Below, piece after piece: positions 1 to 64,000 of a stretch of 64,000 nucleotides of DNA; the stretch's first letter is position 1, and each line of letters opens with the position of its first letter. The position numbers and the translations under genes were made by a program. Source of the stretch: Thermotoga sp. SG1 (lineage in GTDB: Bacteria > Thermotogota > Thermotogae > Thermotogales > Thermotogaceae); assembly GCF_002865985.1 (NCBI RefSeq), contig NZ_LNDD01000004.1, positions 310,001 to 374,000 of the forward strand. The letters are read 5' to 3'. The notes beneath the pieces are model-generated. The model ran no database searches, had not been told where the DNA came from, and saw only the letters and a program-made list of their open reading frames with translations.

Positions 1-1
1 C

Positions 2-1474
2 GCTATTGGATCTCCCGTGTTCCTTGCAGAAGATGAGGAAATAGACATAGCACTGGGATTCGACGAATTGAAGAACAAAAACGTTGCGCTCCCGGTGGGC
101 GTTCTCAAAAACGGCAAACCCGCTTACCTAGATCTGAGGTACATACTAGGAGACAACGGGGCACACATCAACGTTTCGGGACAGTCCGGTGTGGCTGCGA
201 AGACCTCCTATACCACCTTCCTGGTGAAATCGATGATGGAAACGTCCTGGAAGACATCGGGAGAGCTAATGGAACTTCTAAGGGAAGCAAGATACATCAT
301 TTTCAACGTCAAGGGAGAAAGTTTGATGTTTCTTGACCGCACTTCAAAGGAATGGGAGTCGGAGAAGAAAAAGTGGGAAGAGATGTACAGGGTGCTTGGA
401 ATAGAACCAAAACCGTTTGAAAACGCAGTCTTCTACGCTCCGAGTAGACAAAAGGGTACTTACGTTCCCGCCGTGAACAAGCGTATGAGTGGAGTGAAAG
501 TTTACGGCTGGGACGTTTTCGACATCGTTGAAATGGGACTTTTAGAACTCATGTTCGATCCGGACGAGATGGCAAAGAATCAAAACTTTCAGCTGGCAGT
601 ATGGTCACTTCAAGAATACCTCACCCAGAGAATGGAAGAAATCTACCAGGAATTCCTGAGGAAGGGCTACATCAAAGACAAGCAGAAACTTCCCTCTCAG
701 GCACTGAGAGAAATCGTCGTTTCTAAAGGAGAGATCGTGGACATTCCCCTTGATCTCGATGATCTGATAACCCAGTTGAAGGAAGGAAAGGCAAGAGAGT
801 ACCTCGAAAAAGAAAACGTTCAACGTCAGACCATCAGCATGCTGATTCGAAGACTGAAGACCGCTCAGAAAATGGACTTCGACAGACTGTGGATAAAGCC
901 TCCCCTGAATCCCACCGTCGGGGTGGAGTACAGAATAAACTGGAACGTACCTGGAAGGGTGACCGTTGTGGACATCTCTAAACTGAGGACTCGGGCCCAG
1001 GCGTTCGTGGTGGGTGCTATTCTCTCTGAAGTGATGAGAGAAAAAGAAACAAACAACGGTTTCACCCAGCCCGTTTTCATCTTCCTTGATGAACTCAACA
1101 AGTACGCACCGAGACACGGTGGTGGTGCGCTTGCGAACATCTTCAGGGATGTGGCAGAACGGGGCAGATCGTTCAGGGTGATTCTCATCGGTGCGGAACA
1201 GACCGCCTCCGAGGTCGACTACAGGGTGATCACACAGGCTGCCACCGTTGTGGTTGGAAGGCAGAAAGGTGCAGAGCTTCTGAAGCCAGAGTACTCACAC
1301 CTCACGGATCACTACAAGAGAAAAGCTGCTCTTTTGAAGCAGGGTGAAGTGATAGTGGATCAACCGTTTTTAAACCTTCCACTCACAGTGAAGTTTCCGC
1401 TTCCGGCGTGGTGCACAAGAGAGGATGGCTACGTTTCAGATGGTGAAGACGAAGATGACGATTACATCATCTGA
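2..1474 (+). CDS. HerA/VirB4-like P-loop ATPase (5' end cut by window)
   Basis: The reading frame is open back to base 2, so the GTG at 17 is unlikely to be the true start and the gene begins before the window. A Walker A-like GQSGVAAKTS lies near the visible N-terminus. A Walker B run (VFIFLDELNKY) is followed by ERGRSFRVILIGAEQ, the usual layout of HerA/FtsK-superfamily (DUF87) ATPases. The C-terminus is a short acidic tail (DGEDEDDDY). Relatives work in DNA-end processing or DNA translocation, often beside NurA nuclease; no partner is visible here. It is convergent with phoR and the two overlap by 8 bp. Family is fairly sure, role unproven. Confidence 0.75.
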   Translation, partial: AIGSPVFLAEDEEIDIALGFDELKNKNVALPVGVLKNGKPAYLDLRYILGDNGAHINVSGQSGVAAKTSYTTFLVKSMMETSWKTSGELMELLREARYIIFNVKGESLMFLDRTSKEWESEKKKWEEMYRVLGIEPKPFENAVFYAPSRQKGTYVPAVNKRMSGVKVYGWDVFDIVEMGLLELMFDPDEMAKNQNFQLAVWSLQEYLTQRMEEIYQEFLRKGYIKDKQKLPSQALREIVVSKGEIVDIPLDLDDLITQLKEGKAREYLEKENVQRQTISMLIRRLKTAQKMDFDRLWIKPPLNPTVGVEYRINWNVPGRVTVVDISKLRTRAQAFVVGAILSEVMREKETNNGFTQPVFIFLDELNKYAPRHGGGALANIFRDVAERGRSFRVILIGAEQTASEVDYRVITQAATVVVGRQKGAELLKPEYSHLTDHYKRKAALLKQGEVIVDQPFLNLPLTVKFPLPAWCTREDGYVSDGEDEDDDYII

Positions 1475-2426
1475 ACCAGACGGTGAATTCTGATCCCACA
1501 AGCCACCGGGATTTGAATTCCAGTTTGTATCCCATCATGTCGCACAGATGCTTCACAATGGAGAGTCCAAGACCCGATCCAGGAGCCATCTTCGGGGCTT
1601 CCGAGCCTCTATAGAAACGCTCGAATATCCTTTCTTTCTCTTCTTCTTTTATTCCGATTCCCTGATCCTTCACTGCCAGTTTCTCCTCCGATATAGAGAC
1701 TTCCACTTCAGATTCCGGGTACGAGTATTTTACAGCGTTGGAGAGCAGGTTTTTCAGGATCGTATAGAAGACAAACCGGTCGGTTTCAACAGTTTCAACA
1801 TTTACAGAAAGCTTCACCCTGATCTTTTTGGATACGATCTTTTCGTAAAGATCATCAAGAGATCTCTCGAGCACTTCCCTTACAGGAACACGTTCCATTT
1901 TGAGTTCGTAGAGTCCTAGCTGTATCATGGTGAGGAGCTTCAGCTGTCTGATGATCGTCTCCATTCTGTTCAGTGAGCGGTCTATTTTGTCGAGTATTTC
2001 GAACTTTTCAGGATCTTTCTCCAGGTCCTTCAGAAGAAAGAGGTTTGCCTTTGAAGCAGAAAGTGGTGTGAAGAGTTCATGGGATACCGCCATGACGAAG
2101 TCGAGTTTTGCTTCGTTGAGTTTTTTCTCCTCGGTGAGATCGTTCACAACAAGAAGGCTCTTTCGAGGAAGGAAATGGAAAGAAACGAATCTTTTCGACT
2201 GAAGTTCAAAAAAATAGGCCTCGGTTTCCAGAGAGAAATCCTTCTTTTCCTGGATGCTACCGACGATTCTATCCATCTCTTTGCAGCTGAAAATAGATAT
2301 CAGACTCTTTCCCGTTCTGAAACCATACCTTTCCCCGGATCTGTTTGCCGAAACCACCTTTAATTCATTCAAAACCACTACCGCCTCTTTGATAGCGTCT
2401 AGATCCTCAAGATCGATCACCCTCAT
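1467..2426 (-). CDS. phoR: PhoR-type phosphate sensor histidine kinase
   Basis: A soluble-looking sensor kinase without transmembrane segments: a short PAS-like region, then an H-box (VSHELFTPLSA) and a HATPase domain with an N-box (LKNLLSNAVKYS), DQGIGIKEEE and GSGLGLSIVKH. It is the last gene of the pst-pho run and overlaps the end of phoB, which identifies it as the likely PhoB kinase. I placed the start at ATG 2426; a GTG at 2420 lies better behind GGGGTGAT and is an alternative. Absence of membrane helices suggests it senses through PhoU/Pst rather than directly (inference). Confidence 0.85.
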   Translation of the reverse strand: MRVIDLEDLDAIKEAVVVLNELKVVSANRSGERYGFRTGKSLISIFSCKEMDRIVGSIQEKKDFSLETEAYFFELQSKRFVSFHFLPRKSLLVVNDLTEEKKLNEAKLDFVMAVSHELFTPLSASKANLFLLKDLEKDPEKFEILDKIDRSLNRMETIIRQLKLLTMIQLGLYELKMERVPVREVLERSLDDLYEKIVSKKIRVKLSVNVETVETDRFVFYTILKNLLSNAVKYSYPESEVEVSISEEKLAVKDQGIGIKEEEKERIFERFYRGSEAPKMAPGSGLGLSIVKHLCDMMGYKLEFKSRWLVGSEFTVWFR

Positions 2427-3087
2427 CACCCCGGGTTGAAAATTTGTATCCAAGGCCCCTTACGGTCTTTATCCAGTTCTTTCCTATCTTAGAACGAATG
2501 GCACTGATGTGAACGTCCACCACCCTGTCGGAGACGAAGTCGTCTCCCCAGATTCTGTTCAGGATCTCTTCCCTCGAAAAGATCTTGTTAGGAGACAAGG
2601 CAAGAAGTTTCAGCACTTCGAATTCCTTTGCCGTCATTTCAATATTTTTTCCGTCGTACCTTACGACGTAATCTTCGGGAAAGATCTCGAGCTTTCCAAA
2701 CCTCAACACCTTTTGTTCCTTGCCCATCCTTCTCAAGACAGCTTTCACACGTGCAATTACTTCCCTGGGATTGAACGGCTTTGTCACGTAATCATCTGCT
2801 CCGAGTTCTATTCCGAAGATGCGATCCATGTCTCTGTCCCTTGCAGAAACGATGATTAGGGCCATTTCCGGATGAGACACCTTCATCTCCGGGATCTCTT
2901 CCATGGCAACACCGTCTGGAAACATGAGGTCCAGAATGAGAACGTTGTAGGCACCCTCTGAGAGTTTCTTTTTGAGTTCAAAAAGTGAGCCCGCTTCGTC
3001 ACATTCGTATCCTTCTACTTCTAGGTACCTCTTCAGAACACTCCTTATATCTTCATCGTCCTCAGCTATCAGAACCTTCACCGCCAT
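2407..3087 (-). CDS. phoB: PhoB/PhoP-like response regulator
   Basis: OmpR/PhoB-family regulator. The receiver domain has the acidic pocket (IAEDDED), the phospho-acceptor Asp in VLILDLMFPD, and the conserved Lys in DDYVTKPF. A C-terminal winged-helix domain carries the recognition segment VVDVHISAIRSKIG and the wing end RGLGYKF. It lies between phoU (26-bp overlap) and phoR (20-bp overlap). When phosphorylated it should bind the TTAACA repeats before pstS. Confidence 0.92.
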   Translation of the reverse strand: MAVKVLIAEDDEDIRSVLKRYLEVEGYECDEAGSLFELKKKLSEGAYNVLILDLMFPDGVAMEEIPEMKVSHPEMALIIVSARDRDMDRIFGIELGADDYVTKPFNPREVIARVKAVLRRMGKEQKVLRFGKLEIFPEDYVVRYDGKNIEMTAKEFEVLKLLALSPNKIFSREEILNRIWGDDFVSDRVVDVHISAIRSKIGKNWIKTVRGLGYKFSTRGDEGDRS

Positions 3088-3760
3088 CTTCTACACCTCT
3101 CAAAAATTCTCTCATGTTCTTTCCCGTCTCAATGTATATAACTTCTTCGCAGAGATTGTTCGCATGGTCTCCAATCCTTTCAAGATCGCGTGCTATGAGG
3201 ATGTACACCAGGGCAAGTTCAGCAGGTATGCCGTCCTCTTTTATCTTTTCCACGACGAGCTTTCTGATCCTTCTTTCCATCTCATCGATCACGTCGTCGA
3301 ACTTCCAGAGCCTGTAGGCAGAATCCACATCCTCTTCGACAAAGGCTTTGAAGGAGTCCTGAACCACCCTCAGGGTACTTCCGAACATGTCCTTTATTTC
3401 CTTCAGCATTTCAAACCGGATCTTCTTTTCGGAGAGAAACAGACATTTCTCGGCGATGTTGCAGGAAAGATCCCCGATCCGCTCGAGATCGTTGGAAAAC
3501 TTCAGGATGGTGATGATGTATCTGAGCTGTTTGAGGATGGGGTTGTACCTTGCTATGATCTGGTAAGCCTTTTCTTCTATCTCCCTGTTCAGTTCGTCTA
3601 TCATATCATCCGACTCGAGCACCTTTTTTGCAAGGGCTTCGTTCATGGTTTCAAGGCTCTCTATCGCATCGTTCAGTGATTCTGACACAAGAAAGAGCAT
3701 CTTCGAAACGTCCGATTTCAAAAGGGTCAACTCCCTTTCGAAATGAACGTGTTCCACCAT
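3062..3760 (-). CDS. phoU: PhoU phosphate signalling protein
   Basis: All-helical PhoU family protein of 232 residues made of two three-helix repeats. Each carries the acidic metal-binding helix pattern (LERIGDLSCNIAEKC in the first half, LERIGDHANNLCEE in the second). PhoU normally links Pst transporter state to PhoR and represses the regulon when phosphate is abundant. Its place between pstB and phoB fits. The ATG is preceded by a purine-rich GGAGGCGAAAAG. Confidence 0.93.
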   Translation of the reverse strand: MVEHVHFERELTLLKSDVSKMLFLVSESLNDAIESLETMNEALAKKVLESDDMIDELNREIEEKAYQIIARYNPILKQLRYIITILKFSNDLERIGDLSCNIAEKCLFLSEKKIRFEMLKEIKDMFGSTLRVVQDSFKAFVEEDVDSAYRLWKFDDVIDEMERRIRKLVVEKIKEDGIPAELALVYILIARDLERIGDHANNLCEEVIYIETGKNMREFLRGVEDGGEGSDS

Positions 3761-3773
3761 CTTTTCGCCTCCA

Positions 3774-4529
3774 TCATCCTATTTTTCCGGTCAGATACTC
3801 TTCGGTGAGTTTGCTCTTCGGTCTTTCTACGATCTCCCTTGTGGGACCGTATTCTATAAGCTCACCCCGGTACATGAAAGCTATGTAATCGGCGATTCTT
3901 ATTGCCTGTCCTATGTTGTGAGTGACGATCACGATCGTGTAGTTTTCAGAGAGCTCCTCCAGAAGCTTTTCGATCCTCTGAGTCGCTATCGGATCGAGGG
4001 CCGATGTTGGCTCGTCGAGTAGTATCACCTCTGGTTCCACAGCGAGTGCCCTCGCTATACAGAGCCTTTGCTGCTGGCCACCAGAAAGTTTCGTTCCGGG
4101 CTTGTTCAACTCTGATTTTACTTCATCCCAGAGTGCCGCCTTCTTCAAAGATTCTTCAACAATTCTGTCGAGTGCGTGCTTGTTTTTCATCCCATGGATC
4201 CTCGGTCCGAACGCCACGTTGTCGTAGATCGACATAGGAAAGGGAGTGGGTTTTTGAAACACCATTCCCACTTTTTTTCTGTATTCTGTCACATCGAGCT
4301 TTGGATCGTATATGTCCTGTCCCTTGAAGAATATCTTTCCCTCCACTTTGAAACCAGGCAAATGATCGTTCATTCTGTTTATACTCCTGAGGAGTGTGGT
4401 CTTTCCACACCCGGATGGTCCTATTATGGCGGTTATTTGATTTTTGAAGATCTTCATCGTCACGTTCTTGACGGCCACTTTATCACCGTAGTAAGCGCTG
4501 AAGTTTTCGATTTCAATGATGGGTTCCAT
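3774..4529 (-). CDS. pstB: PstB phosphate ABC transporter ATPase
   Basis: 251-residue ABC ATPase with Walker [20 protein letters not shown], signature [15 protein letters not shown], Walker [14 protein letters not shown] and the switch His in VTHN. The RSINRMND extension is typical of PstB. Its start overlaps the end of pstA by 17 bp. It powers high-affinity phosphate import through PstC/PstA. Confidence 0.95.
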
Positions 4530-5343
4530 TCTCTCTCCTCCTCAGAAAGAAAGCTGCACCGTATATCAAAGCAACTATTATCATCAGAAAAGCCGCCGTT
4601 CCCTTTGCCATCCACTGAGCGGATTCGCCGTACGCTGCCGAGATGTAGTAGATGTGAGTTGGAAGAGTCATGACAGGTGAGAAAAGTCCCTTTGGAAGTT
4701 CCGTTGAGTAGAACACCGCACCCGTGAGCAGAACGGGAGCGGTTTCTCCCAGGGCTCTTCCACCCCCAACGAGAACGGCCGTGATGATACCTCTCTTCGC
4801 TGCTGGAAGGAGTACTTTGAAGATGACCTCCTCTTTCTTTGCCCCGAGGGCCAGAGCGGCTTCTCTTATCTCAACGGGTATAGCCTTCATGGTTTCCTTC
4901 GTCGAAGATGCGATAACAGGAAGCGTCATGAGCGAAAGAGTCAGTGCCGCGGCGATCATGGACGTTCCAAACTGAAGGGCCACACAAAAGAAAGCGAGTC
5001 CAAAAAGTCCGTAGACCACCGAAGGAATTCCACTCAGAGCAGTCAAAGAAATATCTATCCACCTTGCAACAACGTTTTCTCCGTATTCGGAAAGGAACAC
5101 CCCGGTGAAAACACCAAGAGGGATCGAGATCAGGAAAGTCAAAACCATGAGATAGAAACTTCCAAGGATGGCAGGGAAGATGCCTCCTTCGGTCATACCG
5201 CTTCTTGGATAGTCCAGAAAGAAGGAAGGAGAGAAATACTTCACTCCTCCCGCGACAATGGAAACGAAAAGAAACAAAACAGCGGCAAAGACCATGTAAC
5301 TGACTGCTCGAAACACGTAAGAGATGATCAGGTCCTTCTTCAT
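4513..5343 (-). CDS. pstA: PstA phosphate ABC permease
   Basis: Inner-membrane permease with about six hydrophobic segments and the cytoplasmic EAA loop ([20 protein letters not shown]) that docks on Pst[15 protein letters not shown] near the C-terminus is characteristic of PstA. The start codon overlaps the pstC stop (4-bp ATGA type). Confidence 0.94.
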
Positions 5344-6203
5344 CCTGTCTGCCTCCTCGATATGTATCTGGAAAGTCCCGTCAGAACAAGAGAGAGTACG
5401 AGAAGGATGAAACCTGCCGCAAAGAGTACGTGATAATGCATACTCCCGACGGCAACCTCACCGATTTCACTTGCGATCGCCGCCGTCAAGGGTTTTACGG
5501 GATCGAAGAGTGAACGTGGAATTATGGCAGCTCCTCCTCCCACCATGAGAACGATCATCGTTTCTCCAACTACCCTGTTTATGGTGAGAACAAAGGCGTT
5601 GAGAATTCCGGAAAGAGCTGCTCTTGTAGTCACTCTGAGGGTTGTGATGAAACGAGTAGCACCAAGAGCGAGTGCGCTTTCTTCGAGGGCTATATCAACA
5701 GAGTCGAGTGCCTCCAGTGAGAGTGAAACCGAGTAGGGAAGTGCTGTGAGAACAAGACCAATGGCGGCCAGAAGGAAGTTCTCTGTGGACCAGACGTCAA
5801 AGTGCAGCAGAATGGGTGCGACGTAGAACAGAACAAAAAGCCCTATGATCACAGAAGGAGTTCCTGCGAGGAACTCCACCGTGGTCCTTACGAGGCTCTT
5901 TTCGAGATCTCTAGCATACGTGTGGAGAAAGAACGCCACCAGATAACCGAGGGGAAGAAGGATAGCAGAAGAGAACGCCGTCAAAAGAAGCGTTCCCGCG
6001 ATCATAGCGAGCATTCCGTACTCTGGTGGATCCGCCGTTGGGTACCAGTAGACACTCGTGAAAAGCTCGCCCCCGACTTTCACGAGGGCGGGCCATGCCT
6101 CTTTCACAAGAAAGAACACAAGAAGAAAAAGAGCGAGGATTCCGCTGATGGAAAAGACGAATATCACAGATTTTCTGAAGAAATTCGCTACCTCTCTGTT
6201 CAG
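5340..6203 (-). CDS. pstC: PstC phosphate ABC permease (probable CTG start)
   Basis: Permease partner of PstA, with the EAA loop (ALEESALALGATRFITTLRV) and the PstC signature NRVVGETMIVLMVGGG. The first ATG/GTG/TTG-type start in frame is GTG 6167, but it has no ribosome-binding site and lies 50 bp after pstS. The only good site, GGAGGGG right after the pstS stop, is 6 nt upstream of an in-frame CTG at 6203. Starting there adds a basic 12-residue cytoplasmic lead (NREVANFFRKS), as expected for PstC. I therefore choose CTG. Confidence 0.85.
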   Translation of the reverse strand: MNREVANFFRKSVIFVFSISGILALFLLVFFLVKEAWPALVKVGGELFTSVYWYPTADPPEYGMLAMIAGTLLLTAFSSAILLPLGYLVAFFLHTYARDLEKSLVRTTVEFLAGTPSVIIGLFVLFYVAPILLHFDVWSTENFLLAAIGLVLTALPYSVSLSLEALDSVDIALEESALALGATRFITTLRVTTRAALSGILNAFVLTINRVVGETMIVLMVGGGAAIIPRSLFDPVKPLTAAIASEIGEVAVGSMHYHVLFAAGFILLVLSLVLTGLSRYISRRQTG

Positions 6204-6216
6204 AGTGAACCCCTCC

Positions 6217-7041
6217 TCACTGACCGTAAGCAGCCACGTAACCAGCTTTTTCTACCAGTTCCTGCCCTTTCTTTGAGAACGCAAACATGATGAATTCGAA
6301 AACGAGACTCCCCATCTCAGGAAACCCATTTGTCGCATCGACGAACATGAAGAGCGGTCTTGCTATCGGATACTTTCCCTTCAGGATGTTTTCCTTCGTC
6401 GGGTAGATGCCGTTCACCTTCAGAACCTTCACGTCGTCAGTGACGTATCCCACACCGACGTAGGCGATGGCGTACGGATTTCGTGCCACGTTTTCTATCT
6501 CGATCTGGGTGCTCTCGACCATTCTCACGTAAGGTGCCATCCTTGCACCACCGAGGACTTTGCTTTCGAAGGTCTCGTAGGTTCCAGAGGCGGTGTTTCT
6601 GGAGTAGACGACGATCCTTTTTCTCGGTAGATTCGGGTTCACCTGAGACCAGTACTGGATCTCACCGGTGTAGATCTTCTTCAGTGTCTCTATGGAGATG
6701 TCATCGATTCCAAGGTCCTTGTTCACGATGATGGCTATCCCGTCGAATCCAATGAGAAACGGTATGAAGTACTTTCCTTCCTTGTTCATTCGTTCGATCT
6801 CTTCAGGTTTGAGCCATCTGCTGGAGTTGGCGATGTCTGTTGTTCCGTTGAAGAGGGCGGCTATCCCCGTGGAAGATCCCGCACCTTCGAGTGTCACTTG
6901 AACATCGGGATGGACCTTCTTGAACTCCTCGATCCACAACTGTGCGATGGGAAAGACCGTGTTGGAGCCCTTGATGACGAGTGTTTCTGCCACAAGGAAG
7001 ACCGAAACAGCGAGAAGAAACATCACAAGGAACTTTTTCAT
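6217..7041 (-). CDS. pstS: PstS periplasmic phosphate-binding protein
   Basis: First gene of the phosphate operon. An N-terminal signal peptide (MKKFLVMFLLAVSVFLVAE) precedes the mature start LVIKGSNTVFPIAQ. Phosphate-contact motifs include the GAGSSTG loop and SRNTASGTYE. No lipobox Cys is visible, so it is probably a soluble periplasmic protein. The ATG at 7041 lies 6 nt after GGGAGGTG. Confidence 0.95.
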   Translation of the reverse strand: MKKFLVMFLLAVSVFLVAETLVIKGSNTVFPIAQLWIEEFKKVHPDVQVTLEGAGSSTGIAALFNGTTDIANSSRWLKPEEIERMNKEGKYFIPFLIGFDGIAIIVNKDLGIDDISIETLKKIYTGEIQYWSQVNPNLPRKRIVVYSRNTASGTYETFESKVLGGARMAPYVRMVESTQIEIENVARNPYAIAYVGVGYVTDDVKVLKVNGIYPTKENILKGKYPIARPLFMFVDATNGFPEMGSLVFEFIMFAFSKKGQELVEKAGYVAAYGQ

Positions 7042-7114
7042 GGAGAACACCTCCCACGCTGGAATTCTACCGCTTATTAATTTCCGGGTTTTCTTTATGA
7101 GATTTCATACGATT

Positions 7115-7130
7115 TGTTAAGAAGTGTTAA
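7115..7130 (-). promoter_or_regulatory. Pho box upstream of pstS
   Basis: On the minus strand two exact TTAACA hexamers lie 10 bp apart (7125-7130 and 7115-7120), about 75 bp upstream of the pstS start. Tandem TTAACA-like repeats at one-turn spacing are the known PhoB/PhoP binding pattern of Gram-positive-type Pho regulons. The downstream repeat could also act as a weak -35. The rest of 7042-7222 shows no gene. Confidence 0.65.
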
Positions 7131-7222
7131 GCACTCTGCGGCAGCTTTTGATTGTTTCCACGTTCAGGGAAGGTCTTCAAGAAGGGTATAGTTTTTCCAG
7201 AATGGACAAAAAGGTTGTGTAG

Positions 7223-7867
7223 TCATAAGTTTTCGAATTCAATGTCTCTTCGCAGGAGCTCCAGATGTTCATGACACAGGCCCTTCACTCTTTCAAGTTC
7301 ACAGACAGTATGGCAATTATGTAGAAAACAAAACTCATCCTTACAAAAAATTTCCCCGTACTCATAAAATGCATAAAATTGAAGAAGCAGCATTTTCAAG
7401 ACTTTTTCAACGTCCATATCAACCTTTTCTTCGAAGCCGAGAGAATACTTCAGGTAGTATCCAACATCTTTCGCAGGTGCATAGAAAATTCCTTTGAAGG
7501 AGATAACGGCCGCTGGCCCCATTACAATCATTCGAAGGTGATATCTACTATCCTCACCAAATGTTGCTATTAACCTGTTTGTTATCAAAACATTTGGTGT
7601 TGTGGGGTTAACATCTTTCACGAATTCCTTCAATAATTCGATACCGTCATAGATTACTCCTTCTACACGATTCTTAATTTCATTTTCTATCTCTATTGGA
7701 AAAGGATCGTAAAATTTCCTTTCGTGTGGATTTCTGACCCTTATTTTTGCCAGCAAAGCAGGATTCTTGAACTGATACTTTCCAACAGATACTGAGAATT
7801 TGAAAATTTTCTTTATCTTTTCAAAAAAAGAAGGAGCCTCCAGGGGAGGCTCAAAATATATTCTCAT
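7223..7867 (-). CDS. Uncharacterised Cys/His-rich protein paired with Thi4
   Basis: 214 residues, starting inside the end of thi4 (4-bp overlap), so the two are translationally coupled. The middle contains [25 protein letters not shown]. The C-terminal 50 residues hold a dense cluster of possible metal ligands ([18 protein letters not shown], then CHEH). The central motif resembles the archaeal DUF6775 putative-metallopeptidase family as I remember it, but I cannot confirm that. No signal peptide or membrane segment. Function unknown; coupling suggests a role in metal or sulfur supply for Thi4. Confidence 0.7.
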
Positions 7868-8661
7868 CGTTCGCTTTCTTCCTCCTTAAACTTCTCCAAT
7901 ATTACTTGTGCTGCTCTTTTACCACTCAAGAGCATACCACCGAACGTTGGACCCATCCTTGGAAGACCGAAGACAGTGGAAACCGCCATTCCTGTAACAA
8001 TCAATCCCGGGAAAATTTCACCAGTGTGATTTATAACAGCATCTTCACTCTCCTCAACCCACATAGATCCGTGTCCTCTTGTTTGTAACAGCCCTTTCTC
8101 CTCCAATTTCTTAGCCACAAAAGCATCATGCCCAGTGGCATCAATCACAAAGCCAGACTCCAAGGCTATTGGATCAACGCAGGTTATCTGTCTTGGCAAA
8201 GACTGAATAGGAGTCCAATTTATGACAACTCCTGCCACTTTATTATCCTTTATTACCACATCATCAAAGTTAGTCATATTAAGGAATTTTACTCCCGCAT
8301 CACATGCACTTGCAATGAGCTTTGAACAAGCGTGGGGACCGTCAGCAACGTAAAGCCCTTCTTTGTACTTTTCATAAGGTACTCCTATTTCATCTAAAAT
8401 CTCCTGAGCAGGTGCTCTCACCGTGACTTTGTTCATAAGGAATCCTCCTATCCAGAATCCTCCACCTAGGTAGTTGTTTCTTTCTATGACTAATACCTTC
8501 TTTCCTGCTCTTGCCAGTTCTCTTGCTGCCATAAGACCACTTGGCCCTGCTCCAACGATTATTACATCAGACTCGGTATGTTCTTTCAACATAGAATAGA
8601 ACGTATCCACGATGGCTGAAGTTATATCTTTTTCACTCACTCTGGCCAGAATCTTCGACAT
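7864..8661 (-). CDS. thi4: Thi4-family thiazole synthase
   Basis: FAD/NAD-binding Thi4 family, 265 residues. The dinucleotide motif [19 protein letters not shown] starts at residue 32, followed by a conserved [11 protein letters not shown] and a C-terminal [15 protein letters not shown]. Yeast THI4 donates sulfur from its own active-site Cys; many archaeal enzymes have His there and use sulfide catalytically. Here the matching segment reads ITCVDP, putting Cys161 at that position. No other thiamine gene is nearby. It heads a two-gene operon with its own promoter, beside the sulfur genes. Start ATG 8661 follows GGAGGGGTG. Confidence 0.85.
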
Positions 8662-8664
8662 AAT

Positions 8665-8981
8665 TCACCCCTCCTGATACGAAAGGTTGATTTACAACCA
8701 GCGCACTTCTGCACGATCCATACTTTTCAAAATTTAGTATCACCTTACCGGAAATGAGTGTCAATTTCCTGAACGAAAATGAAAAGAACATTTTACTCTG
8801 TTTTAATTAGTGAACAGCCAGGACTGTATCCGGAATTTCCCAAAAGCAACAAAGAGAAACACTTCAAAGTTTTGAACAGATTCCACTACCCACCTTTCCT
8901 TTCCGATACTATGAATATGTTCAAGATCCTCCCGCACATGGGTAAAATCTCCCAAAACTACCCCAAAGTGAAGCCTCGATC
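8665..8981. other. Intergenic stretch between thi4 and transposase remnant
   Basis: About 315 bp. Apart from the thi4 promoter it contains a 68-codon open frame (8779-8985, plus) without a convincing ribosome-binding site or recognisable motif. It may be the left end of the degraded insertion element or older gene debris. I found no clear terminal inverted repeat. Confidence 0.4.
8736..8764 (-). promoter_or_regulatory. Probable sigma-A promoter of thi4
   Basis: Minus strand TTGACA (8759-8764), 17-bp spacer, GATACT (8736-8741), about 75 bp upstream of the thi4 ATG. The -35 is perfect, the -10 is 4 of 6. The operator seen before rrf2 and cysC is not present here. Confidence 0.5.
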
Positions 8982-9788
8982 ATGAAGCTGAAAAGATTAA
9001 CTCCAGATACAATTCAAAAGCTCATAAAGCTCATAGAGAATGAATTAACCCCTCAGGATGGAAAGAGAAAGCGCGGAAGACCAAAAGTCTACTCCGACAG
9101 TTTCATACTCCTCGTGTCCTTCATAAAGACCATGATGAATCTCTCATTCAGAGACACTGTCTACCATATCCAGCATACCCTAAAGATGAAATCTCCTTCC
9201 GTATCAACACTTCATTACAGGTTCTCCAAACTGGATGAGAAGCTCCTTGAGAAGATATTTGAGAAAGTGCTCGAGAAGCTGAAAGTAAATGAAGACGAAG
9301 AGCTTGAATTTATAGTTTTAGATGGCACAGGGTTTGGATATGGGGGCAAAGGGGAGCTGAACTACAAGAGAGGGAGTGAGATAAGGTTGGCGGAAGCATT
9401 GTATGGGATGAGCAGGGAGGTATTGGAGGAGTTCTTTGAGATGGCGGAAGAAGCGATAATTCCAGTTAGAGACACACTGCGTACGAGGGTGAAGGATGAG
9501 GTTAGGAAGAAGGCGAAGGATATGTATGAGAGATACAGGGATAGTTATAGGAACAGGTATGTGGTGGAGCAAGTGATAGGTAAGATAAAGAACGCGTATG
9601 GAGGTATTGAGAGAGCGAAGAGTTATGAGATGGCGGTGAAAAGCATCTGGGCGAAGATGATACTTTACAACTGGGCGATAATTTTTTGCTTTTGTTTCTG
9701 GTCAGAGATGGGTTATTTCGAAGGCTATCACACCATTACTATGTTTCTAGAACAGATTCCCGATACTATTGACAACATAATTCTCTGA
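8982..9788 (+). pseudogene. Decayed DDE transposase (IS4/IS5, ISC1058-like)
   Basis: 268 codons open, but the protein looks internally deleted. The N-terminal helical domain and first catalytic Asp (VLDGTGFGYG) are present. After YKRGSEIR the sequence jumps straight to LAEALYG, and after EMAEE straight to AIIPVRDTLRTR. The stretch that should hold the second catalytic Asp (GDGAYDS-like in relatives) is missing. The C-terminal YVVEQVIGKIKNAYGG with the final Glu is kept. The last 25 codons run into the rrf2 promoter and are probably not IS sequence. It is unlikely to be active. Confidence 0.75.
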
Positions 9789-9841
9789 TGGTAAAATTAC
9801 CACAAACAATAAAATCTAAAAATTCTATTGATAAACTAGAC
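9769..9841 (+). promoter_or_regulatory. Promoter and Rrf2-type operator of the cys operon
   Basis: TTGACA (9769-9774), 17-bp spacer, TAAAAT (9792-9797), then ACCACAAACA (9799-9808). A 19-bp imperfect inverted repeat (TTCTA-N9-TAGAC, 9823-9841) ends 4 bp before the GGAGG of rrf2. The same architecture recurs before cysC. The repeat lies in the transcribed leader, so a bound repressor would block clearance or elongation. That Rrf2 binds it is inferred from position and duplication. Confidence 0.7.
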
Positions 9842-9857
9842 ATTTGGAGGTAAGAAT

Positions 9858-10298
9858 ATGAAGATTTCAACAAAAGGAAGATATGGATTAAGAGCTATCT
9901 TGAACCTAGCCTTTTATGGAAAAAGAAATGAACCTGTCCTTTTGAGTGATATTTCGGAAAGAGAAGACATTCCTTACAAATACCTGGGACAAATTATGAA
10001 TGAACTCGTCAAAGCAGGCTTTGTTAAAAGCATAAAAGGTAGAAAGGGTGGATATTTGTTAAATAAGAATCCAAAAAACATCACTATTTATGAAGTTCTT
10101 CAGGCCCTGGAAAGAGATCTCTCTGTTGCAGATTGTGTAACAAATCCCGGTATTTGTCACCGAGCAAGTTCCTGCGCAGTCAGAGATGTTTTTGAAGAGC
10201 TCTCACATAATATCAAAAAAACTTTATCCTCTATAACTTTGGATGACCTTATCAAAAATCAAGTTACGAAGATCAATAACATAATTTACAACATTTAG
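9858..10298 (+). CDS. Rrf2/IscR-family transcription regulator
   Basis: 146-residue winged-helix Rrf2 protein starting MKISTKGRYGLRAIL, with the recognition region ISEREDIPYKYLGQIM and the wing KGRKGGYLL. Three cysteines at 93, 100 and 106 (ADCVTNPGICHRASSC) match the IscR-type cluster-binding loop, so it probably senses Fe-S or sulfur status rather than acting as a CymR-like apo-regulator. It is the first gene of the sulfur operon behind TTTGGAGG. The likely target is the inverted repeat shared by its own promoter and the cysC promoter. Confidence 0.88.
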   Translation: MKISTKGRYGLRAILNLAFYGKRNEPVLLSDISEREDIPYKYLGQIMNELVKAGFVKSIKGRKGGYLLNKNPKNITIYEVLQALERDLSVADCVTNPGICHRASSCAVRDVFEELSHNIKKTLSSITLDDLIKNQVTKINNIIYNI

Positions 10299-10315
10299 TT
10301 CTGGAGGTGTTTGAA

Positions 10316-10525
10316 ATGCGAATCAAGGTGAATGGAAAGCTTGAAGAAGTGGAAGATAATATGCGATTACTGGATCTTCTGAAAGAAAAAAACATAAGAA
10401 TCGAAGCTGTAGTTGTAGAGCTCAACGGCAAGATATTGGAAAAAGCCGAATTAAAGGACGTGGTCTTAAAAGAAGGTGATGAAATAGAATTTCTTTATTA
10501 CATGGGTGGAGGTACAGAACTATGA
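10316..10525 (+). CDS. ThiS/CysO-like sulfur carrier with C-terminal tail
   Basis: 69-residue beta-grasp protein ([15 protein letters not shown]...). It ends MGGGTEL, so three residues follow the Gly-Gly that would carry a thiocarboxylate. The carrier can function only if the tail is removed; the JAMM protease of this operon is the obvious candidate. ATG 10316 lies 6 nt after GGAGGTG and is preferred over GTG 10307, which is inside that site. The Gly-Gly codons GGA GGT themselves form the ribosome-binding site of the next gene, which overlaps by 4 bp. It may serve cysteine synthesis or thiazole synthesis. Confidence 0.85.
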
Positions 10526-11442
10526 AAATAGCTCAGAACGTCCTGGAGTTAATTGGTAGAACACCTGTCGTGAGGTTGAACAGGATGGTTGATAAAGATA
10601 GCGCCGAAATCCTGGCTAAACTGGAGTCTTTCAACCCCGGAGGGTCAGTGAAAGATAGAATTGCACTTTCAATGATTGAGGAAGCGGAAAGAAAGGGCCT
10701 TCTAAAAGAAGGCGGGGTCGTAGTAGAACCTACTTCTGGTAATACGGGTATCGGATTGGCAATGGTTTGTGCTGTGAAAGGCTACAGATGTATCCTCACA
10801 ATGCCTGAATCCATGAGCATTGAACGCATAAAAATTTTGGAATCCTTCGGAGCGGAGGTGGTTCTTACCCCGGCGCTTGAAGGAATGAGAGGAGCTATAG
10901 AAAAAGCAAAAGAAATAGCGGAAAAGTTAGGAGCTTTTATGCCAATGCAGTTTCAGAATCCTGCTAATCCCGAAATCCACAGAAGAACAACTGCGAAAGA
11001 AATATTGGAAGCAACTGATGGAGAATTGGATGCCTTCGTAGCCGGAGTGGGAACGGGAGGAACAATAACTGGTGTCGGAGAAATCCTGAAGAAACACAAC
11101 AGGAATATTCTAGTGGTGGCTGTAGAACCGAAGAGTTCTCCCGTTCTGTCCGGAGGCAAACCTGGCCCACACAGAATACAAGGAATAGGAGCTGGATTTA
11201 TACCTGAGATTTTGAATTTAAGCGTTATAGACGAAGTTATACAAGTTTCTGATGAAGAAGCTTATGCTACATCAAAAAGATTGTGTAGGGAAGAAGGAAT
11301 TTTCGTTGGTATATCGGCTGGTGCCGCATGCTATGCTGCTTTGGAGGTTGCTAAAAGACTTGGAAAAGGAAAGAGGGTTGTAGTTATTTTCCCGGATACA
11401 GGTGAAAGATACTTGAGTATGGATCAATTTTTTCGGATCTGA
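10522..11442 (+). CDS. PLP-dependent cysteine synthase (CysK/CysM family)
   Basis: 306-residue beta-family PLP enzyme. Lys44 in [11 protein letters not shown] binds PLP, followed by the substrate loop [10 protein letters not shown] and the phosphate-binding [12 protein letters not shown]. Placement between two sulfur-carrier genes suggests, as in mycobacterial CysM, that it accepts sulfur from a carrier thiocarboxylate; sulfide with O-acetylserine is the alternative. No serine acetyltransferase gene is in the window. Translation is coupled to the ThiS-like gene. Confidence 0.85.
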
Positions 11443-11454
11443 GGAGGGATAAAC

Positions 11455-11709
11455 ATGGAAAAATTTTCTCCAACTCGAACGCTTGATTTGAGAGGTGTTA
11501 GATGTCCCGTCAATTTTGTAAAAGCACAGGTGACTCTTGAAGAGATGGAAGATGGAGACATCTTAGAAATACTACTGGATGAAGGAGAACCATTAAGAAA
11601 TGTGCCCAGAAGTTTGAAAGATGAAGGGCACGAAATACTTCGAGTGGAAAATCTAGGAGATTACTACAGGTTGTTCGTGAGAAAAAATTCCCCGAAAAAG
11701 GAGGGGTGA
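11455..11709 (+). CDS. TusA/SirA-family sulfur carrier
   Basis: 84-residue TusA-fold protein with the diagnostic RTLDLRGVRCPVNFVK; the Cys of the CP motif accepts persulfide sulfur. It lies between the cysteine synthase and the threonine-synthase-like gene, behind GAGGAGGG. In related pathways TusA passes sulfane sulfur to later acceptors. Here it could feed the E1/carrier system or hold sulfide made by the sulfite reductase (inference). Confidence 0.88.
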   Translation: MEKFSPTRTLDLRGVRCPVNFVKAQVTLEEMEDGDILEILLDEGEPLRNVPRSLKDEGHEILRVENLGDYYRLFVRKNSPKKEG

Positions 11710-11713
11710 AAAT

Positions 11714-12937
11714 TTGAACAATGTCAAGGGATTAAAGTGCAGGGAGTGCGGTGCGTTGTACCAAGTCTCCCCCATCTTCTTCTGTGAAAAGTGTTTCGGG
11801 CCGCTGGATGTTGTATACCATTACGACAGGATAAAGGTCGATAAAAAAGCGATAGAAAAAAGAAGCCAAAACATATGGAGATACAGGGAACTTCTTCCTG
11901 TTGATAAAGAACCAGAATTAGGGCTTTTCACAGGATTTACCCCTCTGGTAAAAGCTGATAATCTGGCTAAGACACTTGGCGTCAGGGAATTGTACATAAA
12001 GTACGATGGAGTAAACTTCCCCACGTTATCTTTCAAAGACAGGTTAGTAGCGGTGGCTGTATCCAAGGCTCTGGAATTTGGTTTTAATGTGGTTGCCTGT
12101 GCTTCCACGGGCAATCTGGCCAATTCAGTAGCAGCGTTTGCTTCTCAAGCATCACTTCAAAGCTATATTTTCATTCCAGAAGATTTGGAACTTGGCAAAA
12201 TAGTGGGAACATCTGTATACAAACCAAGATTAGTAAAGGTAAAAGGTTCGTACGATGACGTGAACAGACTCTGTACCGAGATAGCTCTGAAATACAACTG
12301 GGCCTTTGTGAACATAAACTTGAGGCCTTTCTATTCCGAAGGTTCAAAGACTTTTATATTTGAAGTTGTTGAACAATTAGGATGGCGCGCCCCACAAAAT
12401 ATCGTGGTACCAGTTGGAGGTGCCTCTCTTATAACAAAGATCTGGAAAGGTTTAAAGGAATTGAAGGAAGTCGGACTCATAGACGAGATAAAAACTAGGC
12501 TCTTTGCAGCTCAGCCTGAAGGGTGCTCGCCAGTAGTTAACGCCTTAAGAGACGGTACAGATCGGGTCAGACCTGTCAAACCTAATACCATTGCCAAGTC
12601 AATAGCGATAGGTAACCCGGCAGATGGGATCTACGCAGTCAGGTCTGTTCGAGAGAGCAATGGTAAGGGAGAAAGTGTATCTGATGAAGAGATAATTGAA
12701 GGAATAAAACTTCTGGCTGAGACTGAGGGGATTTTCACAGAAACAGCCGGAGGAGTTGTGGTCGCGGTCGCTAAAAAACTCATCGAAAAAGGCGTGATTT
12801 CTGAGGATGAAGAAGTGGTTCTGGCCATTACGGGAAATGGTTTGAAGACTCAAGAAGTGGTATCAGAACAGCTGGAAAATGCGAAAGTTATCGATGCGAA
12901 ATTGGAAAGCTTTGAGGAGGTGCTCAGAACATGGTGA
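11714..12937 (+). CDS. Threonine-synthase-like PLP enzyme
   Basis: 407 residues. An N-terminal zinc ribbon (C9, C12, C24, C27) precedes a fold II PLP domain, with Lys108 in TLSFKDR and the loop CASTGNLANS. Sequence family is ThrC. However, it sits in a sulfur operon and overlaps a MoaD/ThiS-like gene by 7 bp. ThrC relatives include cysteate synthase, so a sulfur-transfer reaction on phosphohomoserine or phosphoserine is possible (inference). A plain threonine synthase is the alternative. Start TTG 11714 follows GGAGGGGTG. Confidence 0.8.
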   Translation: MNNVKGLKCRECGALYQVSPIFFCEKCFGPLDVVYHYDRIKVDKKAIEKRSQNIWRYRELLPVDKEPELGLFTGFTPLVKADNLAKTLGVRELYIKYDGVNFPTLSFKDRLVAVAVSKALEFGFNVVACASTGNLANSVAAFASQASLQSYIFIPEDLELGKIVGTSVYKPRLVKVKGSYDDVNRLCTEIALKYNWAFVNINLRPFYSEGSKTFIFEVVEQLGWRAPQNIVVPVGGASLITKIWKGLKELKEVGLIDEIKTRLFAAQPEGCSPVVNALRDGTDRVRPVKPNTIAKSIAIGNPADGIYAVRSVRESNGKGESVSDEEIIEGIKLLAETEGIFTETAGGVVVAVAKKLIEKGVISEDEEVVLAITGNGLKTQEVVSEQLENAKVIDAKLESFEEVLRTW

Positions 12938-13206
12938 AGGTTAAAATTCCCCACTTTCTGAGATCGAAAGGTGAACAGGAGATTGAATTGGAAGCTACGG
13001 ATATTAGGGAACTCATAGAAAAATTGGAGGAGAGAATTCATGGAGTAAAATCCATTATTTACGATGAAAAGGGTGATCTGAATCCGTTTATAAACATCTT
13101 CGTGAACGATGAAGACATCCGTTTTCTTGAAGGGTTAGACACAAAGTTGAAAGACGGAGACAAAATCCTGATAATGCCTGCAATAGCAGGAGGGGATGAG
13201 AATTGA
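12931..13206 (+). CDS. MoaD/ThiS-like sulfur carrier with C-terminal tail
   Basis: 91-residue beta-grasp protein (MVKVKIPHFLRSKG...), longer than the first carrier and with MoaD-like features. It ends MPAIAGGDEN, so again three residues follow the Gly-Gly. Codons GGA GGG form the ribosome-binding site for the overlapping E1 gene. Its pairing with the ThrC-like enzyme mirrors the ThiS/CysK pair. Molybdopterin synthesis is less likely because no moaE or moaA is nearby. Confidence 0.85.
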   Translation: MVKVKIPHFLRSKGEQEIELEATDIRELIEKLEERIHGVKSIIYDEKGDLNPFINIFVNDEDIRFLEGLDTKLKDGDKILIMPAIAGGDEN

Positions 13207-14003
13207 AATTTCTGGATCTTCAGATAGAAAGATACACCCGAAATATCCTCGTTCCAGAAATAGGAACCGCTGGCCAGAGGAGATTGCTGAAATCTAAAGT
13301 GCTGGTTGTGGGATGCGGAGGGCTTGGAGTGCCTGTGATTCTTTATCTTGCCGCTGCTGGTGTCGGTCAGATTGGAGTGATCGATCATGATAGGATCGAC
13401 ATTTCGAATTTGCAACGGCAGGTGATTTACGACACAACAGATTTAGGAAAGAAAAAAGTATCTGTGATCAAGAAGAAGGTGGAGAAATTGAATCCAGACG
13501 TGAAGATAGTTCCTTACGAAGGAAAAATCACCTCTGAAAATGCCCTGGATATAATAAAAGACTACGATATGGTTGCTGATTGCTCTGATAATTTTCCAAC
13601 GAGATATTTGGTCAATGATGCGTGTGTTCTTCTCAAAAAACCGCTTTCTCACGGGGCTGTTCTCAGATTCGACGGTCAGGTGACTACCATCATTCCCGGG
13701 GAAAGTGCCTGTTATCGCTGTGTCTTTAAAGAACCTCCAAAACCAGGGTTGGTTCCCTCCTGCCGTGAAGCTGGAATAATCGGAGCTACATGCGGTGTTA
13801 TTGGATCTATTCAGGCATTGGAAATCATCAAGTATTTGACCGATTCTGGGGAACTTCTCACAAATAAATTTCTCGTTTTCTCCGGGTTAAAAAACGAATT
13901 CAGAACAGTAAAGATCGCAAAGAACAATAATTGCCCGGTTTGCGGGGAAAACCCCACCATCACTTCACTCATTGATTATGAAGAATTCTGCGGAGGTGGA
14001 TAA
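13203..14003 (+). CDS. ThiF/MoeB-type E1 adenylyltransferase
   Basis: 266-residue E1-like enzyme. ATP-binding VLVVGCGGLGVPV starts near residue 33, followed by the Arg-containing LQRQVIYD and a zinc site formed by CYRC and CPVC. It adenylates the C-terminal Gly of carriers so that sulfur can replace AMP. It has no rhodanese domain, so sulfur must come from another protein or from sulfide. Start TTG 13203 is 7 nt after GGAGGGG. The protein ends CGGG, whose codons carry the ribosome-binding site of cysH. Confidence 0.92.
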   Translation: MKFLDLQIERYTRNILVPEIGTAGQRRLLKSKVLVVGCGGLGVPVILYLAAAGVGQIGVIDHDRIDISNLQRQVIYDTTDLGKKKVSVIKKKVEKLNPDVKIVPYEGKITSENALDIIKDYDMVADCSDNFPTRYLVNDACVLLKKPLSHGAVLRFDGQVTTIIPGESACYRCVFKEPPKPGLVPSCREAGIIGATCGVIGSIQALEIIKYLTDSGELLTNKFLVFSGLKNEFRTVKIAKNNNCPVCGENPTITSLIDYEEFCGGG

Positions 14004-14005
14004 CC

Positions 14006-14785
14006 ATGAGAATTCCTGTGGAACTGGAGGGAAAATCTCCTCAGGAAATCATAGAATGGTCTCTAAAAACTTTTGGAGAAAATCTAGTTCAGATAACAGG
14101 AATGGGTGCGGAAGGAATGGTTATTATGGATATGTATGTTAAGTTGTGCAACAAATTTGGATATACACCCAAAATCTTTACTATAGATACAGGTCGCTTG
14201 CCGGAAGAAACCTACGAATTAATAGAACGTGCCAACGAAAAGTATAAAATAAAGATTAATATTGTTTTTCCAAACAACAAACTCGTCGAAGAAATTGTAA
14301 ACAAATATGGTCCCAATCTTTTCTATAAAAGTATCGAACTGAGGAAATTGTGCTGTAAAGTCAGAAAACTGGAACCTTTAAACAGGATTTTGAAAAACGT
14401 CAGCGCATGGCTGAGCGGTCTCAGGAGGGGTCAGTCTGTAACAAGAAAGGATACAAAAAATTTTGAGTTAGAAGAAAGAGAAATAGATGGTAAAAAGAAA
14501 ACCATTTTAAAAATCAATCCTCTTGCTTACTGGACTGAGAAAATGGTTTGGGATTATCTGAGAGAAAACGATGTTCCGTACAACTCCCTTCATGACAAAG
14601 GGTACCCAAGCATTGGTTGTGAACCATGTACAAGAGCGGTAAAAGAGGGAGAAGATCCAAGAAGTGGAAGATGGTGGTGGGAAACTCCAGAGAAAAGAGA
14701 ATGTGGGATTCATGAAGTCAAGAAAATAGATTTTTCCATCAATGGCTGGCAGAAAGTTGTGATCGGAGAGGACGGTGAAAAATGA
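14006..14785 (+). CDS. cysH: Fe-S type APS/PAPS reductase
   Basis: 259-residue CysH-family protein with the nucleotide-binding IDTGRLPEETYEL. It has the full cluster set: Cys116-Cys117, Cys205 and Cys208 ([4Fe-4S] ligands), and catalytic Cys233 in KRECGIH. The cluster is the mark of APS-preferring or dual-specificity enzymes. It reduces activated sulfate to sulfite, feeding the sulfite reductase two genes on. A cysC kinase also exists in the second operon, so APS or PAPS may be the real substrate. Confidence 0.92.
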   Translation: MRIPVELEGKSPQEIIEWSLKTFGENLVQITGMGAEGMVIMDMYVKLCNKFGYTPKIFTIDTGRLPEETYELIERANEKYKIKINIVFPNNKLVEEIVNKYGPNLFYKSIELRKLCCKVRKLEPLNRILKNVSAWLSGLRRGQSVTRKDTKNFELEEREIDGKKKTILKINPLAYWTEKMVWDYLRENDVPYNSLHDKGYPSIGCEPCTRAVKEGEDPRSGRWWWETPEKRECGIHEVKKIDFSINGWQKVVIGEDGEK

Positions 14786-15210
14786 GCACTTTGATACTGA
14801 GAAAATCCGAATACAAAGAGATTATAGACCACTGTTTTGAAACGTTTCCATTTGAAGCCTGTGGACTACTAGCCGGAACAATCAAAAACGATCAATACGA
14901 AGTCTTGCAAGTTTTTAGAATGAGTAATATCGCTGAAGATCCAGCAAGAAATTATTTAATGGATCCAAAGGAGCAGTTCAATGTCTTCAAACAAATGCGA
15001 AAACAACAACTGTGTTTTCTAGGTATATATCATTCGCATCCTCTATCAGATCCCTTTCCTTCAAAAAAAGACGTTGAAATGGCGTATTATCCAGAAGCGG
15101 TCTACATCATAGTTTCCTTAAAACACCCTCAAGTTCCTCGAGTTAAGGCTTTCAGAATTTTAAATGGTGAGATTTTTGAGGTGGAATTGATAATTAAGGA
15201 GGTGAACTAA
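14782..15210 (+). CDS. JAMM/MPN+ metalloprotease (Mec-like)
   Basis: 142-residue JAMM peptidase with all catalytic elements: Glu25, His84 and His86 in IYHSHP, Ser94 and Asp97. In Mycobacterium, Mec frees cysteine from CysO; in Wolinella a related protease trims a carrier's tail. Here both carriers have tails after Gly-Gly, so this enzyme probably trims them, and may also release the amino acid. It overlaps cysH by 4 bp. Confidence 0.92.
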   Translation: MSTLILRKSEYKEIIDHCFETFPFEACGLLAGTIKNDQYEVLQVFRMSNIAEDPARNYLMDPKEQFNVFKQMRKQQLCFLGIYHSHPLSDPFPSKKDVEMAYYPEAVYIIVSLKHPQVPRVKAFRILNGEIFEVELIIKEVN

Positions 15211-15211
15211 T

Positions 15212-16711
15212 ATGAAATTCGACGTAAATTTTAAAGAGCTTATTAGAGGGGGAGTGGTTCCGCTAAGAGGAGAAAACAATTTCTCTGTTTGGGTCAAAAT
15301 AATGTGCAATAACATAACATCCTCACAATTGGAAAAACTGGCTGATATCTCAGAAAAGTATGGTAAAGGATATTTTCTCCTGACCACCAACCAGATTCCA
15401 ATCATTCCTCACGTGAAAGGTTCTGATATTCCCAAAGTCAGAAAGGAACTGGAGCAGGTAAAAGCTGAGTTCGAAGCTTGTGGCTCGAGAATAAGAAGCG
15501 TGAAGGTATGTTACAGTAACAATTTGTGCCCATATGCCAAAACAAATCCCATGTCTCTCGGAGAAAAGTTAGACAGGTTTTTCTACATAAGGGACTTAAG
15601 GCATAAAATGAAAATAGTAGTTGCAGGTTGTGAAAAAGGATGTACTATTCCCCGGGCTTTGGGAGATGTTGGTTTTGTGGGAGTTGATTCGGGAAAGTAC
15701 GATGTTTACTTTGGAGGAAGATTAGGATTAAAACCCAACATTGGAGTTAAAATTGCGGAAAATCTTTCAGAAGAGGAATGTGTTGTGTTGCTTGAAAATT
15801 ACGTCGAATTGTTGAGAGAACGTTTCCATAAAGAAGAGAGAGCAGCTGATGTTCTTGAAGTGCTAGGACTGGATGAAGTAAAAAAGGCTTTGACAAGGGA
15901 TCTCAAAAGGAAACCGTCGATAGAGTTTGGAAAATGTGAAACAAAGATAAACGAAAAAGAGAAAAAAACTGTCGTGAGAGTCAAAGCTCTGTGCGGGGAA
16001 ATAACCTCGAATCAGGCTAGAAAACTAGCAGAAATAGCCCGGAAATACGGTCGGGGGTTCATACACATAGGAGTTAGAGGGACACCGGAGATACCATATG
16101 TCGACGAGAAAGATGTGGATAGGATCTTAACCGAACTAAAATTCGTCGGTCTGGAGATATTGAATATCGGTGTTATCCAGAAGAAAGGCTTTGACAATAT
16201 GATAACGTGTTTTGGAAAAGATTGCTTGCACAGTAATGCAAACACCCAAAGTTTGCTTAAAAAAATAGATAAAGTAATAAAAGAAATGAAATTAGAAACT
16301 CCCGGGGTTTTCAAAATATCCGCTTCCGGTTGTCCCAACAATTGTGCCCTTTCACCTCTGAGTAATCTCGGTTTCACGGGAGTTGTAGAAGTCGAGGTGA
16401 TACCCGAAAAATGCAATGGATGTAACCTGTGTGTTTTAAACTGTAAAGTCAAAGCGATTACCTTGACAAACGGCAAAGCAGTAATAGATCGAGAGAAATG
16501 CAAAAATTGTGGCGAGTGTATGAGAATTTGTCCAACAGACGCTATCGCTGCAAAGCGTTATGGTTTTATGGTATACCGCGGTGGAAGAGACCTGAACATA
16601 GACAAGACCCGTCTTGGAGTGGAAGGAGAGAAATTTCTAACAGAAGAAGAGGCACTGCAGGTGTTCAAAGAAGAGGTGATGAATTTTGTTGAAAGAAGAA
16701 AAAATACTTAA
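15212..16711 (+). CDS. Fused two-domain sulfite reductase with ferredoxin module
   Basis: 499 residues made of two sulfite-reductase units plus ferredoxin. Unit 1 (about 1-230) has C-X5-C (CYSNNLC) and C-X3-C (CEKGC). Unit 2 (about 245-390) has C-X4-C (CFGKDC) and C-X3-C (CPNNC). A 2[4Fe-4S] ferredoxin domain follows (CNGCNLCVLNC and CKNCGECMRIC), then a tail. Both units keep siroheme/[4Fe-4S] cysteines, whereas in assimilatory enzymes one half is usually degenerate. It should reduce sulfite to sulfide using ferredoxin electrons. No siroheme synthesis gene is nearby. Confidence 0.85.
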   Translation: MKFDVNFKELIRGGVVPLRGENNFSVWVKIMCNNITSSQLEKLADISEKYGKGYFLLTTNQIPIIPHVKGSDIPKVRKELEQVKAEFEACGSRIRSVKVCYSNNLCPYAKTNPMSLGEKLDRFFYIRDLRHKMKIVVAGCEKGCTIPRALGDVGFVGVDSGKYDVYFGGRLGLKPNIGVKIAENLSEEECVVLLENYVELLRERFHKEERAADVLEVLGLDEVKKALTRDLKRKPSIEFGKCETKINEKEKKTVVRVKALCGEITSNQARKLAEIARKYGRGFIHIGVRGTPEIPYVDEKDVDRILTELKFVGLEILNIGVIQKKGFDNMITCFGKDCLHSNANTQSLLKKIDKVIKEMKLETPGVFKISASGCPNNCALSPLSNLGFTGVVEVEVIPEKCNGCNLCVLNCKVKAITLTNGKAVIDREKCKNCGECMRICPTDAIAAKRYGFMVYRGGRDLNIDKTRLGVEGEKFLTEEEALQVFKEEVMNFVERRKNT

Positions 16712-17069
16712 ACTGCTGATGATTTTTCTTGGTACCCTATTTGTCATTCTAGGAACAGTTGGGATATTTCTTCCCCTCGTACCTACCACTCCCTTTCTTT
16801 TGCTTGCAGCAATATGTTACGCCAGGGGATCCAGGAAATTCTACGAATGGCTGGTGAATAACAAACTCTTCGGGAATTATATTAAAAATTATCTAGAAAA
16901 GCGCGGGATCCCTTTAAAAACAAAAATTGTAGCGATCGCTACATTGTGGGGGTTCATCCTGCTATCAGCCTTTACAATAATCCCACTGGTACTGGTAAAG
17001 TTTCTTCTTTTATTAATAGCTGTCGGCGTTACCATACACATTCTGAAGTTACCAACACTAAAAAAATAA
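16686..17069 (+). CDS. DUF454/YbaN-family membrane protein
   Basis: 127-residue protein with three to four hydrophobic segments and the DUF454 pattern GTVGIFLPLVPTTPFLLLAA followed by a CYARGSRKFYEWL motif. It is the last gene of the operon and overlaps the sulfite reductase by 26 bp. Start TTG 16686 follows GAGGTGAT. Function of the family is unknown. Confidence 0.85.
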   Translation: MLKEEKILKLLMIFLGTLFVILGTVGIFLPLVPTTPFLLLAAICYARGSRKFYEWLVNNKLFGNYIKNYLEKRGIPLKTKIVAIATLWGFILLSAFTIIPLVLVKFLLLLIAVGVTIHILKLPTLKK

Positions 17070-17100
17070 CCGGGGGAACTCCCCGGTTATTCTATTTTTC
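17065..17100. terminator. Bidirectional intrinsic terminator
   Basis: An 11-bp perfect stem (17065-17075 with 17081-17091) with loop GAACT, flanked by A-tract on one side and TCTATTTTTC on the other, serves both converging operons. The stop codons of the DUF454 gene and of sat both lie within the stem. Confidence 0.9.
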
Positions 17101-18241
17101 TATAATATTCCATCAGAATTCTTGCCACTTCCGGTCTTATAAACTCTGGTGGTGGCATGATACCATTTGAGAGCATCTCCCTTACCTTCGTTCCACTCAA
17201 GAACACGTGGTCCTCATCGCCGTGTGGGCATGTTTTCTTTGTGGCCATCCCACCACATTTCTTACAGTAAAAAGCGTGCTCGAATTTCAACGGAACGATC
17301 CCTATCTCCTCCGGTTTGAACTGATCGAATATCTCCTGAGCTTCATAGGTTCCATAGTAATTTCCAACACCCGCATGATCCCTTCCCACTATGAAGTGTG
17401 TGCAGCCGTAGTTCTTCCTGCATATCGCATGAAACACTGCCTCCCTGGGACCAGCGTACCTCATGTTCACAGGAAAAACTCCCAGAAAAACTCTTTCTTT
17501 CGGATAGTAGTTCTCTATGATCACCTCGTATGTCTTCATTCTCACCTCTGCCGGAATGTCTCCCTTCTTGGTCTTCCCAACAAGGGGGTTTATGAAGAGC
17601 CCGTCCACTATCTCCAGCGCCACCTTCTGAAGGTACTCGTGTGCTCTGTGTATGGGATTTCTCGTCTGAAACGCCACAACTGTTTTCCATCCCTTTTCCT
17701 GAAAGATCCTTCTTGTGTCTTTGGGATCGAATCTGTACTCGAGAAAATCTCTGTGCTCTATCCTTCTGACAAGCCAGATCTTCCCCCCAAGACACACATC
17801 ACCCTGGGAGTATAAAAACGCAACACCAGGGTGTGCATCTTCCTCTGTTTTGTAGACTTTCTTCGCCTCCTCTTTCTTTCTCCTCTCAAACTTGTCCTCC
17901 ACCTGCATCACAGCATACAGCTTCCCATCTTCTCCATGGATCGCAACCCAGTCTCCTATCTTTATCTCTCCTGCTTCTTCTTTTGAAACTGAAAGCACGA
18001 TGGGTATGGTCCAGATCACTCCGCTTGAGAGTCTCATATCATCGAGAACGAAGTCGTAATCCTCTTTCGTCATGAAGCCTTCCAGTGGACTGAACAAGCC
18101 TGTTGCTATGTTCTCCAGCTCCGACAGATCCCAGTAGGATACGGTTATCTTCTTCATCTCTCTTGCCCTGGCTTCCCAATCCTTTTTCTCTTCGCCCTCT
18201 ACAATCCTGTTCACCAGTTTTCCTCCGTGCGGTGCAATCAC
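17087..18241 (-). CDS. sat: Sulfate adenylyltransferase (ATP sulfurylase)
   Basis: Monofunctional ATP sulfurylase with [17 protein letters not shown] and [12 protein letters not shown] nucleotide/sulfate motifs and a zinc site (CKKCGG...CPHGDEDH). It makes APS from sulfate. GTG 18241 lies 6 nt after GGGAGGTG and gives the family-typical start [11 protein letters not shown]. The ATG at 18268 is upstream of that site and would overlap the next gene, so I reject it. It is the last gene of the cysC operon. Confidence 0.95.
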
Positions 18242-18257
18242 AGAAAACACCTCCCAT

Positions 18258-18680
18258 TTACAATTCAACGATCTCTATTCTTCTATGTCTTTTCTTAAGA
18301 GATTGCAGAACGGGCTTTGCTATAAAGTGCATCAATCCTTCTTTTTTTAGAACAACTCTGATGATCTCGGAACCCTCTCTCAGAATATTCTCTAAAATTT
18401 CTCTTAGATGTCCATTCTTTTTCTTCATTGTGTACCCACATCGTTCTCTCAGTTTTTCTAATCTCTTCATCAAGCACATTCTATCTTCTTCCAACTTTTT
18501 TCTAATCGCTTGGAAAAGTTCTTCTATTACCATCTCCCCCAACCACCCACTCTCCCCCACGTATTCAGCGTATATCTTTATCAAATTTTCATCAATCACG
18601 AACAACACTTTCGCTTCAGAACATATCTTTTGCAAAAAATCCTCTATGTTCAAGTCAAAATCCAGTAGCACGATAGTCAT
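18258..18680 (-). CDS. Hypothetical protein between transporter and sat
   Basis: 140 residues, not recognised. The N-terminus ([17 protein letters not shown]) and the following helices look like a small alpha/beta protein, perhaps nucleotide-binding or universal-stress-like, but no diagnostic motif is visible. The centre is highly charged and helical ([19 protein letters not shown]). It sits 6 bp after the transporter and 16 bp before sat, which suggests a role in sulfate uptake or activation. Confidence 0.75.
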
Positions 18681-18686
18681 TTCTTT

Positions 18687-20024
18687 TCACCCCTGAGCAA
18701 ACATCCAGAACCCTACGAACACCAAGAGAATGGCACACGACATGATAGTCATAAATCCTCCATAAATCAGAAAATCGCGGAATTCCACCTGCCCGGTAGA
18801 AAATAAAATAGATACACTTGGTGACCCTGTTGGAAGGATATAAGCGAAACCTGTTATCATGGATATCAGAACAGCCATGGCTTCCGGTGATAAATGATTT
18901 TTCCCTAATAAAGGAAGAGCTAGCTGCGCTAGAATCAATGAAGCAGCCGAATTGCTCATGATTTCCGTCAAAACAATACCTACTCCAATTATAGTCACTA
19001 TTTCAAAAAAACTGGGTAATGATCCTATACCTGTTATGTTCACAATCCATTGCGAAACGCCTGTTTCGTTCATCATCTTTCCCAAAACTATTGCCCCTCC
19101 GTACATTAAGATAATCCCCCAGTTTACGTTCCTCTCTACATCGGTCCACGTAATGACATTCGTCAAAAAAAGTAAAACTACTGTCCCCAGTGCTATGTTG
19201 GCAATTCCCAACTTATCTCCAGCGAATATCCATAAAAATACTGTTGTTAGAGTAATAACAGCCACTGTGAACTTTTCCTTCGGATCTGTGGCCTTTCCTC
19301 CTTGAAAAGTTACTTTTATATTTACCTGAGGTGTTGTTTTTATTATCACGAGGATCGATACCACCAAGATCGACACAGTGATAGGAAATGACAGTGCTAT
19401 CCATTTCAGGAACGAAATTTCTTTGTTATAAAATGATTCAACGATCGCCATTACGAGAGGTGAACGAGCCCCTCCGAGTGGTGTGGTACTTCCTCCTAAC
19501 GTTGCACCCCACAAAATAGAGAAAAGTACTGATTTCATGAGTTTTTTGTTATCCTCGCTATCAATGCAGTTCATCAATTCTATAGCAATAGGTACCAATA
19601 TGGCCACAACACCGTGGCTAACTGTCCATAAAGACAGGAAATAAGAAGCCAATGCAAAGCTCACTGAAATTTTCTTTGAATTCTTCCCAAATGTCCTTAT
19701 GAACCACAGAGCGATATCTTGCGTAATTCCAGTCTTTTTCAGAGCAGAACTTAGAATGAAGGATCCCAGAAGAAAGAAAACAGGTGTGCTTCCGAATAAC
19801 GAGTAAATTTCCTCTGAGTCTGCGAGACCCAAGGTTGCAAATAGTGTGATCATAAATATACTGGTTATCATTATAGGCACAATTTGTGAAGCCCACCACA
19901 ACACACCCACAATGAACACCGAGAGGGTTTTGAATCCCTCCTGAGACAAACCCGATGGTGGTTCGAACACGAAAGGAATCAATAGTATGACGAACGACGT
20001 TACTAGTATAAGGACCCTTTTCAT
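18687..20024 (-). CDS. SLC13/DASS-family anion transporter (probable sulfate importer)
   Basis: 445 residues with about eleven hydrophobic segments and the paired DASS motifs, GGSTTPLGGARSPL in the first half and LTEIMSNSAASLILAQLALP in the second. The family carries dicarboxylates or sulfate with sodium. Location between cysC and sat argues for sulfate. Start ATG 20024 is 6 bp after the small ORF. Confidence 0.88.
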   Translation of the reverse strand: MKRVLILVTSFVILLIPFVFEPPSGLSQEGFKTLSVFIVGVLWWASQIVPIMITSIFMITLFATLGLADSEEIYSLFGSTPVFFLLGSFILSSALKKTGITQDIALWFIRTFGKNSKKISVSFALASYFLSLWTVSHGVVAILVPIAIELMNCIDSEDNKKLMKSVLFSILWGATLGGSTTPLGGARSPLVMAIVESFYNKEISFLKWIALSFPITVSILVVSILVIIKTTPQVNIKVTFQGGKATDPKEKFTVAVITLTTVFLWIFAGDKLGIANIALGTVVLLFLTNVITWTDVERNVNWGIILMYGGAIVLGKMMNETGVSQWIVNITGIGSLPSFFEIVTIIGVGIVLTEIMSNSAASLILAQLALPLLGKNHLSPEAMAVLISMITGFAYILPTGSPSVSILFSTGQVEFRDFLIYGGFMTIMSCAILLVFVGFWMFAQG

Positions 20025-20029
20025 AGCAT

Positions 20030-20200
20030 TTAATCCAGATATCCAAAGTCCTTCAATCTTTTTATGATGAATTCTCTTTCTTCTCGAGTAGGGGAATTTT
20101 CTTCGGTCTTTAAAAGCATACGAACTATATCTCTGCTTCTCTTAGGTCTAAAGATTTTCCTGTACAAGATTTTAATTATTCTCTTTTTTATTTCCCTCAT
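20030..20200 (-). CDS. Small basic protein (56 aa), unnoticed ORF in cysC operon
   Basis: An ATG-started ORF of 56 codons fills the gap between cysC (stop 3 bp upstream of its ATG) and the transporter (start 5 bp downstream of its stop). The protein begins MREIKKRIIKILYRKIF and ends KRLKDFGYLD. It is strongly basic at the start and amphipathic later. GGGTGATC lies about 10 nt upstream. Tight packing on both sides supports a real gene. No known family recognised; a peripheral membrane partner of the transporter is one guess. Confidence 0.6.
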   Translation of the reverse strand: MREIKKRIIKILYRKIFRPKRSRDIVRMLLKTEENSPTREEREFIIKRLKDFGYLD

Positions 20201-20203
20201 AAC

Positions 20204-20797
20204 CTAGATCACCCCTCTTTCTTTCAGATAATTCAGGATTTTTTCGACGGACTCTTCCACAGTTTCTTTGTCAGTTTCCAGGATGATTTCAGGGTCTTCT
20301 GGTTCTTCGTAAGGTGCGGAGATACCGGTGAACTCCTTTATTTCTCCAGCCAAAGCTTTTTTATACAAACCCTTTGGATCCCTTTTTATAAGCACCTCGA
20401 GAGGGCATTTCACATAGACCTCTATGAACTCTCCTTCTGCCAGAAGAGATCTAGCTCTTTTCCTGTCCTCCTTGTAGGGAGAGATGAAAGCAGTGATCGT
20501 GATGATACCAGCGTCAGCAAAAAGCTTTGCAACTTCGCTTATTCTCCTTATATTCTCTTTTCTATCTTCCGGTGAGAATCCAAGATCACTGTTCAACCCG
20601 TGTCTGATGTTGTCACCATCTAAAACATAGGCAAGTTTCCCCATTTCAAGTAATCTCCACTCCAGTTCATGCGCAATGGTGGACTTCCCTGCCCCAGAAA
20701 GACCTGTGAGCCATATAACAACACCCTTTTGCCCAAGAAGTTTCTCCCTATCTTCTTTCTTTACTTTTCCTTCATGCCATATGATATGCTTTCGCAT
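20204..20797 (-). CDS. cysC: Adenylylsulfate (APS) kinase
   Basis: CysC family: Walker [15 protein letters not shown], the [16 protein letters not shown] segment, and [13 protein letters not shown] for APS binding. It makes PAPS from APS. ATG 20797 ([10 protein letters not shown]) is 7 nt after GGAGGTGAG; the upstream start at 20815 overlaps that site. First gene of the minus-strand sulfur operon, downstream of the shared promoter/operator. Confidence 0.95.
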
Positions 20798-20823
20798 CAC
20801 AAAGCTCACCTCCACCGATAATT

Positions 20824-20902
20824 ATCTAGTAAATCTATAGATTTTTTAGATATTTATCTATTGTGTTTGTGGTATTGTATCATTCATAATTGCTCGTGTC
20901 AA
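20824..20902 (-). promoter_or_regulatory. Promoter and operator of the cysC-sat operon
   Basis: Minus strand TTGACA (20897-20902), 17-bp spacer, TACAAT (20874-20879), then ACCACAAACA (20864-20873). A 19-bp inverted repeat ATCTA-N9-TAGAT lies at 20824-20842 and matches the rrf2 repeat at 14 of 19 positions. Within it AAATCTATAGATTT (20831-20844) is a perfect palindrome. The same order as upstream of rrf2 implies a common regulator. Confidence 0.72.
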
Positions 20903-20936
20903 CTGTTTTCGACTCTGGATGCAGGTGCTTGAAATG

Positions 20937-21088
20937 TTGAAGAGGTTGATATGAGGTGGTATAATATAAACAGAAAGTGAGAAAAATCACAAACCTCCTG
21001 AGGTGGAGGGAAAAATCCTGACACCGGGGGAGGGGATAGATGAAAGTACACCCCTCTCCCGGTATACGGAGAGGGGGTTTTCATTTTG
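20937..21088 (+). promoter_or_regulatory. Promoter and structured leader of the hydrogenase-maturation operon
   Basis: TTGAAG (20937-20942), 17-bp spacer, TATAAT (20960-20965). The leader has a small hairpin (CCTCC 20994-20998 with GGAGG 21005-21009). A 12-bp stem can form between 21024-21035 and 21051-21062. A 9-bp hairpin can instead form between 21051-21059 and 21068-21076, followed by GTTTTCATTTT. The last two exclude each other. The downstream hairpin also buries GAGAGGGGG, the ribosome-binding site of the first gene. It looks like a riboswitch or attenuator of unknown class. Confidence 0.6.
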
Positions 21089-21334
21089 GAGAAGAGATTT
21101 TACATACTCACAATCGTTGTGGAGGACAGGGAAAGGGCCTACAGACAGGTAAACGAACTTCTTCACAACTTCGCAGAAGACATTCTCCTCAGGGTTGGAT
21201 ATCCCGTCAAGGAAGAGAACATGGCGATCATATTCCTCGTTTTGAAGACAGACAACGATACGGTGGGAGCCCTCTCCGGAAAGCTCGGTCAAATTCCCGG
21301 GGTTCGTGTGAAAACAGTTCCCTTAAAGAGGTGA
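21086..21334 (+). CDS. TM1266-type putative iron-only hydrogenase system regulator
   Basis: 82-residue ACT/NikR-like beta-alpha-beta protein (MEKRFYILTIVVEDRERA..., VKTVPLKR end), matching the family named after T. maritima TM1266 that accompanies [FeFe]-hydrogenase maturation genes. It lacks a DNA-binding domain, so the name regulator is only by association. Start is TTG 21086 behind the GAGGGGG of the leader hairpin. Confidence 0.85.
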   Translation: MEKRFYILTIVVEDRERAYRQVNELLHNFAEDILLRVGYPVKEENMAIIFLVLKTDNDTVGALSGKLGQIPGVRVKTVPLKR

Positions 21335-21339
21335 TGTGC

Positions 21340-22755
21340 ATGTACGTGTTCACAAGAGAGCGCGTGGAAAGCAAATCTTTCATACCGGAAGAGAAGATAT
21401 TCGAACTACTTGAGAAGACGAAAAACCCGGATCCAGCAAGGGTGAGGGAGATCATACAGAAATCTCTGGACAAGAACAGACTCGATCCCGAAGAAACCGC
21501 CACCCTTTTGAACGTGGAAGATCCGGAGCTTCTGGAGGAAATATTCGAAGCGGCCCGTACTCTGAAAGAAAAAATCTACGGAAACAGGATCGTTCTCTTT
21601 GCACCACTCTACATAGGAAACGATTGTGTCAACGACTGTGTGTACTGTGGCTTTAGAGTCTCCAACAAGTTGGTGGAAAGAAAAACTCTCACAGAAGAAC
21701 AACTGAGGGAAGAAGTCAAAGCCCTCGTTTCTCAGGGCCACAAAAGGCTCATAGTGGTCTACGGAGAGCATCCGAAGTACTCTCCAGAGTTCATCGCAAA
21801 AACGATCGACATCGTCTACAACACCAAACACGGAAGCGGTGAGATCAGAAGAGTGAACGTCAACGCCGCCCCCCAGACGATCGAAGGCTACAAGATCATA
21901 AAGTCCGTTGGAATAGGTACTTTCCAGATCTTCCAGGAGACCTACCACAAGAAAACGTATCTGAAACTCCATCCCAGAGGTCCCAAGTCGAACTACAACT
22001 GGAGACTTTATGGTCTTGACAGAGCGATGATGGCCGGTATCGACGACGTTGGAATAGGAGCCCTCTTTGGTCTTTACGACTGGAAATTTGAAGTGATGGG
22101 ACTTCTTTACCATACAATTCACCTGGAAGAAAGATTTGGAGTGGGACCACACACCATTTCCTTCCCGAGAATAAAGCCCGCTATAAATACTCCTTACTCA
22201 CAAAAACCGGAGCACGCTGTAAGTGACGAAGACTTCAAGAAACTCGTTGCCATCATAAGACTGTCTGTTCCATACACGGGAATGATCCTCACAGCAAGAG
22301 AGCCCGCAAAACTCAGAGACGAAGTGATAAAACTCGGTGTTTCACAGATAGACGCCGGATCTAGAATAGGAATCGGAGCGTACTCTCACAGAGAAGACGA
22401 TGAAGACAGAAAAAGACAGTTCACACTCGAAGATCCAAGACCACTCGATCATGTGATGAAGAGTCTCCTGAAAGAGGGATTCGTCCCATCTTTCTGCACA
22501 GCGTGTTACAGAGCAGGAAGAACAGGGGAACACTTCATGGAATTTGCCATTCCCGGTTTTGTCAAAAATTTCTGTACACCGAACGCCCTCTTCACACTTC
22601 AAGAGTATCTCTGTGACTACGCAACAGAAGAAACAAGAAAAATCGGCGAAGAAGTTATCGAAAAAGAACTCCAGAAGATGAACCCGAAGATCAGAGAAAA
22701 GGTGAGAGAAGGACTCGAAAAGATAAAGCGCGGTGAAAGGGATGTCAGATTTTAA
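21340..22755 (+). CDS. hydG: [FeFe]-hydrogenase maturase HydG
   Basis: Radical-SAM tyrosine lyase of 471 residues that makes the CO and CN ligands of the H-cluster. The SAM cluster motif is CX3CX2C (CVNDCVYC). A C-terminal CX2CX22C (CTACYRAGRTGEHFMEF...C) binds the auxiliary cluster carrying the dangler iron, distinguishing HydG from ThiH. ATG 21340 lies 6 nt after GAGGTG; ATG 21334 is too close to the site. Confidence 0.95.
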   Translation: MYVFTRERVESKSFIPEEKIFELLEKTKNPDPARVREIIQKSLDKNRLDPEETATLLNVEDPELLEEIFEAARTLKEKIYGNRIVLFAPLYIGNDCVNDCVYCGFRVSNKLVERKTLTEEQLREEVKALVSQGHKRLIVVYGEHPKYSPEFIAKTIDIVYNTKHGSGEIRRVNVNAAPQTIEGYKIIKSVGIGTFQIFQETYHKKTYLKLHPRGPKSNYNWRLYGLDRAMMAGIDDVGIGALFGLYDWKFEVMGLLYHTIHLEERFGVGPHTISFPRIKPAINTPYSQKPEHAVSDEDFKKLVAIIRLSVPYTGMILTAREPAKLRDEVIKLGVSQIDAGSRIGIGAYSHREDDEDRKRQFTLEDPRPLDHVMKSLLKEGFVPSFCTACYRAGRTGEHFMEFAIPGFVKNFCTPNALFTLQEYLCDYATEETRKIGEEVIEKELQKMNPKIREKVREGLEKIKRGERDVRF

Positions 22756-22987
22756 AAAGATCCTGGAAGAGATAGCGGAAAAATACGACTGCAAAATCTG
22801 GATATCTGAGCGGATCGGAAGAAGATGGTCCTTCTATAAAGACCTGAAAGCGGGAAAGGAAAAGTTTCTCCCTGCGGAACTTCTCGTTGAAAATGGAAGG
22901 TTTGGTGTCTTCGCAGAAGATTTCCCTGAAGAGAAAAAGGATGAAGTAGTTCCCTTGTTGAAAAGGATTCTGGAAAGATTGGAGTGA
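22742..22987 (+). CDS. Small protein between hydG and hydE (TM1268-like)
   Basis: 81-residue alpha/beta protein (MSDFKKILEEIAEKYDCKIWISERIGRRWSFYKD...) with no motif I recognise. It overlaps hydG by 14 bp and ends 7 bp before hydE. ATG 22742 follows GGTGAAAGGG; a GTG at 22733 is possible. Its position inside the maturation operon suggests an accessory role. Confidence 0.8.
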   Translation: MSDFKKILEEIAEKYDCKIWISERIGRRWSFYKDLKAGKEKFLPAELLVENGRFGVFAEDFPEEKKDEVVPLLKRILERLE

Positions 22988-22994
22988 TAAAGTC

Positions 22995-24041
22995 ATGACA
23001 GGACGGGAGATTCTGGAAAAACTTGAAAGAAGAGAGTTTACAAGGGACGTCTTGAGAGAGGCCCTCTCCAAAAACGATAAAGAGTTCAACGAAGAACTCT
23101 TCAAACTCGCAGACGCGGTGAGGAGAAAATATGTCGGTGACGAGGTTCACATCAGAGCGATCATCGAGTTTTCCAACGTGTGCAGAAAGAACTGTCTTTA
23201 CTGTGGTCTTAGAAGGGACAACAAGAACTTGAAGAGGTACCGCATGACACCAGAAGAGATCGTCGAGAGGGCAAAACTCGCCGTTCAATTCGGTGCGAAA
23301 ACGATCGTTCTTCAGTCTGGAGAGGACCCTTACTACATGCCGGATGTGATTTCCGATGTGGTGAGAGAGATAAAGAAGATGGGAGTTGCCGTCACACTGA
23401 GTCTTGGAGAGTGGCCAAGAAAGTATTACGAAAAGTGGAAGGAAGCGGGAGCGGACAGATACCTTCTGAGACACGAAACGGCAAATCCGATCCTTCACAA
23501 AAGATTGAGACCAGATACGTCTTTTGAGAACAGGGTGAAATGTCTTCTCACTCTGAAAGAACTCGGCTACGAGACGGGAGCAGGTTCAATGGTGGGTCTT
23601 CCAGGCCAGACGATCGAAGATCTTGTGGACGACCTTTTGTTTCTGAAAGAACACGATTTCGACATGGTAGGTATAGGCCCCTTCATACCACACCCCGACA
23701 CACCTCTTGCAAACGAAAAGAAGGGAGATTTCACCCTCACGTTGAAGATGGTGGCACTCACAAGGATCCTTCTTCCAGATTCAAACATTCCGGCGACCAC
23801 CGCGATGGGAACGATCGTTCCAGGTGGAAGAGAAATCACACTCAGATGTGGAGCAAACGTCATCATGCCGAACTGGACCCCTTCACCTTACAGACAGCTC
23901 TACCAGCTCTACCCCGGAAAGATCTGTGTCTTCGAAAGAGACACCGCCTGCATCCCCTGTGTTATGAAGATGATAGAACACCTTGGAAGAAAACCCGGAA
24001 GAGACTGGGGAAACAGAAAGCGGGTCTTTGAAACGGTCTGA
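22995..24041 (+). CDS. hydE: [FeFe]-hydrogenase maturase HydE
   Basis: Radical-SAM protein of 348 residues with the CX3CX2C motif (CRKNCLYC), the GSMVGLPGQT strand and a C-terminal Cys group (CGANVIMPNWTPSPY, CIPC) seen in some HydE. It acts with HydG in building the diiron subcluster. HydF, the scaffold GTPase, is not in this window. Confidence 0.95.
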   Translation: MTGREILEKLERREFTRDVLREALSKNDKEFNEELFKLADAVRRKYVGDEVHIRAIIEFSNVCRKNCLYCGLRRDNKNLKRYRMTPEEIVERAKLAVQFGAKTIVLQSGEDPYYMPDVISDVVREIKKMGVAVTLSLGEWPRKYYEKWKEAGADRYLLRHETANPILHKRLRPDTSFENRVKCLLTLKELGYETGAGSMVGLPGQTIEDLVDDLLFLKEHDFDMVGIGPFIPHPDTPLANEKKGDFTLTLKMVALTRILLPDSNIPATTAMGTIVPGGREITLRCGANVIMPNWTPSPYRQLYQLYPGKICVFERDTACIPCVMKMIEHLGRKPGRDWGNRKRVFETV

Positions 24042-24091
24042 ACATGAGTTAAAATATAGCTCGGTACACAATTTCAGTAGGAGGCTTTCTC

Positions 24092-25231
24092 ATGAACATA
24101 GACGATATTTTGTTCTCGTATGGAGAAGAAGACGTTCCTTTTAAAGCACTGTCATTTCCCATCTTTGAGACAACCAATTTCTACTTCGACAGTTTCGATG
24201 AGATGTCAAAAGCCCTCAGAAACGGAGACTACGAGTACGTATACAACAGGGGAAGCAATCCAACAACGAGGCTGGTTGAGAGGAAACTTGCCATTCTGGA
24301 AAGGTGTGAAGATGCTCGCCTTGTCTCTTCCGGTATGAGTGCCATCTCCCTTTCCATTCTTCACTTTCTGAAATCTGGAGATCACGTTGTGTGTGTCGAT
24401 GAAGCGTATTCCTGGGCGAAGAGGTTCTTCAGATATCTTTCCAGGAAGTTCGACATCCAGGTAAGTTTCGTTCCCTCCGATGCAGACAGAGTCCTTGAGG
24501 CGATCACAGAGAAAACAAAGCTCATCTACCTTGAAAGCCCGACGAGCATGAGAATGAGAGTAATCGACATCAGAAAAGTAACAAAAGTCGCAAGAGATCT
24601 TGGGATAAAGACCATCATAGACAATACCTGGGCGTCTCCCATTTTCCAAAAGCCAAAACTTCTGGGAGTGGACGTGGTCGTTCACTCAGCAACGAAGTAC
24701 ATCTCGGGTCACGGAGACGTGATGGCGGGTGTGATAGCGGGAGACAAAGAAGATATGTTCGAGATCTTCAAAGACGAGTACAAGAATTTGGGGCCCGTTC
24801 TTTCTCCAATAGAATCGTGGCTCATACTGAGAGGCCTTAGAACTCTCGAGCTTCGCATGAGAAAACATTACGAAAACGCACTCGTGGTGTCTGATTTCTT
24901 GTTCGATCATCCCAAGATCTTAGAGGTGAACTATCCAATGAACCCAAGGTCGGATCAGTACGAACTGGCATCTTCTCAGATGAATGGCGGTTCAGGCTTG
25001 ATGAGTTTCAGGTTGAAGACAGACAATGTGGAGAAGGTAAAAGAGTTCGTCGAAAGCCTGAAAGTCTTCAAGATGGCGGTGAGCTGGGGAAGTCATGAAA
25101 ACCTCGTTGTTCCAAGAGTAGCGTACGGTGACTGCCCGAAAGAGGACGTGAACCTCATCAGGATACACGTTGGTATTGGAAATCCCGAGAAACTTGTGGA
25201 GGACCTCGATCAGGCACTCAAAAAAATATGA
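24092..25231 (+). CDS. Cys/Met-metabolism PLP enzyme (cystathionine gamma-synthase / methionine gamma-lyase family)
   Basis: 379-residue fold I PLP enzyme with the Lys site [13 protein letters not shown] and the [17 protein letters not shown] and [12 protein letters not shown] segments. Possible reactions are cystathionine synthesis, homocysteine/cysteine gamma-exchange or methionine degradation; sequence alone does not decide. It follows hydE by 50 bp behind its own GTAGGAGG and ends in a strong terminator. Confidence 0.85.
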
Positions 25232-25258
25232 AGCCCCCGGGCGGGGGCTTTTGGTTTT
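25231..25258 (+). terminator. Intrinsic terminator after the PLP enzyme
   Basis: An 8-bp stem AAGCCCCC / GGGGGCTT (25231-25238 with 25243-25250), loop GGGC, followed by TTGGTTTTTT. It overlaps the stop codon. Confidence 0.93.
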
Positions 25259-25271
25259 TTGGGAGGAAATA

Positions 25272-25757
25272 TTACCACCAGAAGGCGTCGATAGATTTGA
25301 CTATACCAACGGTAGTATCACTAACATAAGCTCCTTCCGGAGATCCATCTGATTCTCCTAAACCATAAGTTTGTGCAAGAGTATCTCTAGCTAAACTTGC
25401 TACGTTGGCATCCTTTGCATCATACTCAATTTGAATTTTGATTTTTGTAGTACCAGAAGCTTCTACTGTCAGTGTTTCCAAGTTCGGATCATCCAAAATA
25501 CTTGCGTCAACAAAACCGTTGTCTTTCAGATTATTTTTTAGATTGTCCCGGAAGTTAGAATCAATTGTTGCTGGCAACGTTGCTAACAGATACTGCTCTA
25601 CTCCCTGCTCCACGTTTCTCAACTGCACCGCGATCCTTGTAGCCCTTGCCTTTCTCATCGCACCCGTTGCCGTTGGAATCAACACAGCCATCAAGGCTGC
25701 AATGATAGCCATAACGATCAAAAGCTCGATCAACGTAAAACCTGCTCGCTTTCTCAT
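25272..25757 (-). CDS. Type IV pilin-like protein
   Basis: Prepilin with MRKRAGFTLIELLIVMAII: a short basic leader, the G|FTLIE processing site with Glu at +5, and a single hydrophobic helix. The rest is a 140-residue globular domain ending AFWW. ATG 25757 is 5 nt after GGGAGGTGG; the ATG at 25766 is rejected. It is a single-gene unit with its own promoter. The likely role is a pilus or pseudopilus subunit, possibly in DNA uptake or secretion. Confidence 0.92.
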   Translation of the reverse strand: MRKRAGFTLIELLIVMAIIAALMAVLIPTATGAMRKARATRIAVQLRNVEQGVEQYLLATLPATIDSNFRDNLKNNLKDNGFVDASILDDPNLETLTVEASGTTKIKIQIEYDAKDANVASLARDTLAQTYGLGESDGSPEGAYVSDTTVGIVKSIDAFWW

Positions 25758-25810
25758 AAAATCCACCTCCCTAGATTAAAATTTGTTAAATATAGATTTT
25801 CACGCATTAT

Positions 25811-25840
25811 ATTATACACCTTGATGAAATAGGATGTCAA
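25811..25840 (-). promoter_or_regulatory. Promoter of the pilin gene
   Basis: Minus strand TTGACA (25835-25840), 18-bp spacer, TATAAT (25811-25816). Both hexamers are perfect. The remaining intergenic DNA up to gatA carries TATAAT at 25948-25953 for the opposite strand, with a poorer -35. Confidence 0.8.
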
Positions 25841-25974
25841 TATCCAGATACTTTTATATCATCCTGTTAAAAGCCAAAGAAAACTGTTAGATTCTGATGA
25901 GAACAAACACGGAACACTTCTTGTGACAAATTATAACATGCTTTTGCTATAATCCACAGAAGGAGGTGATCGAT

Positions 25975-27393
25975 TTGGATTTCAGAAGACTCACAATAGA
26001 GGAGTGTCTGAAACTTTCTGAAGAAGGAAGAGAAAAACTTCCACAACTTTCCCTTGAAACCATCAGAAAACTCGACCCACACGTGAAGGCGTTCATCTCC
26101 GTCAAAGAGAATGTCTCCGTTGAAAAAAGAGGAAAATTCTGGGGAATTCCGGTTGCAATCAAGGACAACATCCTCACACTCGGAATGAGAACAACCTGCG
26201 CTTCGAAAATCCTTGAAAACTACGAATCTGTCTTTGATGCCACGGTGGTGAAGAAATTGAAAGAAGCAGGCTTTGTTACAGTTGGAAAGACAAATCTCGA
26301 TGAATTTGCTATGGGCTCGAGCACCGAAAGATCCGCGTTCTTTCCCACAAGAAACCCTTGGGATCTGGAAAGAGTTCCTGGCGGAAGCAGTGGGGGATCA
26401 GCCGCCGCAGTTGCTGCCGGAATGGTGGTGGCAGCACTCGGAAGCGACACGGGAGGCTCTGTGAGACAGCCTGCTTCCCTGTGTGGCGTCGTTGGGTACA
26501 AACCCACCTATGGCCTTGTCTCCAGGTACGGCCTTGTGGCGTTTGCAAGTTCTTTGGATCAGATCGGTCCCATCACAAAAACGGTGAGGGATGCTGCGAT
26601 CCTCATGGAGATCATCTCAGGACAGGACGAAAACGATGCCACGACGGTGAAAAGAAAGGTAGATTTTCTCTCTGAGATAGAAGAGGGAGTTTCCGGAATG
26701 AAATTTGCCGTGCCGGAGGAGATCTTTGAACACGATATAGAAGAGGGAGTAGCGGAAAGGTTCGATGAAGCTCTGAAACTTCTTGAAAAGCTCGGTGCAA
26801 AGGTGGAAAAGGTGAAGATACCACACATCAAGTACTCTGTTGCCACCTACTACGTTATCGCTCCAGCCGAGGCAAGCTCAAACCTTGCCAGATTCGACGG
26901 TGTAAAATATGGCCTTAGAATGAAAGAAAAAGGTCTCAGAGAGATGTACATGAAGACAAGAAACGTGGGCTTCGGCGAAGAAGTGAGAAGAAGAATCATG
27001 ATAGGAACCTTCACACTCAGTGCTGCTTACTACGAAGCTTACTTCAACAAGGCGATGAAGGTGAGAAGAAAGATCTCAGACGAACTCAACGAGGTTCTCT
27101 CCCGATACGATGCGATCCTCACTCCCACCTCTCCCGTTACCGCGTTCAAAATCGGGGAGATAAAAGACCCGCTCACCTACTACCTGATGGACATATTCAC
27201 CATACCGGCAAACCTTGCCGGACTTCCCGCGATCAGCGTGCCGTTTGGGTTCTCAAACAACCTCCCCGTGGGAGTCCAGGTGATCGGAAAAAGATTCGCA
27301 GACGGAAAGGTCTTCAGAATAGCAAGAGCCATTGAAAAGAACTCTCCCTACAACGAAAACGGTATGTTCCCTCTTCCGGAGGTGAAAGCATGA
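25975..27393 (+). CDS. gatA: Glu-tRNA(Gln) amidotransferase subunit A
   Basis: Amidase-signature enzyme with the Ser-cisSer-Lys triad region ([34 protein letters not shown]). It supplies ammonia for converting Glu-tRNA(Gln) to Gln-tRNA(Gln) with GatB and GatC. TTG 25975 is 6 nt after AGGAGGTG, whereas the GTG at 25966 is part of that site. gatB overlaps by 4 bp; no gatC is adjacent. Confidence 0.95.
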
Positions 27394-28838
27394 GATACAG
27401 ACCGGTCATAGGTCTTGAGATACACGTTCAACTCTCAACGAAGACCAAAGCGTTCTGTTCCTGCCCGGCGGATGTTTTCGATCTTCCCCCGAACACGGCG
27501 ATCTGTCCTGTCTGTACGGGCCAGCCAGGAGCACTCCCTGTTCCCAGTGAAGAAATGATCAGGTTCGCTGTAAAGACTGCCCTTGCCCTGAACTGCAAGA
27601 TACACAAGTATTCAAGGTTTGACAGGAAGAACTACTTCTATCCGGACCTCCCGAAGGGATATCAGATCAGCCAGTACTTCTATCCGATCGCAACGGAAGG
27701 CTACCTCGAAATAGACGGCGACGAGGGAAGAAAGAAGATCAGAATAAGAAGGCTTCACATAGAAGAGGACACGGGAAAACTCGTGCACGAAGGAGATTCT
27801 ATTACACGTGCGAGTTATTCCCTCGTCGACATGAACAGATGCGGTGTGCCCCTCATCGAGATCGTTACAGAGCCAGACATTTCCTCTCCAAAAGAAGCAC
27901 GTATTTTCATGGAGAAACTGAGATCGATCGTGAGATACCTGGGTGTGAGCACGGGCGACATGGAAAAGGGTGCACTCAGGTGCGATGCGAACATCTCCGT
28001 TGTGGACGCAGAAACGGGAAGACAGAGCAACAGGGTGGAAGTGAAGAACATGAACTCCTTCAGATTCGTAGAAAAAGCCTTGGAGTACGAGTTCGAAAGG
28101 ATTGTCAAAGCCATGGAAAGAGGAGAGGATGTGGAAAGAGAAACAAGGGGATGGGACATGGCAACAAAGACCACCGTTTCCATGAGGGGGAAGGAAGAAG
28201 AGAGTGACTACAGGTACTTCCCGGAGCCCGATATTCCACCCGTTGTCCTGAGCGATGAATATCTCGAAGAGGTGAAAAAAGAGCTTCCTGAACTTCCAGA
28301 CGAGAAAGCAAATCGCTTCATGAGAGAGTACGGCCTTCCGGAGTACGATGCGAAGGTCCTTACAGCAAGCAAGGAACTTGCGGAGTTCTTCGAAGAGTGT
28401 GTGAAGGTGGTGAACAGACCAAAAGAGCTCAGCAACTGGATCATGACAGAAGTTCTGAGAGAGCTCAACGAGAGAAATATCGAAATCACAGAGTCAAAAT
28501 TGACTCCGCAGCACTTTGCAGATCTCTTCAGGTTGATGGGCGAAGGAAAGATCTCCATAAAGATCGCAAAAGAGATTTTCCCGGAAGTTTTCGAGACGGG
28601 AAAGATGCCCTCTCAGATCGTAGAAGAAAAGGGTCTTGTTCAGATAAACGACGAAAAGCTCATAGAAGATCTGGTGAGAAAAGCTATGGAACAAAATCCA
28701 AAGGCGGTTCAAGACTATAAGGCAGGCAAGAAGAAAGCAGCGGGATTCTTCGTTGGCTTCGTGATGAGAGAAACAAAAGGAAAGGCAAATCCAGAACTCA
28801 CCAACAGAATCATCCAGAAGCTTCTGGAGGGGGAGTGA
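27390..28838 (+). CDS. gatB: Glu-tRNA(Gln) amidotransferase subunit B
   Basis: 482-residue GatB. The N-terminal kinase-like cradle begins [13 protein letters not shown] with a zinc site (FCSCP...CPVC). The C-terminal YqeY-like tail domain ends [16 protein letters not shown]. It phosphorylates and amidates Glu-tRNA(Gln). Translationally coupled to gatA. Confidence 0.96.
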
Positions 28839-28842
28839 TACT

Positions 28843-29580
28843 TTGAAAAAGTATCTTTTCCTTCTTTTCCTTCTGACCGTGGGGGGAGTCCTGTTTTCTG
28901 CTTCCTTCACGTGGTTTTCTGGGGGATACCACATCAGATTCGGTGATACACTCTTTTTTGAGGCTTTCAAGGATGGATGGGGTGTTGGAGTGTCCGTCAC
29001 AAAGAGTGAGGCAAATTTCCAAAAACTTGGCTTTTTGAAGGTGAAAACCTCGGAGGCGGTGCTGAAAGTCAGTATTTCCTTCGGAAACACCTGGAACGTC
29101 TTTTTTTCCATCGACCAGAGAGATCTCGTTCCATTTCCCGGAAGTCTCCACTACGAATTCCTCATAGGAAGGTTCGGGGGATATGCCCTTCTTGAGCAAA
29201 ACTACAACATGAAACTCGGTGGTTACAGGTTTTCCCTCGACAACTTCTCGTACATGTCCGAAGACACCGTCATGTTCTGCAGTGGGCACCTCTCCATGGG
29301 AAGCACCTCCTTTGCCTACAGGGCTTTGAACAACACGTTCCTTTTTGGTCTGTCTGATCCAGATAACGTGGTCTTTTTAGGAGTAGGAGGCCTTAACTGG
29401 AAACTGTCCGGTGGGGCAGGTTTCAACTTCAGGCCCATCAACGGAGTCGACCTGAAACTCCTCGTTGCGGCCTCCAAAGATGAAGTTGCCTTTGGATTCA
29501 TGGGGCGTGTCAGAAAAGGAGATACCGATCTAACTTTTGTTTTCAACACAGGCAGGTTTTACTTCAACGTGAAATTTTGA
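28843..29580 (+). CDS. Secreted/outer-envelope beta-rich protein
   Basis: 245 residues. A signal peptide (MKKYLFLLFLLTVGGVLFSAS) is followed by alternating hydrophobic and polar strands rich in Gly, Phe and Tyr, ending in Phe (FYFNVKF), the look of an outer-membrane beta-barrel or toga-associated protein. No family recognised. Start is TTG 28843, 4 bp after gatB; the preceding GGAGGGGG is the ribosome-binding site. Compare the similar smaller protein at 35350-35733. Confidence 0.75.
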   Translation: MKKYLFLLFLLTVGGVLFSASFTWFSGGYHIRFGDTLFFEAFKDGWGVGVSVTKSEANFQKLGFLKVKTSEAVLKVSISFGNTWNVFFSIDQRDLVPFPGSLHYEFLIGRFGGYALLEQNYNMKLGGYRFSLDNFSYMSEDTVMFCSGHLSMGSTSFAYRALNNTFLFGLSDPDNVVFLGVGGLNWKLSGGAGFNFRPINGVDLKLLVAASKDEVAFGFMGRVRKGDTDLTFVFNTGRFYFNVKF

Positions 29581-29603
29581 GAAAAAACATCATATTTCTT
29601 CAT

Positions 29604-29638
29604 AAACGGGGATAATCATGGATATCCCCGTTTTTTTA
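29604..29638 (+). terminator. Intrinsic terminator of the gatAB operon
   Basis: An 11-bp stem (29604-29614 with 29623-29633, AAACGGGGATA/TATCCCCGTTT) with an 8-nt loop, running into seven Ts. Confidence 0.93.
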
Positions 29639-29651
29639 TCCAAAACGGTGT

Positions 29652-29690
29652 TTGTAATTTTTTGTAAACTTGACTATAATTTTGGTCAAG
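29652..29690 (+). promoter_or_regulatory. Promoter with inverted-repeat operator before phd-like gene
   Basis: TTGTAA (29652-29657), 17-bp spacer, TATAAT (29675-29680). CTTGAC (29669-29674) and GTCAAG (29685-29690) form an inverted repeat around the -10, 10-11 bp before the start codon. Its position suggests autorepression by the Phd-like protein. Confidence 0.6.
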
Positions 29691-29700
29691 GAGTGGGAAG

Positions 29701-29964
29701 ATGAATCTGAGTGGGGTGTCCTTTTACAGTCTGGCGGAAGCAAAGGCGAAGTTTTCCCAGGTTGTTGAAGAAACAAAAGGAAAAGACGTGGTCGTGACAA
29801 AAAACGGGATCCCGGCCGTTGCGGTGATCGATTACGAAAAGTACAGGAAGTTGATGGAGTTCCTTGAAGAGATACTGGACACCTACCTTCTGGACATTGG
29901 TAACGTGGAGAAGTATCTTGAACTCAAAAAATACTTTGAATTCAACGACTCTCAGGAGGTGTGA
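29701..29964 (+). CDS. Phd/YefM-family antitoxin-like protein without toxin
   Basis: 87 residues. The N-terminus has the Phd/YefM pattern (SLAEAKAKFSQVVEETKGKDVVVTKNG... split here by GIPAVAVIDYEKYRKL). The C-terminal 35 residues, normally the toxin-binding part, are acidic and helical. No Doc, RelE or VapC-like gene follows. Instead a sugar ABC ATPase starts 2 bp later. It may be an orphan antitoxin turned transcription regulator of that gene. Confidence 0.82.
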   Translation: MNLSGVSFYSLAEAKAKFSQVVEETKGKDVVVTKNGIPAVAVIDYEKYRKLMEFLEEILDTYLLDIGNVEKYLELKKYFEFNDSQEV

Positions 29965-29966
29965 GG

Positions 29967-31070
29967 ATGGCTCAGGTTGTGCTTGAAAACGTCACCAAGA
30001 TCTACGACAACAAAGTTGTCGCCGTGAAGAACGCGAACTTGGTCGTCGAGGACAAAGAGTTCGTGGTTCTCCTTGGACCCTCCGGCTGTGGAAAGACGAC
30101 CACTCTCAGAATGATCGCCGGGCTCGAAGAGATCACCGAAGGAAAGATCTACATCGATGGAAAAGTCGTGAACGACGTTGAACCGAAAGACAGAGACATT
30201 GCAATGGTGTTTCAGAACTACGCTCTGTATCCGCACATGACCGTTTACGAGAACATGGCCTTCGGTTTGAAGCTGAGAAAATACCCCAAAGATGAGATCG
30301 ACAGAAGAGTGAAAGAAGCTGCAAAGATACTCGGAATTGAGAATCTGCTTGACAGAAAACCAAGACAGCTTTCCGGTGGTCAGAGACAGAGGGTCGCGGT
30401 TGGAAGAGCGATCGTGAGAAATCCAAAGGTCTTCCTGTTTGACGAACCTCTCTCCAACCTCGACGCAAAACTCAGGGTTCAGATGAGAAGCGAACTCAAG
30501 AAACTCCACCACAGGCTTCAGGCAACGATCGTCTACGTGACTCACGACCAGGTCGAAGCGATGACGATGGCGGACAAGATCGTCGTCATGAAGGACGGAG
30601 AGATCCAGCAGATCGGTACCCCCCATGAGATATACAACAACCCTGCGAATGTCTTCGTTGCCGGTTTCATCGGAAGCCCTCCAATGAACTTCATCAATGC
30701 AAGAGTCGTGAGAGGAGAAGGTGGTCTCTGGATACAGGCATCCGGTTTTAAGGTGAAAGTACCCAAGGAGTTCGAAGACAAACTCGCAAACTACATAGAC
30801 AAAGAAATCATCTTCGGTATCAGGCCAGAAGACATCTACGACAAACTGTTTGCACTCGCTCCAACACCGGAGAACACGGTAACGGGAATCGTGGATGTGG
30901 TGGAACCTCTTGGAAGTGAAACGATACTCCACGTGAGGGTGGGGGACGACATCATCACGGCATCCGTTAACCCGAGAACACAGGCAAAGGAAGAGCAGAA
31001 GATCGACCTTGTGTTCGACATGACGCGAATGCATGCCTTCGATAAAGAAACGGAGAAGGCTATCATCTGA
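29967..31070 (+). CDS. MalK/UgpC-type sugar ABC transporter ATPase
   Basis: 368-residue ABC ATPase with Walker [14 protein letters not shown], signature LSGGQRQRVAVGRA, Walker B VFLFDEPLSNLDA and a C-terminal TOBE/OB regulatory domain (IFGIRPEDIY...). No permease or binding-protein genes are adjacent, so it probably energises several sugar importers encoded elsewhere, like MsmK. ATG 29967 follows GGAGGTGTGAGG. GGGGGCCGGCCCCC after the stop (31071-31085) may act as terminator. Confidence 0.93.
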   Translation: MAQVVLENVTKIYDNKVVAVKNANLVVEDKEFVVLLGPSGCGKTTTLRMIAGLEEITEGKIYIDGKVVNDVEPKDRDIAMVFQNYALYPHMTVYENMAFGLKLRKYPKDEIDRRVKEAAKILGIENLLDRKPRQLSGGQRQRVAVGRAIVRNPKVFLFDEPLSNLDAKLRVQMRSELKKLHHRLQATIVYVTHDQVEAMTMADKIVVMKDGEIQQIGTPHEIYNNPANVFVAGFIGSPPMNFINARVVRGEGGLWIQASGFKVKVPKEFEDKLANYIDKEIIFGIRPEDIYDKLFALAPTPENTVTGIVDVVEPLGSETILHVRVGDDIITASVNPRTQAKEEQKIDLVFDMTRMHAFDKETEKAII

Positions 31071-31084
31071 GGGGGCCGGCCCCC

Positions 31085-33076
31085 TCACTTTTTTATTCTG
31101 AACTCGATCACGTCACCATCTTCGAGGAAATCTGTGAACATCGCCTTTTTTCCGTTCCTGAGAAGTTCGTAATCTTTAAAACCATCCAGTTTCACGTCTT
31201 TCAAAAGATCTATCACCATCGGTTTGAAGTCCTTCATCTCCACTGATTCACCGGTTCGTTGGATGATCTTCAGAGGGATTTTTTTCAAAACACCGTTGAA
31301 ACTGACCGTGATGTAGGGAACTTCCAGTGCCTCTTCAAGAGATTTTTTTCCTTTTTCTATCACGACGAGTTCACTTCCAAGGGGAACTTCTTCGTCGTCC
31401 TTCAAAGCCCGATCTTCTTTCAAAAGGTCGAAATCCACAACGCAGACTCTCTTTTCTTCTCCGTTGATGAAGATCGTTAACTTACCGTAGGACAGTTTCT
31501 CTCTGATCTCCTTCACCTTCATTTTCTCTGGAAAACTGACAACGTCTTCTTCGCTCAGCTGTTCCTCTGGAGATGCTGGAGAGTTGTTTTTCAGGATCTT
31601 CGGGTAAATCTCTTCGATCTCTCCGGATGGAAGCGTCACCCTTACAGGCTTTGCGACGTCTTTTATTCTGAGAGGAACGGTCTTTTCCTCGATTTGGACA
31701 TCGATTCTGTCTCCGTGTTTCACTTTTGAGGAAAGACTGGCCTCTTCTCCGTTCACGAGGACCCTCACAGAAGTTCTTCTTCTTGGTCTCAAAATGGTTT
31801 TCCCGTTCACAACGACGGAGATCGTGTCTCCTCCCACAAGAGAAGAGAACCTGTAGCCTGCCTGTATGAGTACTTGCATAACAGAGTACTTCCCAACAGC
31901 TCCTATGAGTCTCACAGGGATTCCATTCACAACGACCTGAGAGAAGACAGATCCCTTGTTTCTTATAGCACTGTACGCTATACCGACAGGTGTGATGTAC
32001 TCACTTCCTCTGACCTTTCCCGTAATGTCCTCCACAACGCCCGTGTTTTCCACACTCTTCAAAGAAACCCTGTCTAGCGGCAGGTTCAGCTTTTCGGCTA
32101 GCGCTTCCACAAAACCTGGTACTTTCGCTCCACCCCCAACCACCATCACAACGGAGGGTGGCTCTCCGTTGAGTTCCATCACAGTAGAGGAAATTTCAGA
32201 CGTGATCTGATCAACAGTGGGTTTTATGGCAGACTCAACATCTTCTCTTGAAAGCTCGATCTCTCTGTCGAGAACGTTTTTCACTTTCACTTTTCCTGAC
32301 GTGAAAACACTTCGCTTAACGTACTCTGCCGTTTGAAAGTCCAGCAGGAAACTCTTTCCTATGGCTTCTGTGATCTCGTCTCCTGCGAGTGGAATCATTC
32401 CGTACGCTACAACGGTACCTTCTCTCGATATGGCGATATCGCTCGTTCCTGCTCCGACATCGACAAGGGCGATGTTCAGGTACCTCAAATCCTCCGGTAC
32501 GGCGAGGTCCATGGCGGCAATGGGTTCCAGTGTTACGTGTACCGGTGTGAGTTTCACCGTTTCCAGAACTCTCATCAGAGAATCCACAACGTGCACGGGA
32601 AGAAACGCAGAAACAACCTTCACATAAGCCTTTCCACCTCTGTGACCCTCCAGTCTCTTCATCCACATGTCGTCCAATCTGTACTCCACAACGGAGTACC
32701 CGACACAGAAGAACTCCTCCTCCACATCGCTCTGTGCGTTGCTGACAGCCTCTATCTCCAGTTTCATCACGTCTTCTCTTGTGATGTGTCCCACCTTCGA
32801 AAGGTCTTTCTCTGCTTCACCGATCTTTGTCTTCAAGAACCTTCCTGCAAGTGCAACCGCCACTTCCTCGAGTTTTAACTCGTTTCTCTCCTCGAGTCTT
32901 CGCTTCACTTCTTCGACGATTTCTGCAACGCCTATCACATCGTGCACCTGACCATCGAACATCGTGCGGCTTTTGTGCTCCATGAGTTCAGAGTCAACGA
33001 TTCTGATCAAACCTCTTTCCTCAATTGCAAGCAATCCCGCTATCTTGCGCGTCCCGACATCCAGAGCAAAGATCAC
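31085..33076 (-). CDS. FtsA-like actin-family ATPase with long C-terminal extension
   Basis: 663 residues. The first 380 are FtsA-like: phosphate-1 loop FALDVGTRKIAGL, an SHS2-like 1C region, phosphate-2 NIALVDVGAGTSDIAI, and adenosine loop VMVVGGGAKVPGF. About 280 more residues contain repeated small beta modules (VVVNGIPVRL, VVVNGKTILRP, VLVNGEEASL, IFINGEEKRV), resembling ubiquitin-like or SLBB folds. No terminal amphipathic membrane helix is evident. It overlaps mutS2 by 4 bp. A cytoskeletal or division role is likely but it may not be the main FtsA. Confidence 0.8.
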   Translation of the reverse strand: MIFALDVGTRKIAGLLAIEERGLIRIVDSELMEHKSRTMFDGQVHDVIGVAEIVEEVKRRLEERNELKLEEVAVALAGRFLKTKIGEAEKDLSKVGHITREDVMKLEIEAVSNAQSDVEEEFFCVGYSVVEYRLDDMWMKRLEGHRGGKAYVKVVSAFLPVHVVDSLMRVLETVKLTPVHVTLEPIAAMDLAVPEDLRYLNIALVDVGAGTSDIAISREGTVVAYGMIPLAGDEITEAIGKSFLLDFQTAEYVKRSVFTSGKVKVKNVLDREIELSREDVESAIKPTVDQITSEISSTVMELNGEPPSVVMVVGGGAKVPGFVEALAEKLNLPLDRVSLKSVENTGVVEDITGKVRGSEYITPVGIAYSAIRNKGSVFSQVVVNGIPVRLIGAVGKYSVMQVLIQAGYRFSSLVGGDTISVVVNGKTILRPRRRTSVRVLVNGEEASLSSKVKHGDRIDVQIEEKTVPLRIKDVAKPVRVTLPSGEIEEIYPKILKNNSPASPEEQLSEEDVVSFPEKMKVKEIREKLSYGKLTIFINGEEKRVCVVDFDLLKEDRALKDDEEVPLGSELVVIEKGKKSLEEALEVPYITVSFNGVLKKIPLKIIQRTGESVEMKDFKPMVIDLLKDVKLDGFKDYELLRNGKKAMFTDFLEDGDVIEFRIKK

Positions 33077-35346
33077 ACTTCCACCTCCACAACCGTGACA
33101 CCCGTTCCCCCTTCCGATGGTGTGCCGAACCTGAAAGAGACTACCCTCTTGTCTTTCCTGAGCATCCCCCAGACACCCATTGCCAGTTTTCCTGTTCCTT
33201 TCCCGTGGATTATATAGCCTTTTTTGATGCCGTTCATAACCAGATCGTCGATGAACTTTTTCACAACGGGTTCTGCCTCTTCAACGGTCATGCCTCGTAT
33301 ATCTATCTCCGTTCTGAAGGAAGAAACAAAATGAGTGCCCTTTTCTGCGTCTTCCTCCTCTTTTTTCTTTGCTTTCTTGAGCTTTCCAAGTGGTACTTTC
33401 ACTCTCAAAAAGCCGAAGTCAACAAGAGCGGTGTTTCCCTTGATTTCCACTACTTTTCCAATGGAGGTTCCTCCCTCCATTCTCACGTGATCTCCTACGT
33501 TGATCTCTTCTTCTGCCTCCTCTTCGATGGTTTTTCTCTTCAGATCTTCCCTCTCTTTCTCCAGGGTCTTCACGGTTTCTCTCATTTCTTCAACACTCCC
33601 GGATTTTGCCACGTGTATTGCCTGATCGAGCTCTTTTTTGACCTTTCTGATGTAGTCGTTGAGTTCCTTCAGTTCTCTGTCGAACTCTTCGATTTTCATT
33701 CTTCTGAGTTTTTTGTAGTCCTCTTCGTATTTTGCCCTGAGTTTCATGTACTCCTCTTTCTCCTTCTGGAACTTTCTCTTTTCCTCTTCGAGCAGAGAGA
33801 TCTTTTCATGGAGTGATCTTATGAGAGCTTCAAGTTCCATTTCTTCCTGGGAAAGCCTGGATTTGGCGTTTTCAATTATGCGTTTTTCAAGGCCCAGCTT
33901 TTCTGCTATCTGGAACGCGTGGGACCCTCCCGGAACACCGACAAGGACTCTATAGGTTGGCGAGAGAGTTTCTGGATCGAACTCCATAGAAGCGTTCAGA
34001 AGAAGTGGATGGTTCATCGCGAAGACCTTCACGGGTGTGAGATGGGTCGTCACAAAAAGGGTTGCACCTTTCTCCAGCAGATCTTCTATTATCGCAACGG
34101 CAAGGGCGGCACCTTCCACCGGATCCGTTCCTGATCCAAGTTCGTCGAGAATGACCAAAGAATCACTGTCAGCGCTTTTGACGATCTCAACGATTCGTTT
34201 CATGTGTGAAGAGAATGTACTGAGGCTCTGTTCTATACTCTGCTCCTCTCCAATATCTGCCATTATCTTTGGGAAGATCTTCAACTCCGTTCCTTCGTCA
34301 CAAAGGAGTGGAAAACCACTCATCATGAGTGCGGTGAAGAGTCCCACCGTTTTCACGGTGACGGTTTTTCCACCCATGTTCGGGCCGGTGATGATGACAC
34401 CTTTTTTGTTCGGTGGAAGTTCCAGGTTTATCGGAACGACCCTGTCTGCTGGTATCAGCGGATGTCTCGCGTTCACCAGTTTCATTCTCGAAGAGGGCTT
34501 CACAACAATGCCTCTGTTTTCCCTTGCAAACTTTGCCCGTGCGTAAAGAGAATCGAAGCGGGCGATCAGATCTACGTTCTTTTCGAGATCTTTCAGTCTT
34601 TGAAGGAGCATGTTCGTGAGATGGCGAAGAATTCGACTGATTTCCAGTCTTTCTTCCTCTTCCAGAAGACGCATCCTGTTGTTCAGTTCGACGAACTCTT
34701 CAGGCTCCATAAAAACGGTGGCCCCAGAGGAGGAAAGATGATGGACGATCCCCTTCACCGATCTTTTCATGGAGACCTTCACAGGAAAGAGGTACCTTCC
34801 ATCCCGGTAGACGTACATCTGCTCCTGGAGGATCTGAGAGTGATTCTTCACGAATTCGTCTGCTCTTCTTCTGATCTCCGACGAAAGACTCCTCTTTTCG
34901 TTTCTTATCTCCTTCAACCTCGGACTTGCCCTGTCAGAGACCTCTCCATCCTGCTCTATGCACCTGTTCACTTCCTTCACGAATTCTTCAAAAGACACAA
35001 GCTGTGAGAACGTCTCTTTCAGTTTCTGATACTCGCGTCTTGTAAGATCACTTTTCAAAAGGTCGCATCCCTCAAGAAAGCTGGAAACACGCAGAAGCTC
35101 CCAGGGCTCCAAGGAAGATCCTGCTTTCAATTTTTCCATCTCCGACGTGATGTCATTTAACCCTTTTATGGAAGGTTCTCCCCACCTTGTGAGATAGTTT
35201 AAAAGTTCCTCCACTAGATCCAGTTCGCTCCATGGGTTCACAGTTGGTCTTAAGGTATCGAGATGTCTTTTTCCTAGATCTGAGAGTGTGTATCTTTTGA
35301 CAAGATCGACTACCTTTGGAAAATCAAGAGATTCGAGATGATCCAT
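33073..35346 (-). CDS. mutS2: MutS2 endonuclease/ATPase
   Basis: 757-residue MutS2: an N-terminal clamp/core, ATPase with GPNMGGKTVTVKTVGL and VILDELGSGTDPVEG, a long coiled coil (about 510-620) and a C-terminal SMR nuclease domain (EIDIRGMTVEEAEPVV, IIHGKGTGKL). It suppresses recombination or rescues collided ribosomes in known relatives. It lacks the mismatch-recognition domain of MutS1, as expected. Confidence 0.95.
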   Translation of the reverse strand: MDHLESLDFPKVVDLVKRYTLSDLGKRHLDTLRPTVNPWSELDLVEELLNYLTRWGEPSIKGLNDITSEMEKLKAGSSLEPWELLRVSSFLEGCDLLKSDLTRREYQKLKETFSQLVSFEEFVKEVNRCIEQDGEVSDRASPRLKEIRNEKRSLSSEIRRRADEFVKNHSQILQEQMYVYRDGRYLFPVKVSMKRSVKGIVHHLSSSGATVFMEPEEFVELNNRMRLLEEEERLEISRILRHLTNMLLQRLKDLEKNVDLIARFDSLYARAKFARENRGIVVKPSSRMKLVNARHPLIPADRVVPINLELPPNKKGVIITGPNMGGKTVTVKTVGLFTALMMSGFPLLCDEGTELKIFPKIMADIGEEQSIEQSLSTFSSHMKRIVEIVKSADSDSLVILDELGSGTDPVEGAALAVAIIEDLLEKGATLFVTTHLTPVKVFAMNHPLLLNASMEFDPETLSPTYRVLVGVPGGSHAFQIAEKLGLEKRIIENAKSRLSQEEMELEALIRSLHEKISLLEEEKRKFQKEKEEYMKLRAKYEEDYKKLRRMKIEEFDRELKELNDYIRKVKKELDQAIHVAKSGSVEEMRETVKTLEKEREDLKRKTIEEEAEEEINVGDHVRMEGGTSIGKVVEIKGNTALVDFGFLRVKVPLGKLKKAKKKEEEDAEKGTHFVSSFRTEIDIRGMTVEEAEPVVKKFIDDLVMNGIKKGYIIHGKGTGKLAMGVWGMLRKDKRVVSFRFGTPSEGGTGVTVVEVEV

Positions 35347-35349
35347 TCT

Positions 35350-35733
35350 TTACCACCCCAATCTGATGAACAAAGGAAGACTGAGCTGAGAATCTCTAAA
35401 GAGTATCGTGTAGCCGAATCCCCATTTCGTGTTGCCGTATCTTTTCCAGAAAAACGTGATAAAGCCAAAGTAGGGTTTTATGGAAAGTCCCACCCTTGTT
35501 TCCAGAGTGAGTGTGAAATCCTTCAGATCTACGTTCCTCAGAGCACCGACAAAGAAAGAGAAATCTGAAACATTCCACAATTCCACTCCCGCTGTGAACC
35601 ATCCGTTGTCCACACCGAGGGCCATTGAAGTTTTTCCGGAAAAATCGATGGAAAAACCCACAAAGGCTCCACTCATCGCACACGTGGAAAGAGCAAAAAG
35701 CAGAACAAAGAGAAATCCCTTCACGTTTTCCAC
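35350..35733 (-). CDS. Small secreted beta-rich envelope protein
   Basis: 127 residues with a signal peptide (MENVKGFLFVLLFALSTCAMSGA) and amphipathic beta strands rich in Phe, Gly and Trp, ending FIRLGW. It resembles a short outer-membrane barrel or toga-linked protein in composition. It lies 3 bp upstream of mutS2 and may head that operon. Confidence 0.65.
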   Translation of the reverse strand: MENVKGFLFVLLFALSTCAMSGAFVGFSIDFSGKTSMALGVDNGWFTAGVELWNVSDFSFFVGALRNVDLKDFTLTLETRVGLSIKPYFGFITFFWKRYGNTKWGFGYTILFRDSQLSLPLFIRLGW

Positions 35734-35770
35734 CCCGAAACGATTATACTATGATTGGGAGGTGAGAAAG

Positions 35771-36730
35771 TTGATCTTTCTCGGATGCGATGTGGGGGGA
35801 ACAAAGACGCTCGCGGTTCTGAGTGACGAAGAAGGGAACATCCTTGCCGTTCACAAGGGAAGAGGAGCAAATTACCAAGTTGTTGGGAAAGAGAATGCCA
35901 TAAAAAACCTGAAGGAAGTGATAGACGTTGTTCTGAAGAAGGTAGGAAAAGACAGAAAAGATATAGCCTTTGCCTTCTTTGGCTACGCTGGAGCGGATTT
36001 CGAGTACGAGATGAAGATCGTAAGAGATATACTGGAGAGGCTTGGCCTTGAGAGGTTCGATTTTGACAACGATGGAAGGATCGCACTGAGATCCGGTTCT
36101 TTCGACGATAAAGGCATCATGGTGAGTTGTGGAACGGGTAGCATTTCGTACGCCTCCGACGGAAAAAAGGTGAACAGAATCGGAGGGCTTTCTTTCTCCC
36201 TCGGTGAAAGGCTCGGCTCCCACTACATCGCTTCCCTTGTGACTTCCGCCGTGATGAGAGCAAAAGATGGAAGAGACGAGTGGACGATGTTAATTGAAGA
36301 GGTGGAAAAAGAGATCGGACCAGTTGAAACACTCCTGAGATACGACTACGAAGGAGGAGACACCACCGAGGTGGTCAAGAAAGTGAATCAGATTCTTTTC
36401 AGATGTGCTGAAAATGGGGATGCTGTTTCTCTCAGGATATTCCAGGAGATCGTCACCGAGGTGAGAAAGATCGTGGATGCACACGTGAAAGTTCTGAACC
36501 TCACACCACCTATCAGGTTGATCTTGGAGGGAAGTTTTTTCAAAAACGCTCCATCTCTTCTCATAAAGATGATAGAAAGTGCCGTTGGAAAGGATTATAA
36601 AATCACCATCCCAGAACACGATCCGGTGATCGGGGCGGTACTCTTTGCCATCGAGCGTTCAGGAATACAAGTAACGGAAGAGCTCTACAACAGACTGGTG
36701 AGGAACTATCTGAAGGAGGTGAAGGAATGA
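35771..36730 (+). CDS. BadF/BadG-type N-acetylglucosamine kinase family protein
   Basis: 319 residues of the ASKHA sugar-kinase fold: phosphate-1 FLGCDVGGTKTLAV, phosphate-2 region DNDGRIALRSG, GIMVSCGTGSISYA and adenosine loop LILEGSFFKNAP. The best substrate guess is N-acetylglucosamine or a similar amino sugar. TTG 35771 lies 4-9 nt behind GGGAGGTGAG. The gene overlaps bglT by 4 bp, so kinase and glycosidase probably act on the same sugar route. Confidence 0.85.
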   Translation: MIFLGCDVGGTKTLAVLSDEEGNILAVHKGRGANYQVVGKENAIKNLKEVIDVVLKKVGKDRKDIAFAFFGYAGADFEYEMKIVRDILERLGLERFDFDNDGRIALRSGSFDDKGIMVSCGTGSISYASDGKKVNRIGGLSFSLGERLGSHYIASLVTSAVMRAKDGRDEWTMLIEEVEKEIGPVETLLRYDYEGGDTTEVVKKVNQILFRCAENGDAVSLRIFQEIVTEVRKIVDAHVKVLNLTPPIRLILEGSFFKNAPSLLIKMIESAVGKDYKITIPEHDPVIGAVLFAIERSGIQVTEELYNRLVRNYLKEVKE

Positions 36731-37974
36731 GGATCGCAGTGATAGGAGGAGGAAGCAGTTACACTCCGGAGCTGATAAAGGGGCTTTTGGACATCTCCAG
36801 TGATGTCGAGATTGACGAAGTGATCTTCTACGACATCAATGAAGAAAAACAGAAAATCGTCGTTGACTTCGTGAAAAGACTTGTAAAAGATAGATTCAAG
36901 GTGCTGATCAGTGATTCTTTTGAAAGTGCGGTGGTAGACGCAAAGTACGTGATCTTCCAGTTCAGACCAGGAGGACTGAAGGGAAGAGAAAAAGACGAGA
37001 GCATACCACTGAAATATGGCCTCATTGGACAGGAAACAACAGGGGTGGGAGGATTCTCAGCAGCTCTGAGGGCTTTTCCTGTTGTGGAAGAATACATCGA
37101 AATTGTGAGAAAGGTCTCGAGTGCCACCATAATAAACTTCACCAATCCTTCTGGTCATATCACTGAGTTCGTCAGGAACTATCTTAGTTATGAAAAGTTC
37201 ATAGGTCTTTGCAACGTTCCCATAAACTTCATCCGTGAGATCGCAGAGATGTTCTCCGTAAATCTCAACGATGTCTTTCTCAAGTACTATGGCTTGAATC
37301 ACCTGAGTTTCATAGAGAAGGTCTACGTGAGAGGAAAAGACGTGACAGAGAAGGTCTTTGAGAATTTGAAATTGAGACTTTCTAACATACCAGCCGAAGA
37401 TTTCCCGACGTGGTTCTACGACTCTGTAAGACTCCTTGTGAATCCATATTTGAGATACTACCTGATGGAAAAGAAGATGTTCAAAAAGATCACTTCCCAC
37501 GAACTCAGATCGAGGGAGGTCATGAAGATAGAAGAGCAGCTTCTAGAAAAGTACAAGACCGCCGCTGAGATACCAGAGGAACTCTCAAAACGTGGAGGAA
37601 GTATGTACTCCACAGCGGCAGCACATTTGATAAGGGATCTTGAAAAGGACGAAGGCAGGATCCACATCGTGAACACGAAAAACAACGGATCGATCACAAA
37701 CCTCCCAGACGATTACGTCCTTGAGGTTCCATCTTACGTGAGATCCGGAAGGGTTCACACCCTCTCTCAAGGAGAAGGAGATCTCTTTGCTCTCTCTTTC
37801 GTTCACGCTTTGAAGATGTACGAGCGTCTCACAATAGAGGCGTACCTGAGAAGATCAAAGAAACTAGCTTTGAAGGCCTTACTTTCTCATCCTCTGGGGC
37901 CGGATGTGGAAGACGCAAAAGATCTTCTCGAAGAGATACTGGAAGTAAACAGTGAGTTTGTGAAACTAGAATAA
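36727..37974 (+). CDS. bglT: GH4 6-phospho-beta-glucosidase
   Basis: Glycoside hydrolase family 4, 415 residues. NAD-binding MRIAVIGGGSSYTPELIKG, substrate/metal motifs NFTNPSGHITEF, GLCNVPINF (metal-binding Cys) and YYGLNHLSF. GH4 enzymes need NAD+ and Mn2+ and cleave by an oxidation-elimination route. T. maritima BglT is a studied close relative. Coupled to the kinase upstream, which could provide the phosphorylated sugar. Confidence 0.93.
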   Translation: MRIAVIGGGSSYTPELIKGLLDISSDVEIDEVIFYDINEEKQKIVVDFVKRLVKDRFKVLISDSFESAVVDAKYVIFQFRPGGLKGREKDESIPLKYGLIGQETTGVGGFSAALRAFPVVEEYIEIVRKVSSATIINFTNPSGHITEFVRNYLSYEKFIGLCNVPINFIREIAEMFSVNLNDVFLKYYGLNHLSFIEKVYVRGKDVTEKVFENLKLRLSNIPAEDFPTWFYDSVRLLVNPYLRYYLMEKKMFKKITSHELRSREVMKIEEQLLEKYKTAAEIPEELSKRGGSMYSTAAAHLIRDLEKDEGRIHIVNTKNNGSITNLPDDYVLEVPSYVRSGRVHTLSQGEGDLFALSFVHALKMYERLTIEAYLRRSKKLALKALLSHPLGPDVEDAKDLLEEILEVNSEFVKLE

Positions 37975-37981
37975 AAAACAA

Positions 37982-38009
37982 AGGAGGGGAATTTTCCCCT
38001 CCTATTTTT
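37982..38009 (+). terminator. Intrinsic terminator after bglT
   Basis: Stem AGGAGGGG / CCCCTCCT (37982-37989 with 37996-38003), loop AATTTT, then ATTTTT. Confidence 0.9.
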
Positions 38010-38075
38010 GGTCGGCCAATGTATATTATACCATACGCCGCTTTGGTTTGTCAAGTAGGTTTTTTCTTTCTCTTT

Positions 38076-40283
38076 TCAATTTTCATTATACACCTTTCTC
38101 AGTTCCCTTGCAAGTGCCACCATGTTCTTTAGTGAGGGTATCACTTCTTCCCAGTTTCTTGTCTTCAGGCCACAATCGGGATTTATCCATATCAGCTCTT
38201 TTGGAAGAAACATGAGCACCCTCTCTATTATACTCCTCATTTCATCGACAGAGGGAATACTAGGGGAGTGAATATCCCAAACACCAACGCCGATTTGTTT
38301 CTTCCAGCCTCTGAAGTTTTCGAAGGCAGAAACGATCTCTCCTTTGCTCCTTGAAGCTTCGATGCTTATTACATCGAACTCCAGTCTGTGGATGTACTCT
38401 ATTATCTCGTTGAAATCGGAGTAGCACATGTGAGCGTGGATCTGAGTTTCTGCCTTTGCGTTCGCAGCCAGGTTGAAGGCGTTTATTGCCCATTCGAAAT
38501 ATTCTGGCCATTTGCTCTTTTTGATGGGTGCTTTTTCCCTGAACGCAGGTTCATCGATCTGGATGATCTTTATCCCGGCTTTCTCCAAGTCTTTCACTTC
38601 TTCGTTTATCGCAAGGGCGATCTGGTAGGCTATCTCTTTCTCCGGAATGTCTTCTCTGTAATAGCTCCAGCTCATGATGGTGATAGGACCTGTAAGCATT
38701 CCTTTGACGGGTTTTTCTGTCAAAGATTGTGCGTAGAGTACCTCTTTCAAAGACATGGGTTCTGGCCTTGTCACGGTGCCGTATATGATAGGAGGACGGT
38801 AACACCTCGAACCGTAGGAAAGAACCCATCCGTTCTGGGTAGTGGCGATCCCGTCCAGTTTCTCTGCAAAGAACTCCACCATGTCACTTCTTTCGAACTC
38901 ACCATGCACCAGAACATCGAGTCCTATCTCCTCCTGGAGTTCCACCGCCTTTCTTATCTGCTCTTTTATGAAAGATTCGTATTCTTCTTTGGAAATCTCT
39001 CCCTTTTTGTACTTTGTTCTCATCTTTCTCACTTCGACGGTCTGGGGGAAAGACCCGATCGTTGTCGTTGGAAAAAGAGGTAGTCTCAGCTTTTCTCCTT
39101 GAATTCTCTCACGCTCCGGATATTCTTTCTCTCTTTTGAAGACATCTGGGGAGAAACTCTTTATTCTCTCAGAAACATCGTGGTTGACGGCGAAGTTTTC
39201 AAAACTAACTTCTGGAAGATCCTGACTTTCTCCTTCGAAGAATTCCTTGATCATTTTCAACTCTTCGAGTTTTTCTTTCGCAAAGGCAAGTTTTTCTTTC
39301 AGACCTTCTGGAAGGTTGTTTTCCAGTTCCACGGTTATGGGAAGATGAAAGAGAGGGCAGGAATTTGAGATAGCACTTGCACCGAGTTTGTCTAAAAGCT
39401 CTACTACTTTTTTGAGGTTTGCCCTCCAGGGCTGACGACCGTTTATGACACCGGCTATCAATTCCTTATCGCTGGGAAAACCGAACTTTTCGAAGTTTCT
39501 GAGATTTTCTGTGTTTGAAACAAAATCAAGATGGAGTCTTCCCACAGGAAGTGACACATAGGACTTGTAATCAGAGATACTGTCGTAATAAACGAAAAGT
39601 GTCAGAGGAAAAATCGAAAGTTCTTCGTATGTATTCTCTATTACAAGCCAGTGGTCTTTCTGAAGATCACAAACAAAAGCGGGTTCATCCACAAGAATCT
39701 CTCTACAACCACTCTCCATCAGCTCAATGAGGATTTGTTTGTAAACGGGAAGGAGTTTTCCAAGAATTCTTTCTATGTCCTTTGGTTTTCTGATCCATTC
39801 ACCGCTTTTTTTGGAAAGATAAACGAAAGAGAACGGTCCCAAGATTCTCGGTGACGTTTCTATTCCCTTTGACTTGAAGAAAAGATAATCTTCTAAGGGT
39901 TTGTTTTCGAAGAGTTGGAAATTCTCATTCTCTATTTCAGGAACGAGGTAATGGTAGTTCGTGTTGAAGTATTTCGTCATCTCGAGCGCTTTACTTCCAC
40001 GTGCCATCTCAAAATAGGTTGAAAGACCTTCATACTTTCCAAACCGCTCAGGAATTACCCCCACCATTATGGCAGTGTCGAGAACAAAATCGTAGTAGGA
40101 AAGTTCGTTTGAGGGTATTACATCCACGTTCGCTCTGTAGTTTTCTACCATGTACATTCTAAGTCTGTTCATCTCCTCTTTGAGCTCTTCTTCTGTGATC
40201 TTTCCCTTCCAGAAATTTTCTAGGGCTTTTTTGAATTCTCTTTTTTCTCCTATCTTCGGAAAACCGAATGCGTACACCTTCAA
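38076..40283 (-). CDS. metE: Cobalamin-independent methionine synthase
   Basis: 735-residue MetE with two homologous barrels. The C-terminal one carries the zinc/homocysteine ligands (HAHMCYSDF and NPDCGLKTR) and the [16 protein letters not shown] motif. It transfers a methyl group from methyl-THF-polyglutamate to homocysteine. Start is TTG 40283 behind GGAGGTGAAAG. The 130-bp upstream region shows no recognisable SAM riboswitch. Confidence 0.96.
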
Positions 40284-40458
40284 CTTCTTTCACCTCCATT
40301 TGTTGTATAGTTTGAGAACATAATACCACATGTTGTGCGTAACGTGGTTAACGAAAGGAAAACTCGCATAAACATTTTTTGAGGGAAAAACCGGCCTTCT
40401 CAAATAGTGATGTGTGATATACTCAAAATCAGAAAGATCGATGAAGGAGGGAACAGGC

Positions 40459-40806
40459 ATGATTGTGAGAGCTTCTGAACTCACCCCCGAAAGGATATCA
40501 AACATGCGGGGCGGTAAAGGAGAAGTAGAGATGGTGCATCTTCTCTCCAAGGAGACTATGCACAACAAAGCAAGACTCTTTGCCAGAATGAAACTTCCTC
40601 CTGGATCTTCGGTGGGACTTCACAAGCACGAAGGAGAGTTCGAAATCTACTACATCCTCTCCGGAGAAGGAATGTTCCATGACAACGGAAAAGATATCCC
40701 TGTGAAGGCAGGAGACGTGTGTTTTACAGATTCAGGTGAATCGCACTCCATAGAAAACACAGGAGACGAGAATCTGGAGTTTCTGGCAGTGATCATTTTG
40801 CTTTGA
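40459..40806 (+). CDS. Small cupin protein
   Basis: 115-residue single-domain cupin. Metal ligands are visible as HKHEGEFE in motif 1 and His in DSGESHSIENTG in motif 2, with the GEGMFHDNGK turn. It matches the T. maritima TM1287 type as I remember it. Substrate unknown. ATG 40459 lies 7 nt after GGAGGG, so the earlier ATGs at 40414 and 40441 are not used. Confidence 0.85.
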   Translation: MIVRASELTPERISNMRGGKGEVEMVHLLSKETMHNKARLFARMKLPPGSSVGLHKHEGEFEIYYILSGEGMFHDNGKDIPVKAGDVCFTDSGESHSIENTGDENLEFLAVIILL

Positions 40807-40831
40807 TCACCTCCATACGAATGAAATTTCT

Positions 40832-40857
40832 CCCCTCCTCGTAGAAGGTGGGGTTTT
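40832..40857 (+). terminator. Probable terminator after the cupin gene
   Basis: Imperfect stem CCCCTCCT / AGGTGGGG (40832-40839 with 40846-40853; one T-T mismatch) followed by TTTT. Confidence 0.6.
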
Positions 40858-40885
40858 CATTGTTTGATTTGCAATTAGATATAAC

Positions 40886-40914
40886 TTGATTTAAAGAATA
40901 TCTTGTGATATACT
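40886..40914 (+). promoter_or_regulatory. Promoter of the metal-transport operon
   Basis: TTGATT (40886-40891), 17-bp spacer, TATACT (40909-40914), 23 bp before the DUF302 start codon. No obvious CopY or CueR palindrome is visible. Confidence 0.65.
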
Positions 40915-40936
40915 GGAACACAAGGAGGCGATTGTC

Positions 40937-41341
40937 ATGTATAAACAAGAAAAACAAGAAAAATATCTTTATTCGAAAGAATTGGATTTGCCTTTCGACA
41001 GAGCAGTGGAAATTGTAAAAGAGCGGTTGAAGTCGAAGGGTTTTGGTGTAATTAGTGAGATAAGGGTTGACAGGCTTTTCAGAGAAAAACTTGGCCTTGA
41101 GATTCCTTCTCAAGTGATTATTGGAGCGTGTAATCCTCGCTTTTCAAGCAGGCTCATAGCAATAGATCCAGACAGCGCCGTTTTTCTTCCCTGTAACATC
41201 ACTGTGTACGTGAAGGATCAGAAGACTCACATCGATCTTCTTTCTCCAACAAAAGCCATGAGCATCACTGAAAACAGAGAACTACTCGACGTGGCAAAAG
41301 AGGTTGAGAACGCTCTGAAGGAAGCACTCGAATCTGTTTAA
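40937..41341 (+). CDS. DUF302 family protein
   Basis: 134 residues. The core fits DUF302: LPFDRAVEIVKERLKSKGFGVISEI, then VIIGACNPRFSSRLIAIDPD and LPCNITVYV. The two Cys residues (GACNP, LPCN) are conserved features of the family. DUF302 proteins often sit beside metal or redox genes; the molecular role is unknown. It is first in an operon with a P1B ATPase. Confidence 0.88.
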   Translation: MYKQEKQEKYLYSKELDLPFDRAVEIVKERLKSKGFGVISEIRVDRLFREKLGLEIPSQVIIGACNPRFSSRLIAIDPDSAVFLPCNITVYVKDQKTHIDLLSPTKAMSITENRELLDVAKEVENALKEALESV

Positions 41342-41354
41342 GAGGGGTGGAATC

Positions 41355-43430
41355 ATGAAGAATGAAAAACGCCCTCCCACAGACCATCATGTTCATCACT
41401 CGATACACGAGAACCATGGGCATCACGTTCATGAGGATCAAGAAAAACGCACCCACAAAATTCATGCCCATCACGGCCATTCCCACGAAGAACACCACAA
41501 AATAATGATGAAAGACTTCAAGAAAAGATTCATCGTTTCACTCATTCTTACAGTGCCCATTCTGTTTCTTGCTCCCCTCATACAGAGCTTCTTCAACTTC
41601 AGCATATCGTTTCCAGGTGACCGTTATGTTCTCTTCGTGCTTTCATCCTTTGTTTACTTCTACGGTGGATGGCCGTTTTTAAAAGGCCTTGTTGATGAGC
41701 TGAAAAAGAAACTTCCCGGCATGATGACATTGATAGCGCTTGCTATCACGGTTGCCTTCTCCTATAGTGTCGCTGTCACCTTCGGACTGACCGGTAAAAC
41801 CTTCTATTGGGAACTCGCCACCCTGATCGATATCATGCTCCTTGGACACTACATAGAAATGAGATCTGTACTCGGTGCTTCACGAGCCCTGGAAGAACTT
41901 GTAAAACTCATGCCTACAGAGGCACACCTTGTTACTTCAGAAGGTGTAAGGGACATCTCAGTCAGTGAATTGAAGAAAGAGGATGTAGTTCTTGTGAAAC
42001 CCGGCGAGAAGATACCATCCGATGGAGTTGTGATAGAAGGAGAAACCAGTGTAAACGAAGCGATGCTCACAGGGGAATCCAAACCTGTTCACAAGAAAGT
42101 CGGAGATGAGGTCATAGGTGGATCTATAAATCTTGAAGGTGCCATCAAAGTAAAGATAGAAAGAACTGGGAAGGATACTTACCTCATGCAGGTAGTCGAG
42201 CTAGTAAAACAGGCACAAGAAACAAGATCAAGGACTCAGGATCTCGCTAACAAAGCAGCATTCTGGCTGACGTTGATCGCCATAGGTGCTGGCAGTACCA
42301 CCTTGATCACCTGGCTGACTCTTGGTAAACCTTTCGTCTTTGCCCTTGAAAGGATGGTCACGGTGATGGTGATCACCTGTCCGCACGCTCTTGGACTCGC
42401 AGTACCTCTGGTTGTTGCTGTATCGACCGCCCTTTCGGCAAAAAAGGGTATACTGATCAGAAACCGCGAAGCTTTCGAAAGAGCAAAGGATATTCAGGTT
42501 GTTGTTTTCGACAAAACAGGGACGCTCACAGAAGGTAGATTTGAAGTGAGCAACGTTGTTCCCTTAATGGATCTGGACGAGGAAAAAATACTCAGTTATG
42601 CTGCCAGTCTGGAGAGTCAATCCTCCCATCCGATAGCCCAGGGTATCGTTGAAAAAGCAAGAGAAATCAATGCGAAGATACTGGAAGTGAAGGAATCAAA
42701 GGTATTTCCTGGAAAGGGTGTTCAGGGATTTCTAGAAGGAAAAGAAGTGATGGTTGTGAGTCCGGGTTTTCTCAGAGAAAACGGTATATGGGTTGAAGAC
42801 GAAAGGATCAACGCCATTCTTGAACAGGGAAAAACCGTTGTATTCCTTGTTGTTGACAAAAAAGTAGTTGGGGCAATTGCTCTTGCAGACAAAATCAGAC
42901 CGGAATCACAAGAAGCTGTGAGAAGACTGCATGAAATGGGCATCAAAACGTATATGCTGACAGGAGATAACGCGAAAGTGGCGAAATGGGTTGCAGAAGA
43001 GCTAAAACTTGATGGATTCTTTGCGGAAGTGCTTCCCCATCAAAAATCGGAGAAGATCCAAGAACTCCAGAGAGAAGGTTACATCGTGGCTATGGTAGGA
43101 GATGGTATAAACGACGCACCAGCGCTAATACAAGCCAACGTAGGAATCGCAATCGGTGCAGGAACAGATGTGGCAATAGAAAGTGCTGATATCGTTCTTG
43201 TCAGGAGTGATCCCAGAGACGTTACATCTGCAATACATCTTGCAAAGGTTACTTACAGAAAAATGGTTCAGAATCTGGCATGGGCAACCGGATACAATGC
43301 TTTTGCGATTCCCCTTGCGGCCGGCGTTCTGTACAGTTACGGTATACTTCTCAGTCCAGCGATAGGAGCGTTGTTGATGAGTTTGAGTACCGTTATAGTG
43401 GCAATAAACGCTAGATTGTTGAAAGCATAA
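41355..43430 (+). CDS. CopB-like P1B-type heavy-metal ATPase (CPH motif)
   Basis: 691 residues. The N-terminal about 50 residues are very rich in His (HHVHHSIHENHGHH, HAHHGHSHEEHH), a probable metal-binding tail in place of CXXC domains. About eight membrane segments follow, with TGES (actuator), CPHALGLAVP (transmembrane metal site), DKTGTLTEG (phosphorylation Asp), SSHPIAQ (HP motif) and GDGINDAPAL. CPH plus a His-rich end is the P1B-3/CopB pattern, associated with copper export. SHOCT and DUF302 neighbours support metal resistance. Confidence 0.92.
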   Translation: MKNEKRPPTDHHVHHSIHENHGHHVHEDQEKRTHKIHAHHGHSHEEHHKIMMKDFKKRFIVSLILTVPILFLAPLIQSFFNFSISFPGDRYVLFVLSSFVYFYGGWPFLKGLVDELKKKLPGMMTLIALAITVAFSYSVAVTFGLTGKTFYWELATLIDIMLLGHYIEMRSVLGASRALEELVKLMPTEAHLVTSEGVRDISVSELKKEDVVLVKPGEKIPSDGVVIEGETSVNEAMLTGESKPVHKKVGDEVIGGSINLEGAIKVKIERTGKDTYLMQVVELVKQAQETRSRTQDLANKAAFWLTLIAIGAGSTTLITWLTLGKPFVFALERMVTVMVITCPHALGLAVPLVVAVSTALSAKKGILIRNREAFERAKDIQVVVFDKTGTLTEGRFEVSNVVPLMDLDEEKILSYAASLESQSSHPIAQGIVEKAREINAKILEVKESKVFPGKGVQGFLEGKEVMVVSPGFLRENGIWVEDERINAILEQGKTVVFLVVDKKVVGAIALADKIRPESQEAVRRLHEMGIKTYMLTGDNAKVAKWVAEELKLDGFFAEVLPHQKSEKIQELQREGYIVAMVGDGINDAPALIQANVGIAIGAGTDVAIESADIVLVRSDPRDVTSAIHLAKVTYRKMVQNLAWATGYNAFAIPLAAGVLYSYGILLSPAIGALLMSLSTVIVAINARLLKA

Positions 43431-43444
43431 AGGAGGGTGAGAAC

Positions 43445-43735
43445 ATGTATGAATTTCTTCTGGCCCACACCGGCGAGGAGTGGGACTGGCACGATATGAT
43501 GATGGGACCAGGATGGTTTGGATGGGGAGGATGGATCGGTTTCATCTTCATGCTGGTCTTCCTGGTTCTGGCAGTCGTTTTCGTCGTGTGGCTCTTCAGA
43601 CTTCTGGGAGAGGGACCAAGCCAAAAGTCTTCGAAATCAAGGGCACTGGAGATACTGGCAGAAAGATATGCGAAAGGAGAGATAGACGACGAAGAATACG
43701 AAAAGAGGAAAAGGAAGATCCTGGAAGAAGGTTGA
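43445..43735 (+). CDS. SHOCT-domain small membrane protein
   Basis: 96 residues. The N-terminus has Met/His/Trp-rich residues (EEWDWHDMMMGPGWFGWGGW) that could bind metal, followed by one membrane helix and a C-terminal SHOCT motif (ALEILAERYAKGEIDDEEYEKRK). It is 14 bp after the P1B ATPase, behind AGGAGGGTGAG. It may assist or sense metal export. Confidence 0.88.
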   Translation: MYEFLLAHTGEEWDWHDMMMGPGWFGWGGWIGFIFMLVFLVLAVVFVVWLFRLLGEGPSQKSSKSRALEILAERYAKGEIDDEEYEKRKRKILEEG

Positions 43736-43737
43736 TA

Positions 43738-44361
43738 TCAGCCCCTCTTTCCTCTGATCACCACAAAAGCCCCTTCGCCGTGCCCTTCCCTGACAGGCTC
43801 AACATCGGTGAGTTTTGAGGGATGTTTGAAAAGGGTTTGAACCATCCTGAAATCCTCGAAACCTGCTTTCTTCATCAGGTGCACTATCTCTTCAGTGGAG
43901 AAGAATCTTGCACGTTTGTAGAAGAGGCTTTTTTCTTTCTTTTTTTCGTACTCTCTTCCCAGAAAGCTTTCTCTGTCCACAATCCCAACAAGGATGTAAC
44001 CACCCTTTTTGATCATCCTTTTTGTTTCCTGAAGGGCCTTCAGCGGATCGTCCACAAAGCAGATCGTGGTAACCATCAGGGCAAAATCGAAGCTTTCATC
44101 CTTCAAAGGCAAATTCTCTGCTGTTCCTTCCATCACCAGTATTCCCCTTCTTCTTGCAATCTCTCCCATGCGCTTTGAAGGTTCCACACCGATCTTTATT
44201 TTCAAAGGAGCTGCAAATCTTCCTGTGCCAACACCTATTTCCACTCCCTTTCCCTCTGGAAGAAGGGTCTTTACCGCTCTGAGCTCAGAAAGATAGGCGA
44301 ATTTGTGTTTTAAAAACCATCCCTCGTACTCCTTCACGAAACTTTCAAAGACATCCCACAC
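43738..44361 (-). CDS. SAM-dependent methyltransferase
   Basis: 207-residue class I methyltransferase with motif I GVEIGVGTGRFAAPL, acidic EPSKRM after strand 2, GTAENLPLKDESFDFAL and the UbiE/Methyltransf_11 pattern. It matches the T. maritima TM1293 type from memory. Substrate unknown. Convergent with the SHOCT gene (2-bp gap) and divergent from the RND gene. Confidence 0.85.
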   Translation of the reverse strand: MWDVFESFVKEYEGWFLKHKFAYLSELRAVKTLLPEGKGVEIGVGTGRFAAPLKIKIGVEPSKRMGEIARRRGILVMEGTAENLPLKDESFDFALMVTTICFVDDPLKALQETKRMIKKGGYILVGIVDRESFLGREYEKKKEKSLFYKRARFFSTEEIVHLMKKAGFEDFRMVQTLFKHPSKLTDVEPVREGHGEGAFVVIRGKRG

Positions 44362-44419
44362 GTTTTTCCAATTTCCCTCCTGATAAAATAGAATTAGAAT
44401 TTACAAGGAGGTGTTCTCT

Positions 44420-46504
44420 TTGTTCGAAAAGTACACCTTGTTTGCCTTCAAGAACAGAAAGAAAATCTTCGCTGTTGTACTGATACTGAACATTCTAGCA
44501 CTCTTTGGTCTTTTTAGACTCAATTTCACAACCGAGTTTTCCATCCTGATGCCCCAGAGATCTCACCAGAAAGAGATCTATGACAAAATGGGCAGTATCT
44601 TCAAGAGCGGAGAACAACTTGTGGTGATGGTGAAGACAAGATTCGATCCTCTGAGCGGAGAGGGAATAGATGAGATCTTTAAAATAAAGGAAAAACTTTC
44701 CTCCGTTGAAGGTGTAAAGATGATCATTCCTCCCATTCCAGAAAAATTTCCTGCTGGTTTCAGGCTGGTGGGGACAAAAAACATGTCCGAAGAGCAGTAC
44801 AGAGACTTTCTAAGTTATGTTGAGAACATGAAAGACTTCCTCAACGTGAAGAAAATGGAGGATGGATACTACTCCCTCTTCATGATACTTCCAAGAGACA
44901 GTGTAAACCCCAATGAAATCGAAAGAGCCCTCTCAGGATATGAACACTATCTTTCTGGAACGGAGTACCTGGAAGATCAAATATTTCGCTACCTTTTGTT
45001 CATGATATTCACACTTCCTCCCCTTGCTATCGTTCTTCTTCTAAACGTTTTTAGAGTGCAGCTTGGAAGGTTCAAATACGCCATCTTATCTCTGATACCG
45101 GCAGGATTTGCTGCTCTCTGGACGCTTGGCTACGTGATGGGATGGATGGGGCAGAATCTTTCCATCATCACGGTTCTGGTTCCCATATTCACAATCGTCA
45201 TGGGAAGTGCCGATGGACTTCACTTCGTCTCGCACTTTCTGGAAAGAAAAAAAGAGGGAGAGAGCACATTCATCGCCATCAAAGACACCCTCGAGAGTGT
45301 TGGAAGAGCAATGATCCTCACCACACTCACCACGATGGCAGGATTTCTCTCTTTCCTCACTTTGAACTCTCAGTCCATGAAACAGATGGGACTCCTCGCC
45401 GCCATTGGAATTGGCCTTGCGGGAGTTTCAACGTGGATCGTTCTTCCCGTGATACTGGCAGGAGTGAAAGACACCGAGGTCAAAAAGAAAGAAAGTGGTC
45501 TGGGCAGACTCTTTCAGAAACTCTCAAAGAAGGCTTGGATCATCACACTGGTTGTTCTTCTTGCCTTTCTTCCAGGAACATTCTTTCTGAAGGCAGACCT
45601 CAACATCCTGAAACTCTACAAGAGCTATACAAAGGTCAGAAGGAACGTAGAAAAGATAGAAGAAGTCTTCGGAAAGGCGCTTCCTGTCTATGTTGTCTTC
45701 GAGTCTGAAAATCTGTTCTCTCCCGATTTTGCCCAGAAAGTCCTTTCAATGGAAGAGAAACTTAAGAGTAAAGGGTACGATGTCTTCTCTGTCTACGATA
45801 TCCTTGTGAAGATGAACGAGCGTCTATTCAAAGAAGAGGGTTATCCGAAGATCCTTGCAAGGGCACTGTTACTCAAAAGACTCCTTCCGGAAGAGTACAC
45901 GAGCAACCTCATATCCGGAAACACAGGAAGGGCCTTCGTCTTTCTGAACGACCTCGACAGAGACACTCTTGAAGAAGTGGAACAAACTGTGAAAGAGAGT
46001 GGCTTTCAGGTGACGGGGCTTCCTTACATCATAAAAGAGATGAACGACTCGATCGTTCCTCAGCAGGTACTTTCGGTGGTGCTTGCTGTCAGCATGGTCT
46101 TTTTGCTTCTTGTTCTGTTTCAAAAAAGTCTTGCCACTCCAGCAAAGGCGATCGTTCCTGTTTTGATCTCACTTGTGTCTCTTTTTGGTTTCATGGGGCT
46201 TTCAGGAATTCCTCTGAACCTGATCACAGCGAACATGGCGGGAATAGTGATCGGCGTGGGTATAGATTACGCCATACACGTAACGGAACTGTTCAGATAC
46301 TACAAAGATCTGGAAAGGACCGTAAAGATCGCTTCCACACCCATTCTGGCAAACGCCTTTGGTCTTTCTGTGGGTCTTTCCGCGTTGATTCTTTCACCAT
46401 TCACTTTCCATGCTTATCTTGTTGCGATCATGTGGGTTACAATGACCGTGAGTTCCTTTATGAGTCTTGTGATTCTACCAAAACTTCTGGAGATGAGAAG
46501 ATGA
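44420..46504 (+). CDS. RND/MMPL-family exporter
   Basis: About 694 residues with two repeats. Each has one membrane helix, a large extracytoplasmic loop and five more helices. The conserved GSADGLHFVSHFLE and GVGIDYAIHVTELF segments in helix 4 of each repeat are the proton-relay region of the MMPL family. It could export lipids or hydrophobic compounds. TTG 44420 lies 6 nt after AAGGAGGTG, whereas GTG 44411 is within that site. Confidence 0.85.
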   Translation: MFEKYTLFAFKNRKKIFAVVLILNILALFGLFRLNFTTEFSILMPQRSHQKEIYDKMGSIFKSGEQLVVMVKTRFDPLSGEGIDEIFKIKEKLSSVEGVKMIIPPIPEKFPAGFRLVGTKNMSEEQYRDFLSYVENMKDFLNVKKMEDGYYSLFMILPRDSVNPNEIERALSGYEHYLSGTEYLEDQIFRYLLFMIFTLPPLAIVLLLNVFRVQLGRFKYAILSLIPAGFAALWTLGYVMGWMGQNLSIITVLVPIFTIVMGSADGLHFVSHFLERKKEGESTFIAIKDTLESVGRAMILTTLTTMAGFLSFLTLNSQSMKQMGLLAAIGIGLAGVSTWIVLPVILAGVKDTEVKKKESGLGRLFQKLSKKAWIITLVVLLAFLPGTFFLKADLNILKLYKSYTKVRRNVEKIEEVFGKALPVYVVFESENLFSPDFAQKVLSMEEKLKSKGYDVFSVYDILVKMNERLFKEEGYPKILARALLLKRLLPEEYTSNLISGNTGRAFVFLNDLDRDTLEEVEQTVKESGFQVTGLPYIIKEMNDSIVPQQVLSVVLAVSMVFLLLVLFQKSLATPAKAIVPVLISLVSLFGFMGLSGIPLNLITANMAGIVIGVGIDYAIHVTELFRYYKDLERTVKIASTPILANAFGLSVGLSALILSPFTFHAYLVAIMWVTMTVSSFMSLVILPKLLEMRR

Positions 46505-47232
46505 GAAAAGATGAATACAGATCCACCCTGATAGAACCTGGCGTATGGCATATTACGGACTACAGAGGAGGAAGCATGTATCTGGTGGTAGGAAACGAGA
46601 AAGCCCTCCTCATAGACACCGGTATGGGGGAAGGAGACCTAAAGAGCTTCATAGGATCCATCACGGAAAAACCTGTCGAGGTTGTTCTCACCCACGCCCA
46701 CTGGGATCATATCATGCAAGCTGGCCAGTTTGAAAGGGTGTATCTCAATCACAGGGACTTTCAAATCATAGAACTTTTCAAAATAAAAGTGGATCACAGA
46801 AACTTTCTGGATGTGAGAGAAAAAGAGCGTTTCAATCTTGGTGGGAGGGAACTGGAGGTCATCGAAGTTCCAGGGCACACTCCCGGCTCGATCGTCTTTC
46901 TGGACAGAGAAAACAAGCTCCTTTTCAGCGGAGACGCAGTGGGAGCAGGACACACCTGGATGCACCTTCCTGGATGTCTTCCTTTGAGAGAGTATCTCGA
47001 AAGCCTGAAAAAACTCAAAGAGATTGACAGCTTCGAGAAGATCTACCATGGACATTTGAGCGGCACACAACTAAAGCCTTTTGAACCAGATTATCTGGAA
47101 GACCTGATAAAGGCTGTAGAAGGTGTTAACGATGGATCACTGAAGGGTGAGACATATCCTTATGGGAACTTCAAGGGCCTTTATGTAACGTACGGCAAGG
47201 CGGTGCTGGTGTACAATCCAGAGAACATCTGA
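46501..47232 (+). CDS. Metallo-beta-lactamase-fold hydrolase
   Basis: 243 residues with VVLTHAHWDHIMQAG, VPGHTPGSIVFLD and LFSGDAVGAGHT, giving all metal ligands except a possible change at the last His, seen in YHGHLSG. The start ATG overlaps the RND stop by 4 bp (46501-46504), so they are coupled. Likely a thioesterase, lactonase or similar hydrolase; substrate not clear. Confidence 0.85.
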   Translation: MRKDEYRSTLIEPGVWHITDYRGGSMYLVVGNEKALLIDTGMGEGDLKSFIGSITEKPVEVVLTHAHWDHIMQAGQFERVYLNHRDFQIIELFKIKVDHRNFLDVREKERFNLGGRELEVIEVPGHTPGSIVFLDRENKLLFSGDAVGAGHTWMHLPGCLPLREYLESLKKLKEIDSFEKIYHGHLSGTQLKPFEPDYLEDLIKAVEGVNDGSLKGETYPYGNFKGLYVTYGKAVLVYNPENI

Positions 47233-47393
47233 ACGATTCCTATTTTTCTCTCCAGAAGATACTCGATAAGTAAACCTATACCGATCCCGATGAGAAGGGA
47301 TGCGATGAAGTAGAACACAGAGTATTTGAAGAGAATAAAACCCACCCCAAGTCCTATCAGGGTTGTTCCAGCGGTTATGCTAGCCTTTTTCAT
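47181..47393 (-). CDS. Small two-helix membrane protein
   Basis: 70-71 residues with two hydrophobic helices (ITAGTTLIGLGVGFILF, FYFIASLLIGIGIGLLIEYLL). ATG 47393 follows GGGGGATGATC inside the end of the RNase H gene; ATG 47402 is an alternative. The 3' end overlaps the opposite-strand hydrolase by about 50 bp. Not recognised. Confidence 0.55.
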   Translation of the reverse strand: MKKASITAGTTLIGLGVGFILFKYSVFYFIASLLIGIGIGLLIEYLLERKIGIVQMFSGLYTSTALPYVT

Positions 47394-48063
47394 GAAGATC
47401 ATCCCCCTTTTTCCTCAGTATCTCAATGATACTCTCTGAATCGGTAAAAGTCCATTCTATATTCTTCTCACCTCTTGCTGCTCTCTTTGCCAATCTGTCT
47501 GCTTCGTCGTTACAAAAGTCTCCGGAGTGACCTTTTACTTTCTCAAAGATCACTTCGAGTCCTTTTCCTCGAAACAACTCATAGTAGTACTTATAAACAC
47601 GTGTCACCAACTCTTTTGTTCTGTACTCTCCTTTTGCCCACTTTTCAAGGCCTTCTAGATCGTGTTTGAGAATGAGTTTTTTTGCTCTCTGCTTTAAGGC
47701 ATAGTCCATGGCAAAGAGTGCCGCCATGATCTCCCCAGCTATGTTCTTTGAATTTTTGAACTCATCGATGTCCGTCCAGAAGTAGTATTCTTCCTTCTTT
47801 CCTCTGTAACAAAGAACCACTCCTGAACCACAAACTACATCGTAGCTTCCATCTACATAGGCTATCATCGTTTCTTCGTCAAACTTCGGGCAACTGCATT
47901 CATCTTTCCCTTCAAGATATGCTTTTGCGTTCTCTATTTTCTCAAAACTCTTGTATTCAGCTCCCGGAAAGCCCTTCACATGCTTTTCTGCTTCTTTCCA
48001 AGATTCATAAATTCCAGGAACTCTTCCCTTCCTTACAACGTAGTATTTCCTTTTCAACATCAT
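47380..48063 (-). CDS. rnhA: Ribonuclease HI with N-terminal hybrid-binding domain
   Basis: About 227 residues. The N-terminal caulimovirus-viroplasmin/HBD domain (KYYVVRKGRVPGIYESWKEAEKHV...) is followed by an RNase HI fold with Asp in IAYVDGSYD, Glu in NIAGEIMAAL, and late His/Asp in KGHSGDFCNDEADRLA. It removes RNA from RNA/DNA hybrids. The start is ambiguous among ATG 48063/48060 and TTG 48057 behind AGAGGTG. Confidence 0.92.
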   Translation of the reverse strand: MMLKRKYYVVRKGRVPGIYESWKEAEKHVKGFPGAEYKSFEKIENAKAYLEGKDECSCPKFDEETMIAYVDGSYDVVCGSGVVLCYRGKKEEYYFWTDIDEFKNSKNIAGEIMAALFAMDYALKQRAKKLILKHDLEGLEKWAKGEYRTKELVTRVYKYYYELFRGKGLEVIFEKVKGHSGDFCNDEADRLAKRAARGEKNIEWTFTDSESIIEILRKKGDDLHEKG

Positions 48064-48170
48064 CACCTCTCAAACCCATTTATACCACGTCCATAAAATT
48101 TAAACTGATACAATTTGGAAGAATCAGAATCCTGGTTTTATAATTAGACCACACAAAGGGGGGTTTCTCT

Positions 48171-49028
48171 ATGGAAAAGAGAGCTTTGGGGAGAACAGGT
48201 GAAAAGCTTTCTGTGATTGGGTTTGGTGGTATCGTTGTCATGAACGAATCGGTGGAATCTGCAAAGAAAATAGTATCTAGGGCAATCGAGAGAGGTATAA
48301 ACTACTTCGATGTTGCCCCATCTTACGGAGACGCTGAAGAAAAACTCGGACCAGCTCTTGAGCCCTACAGAGATCAAGTTTTTCTTGCTTGCAAAACTAT
48401 GGAGAGGACAAAAGAAGGTGCCTGGAGAGAGTTAAACGAGTCTCTAAAAAGACTCCGCACTGACCACTTCGATCTTTATCAGTTTCATGCCGTGACCACA
48501 CTCGATGAGGTGGAGGCCATCTTCTCACCAAACGGTGCTATAGAAGCCTTTTTGAAAGCAAAAAAAGAGGGACTGATAAGGTACATAGGTTTTTCTGCCC
48601 ACAGTGAAGAAGCGGCACTCGCAATGCTTGAAAGGTTCGATTTCGATACGGTGCTTTTCCCACTGAATTGGGCAAGCTGGCTAGGAAAAGGATTCGGTAA
48701 AAATCTTTACAGTAAAGCCAGAGAAAAAAACATGGGAATTCTGGCGATAAAAGCACTGGCAAAAAGACGTCTTGAGGAAGGAGAAGAAAAACGCTGGGAA
48801 AAATGCTGGTATCATCCTGTAGATGATTTCGAAGAAGCGTCCATGGCACTTCGCTTCACACTATCACTGCCTGTCACCGCGGCTGTGAGTCCAAGTCACC
48901 AGGAATTGCTCTGGTGGATGTGTGACATCGTTGAAAATCAGGGAACGAAAATCACCGAAGAAGAACTGCAGATACTGAAAGAAAAAGCACAGGAATTGGC
49001 ACCCGTTTTTCCACTCGATCACTCTTGA
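48171..49028 (+). CDS. Aldo/keto reductase
   Basis: 285-residue TIM-barrel AKR. MEKRALGRTGEKLSVIGFGG start, catalytic Asp/Tyr in FDVAPSYGDAEEKLG, Lys in LACKTMER and His in LYQFHAV. NADPH-dependent; substrate unknown. It has a C-terminal helical extension of about 40 residues. Own RBS GGGG and short leader. Confidence 0.9.
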   Translation: MEKRALGRTGEKLSVIGFGGIVVMNESVESAKKIVSRAIERGINYFDVAPSYGDAEEKLGPALEPYRDQVFLACKTMERTKEGAWRELNESLKRLRTDHFDLYQFHAVTTLDEVEAIFSPNGAIEAFLKAKKEGLIRYIGFSAHSEEAALAMLERFDFDTVLFPLNWASWLGKGFGKNLYSKAREKNMGILAIKALAKRRLEEGEEKRWEKCWYHPVDDFEEASMALRFTLSLPVTAAVSPSHQELLWWMCDIVENQGTKITEEELQILKEKAQELAPVFPLDHS

Positions 49029-49333
49029 ACCATTTCGCACCAGAAAAAAGTTGAACCTTGAGTTGAAATCTGTCGAGGAACTTTCTGTCGGATCAAATGG
49101 GATCCGAAAAGCTGCAAAGGTATGTCGGGATTTGTGAAACAAAATGATCCTTGTCATACCTCAAAAAATCAAATTGTTCCAAAGCCTATCTAGAGAGAAT
49201 CCCGGAGCAGTCAAAACTTGAAAGCCATATAAGACATGGTAGAAAGTGAAAACGGATTAACGAACATAATGCAAGCTGTCTTTTAGGAGAACAGTGTTGC
49301 CAGAGATAACTACCAAACTAAGGGGGAAAAATC
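49029..49333. other. Intergenic stretch, no gene seen
   Basis: 305 bp between the aldo/keto reductase and the broken ABC gene. One frame (about 49031-49139) is open and protein-like but has no start, so it may be decayed coding sequence. No repeat or RNA gene recognised. Confidence 0.4.
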
Positions 49334-51089
49334 ATGAACCTCAGGAGTATCCAGAAAATTCTTCGCTTTTACTCCCTGATTCGAAAGTGTTTTCTGGTGT
49401 TCATAGTTATAGGTGGCTTTCTTGCAACATCTTCGGTCGTGTTCGATTTCTTCATCCCTCTTCTTGTGAGAGATGTCATCGATGGGCTGGCCAGGCTGGA
49501 ACTGAGATTGAACACGATCTACCTTCTTGGATCTCTTTATGCACTGTCTTTCGTTCTTACATACGCCGGAGACCAGATTTACCTGAAAGCAAAGTACAAA
49601 GCCGTAGCAGATCTGTCCAGTCGTATTTTCAGTCAGTCGTTTTTCTTTCCCTGGCAAAAGCTAAAACAACAGGGCTTTGCCTACTATGCCACTCTGATAA
49701 ACCATTAACTCAACGACGCATTTTTTCTGCTGGATTACGGATTTTTCCAGAATGTTCTGGTGATAATACGTAGTGTATTCATACTGGCAACCGTCTTCGT
49801 ATGGAACAAAACCTTTTTTGGCCTGTTTGTAGCAAACGCTGTGATAGTCGATATTTATCTGAACATCATCGGCAGAGTAACTGAACGGCCGTACGCACAG
49901 ATGTATGAAACTCTACGTCGTGTAACAGGGTTCATCACCGAGACGTTTGAAAACATCCACGAAGTGCTTGCTGGAGAGGCTCAAAAGAAACGCCAGAAAG
50001 AGTGCGAGACGATGTATCAGCAGGTGGCAGACGTCGTTTTGAAGGCAGAACTTCCTCGCTCAAGATTCGACAAACTGATGGTGAACCTGCCGGAGTATTT
50101 CACACGGCTCTTCATTCTCATCTACGGAGCATACCTTGTGATAGGTGGAAAGATGACCGTGGGAACGATATGGGCACTGTGGACATATTTCTCTTTTGTG
50201 ACGGCACCCCTCTACATGTTCAGAGAATTGGCCCGCGTCATAACACGAGTGTCGGCGAACCTCGATGCTGTACTTGACTACTTCGATGAGATGAAACGTG
50301 CCGAAGAAACCTTCAAAAAACGTGAAATAAAACCCATTCCCGGAAGCCCTGTTTATGAACTGGTGGACGTTACCTTTGGCTTCGAGCCAGGAAAACCCAT
50401 TTTAAAGCGAGTCAGTTTCACGATTCACCCCTGTGAAATCGCTGCCATAGTGGGGCTCTCCGGGGAAGGAAGGTCTACTCTGCTGAACATACTGCTTGGG
50501 CTGGAACAGAACTACGAAGGTGTGGTGAAACTCTTTGGAAACGATCTGAATCAGGTAATTCCCTCGGCTGTTTTCGAACATGTTGCTTTTTATTCCCAAA
50601 ACGTCGGTATATTCAACGACACCCTAGAAAACAACGTAGTTCTTGGAAGAGAGTACGACGAGAAAAAACTCGAAAGAATCATAAAAGAACTCGGAATAGA
50701 ACATCTGAAAGGAAGAAAACTTGGAGAAGGGGGAAGTTTCGTTTCAGGAGGAGAAAAACAGAGGATACAACTTGCCAGGCTTTTTCTATGCAGACAAACC
50801 TGTTGTTGTTCTAGATGAACCTCTCACGAATCTGAACACGATAACAGAAAAATTCTTACTGGAGAAATTGATTGAGTTCTTGAAAGAGAAAACAACCATT
50901 ATGATATCGCACAAACCGAACATCATCAGAGTTGCGAATAAGATAATCTTCCTTGAAAATGGAAAAGTTTCATCTGTCGGAAGATTCGAAGAGTTGATGC
51001 AAAACAATGCAACATTCAGAAGGATAATAGAAACGTACGTGAATGAATCGAAAAGAATCGCTGATAAAGATGTCTTAGCCACTTACTGA
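49334..51089 (+). pseudogene. Broken ABC exporter (fused permease-ATPase)
   Basis: Reads as one half-size ABC exporter with three defects. An in-frame TAA at 49706-49708 interrupts the membrane domain, and the same frame continues with LNDAFFLLDYGFF. In Walker A (GLSGEGRSTLL) Arg replaces the essential Lys (codon AGG 50471-50473). An extra T in the T-run 50781-50785 shifts the frame between QLARLF and YADKPVVVLDEP. Signature FVSGGEKQRIQLAR and Walker B are intact. Peptide or lipid export is the likely past function. One reading error could explain one defect, not all three. Confidence 0.88.
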
Positions 51090-51446
51090 CATGAACCACA
51101 GAAAAAGGGGGGTGCGTTTCTAAACCATTGTTGAAGTTTTTCAATCCAGGTAGGAGAGACTTTATTCAATAGAGAGCCTTTCTCTGATCTTACAGATTTT
51201 TTTGATGATTTTTCTTATAAGTGACCTTGGCAAATCCCTCACATAAAATGAGGTAGTTGTATACCTGCCATTGTTGTGCCTATAGCCCGTTCTTTCATCG
51301 CTACAACGACTGCTCAAATGGGAATTCATCCTATACTCATTCTAATGATGGACCTTACAAGAGTCGAGATAGAGAGATAATAATCAAAACAATTAGGTTA
51401 TTTGTCCGATTAAATGCGAATAAATGTGGTATTAGATAATTTGATG
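51090..51446. other. Gene scar with a membrane-protein fragment
   Basis: 357 bp without an intact gene. At 51261-51380 (plus) an open frame reads IPAIVVPIARSFIATTTAQM then GIHPILILMMDL and ends in TAA. It looks like the C-terminus of a lost membrane protein. The rest shows nothing recognisable. Confidence 0.4.
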
Positions 51447-52337
51447 TCACTCAGGTACCTCTATTCTCATAACACCCTTCAACTTTTCCCAGGGGATAAG
51501 AACTTCTGGTAATCCACTCACATAAGGTCCTACCTCGTATGGCATGTACTTGATGATGAGACCTTCCTTTGTAATGAGAAAAGGTCTTTTTGAAAGATCA
51601 TCCTTCAGTACAGTATCTATGGCGCTTGAACTCATAGAAAGTATTGTTATCAACATTCTTTTATCTTCCTCAGAGAGCGTTTCATCCTTCTTTACTTTCT
51701 CTATCTGCTCCTCCGTGTAGGACCTTCCTTCTACTTTGTAATTTCTGTAGATCTCCTCGAAGAATTCATCAGAAAAGTCGACTTTGGGGATATAGAATGA
51801 TTCGGGGTGTTCCACCATATACCTTAGAATTTCCTTTTTAATAATCTTCTCCGCCTCTGGTTTGAAGACATCTTCGTATCTGAGTTTTCTATAGTTTACA
51901 AGATCGATGTTGAAGGTCTCACAATAAGTCATTCCATGTGCTCCACCTGTGTAACGGTAGTAGTAGAGAATGAAACTGAGATACCTAGAGGAAACGTACC
52001 TAATTTCATGATAGACGTGTGCGATATATTTGAGCATCAAATTTGCTTTATACAACTCTTCGTCTTCGTTTTTTAACTTTTCTATCTGTTTTCTTGCATC
52101 TCTTGCCCACTCTTCTATGTATGCAATGAACTCTTTTGCAGACTTTTTTACTTCGTAGTTCAGAAGCATTTCGAACCAAATGTTTCCCAGGTTTTTGAAC
52201 CTTGGAATCTCAATGATGGATTCTTTCATCATCGTATCTTCACCGTAGTCATTCTTCACTATCCTCAAAACCTCAATCTCTGGAATACCAAGAACGATCG
52301 TTCCTAAGAAGAGAAGTAGAAGAATTAGAAACTCCAT
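51447..52337 (-). CDS. DUF3298/RsiV-like secreted protein
   Basis: 296 residues with an N-terminal hydrophobic helix (MEFLILLLLFLGTIVLG) acting as signal or anchor. A helical DUF4163-like part precedes the DUF3298 motif (YYYRYTGGAHGMTYCETFNI). RsiV, the best-known relative, binds lysozyme and is an anti-sigma factor, but the sigma-binding part is missing here. It is probably an extracytoplasmic binding protein. ATG 52337 follows GGGGGG. Confidence 0.8.
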   Translation of the reverse strand: MEFLILLLLFLGTIVLGIPEIEVLRIVKNDYGEDTMMKESIIEIPRFKNLGNIWFEMLLNYEVKKSAKEFIAYIEEWARDARKQIEKLKNEDEELYKANLMLKYIAHVYHEIRYVSSRYLSFILYYYRYTGGAHGMTYCETFNIDLVNYRKLRYEDVFKPEAEKIIKKEILRYMVEHPESFYIPKVDFSDEFFEEIYRNYKVEGRSYTEEQIEKVKKDETLSEEDKRMLITILSMSSSAIDTVLKDDLSKRPFLITKEGLIIKYMPYEVGPYVSGLPEVLIPWEKLKGVMRIEVPE

Positions 52338-52370
52338 GGTTTGACCCCCCTATTAAGAAATTACGAACCT

Positions 52371-52508
52371 CTACTCGAAATCTTCAGGGTAAAAGGTTCT
52401 GCGTTGATTTGAAAAATTGTGCTTTGTTATTTCTACTTTACACCCTTCGGCATGTTGAGAAGAGCTGCCGCAACAGAAAGTTTTTGGCTTGTCGGACTTG
52501 CCCAGCAT
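52371..52508 (-). CDS. Possible small Cys-rich protein (45 aa)
   Basis: An ATG-started frame reads MLGKSDKPKTFCCGSSSQHA and ends RRTFYPEDFE. It has three Cys and one His in a 13-residue span, which could bind metal. It ends 33 bp before the DUF3298 start on the same strand. No clear ribosome-binding site; the frame stays open upstream, so it may be the tail of a lost gene. Unproven. Confidence 0.35.
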   Translation of the reverse strand: MLGKSDKPKTFCCGSSSQHAEGCKVEITKHNFSNQRRTFYPEDFE

Positions 52509-52559
52509 GAACAAACTCAAAACGCGATGGGTGATTCTTGTACCTAGATAAACAACGAA

Positions 52560-52585
52560 AGGGGTACCCCTATAAGGATACCCCT
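52560..52585 (-). repeat. Inverted repeat downstream of tRNA-fMet
   Basis: AGGGGTA (52560-52566) and TACCCCT (52579-52585) pair. AGGGGTACCCCT (52560-52571) is itself a perfect palindrome. It lies 27 bp past the tRNA 3' end and may be its processing or termination structure, though the T-tract is poor. Confidence 0.4.
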
Positions 52586-52611
52586 AAAAACCTTGAAAAC
52601 TAGTACATTTC

Positions 52612-52688
<77 letters not shown>

Positions 52689-52708
52689 CCGTCTAGATCC
52701 GTTTTTAT

Positions 52709-52737
52709 AATATAGCATTTCTTTTGTTGACTGTCAA
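52709..52737 (-). promoter_or_regulatory. Promoter of tRNA-fMet
   Basis: Minus strand TTGACA (52732-52737), 17-bp spacer, TATATT (52709-52714), 20 bp upstream of the tRNA. The -35 is part of TTGACTGTCAA, which reads nearly the same on both strands. Confidence 0.8.
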
Positions 52738-52749
52738 GAGGGGGATATC

Positions 52750-52779
52750 TTGCAAGTTCTCTGTAGTATATGATAAAAT
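52750..52779 (+). promoter_or_regulatory. Promoter of tRNA-Gly
   Basis: TTGCAA (52750-52755), 18-bp spacer, TAAAAT (52774-52779), 12 bp upstream of the tRNA 5' end. Possible read-through into rpsO. Confidence 0.55.
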
Positions 52780-52791
52780 TAAAACAGACGA

Positions 52792-52867
52792 GCGGGTGTA
52801 GCTCAGCTGGTAGAGCACCAGCTTCCCAAGCTGGGGGTCGCGGGTTCGAATCCCGTCGCCCGCTCCA
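52792..52867 (+). tRNA. tRNA-Gly (CCC)
   Basis: 76 nt with encoded CCA. Acceptor GCGGGTG/CGCCCGC, anticodon loop TTCCCAA giving CCC, T-loop TTCGAAT. Discriminator is U. Followed by a CCCGGC-AAAC-GCCGGG hairpin (52871-52886) and GTATATTTTT, a probable terminator or attenuator before rpsO. Confidence 0.96.
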
Positions 52868-52970
52868 ATTCCCGGCAAACGCCGGGGTATATTTTTGTGG
52901 TATAATCATCTTCGACCCCAGCCCGGGGAGACCTGGACTGGTGGAGACTGAAAGATGGAGGTGTGGTGAA

Positions 52971-53240
52971 GTGTCCCTTGACCCAGAAAAGAAGAAAGAG
53001 ATCATCAACGAGTTTCAGATTCACGAAAACGACACTGGTTCTGTTGAGGTACAGATCGCTCTTCTCACAGCGAGGATCAAACACTTAACAGAACACCTGA
53101 AAAAGCATCCCAAGGACTTTCACTCCAGAAGAGGCCTCATGAAAATGATCGGAAGAAGAAGAAAACTCTTGAAGTACTTGAGACACAAAAAACCGGAGGT
53201 TTACCGAGAGCTCATCGCCAAGTTAGGTATCAGGAAATAA
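52971..53240 (+). CDS. rpsO: 30S ribosomal protein S15
   Basis: 89 residues with the S15 core ([27 protein letters not shown]-like [19 protein letters not shown]). GTG 52971 lies 7 nt after GGAGGTG. The 80-bp leader downstream of TATAAT (52901-52906) is G-rich and could form the autoregulatory fold known for S15 in other bacteria. Upstream of pnp, as in most bacteria. Confidence 0.96.
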
Positions 53241-53254
53241 AATCTTCAGGAGGG

Positions 53255-53279
53255 GGAAGCGGGCATGTTGCCCGCTTCC
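53255..53279 (+). terminator. Hairpin between rpsO and pnp
   Basis: An 11-bp perfect stem (53255-53265 with 53269-53279), loop TGT, weak T-tract after it. It may terminate partly, or serve as an RNase III/processing site, as the rpsO-pnp hairpins of E. coli do. Confidence 0.7.
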
Positions 53280-53313
53280 TGATTTAAATTAAGCAAGATG
53301 AGGTGATGGAAAC

Positions 53314-55411
53314 ATGAAAGAGTGGCGACGAGAGATCCTTGGAAGAGAACTAGTAGTCCAACACGGAAAAGTGGCAAAACAGTCCAGCGGGGCCGTCCTG
53401 GTGAGATTTGGAGACACGGCCGTTCTAGCAACGGCAAACATTTCCGACAAGGTGATCGAGGGAATCGATTTTGTACCCCTCACCGTCGAGTTCCAGGAAA
53501 GATTCTATGCCGCTGGGAAGATCCCAGGTGGATTCATCAAAAGAGAGGGGAAACCCAGTGAATCTGCCATTCTCTCGGCCCGTCTCATCGACAGGCCGAT
53601 AAGGCCTCTTTTCCCAAAAAAGTTGAGAAATGAGGTTCAGGTGATCGTGACGGTACTCTCAGCAGATCCAAACGTTCCACCCGATGTGGTGGGAATCTTC
53701 GCTGCATCTCTTGCTCTGAACGTCTCGAAGATTCCATTCGAAGGAATCGTTGCTGGCATCAGAATAGGCTACAGGGATGGCCAGTTCATAGCCTTCCCAA
53801 CAGAAGAGGACATCGAAAAAGGTCTCATGGATATCACCGTTGCGGGAACAAAGGATGCTGTGACCATGGTTGAAGGTGAGGCCAAAGAGGTCTCAGAAGA
53901 GGATATGGTGAAGGCTTTGAGATTTGCACATTCCGTTATAAAAGAACTCGTCGATTTCCAGGAAGAGATACTGTCGGAGTTCAACGTGGAGAAGATCCCC
54001 GTTATCGAACCAGAACCACCAGAAGGACTGGTTGAGACATTCAACAGCCTTCTGGACAGAGAAGAACTCGAAAGAAGAATTCTTGTGAAAGCAAAAAAGG
54101 AAAGAGAATCTGTTCTCAAAGAGTACGAAGAAAAACTACTCAACCAGATAGCAGAAACACTTTCCATCGTTGATCCCGAGGCGATAAAACCCTTTATTTC
54201 CGAGCTTTACGAGGAAGCCGTTAAAAAGACGATGAGACGCCTGATCGTCGAGAAGGGAATCAGGGCAGACGGAAGAAAACCAAACGAAATCAGGCCTATC
54301 TCCTGCGAAGTGGGACTCTTTCCAAGGACACATGGATCTGCACTCTTCACAAGGGGGGAGACCCAGAGCCTTGGAATCGTAACACTCGGTGCTCCCATGG
54401 ATGTTCAGATCATAGACACACTACTCGAAGAGGGTGTGAAGAGGTTCATGCTCCACTACAACTTCCCACCCTTCTGCACTGGCGAAGTGAAGCCTCTAAG
54501 AGGACCGAGCAGAAGGGAAATCGGGCATGGGCATCTGGCGGAAAGGGCCTTGAAGAACATGCTGCCGCCTGAGGAAGAGTTCCCCTACACCATAAGGGTG
54601 GTTTCTGAAATCCTCGAGTCCAACGGCTCCTCATCCATGGCAACGGTGTGCTCTGGATCCCTTGCATTGATGGACGCAGGCGTTCCCATCAGAAAACATG
54701 TTGCCGGAATAGCCATGGGACTCATCCTCGAAGAAAATGCGGAAGTCATACTCACCGATATCATCGGAATGGAAGATCACTACGGTGATATGGACTTCAA
54801 GGTAGCGGGAACAAGAGACGGGATCACCGCATTCCAGATGGACTGTAAGGTTTCCGGTGTTTCCGATGAGTTACTCATGAAGGCACTCATGCAGGCAAGA
54901 GAGGCCAGAATGTACATCCTCGATAAGATGTACGAAACGATCTCCACTCCAAGACCACACCTGTCCAGGTACGCACCCATAATAAAGGTGACGAAGATCG
55001 ATCCAGATAAAGTGGCAGACGTCATAGGTCCCGGTGGAAGGGTCATAAAGAAGATCATAAAAGATTTCGACGTGAAAGTAGAGATCGATGATGAAACAGG
55101 TCTCGTCAAGGTGGTTGGAAGTTCCGAAGAGAATGTTGACAACGCAATAGCACTCATAAGGGAAATTGCCAAAGAAATAGAAGTGGGAGAGATCCTCGAA
55201 GGAAAAATCACGAGGATAGAACCTTATGGTCTCTTCATAGAGGTAAGGCCCGGAAAGATCGGTCTGCTCCATCAGAGCAAAGTTGGAGAAGACATGAGAC
55301 AGTTCTTGAAAAAGGTGAAGGTCGGTGATACGATAAAGGTACAGGTGATCAACATTGACGATCTTGGAAGACTCCAGTTCAAGCGTGTGAAGGAGGAGGA
55401 AAGTCCGCAGT

Positions 55412-55440
<29 letters not shown>
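53314..55440 (+). CDS. pnp: Polynucleotide phosphorylase
   Basis: 708 residues: RNase PH domain 1, helical linker, RNase PH domain 2 ([39 protein letters not shown]), KH ([13 protein letters not shown]) and S1 ([20 protein letters not shown]). It degrades RNA 3' to 5'. ATG 53314 follows GAGGTGAT. Confidence 0.97.
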
Positions 55441-59156
<3,716 letters not shown>

Positions 59157-59160
59157 GATA

Positions 59161-60177
59161 TCACCCCGATTCCAGAAGGGGCTCCAGGAACTTTTTCCAG
59201 AAGACTTTGAGGAACAGGGCAAGTGGTACTCCAACGAAGGATCCAAACATACCAAAGAGCTTGCCAAAAAACAATATGGATAGGATTATATAAACAGGAT
59301 TGAGCTTTTCCAATCCCTTCATCAGCTGGATGAACACGATGAAGGCAACAGCATGGATGAGTATGGCAAACAGGGCGATGAGTAAAACGCCCTTCACACC
59401 GAGTGTGAGAGAAAAAAGCAAAACGGGAACGTACTCGAGAACCACTCCAACAATCGGTATGAAGTTGGTCACGAACGCCCAGAGACTGATGATGGCACTG
59501 TATTTCAGGTCGAAGATCTCAAACACAATCCAGTACGAAAGACCGATGATAAGAGCGTTTATGAAGATCACCCTTATGTACCTTCCCATACTGCTGTAGA
59601 CGCTGATCAAAAACTTTTTTGCTTCTTCTCTAGCGCTTCTTGGATAGATTGAAACGAAGAAATTGGCGATCTCACGAGTGTAGAAAATGGTATAACCAAG
59701 TCCAAACAGTGTGAATACCACCACGGTAGTAACGGAGAGGAAATTGGTGGTCACAAGCGAGAAAACGTAGTTCAACAGATCGCTGAGCTTGGGCTCGAGG
59801 AACGTCATTATCTTGTCGAAGACGGGAACCAGCTCGGGTGATTTCACATAATCTTTCCACACCTTGTTCTCAAAAACACCCGTTATAAACTCGATGAAAT
59901 TGCCGAACTCGTTGAACACAGGAGGAATGATCACATAGAGAGAGTAGACAACCACAAAAAAGAACAACAAAAGTGCCACAACACGGGAAACCCGTCTTCC
60001 AAATCTCATTTTCTCAAAGACCCGAACGACGGGATCCAGCAGCAGTGTAAAAAATATCATCATCGTGATGACCGCAAAAACTTCCGGAAACACCTTGAAC
60101 ACCAGAAACGATATCAGAATGTACAGAGTGGTGAAGAAAAACGCCTTGTCTTCAACGAATCTTCTGATCCTCTCCAA
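59161..60177 (-). CDS. AI-2E/PerM-family transporter
   Basis: 338-residue protein of the UPF0118/AI-2E transporter family with about eight hydrophobic segments, an early pair (TTLYILISFLVFKVFPEVFA) and the conserved FVTNFIPIVGVVLEYVPVLL and GKLFGMFGSFVGVPLALF. Known relatives are permeases of unclear substrate or Na+/H+ antiporters. In an operon with gltX, hydrolase and the TPR gene. Confidence 0.88.
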   Translation of the reverse strand: MERIRRFVEDKAFFFTTLYILISFLVFKVFPEVFAVITMMIFFTLLLDPVVRVFEKMRFGRRVSRVVALLLFFFVVVYSLYVIIPPVFNEFGNFIEFITGVFENKVWKDYVKSPELVPVFDKIMTFLEPKLSDLLNYVFSLVTTNFLSVTTVVVFTLFGLGYTIFYTREIANFFVSIYPRSAREEAKKFLISVYSSMGRYIRVIFINALIIGLSYWIVFEIFDLKYSAIISLWAFVTNFIPIVGVVLEYVPVLLFSLTLGVKGVLLIALFAILIHAVAFIVFIQLMKGLEKLNPVYIILSILFFGKLFGMFGSFVGVPLALFLKVFWKKFLEPLLESG

Positions 60178-60178
60178 T

Positions 60179-60952
60179 TCATTCCCTCCCGAGTTTTTCT
60201 ATACTCCACTCCACCAGAGTCTGGTAGAAAGTCTTCTGATGCTCAGGATCCTCGAACAGTTCGTGGTAACCACCCGGAAAACTCACCAGTTTTTTCTCTG
60301 TTTTCAACGCTTCGTAGAATTTTTTGCTTCCCTCAAAAGGTACCACGCGATCGTTCGTTCCGTGAAGAATGAGAACAGGAACTTTTATCTTGTCCGCTTC
60401 TCTAAAGGCTCTCTTCATGTGCGAGAGCATATCTGAGGCCAGTTTGAACGAGATCCTGTCGTGAACGAGAGGATCTTTTATGTACGCTTCCACCGCCTCT
60501 TTGCTTCGAGAAAGGTCTTTCGGATCTATGTTGTTGCTCATGGTGAGAAATGGCACAAACATCGACAGAAATTTTACAAAGAGAACCAGGATCGGCAGTG
60601 GTGGATCCAAAAGTGAAAGAGCGGGGGCAGACACCACCAATCCCTTCAGGTTCTCCGGCTGGAAAGTCTGAACGTATCTGATGCTCAAAAGACCACCAAG
60701 GCTGTGACCGAACAGAACGTATCTTTTTAGATCACGGCTGAGGTCTTCAAGAATCCTGAAAACATCTTCGAATCGAAGATGCCCCCGTCTTCCCTCGGCT
60801 TTTCCGTGACCGGGAAGATCAAAAGTGATCACCTGAACACCCTCTGAGACAAATTCCCTCACCAGTCTTCTGTACCTTCCGGAGTGTTCACCAAGACCAT
60901 GAACGATCACAACTGTTCCTTTCCAATCCTCTCCGTGTTTTTGAAGGTTCAT
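60179..60952 (-). CDS. Alpha/beta hydrolase (monoacylglycerol lipase-like)
   Basis: 257 residues with [17 protein letters not shown] (oxyanion HGxG), nucleophile elbow [13 protein letters not shown], acid in [14 protein letters not shown] and final His in [11 protein letters not shown]. This is the Hydrolase_4/lysophospholipase group. Coupled to gltX by 4-bp overlap. No signal peptide. Confidence 0.9.
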
Positions 60953-62364
60953 GTTCCTCCCCCCAGCGCTCTTTCGAGTCTTCTCATGAAAACCTCTTTA
61001 CCGAGGATTGGTATTATGTTCACAAGTTCTGGACCCTCATCCTTTCCGGTGAGAATCCTTCTCAGCGTCATGTAAAAATCTCTGGGCTTTATTTTGCTGT
61101 TTTTCAGCACCTTCTTGAAGATCTTTACGATGCGGTCCATCTCCCAGTCAACGCTCTGAAGTTCCTCCCTCAGAGAAACAAACGCAGGCTCAATATTTTC
61201 TGGTATATCTATCGGTTCTGGATCTTCGAAGAAAAAGCGTGCCTCCCCCGGTAGATCGGCAAGGGTTTCCGCCCGCTCTCTTGTGACCTCCAAGACCTTT
61301 TTCAGATAATTCTCATCGTCTACCTTCAAGCCTGATTTTTCGAAAAATGGCCTGGAAAGTTCCACTAGCCTTTCTAAAGATGTATTCCTCAAATAGTACC
61401 CGTTCATCCACTTCAGTTTCTGCGGATCGAAAATGGCAGGGTTCGGACTGAGCCTGTCCAGGGAGAAAGAAGCGACCAGCTCCTCTATACTCAGGATCTC
61501 CTTTCCCTCTGGATGGGACCAACCCAGGAGCGCCAGATAGTTCACCACTGCCTCCGGAAGATAACCCATCTCCCTGAAGGCCTCCACGGAGGTGGCTCCG
61601 TGTCTTTTACTCAATTTCTTACCATCCGGTCCCAGTATGGTGGAAACGTGTGCAAAAACGGGTGGTTTTTTTCCAAAGGCTTCGTAGATTGCAAGCTGTC
61701 GTAGTGTGTTTGATAGATGATCATCTCCTCTGATCACATGGGTTATTTCCATGAGCATGTCGTCCACCACACATGCGAAATTGTAGGTGGGAAGGCCGTT
61801 GCTTCTCATTATCACAAAATCCCCTATCGAGCCCTTTTTGAAGATAACCTCTCCTTTCACCACATCGTTCAGAGAGTAGTCCTTCCTTGGCATTTTGAAA
61901 AAAACAGCGGGTGAAAGACCTTTTTCTTCGTACTCTCTTCTTCTTTCTGGTGTATCGTACTCTTCGAACATCTCCTGAGAGTAATGAGGTGGTTTTCCCT
62001 CCGAAAGGAGTCTTTCTCTGATCTCCTCTATCTCTTCTGGATAGGCGTAGACGTGGTATGCCTTTCCTTCTTTCACGAGAATCTCTGCGTATTTTCTGTA
62101 TATCTCCACTCTCTCGCTCTGTCTGTACGGTCCAAAATCTCCACCCACATCGGGTCCTTCATCCCATGTGAGTCCGAGCCATCTTAGAGAATCCATGAGT
62201 TTTTCTTCGTACTCTCTTTCTGACCTTTCCAGGTCGGTATCTTCTATTCTCAGAACGAATCTTCCCTTTTCCTTCCTTGCGAACAGAAAGTTGAACAGTG
62301 CGGTTCTTGCCCCACCAACGTGCAGATATCCTGTTGGACTCGGTGCAAATCTCACCCTTACCAA
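60949..62364 (-). CDS. gltX: Glutamyl-tRNA synthetase
   Basis: 471-residue class I synthetase with HIGH-like [16 protein letters not shown] and KMSKS-like KLSKRHG. With GatAB in the same window, the organism probably uses the indirect Gln-tRNA route; T. maritima has two GluRS genes, so the tRNA specificity of this copy is not certain. TTG 62364 follows GGGAGGTG. Confidence 0.94.
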
Positions 62365-63047
62365 TCCAGAACACCTCCCAGAGTGTACTCACCGTTCAGT
62401 ATCTGATCCAGAACCTTCTTCGGTGAATCGGGTTTCCCCTTCAGTTCTATGTATTTTCTTCCTACCTCATCGGGAAAATGCGCATCGGATGAAACTATGA
62501 CTCTGAATCTTCCCTCCGCTTTTCTTTTTCCTTCTTCACTCACCACCTCGGCTACTGGAACATCGAGGTTCGGAAAAAAACCAAGCTGGTACAGAACACC
62601 GAACCTTCTTTCAACGTGAGCGTAAACTGGCACTCCTCTGAAAGACAGAACAAGCTCAACTGCCTGAGATATCGTCAGGTTCGTTGGAAAACCAAGCGGT
62701 GCGTTCTCGTAACCGATGTAGTCACCGTTTTCGTCGACGAGAAGCTGATATCCCATTTTCTCGTGATCATGCTTTAACCTGGGAAGATGTTCGTACACGA
62801 TTTCTGTGAGTTTTAGGGCATCCTCAAAATCTGTGAAGAATCCAATTAGATGAACATCCTCCACAGTCTGTATCTCCACACCGGGAATAACGAGCTTTTT
62901 CATCTTCGAAAAAGCAGGAGCATTCTTTGCACTGTTGTGATCGACGATCCCCAGGATGTCCATTTCCGTCTTCTCGATAACAGGTGGTATCATGAGAAGG
63001 TCTGCGCACGGTGAAAGACACGTGTGCACATGAAGATCTGCCTTCAT
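62358..63047 (-). CDS. PHP-domain phosphoesterase
   Basis: 229 residues with PHP metal motifs [33 protein letters not shown] and [11 protein letters not shown]. It probably hydrolyses phosphate esters. Overlaps both gltX and the DRTGG gene, so translation is coupled. Confidence 0.9.
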
Positions 63048-63379
63048 CGCAACCCCAGTTCGTACACCTTCCCCGAAACCATGAAAGAGTTCTCACTGGA
63101 CTTCAAAAGGACTATCCCGTTCTCTCTGGCCTTATCAATCGTCTCTCTTTCGTACTCGTGCCCATTGCAGAGTATGATTCCTTTTATCCCGACAACCGTT
63201 GCAACTGCAACTATGTTCACATGAGACTGAACGGTGATCCAGAGAGTGGACGGCTGTGCTTTTCCAAGGACTTCACTCAAAAGGTCACAGGTGAAACCGT
63301 GTTCCACTTCAACGTTCAAGTCCCCACACACGTGTTCCAGACCAAGTTTCTCAACTATCTCCCCTATCCTCACGTTCAT
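63044..63379 (-). CDS. DRTGG-domain protein
   Basis: 111 residues matching the DRTGG fold (MNVRIGEIVEKLGLEHVCGD..., LWITVQSHVNIVAVATVVGI). DRTGG domains may bind nucleotides and often accompany CBS domains and hydrogenase subunits. ATG 63379 overlaps the upstream gene by 29 bp. Confidence 0.85.
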   Translation of the reverse strand: MNVRIGEIVEKLGLEHVCGDLNVEVEHGFTCDLLSEVLGKAQPSTLWITVQSHVNIVAVATVVGIKGIILCNGHEYERETIDKARENGIVLLKSSENSFMVSGKVYELGLR

Positions 63380-64000
63380 CCCTCCTGAAGAAGACCATCT
63401 CGACTATCACACCTTTTCCTACCTCTGAGATGATGACCATTTTATCGGAGTACCTTTTCATGTTCGGAAGCCCCATTCCCGCTCCAAAACCGAGTTCTCT
63501 TATGTGATCGGGTGCTGTGGAATACCCTTCCTTCATGGCAAGTTCGAGGTTTTCAATACCTTTTCCTTTGTCTTCCACTCTCACCGTGATCTTTTCATCG
63601 TCTATGAAACAGTATATGTATCCATCAGACTCGCTGTGGATGACCACGTTCGCCTCCGCCTCATAAGTTGCGATCGCTACTTTCCTTGCAAGTTCCTCGT
63701 CCACCCCGCGGTCCAGAAGAAACTTCTTCAATCTAGAGGCACCGATACCTATCATGTTGACATCGAAGTAATCTATATGGAAAACGAAATCTGCCTTTCC
63801 CTTTTCTAGAGTTTCCCCGGTGATAAGTGATGTACCCTTTTCAAGAACTTCTTCCATCCTCTTGTCATGAAGGTACATGATACCAAGTTTTGCCAGAAGG
63901 AAATATATGATATCGTGCTTTGTGACGATACCAACAAGTTTTCCTTCATCGTTCACAACAGGAAACCTTCCATAACCATATTTCTCAAACGTCTTCACTG
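63351..64000 (-). CDS. CBS domain plus anti-sigma-like HATPase (N-terminus outside window)
   Basis: The visible 215 residues contain the end of a CBS pair (GRFPVVNDEGKLVGIVTKHD) and a C-terminal GHKL ATPase related to RsbW/SpoIIAB kinases (N-box EAEANVVIHS, EDKGKGIENLE, GFGAGMGLPNM). The CBS pair is cut by the window edge. Together with the next two genes it forms a set often found near Thermotoga/Clostridium hydrogenases, suggesting redox or energy-state signalling. Confidence 0.82.
   Translation of the reverse strand, partial: VKTFEKYGYGRFPVVNDEGKLVGIVTKHDIIYFLLAKLGIMYLHDKRMEEVLEKGTSLITGETLEKGKADFVFHIDYFDVNMIGIGASRLKKFLLDRGVDEELARKVAIATYEAEANVVIHSESDGYIYCFIDDEKITVRVEDKGKGIENLELAMKEGYSTAPDHIRELGFGAGMGLPNMKRYSDKMVIISEVGKGVIVEMVFFRRDEREDRGDS

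What the first reader, a model, noticed from the sequence alone, without database searches (positions are those of the whole stretch)
20937..21088. Candidate riboswitch or attenuator ahead of the hydrogenase-maturation operon
A 115-nt leader can form either a 12-bp stem (21024-21035 with 21051-21062) or a 9-bp hairpin (21051-21059 with 21068-21076) followed by a T-rich run. The second hides the GAGAGGGGG ribosome-binding site of the TM1266-like gene. The switching strand is shared, the classic layout of a ligand- or protein-controlled RNA. I could not match it to a known class.
Basis: partly seen in the sequence, partly recalled or inferred. Interest (0 to 1): 0.78.

Follow-up and report, generated by a model that had tools for sequence, protein, structure and literature searches.

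The report
Conserved RNA switch for hydrogenase-maturation genes
The stretch before the hydrogenase-building genes of this Thermotoga encodes a small RNA switch, not listed in Rfam, that recurs before the same genes in at least four bacterial phyla and probably shuts them off when something binds it, most likely the small regulator protein encoded just after it.

Summary
The competing stems (21023-21035/21051-21063 versus 21051-21059/21068-21076, followed by a T-rich run) exist, and strand 21068-21077 is the ribosome-binding site. Upstream lies the missed part: a 40-nt domain (20994-21033) with pseudo-two-fold symmetry, two tandem G·A internal loops (C-UGA…RAR-G) flanking a 4-bp helix. The same domain precedes TM1266-hydG-hydE operons, hydF, hydG, hydE or [FeFe]-hydrogenase genes in Thermotogota (64 of 65 genomes with HydG and TM1266), Neomarinimicrobiota, Bacteroidota (Ignavibacteriales) and Clostridia. 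Its helices covary; the 4-bp helix changes completely between phyla. No Rfam 15 family matches. The domain's 3' half pairs alternatively with the terminator's 5' arm, with covariation across 48 leaders; other lineages place the ribosome-binding site inside the domain. Both layouts imply: folded domain = genes OFF. The effector is unknown. TM1266 itself (NikR-sensor-like, no DNA-binding domain) is my first choice: five same-genus genomes with HydG but without TM1266 also lack the RNA. A small metabolite remains a serious rival. No transcript or binding data were available.

The parts
20937..20965 (+). Promoter-like site TTGAAG-N17-TATAAT with extended -10 TG; predicted start near 20971
   Evidence: consensus scan only
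20975..20992 (.). Rex-operator-like palindrome AAGTGA-N6-TCACAA
   Evidence: 2 mismatches to TTGTGA-N6-TCACAA; 18 of 70 related leaders have <=2 mismatches versus 0.18 expected
20994..21033 (+). Conserved RNA domain. P1 20994-20998/21029-21033; tandem G·A site 1 21000-21001/21026-21027 (GA/GG in this genus); P2 21002-21005/21022-21025; tandem G·A site 2 21006-21007/21020-21021; P3 21009-21010/21017-21018
   Evidence: covariance model hits and covariation; fold z = -4.2; coordinates
21023..21063 (+). Antiterminator stem 21023-21035 with 21051-21063 (ON state)
   Evidence: own arm pairs better than other leaders' arms in 48 leaders; refolding series
21051..21087 (+). Intrinsic terminator: hairpin 21051-21059/21068-21076 plus T-rich run 21078-21087 (OFF state)
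21068..21077 (+). Ribosome-binding site GGAGAGGGGG, buried in the terminator 3' arm
   Evidence: sequence
21086..21334 (+). TM1266-family putative hydrogenase regulator (TTG start)
   Evidence: TIGR03959, 96 bits, cut-off 60.8; structure 2NZC
21340..22755 (+). hydG
   Evidence: TIGR03955
22733..22987 (+). small gene of unknown function between hydG and hydE (TM1268-like)
   Evidence: open frame; no NCBIfam match
22995..24041 (+). hydE
   Evidence: TIGR03956

Best explanation
The leader carries a conserved cis-acting RNA OFF switch for [FeFe]-hydrogenase maturation. While the effector is absent, the 3' half of the domain at 20994-21033 is captured by 21051-21063 (antiterminator), the ribosome-binding site stays free, and transcription and translation go on. 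When the effector holds the domain together (P1, P2, P3 with two tandem G·A loops), strand 21051-21059 is free to form the terminator, which ends transcription and hides the ribosome-binding site. Shown by sequence comparison here: the domain, its covariation, the competing pairings and the gene context. Inferred: the direction (OFF) and the effector. The effector is most likely the TM1266 protein itself, binding as a dimer to the two-fold symmetric RNA, so that the operon feeds back on itself. The confidence below refers to the switch; for TM1266 as the direct effector I give about 0.42.
For: Same domain before hyd genes in Thermotogota, Neomarinimicrobiota, Bacteroidota and Clostridia. 8 of 11 pairs covary, 94.5% of cells paired versus at most 70% when slid. 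Detected without asking anything of P2, 28 of 57 copies have all four P2 pairs, shuffles none. Terminator 5' arms pair with their own domain at -25.4 kcal/mol versus -19.1 with others and about -10 shuffled. At 80 C the two folds differ by about 2 kcal/mol and the domain is complete before its competitor strand. Lineages without the terminator place the ribosome-binding site in P1. TM1266 link: RNA in 64 of 65 HydG+TM1266+ Thermotogota and 0 of 5 HydG+TM1266-; NikR-sensor-like fold without DNA-binding domain.
Against: No transcript, probing or binding data. The five genomes without TM1266 belong to one genus, so this is about one evolutionary event. Two Clostridia genomes have the RNA before hydG with no TM1266 found (possibly incomplete assemblies). 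Many Clostridia with TM1266 show no recognisable copy. A Rex-like site could by itself explain regulation of the operon.
Confidence: 0.87

Rival explanations
1. Metabolite- or cofactor-sensing riboswitch of a new class: a small molecule or metal tied to H-cluster assembly or redox state binds the double tandem-G·A core directly and gives the same OFF response.
For: Riboswitch-like expression platforms, both terminator and ribosome-binding-site types, on one conserved domain; regulon limited almost wholly to one biosynthetic pathway; two Clostridia copies without detected TM1266.
Against: The domain has few fixed nucleotides beyond the G·A sites, no junction or pseudoknot that would form an obvious pocket, and a sequence-free P2; RNA and TM1266 are missing together in five same-genus genomes.
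Confidence: 0.35
2. Same switch, but bound by another RNA-binding protein, for example an L7Ae-type protein that recognises G·A sites.
For: Tandem sheared G·A pairs are recognised by L7Ae-family proteins (general knowledge).
Against: Covariation supports a symmetric internal loop and not a kink-turn with a 3-nt bulge (P1 register); the hyd-only regulon and TM1266 linkage point to a dedicated regulator.
Confidence: 0.1
3. DNA operator only: the conserved repeat-like sequence is a binding site for a DNA-binding protein and RNA structure is irrelevant.
For: The conserved half-sites are short and repeated; a Rex-like DNA site lies just upstream.
Against: P2 changes completely between phyla while staying complementary, and terminator arms follow it: this is RNA pairing.
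Confidence: 0.02
4. Plain terminator or constitutive leader without regulation; the hairpin merely insulates the operon.
For: A terminator-like hairpin is present.
Against: The upstream gene is on the other strand; a conserved domain and a covarying antiterminator would have no purpose.
Confidence: 0.03

Closest known systems
Terminator-type OFF riboswitches (for example SAM-I, TPP, FMN classes)
   Same: Upstream conserved domain whose 3' part competes with an antiterminator; terminator or ribosome-binding-site platforms in different lineages; feedback on a biosynthetic operon
   Different: No Rfam match; no known ligand; core is a symmetric hairpin with two tandem G·A sites, not a junction or pseudoknot
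Protein-bound antiterminator/leader RNAs such as the LicT/SacY RAT hairpins (recalled from general knowledge)
   Same: Hairpin with two similar internal loops, fitting a dimeric protein; decides terminator against antiterminator
   Different: Loops here are UGA/RAR tandem G·A; holding the domain predicts termination, not antitermination; no CAT-domain protein involved
NikR (sensor domain)
   Same: TM1266 has the fold of the NikR C-terminal sensor domain (Foldseek TM 0.82-0.84)
   Different: TM1266 lacks the ribbon-helix-helix DNA-binding domain; about 15-21% identity; metal binding not tested
Kink-turn RNAs
   Same: Tandem sheared G·A pairs next to UGA
   Different: P1 covariation places no 3-nt bulge; symmetric internal loops

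Membership tests
riboswitch (general kind) | conserved aptamer-like domain with covarying secondary structure | tested here: met
riboswitch (general kind) | expression platform mutually exclusive with the domain | tested here: met
   (computed, not measured)
riboswitch (general kind) | direct binding of a small ligand without protein | not testable with these tools
   needs in-line probing or similar
any Rfam 15 RNA family | score at or above the gathering threshold | tested here: not met
   no match for the element in the window or in 20 representative loci
protein-binding autoregulatory leader (TM1266) | regulator gene in the controlled operon and co-occurring with the RNA | tested here: met
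   64 of 65 versus 0 of 5 in Thermotogota; exceptions in two Clostridia genomes
protein-binding autoregulatory leader (TM1266) | the protein binds the RNA | not testable with these tools
   needs gel shift or similar
kink-turn | 3-nt bulge next to tandem G·A | tested here: not met
   P1 pairs covary in the register without a bulge
intrinsic terminator | GC-rich hairpin followed by a U-rich run | tested here: met
   conserved in most Thermotogota leaders

The most novel reading that the evidence does not exclude
TM1266, a NikR-sensor-like protein without the DNA-binding part, is an RNA-binding sensor. It recognises a two-fold symmetric RNA 'operator' (two tandem G·A sites 4 bp apart) and by this means controls [FeFe]-hydrogenase assembly in several phyla.
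Probability: 0.42. Interest if true: 0.92.

Novelty: new variant of a known kind. Interest (0 to 1): 0.86.

Why it matters
No RNA-level control of [FeFe]-hydrogenase maturation turned up in the open papers searched. This element marks a regulon (hydE, hydF, hydG, TM1266, sometimes the hydrogenase itself) in at least four phyla, including hydrogen-producing thermophiles and Clostridia. It gives a concrete 46-nt target for finding the effector and a testable first function for the TM1266 family, which has a solved structure (2NZC) but, as far as the searches here show, no known role.

Tried and rejected
Rfam at gathering and at E <= 10: only chance hits. Butyrivibrio pattern hits lie inside a peptidase-like reading frame: coding chance. 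Thermotogota covariance hits with E > 0.01 that I looked at lie in coding DNA: chance. Bacteroidota hits at E 0.004-0.018 without TM1266 lie inside reading frames: chance. Kink-turn reading rejected by the P1 register. DNA-operator reading rejected by P2 covariation. Papers: no riboswitch or leader RNA for hyd maturation found; Weinberg 2010, Brewer 2021 and Stav 2019 main texts do not mention hydrogenase; Weinberg 2017 not held; supplements not readable.

Full report
What was claimed and what is there. Both stems are present at the stated places. The longer one has 13 pairs, 21023-21035 with 21051-21063. The terminator hairpin is 21051-21059 with 21068-21076, followed by GTTTTCATTTT. Its 3' arm is the ribosome-binding site of a gene that starts with TTG at 21086. 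The leader folds much better than shuffles (z = -4.7). The genes are a TM1266-family putative regulator, HydG, a small unknown gene and HydE.

The missed part. The piece most conserved between genera lies just upstream, at 20994-21033. A DNA search of relatives returned this stretch before TM1266 genes and also elsewhere in the same genomes, before hydF. The domain is C-UGA-N4-RAR-G ... C-UGA-N4'-RAR-G: an extended hairpin in which a 4-bp helix (P2) is flanked on both sides by tandem G·A pairs, so it is nearly two-fold symmetric.

Structure test. A covariance model from 26 sequences found strong copies in 62 Thermotogota genomes. In the 70-sequence alignment 8 of 11 pairs change on both sides and 94.5% of cells pair, against at most 70% for slid versions. 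Outside Thermotogota I detected copies without asking anything of P2: 28 of 57 had all four P2 pairs, shuffles gave none, and several Watson-Crick types occur at every P2 position. P2 is GGUG/CACC in Thermotoga and CGGG/CCCG, GCCA/UGGC, CCGC/GCGG or GUCA/UGAC in Clostridia. P2 is therefore a real helix whose sequence is free; the tandem G·A sites are what is kept.

Distribution and targets. Copies precede TM1266-hydG-hydE operons, hydF, hydG alone, hydE alone, and in Fervidobacterium-like genomes a [FeFe]-hydrogenase gene. One copy lies between a hydrogenase gene and an ABC transporter. In Neomarinimicrobiota 16 of 19 matches, and in Bacteroidota 7 matches including all five with E < 1e-6, lie directly before TM1266. 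In Clostridia the domain lies before TM1266, between TM1266 and hydG, or right before hydG. In 60 windows next to 30 clostridial TM1266 genes, 13 scored 18 or more (one of them inside hydG coding sequence), against 0 on the antisense strand and 0.3 in shuffles. Named organisms include Athalassotoga, Mesoaciditoga, Marinitoga, Thermosipho, and MAGs of Ignavibacteriales and Neomarinimicrobiota. No Rfam 15 family matches.

Mechanism. In most Thermotogota the 3' half of the domain, including its P2 strand, is complementary to the 5' arm and loop of the terminator. In 48 leaders this pairing averages -25.4 kcal/mol with the leader's own arm and -19.1 with other leaders' arms; shuffled arms give about -10. 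The pairing follows P2 changes (CACC/GGUG, CAUC/GAUG, UAUC/GAUA). Domain and antiterminator exclude each other, and so do antiterminator and terminator. At 80 C the ON and OFF folds of the window leader differ by about 2 kcal/mol, and the domain is complete before the antiterminator's second strand is made. An effector that holds the domain would therefore cause termination and hide the ribosome-binding site. In Mesoaciditoga, Athalassotoga, some Neomarinimicrobiota and some Clostridia the ribosome-binding site itself (for example RAGGAGG) is part of the domain or directly follows it, just before the start codon. Both layouts predict OFF when the domain is held. This direction is inferred, not measured.

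Effector. In Thermotogota 70 genomes have HydG; 65 of these have TM1266, and 64 of the 65 have the RNA (the copies in G069 and G049 needed the unfiltered search). The five HydG genomes without TM1266, all of one genus and one of them with its hydG on a chromosome-sized contig, have no copy, whereas their congener G099 has both. This is essentially one evolutionary event, so it supports but does not prove the link. TM1266 has the fold of the NikR C-terminal sensor domain without a DNA-binding domain (structure 2NZC). A sensor of this oligomer-forming fold and a two-fold symmetric RNA fit each other. Against this, two Clostridia genomes have the RNA before hydG with no TM1266 found, and many Clostridia with TM1266 show no copy. 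A small-molecule riboswitch remains a serious rival.

A second control layer. A Rex-like palindrome lies directly upstream of the RNA domain (20975-20992). Across 70 leaders 18 have such a site with at most 2 mismatches, against 0.18 expected. HydG is a reported Rex-regulon member in Caldicellulosiruptor bescii (PMC6391272 abstract). The six- to seven-fold induction of TM1266, hydG and hydE by CO2 in T. neapolitana (PMC7039931) shows that the operon is regulated, but it cannot be assigned to the RNA.

Limits. There are no transcript, probing or binding data. Supplements of RNA-discovery papers and many subscription papers could not be read, so an earlier mention of the motif cannot be excluded.

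Noticed in passing
window 20975-20992: Rex-operator-like palindrome between the predicted start and the RNA domain; the same kind of site lies just upstream of the domain in many Thermotogota leaders.
   Followed up: partly
L087, L089, L091, L094 (hydG leaders, Athalassotoga/Mesoaciditoga group): The domain holds the ribosome-binding site of a short leader reading frame that runs into a terminator before hydG: perhaps translation-coupled attenuation.
   Followed up: no
L096 3001-3045 (genome G067): A copy sits between a [FeFe]-hydrogenase-like gene and an ABC transporter (substrate-binding protein, permease, ATPase); the substrate could hint at a ligand.
   Followed up: no
L184 and L195 (genome G811): Two near-identical copies of the domain with no hyd gene found downstream, beside a third copy before TM1266.
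   Followed up: no
G000:C1:264857-265075: Distant TM1266 paralogue, below the family cut-off, in the window's own genome and its relatives; the window's TM1266 protein also weakly matches the CPF_0552 family. Role unknown.
   Followed up: no
window 15212-20815: Apparent sulfur-assimilation cluster beside the operon: sulfite-reductase-like protein, sulfate adenylyltransferase, DASS-like transporter, adenylyl-sulfate kinase, with a divergent promoter-like site near 20874-20902.
   Followed up: no
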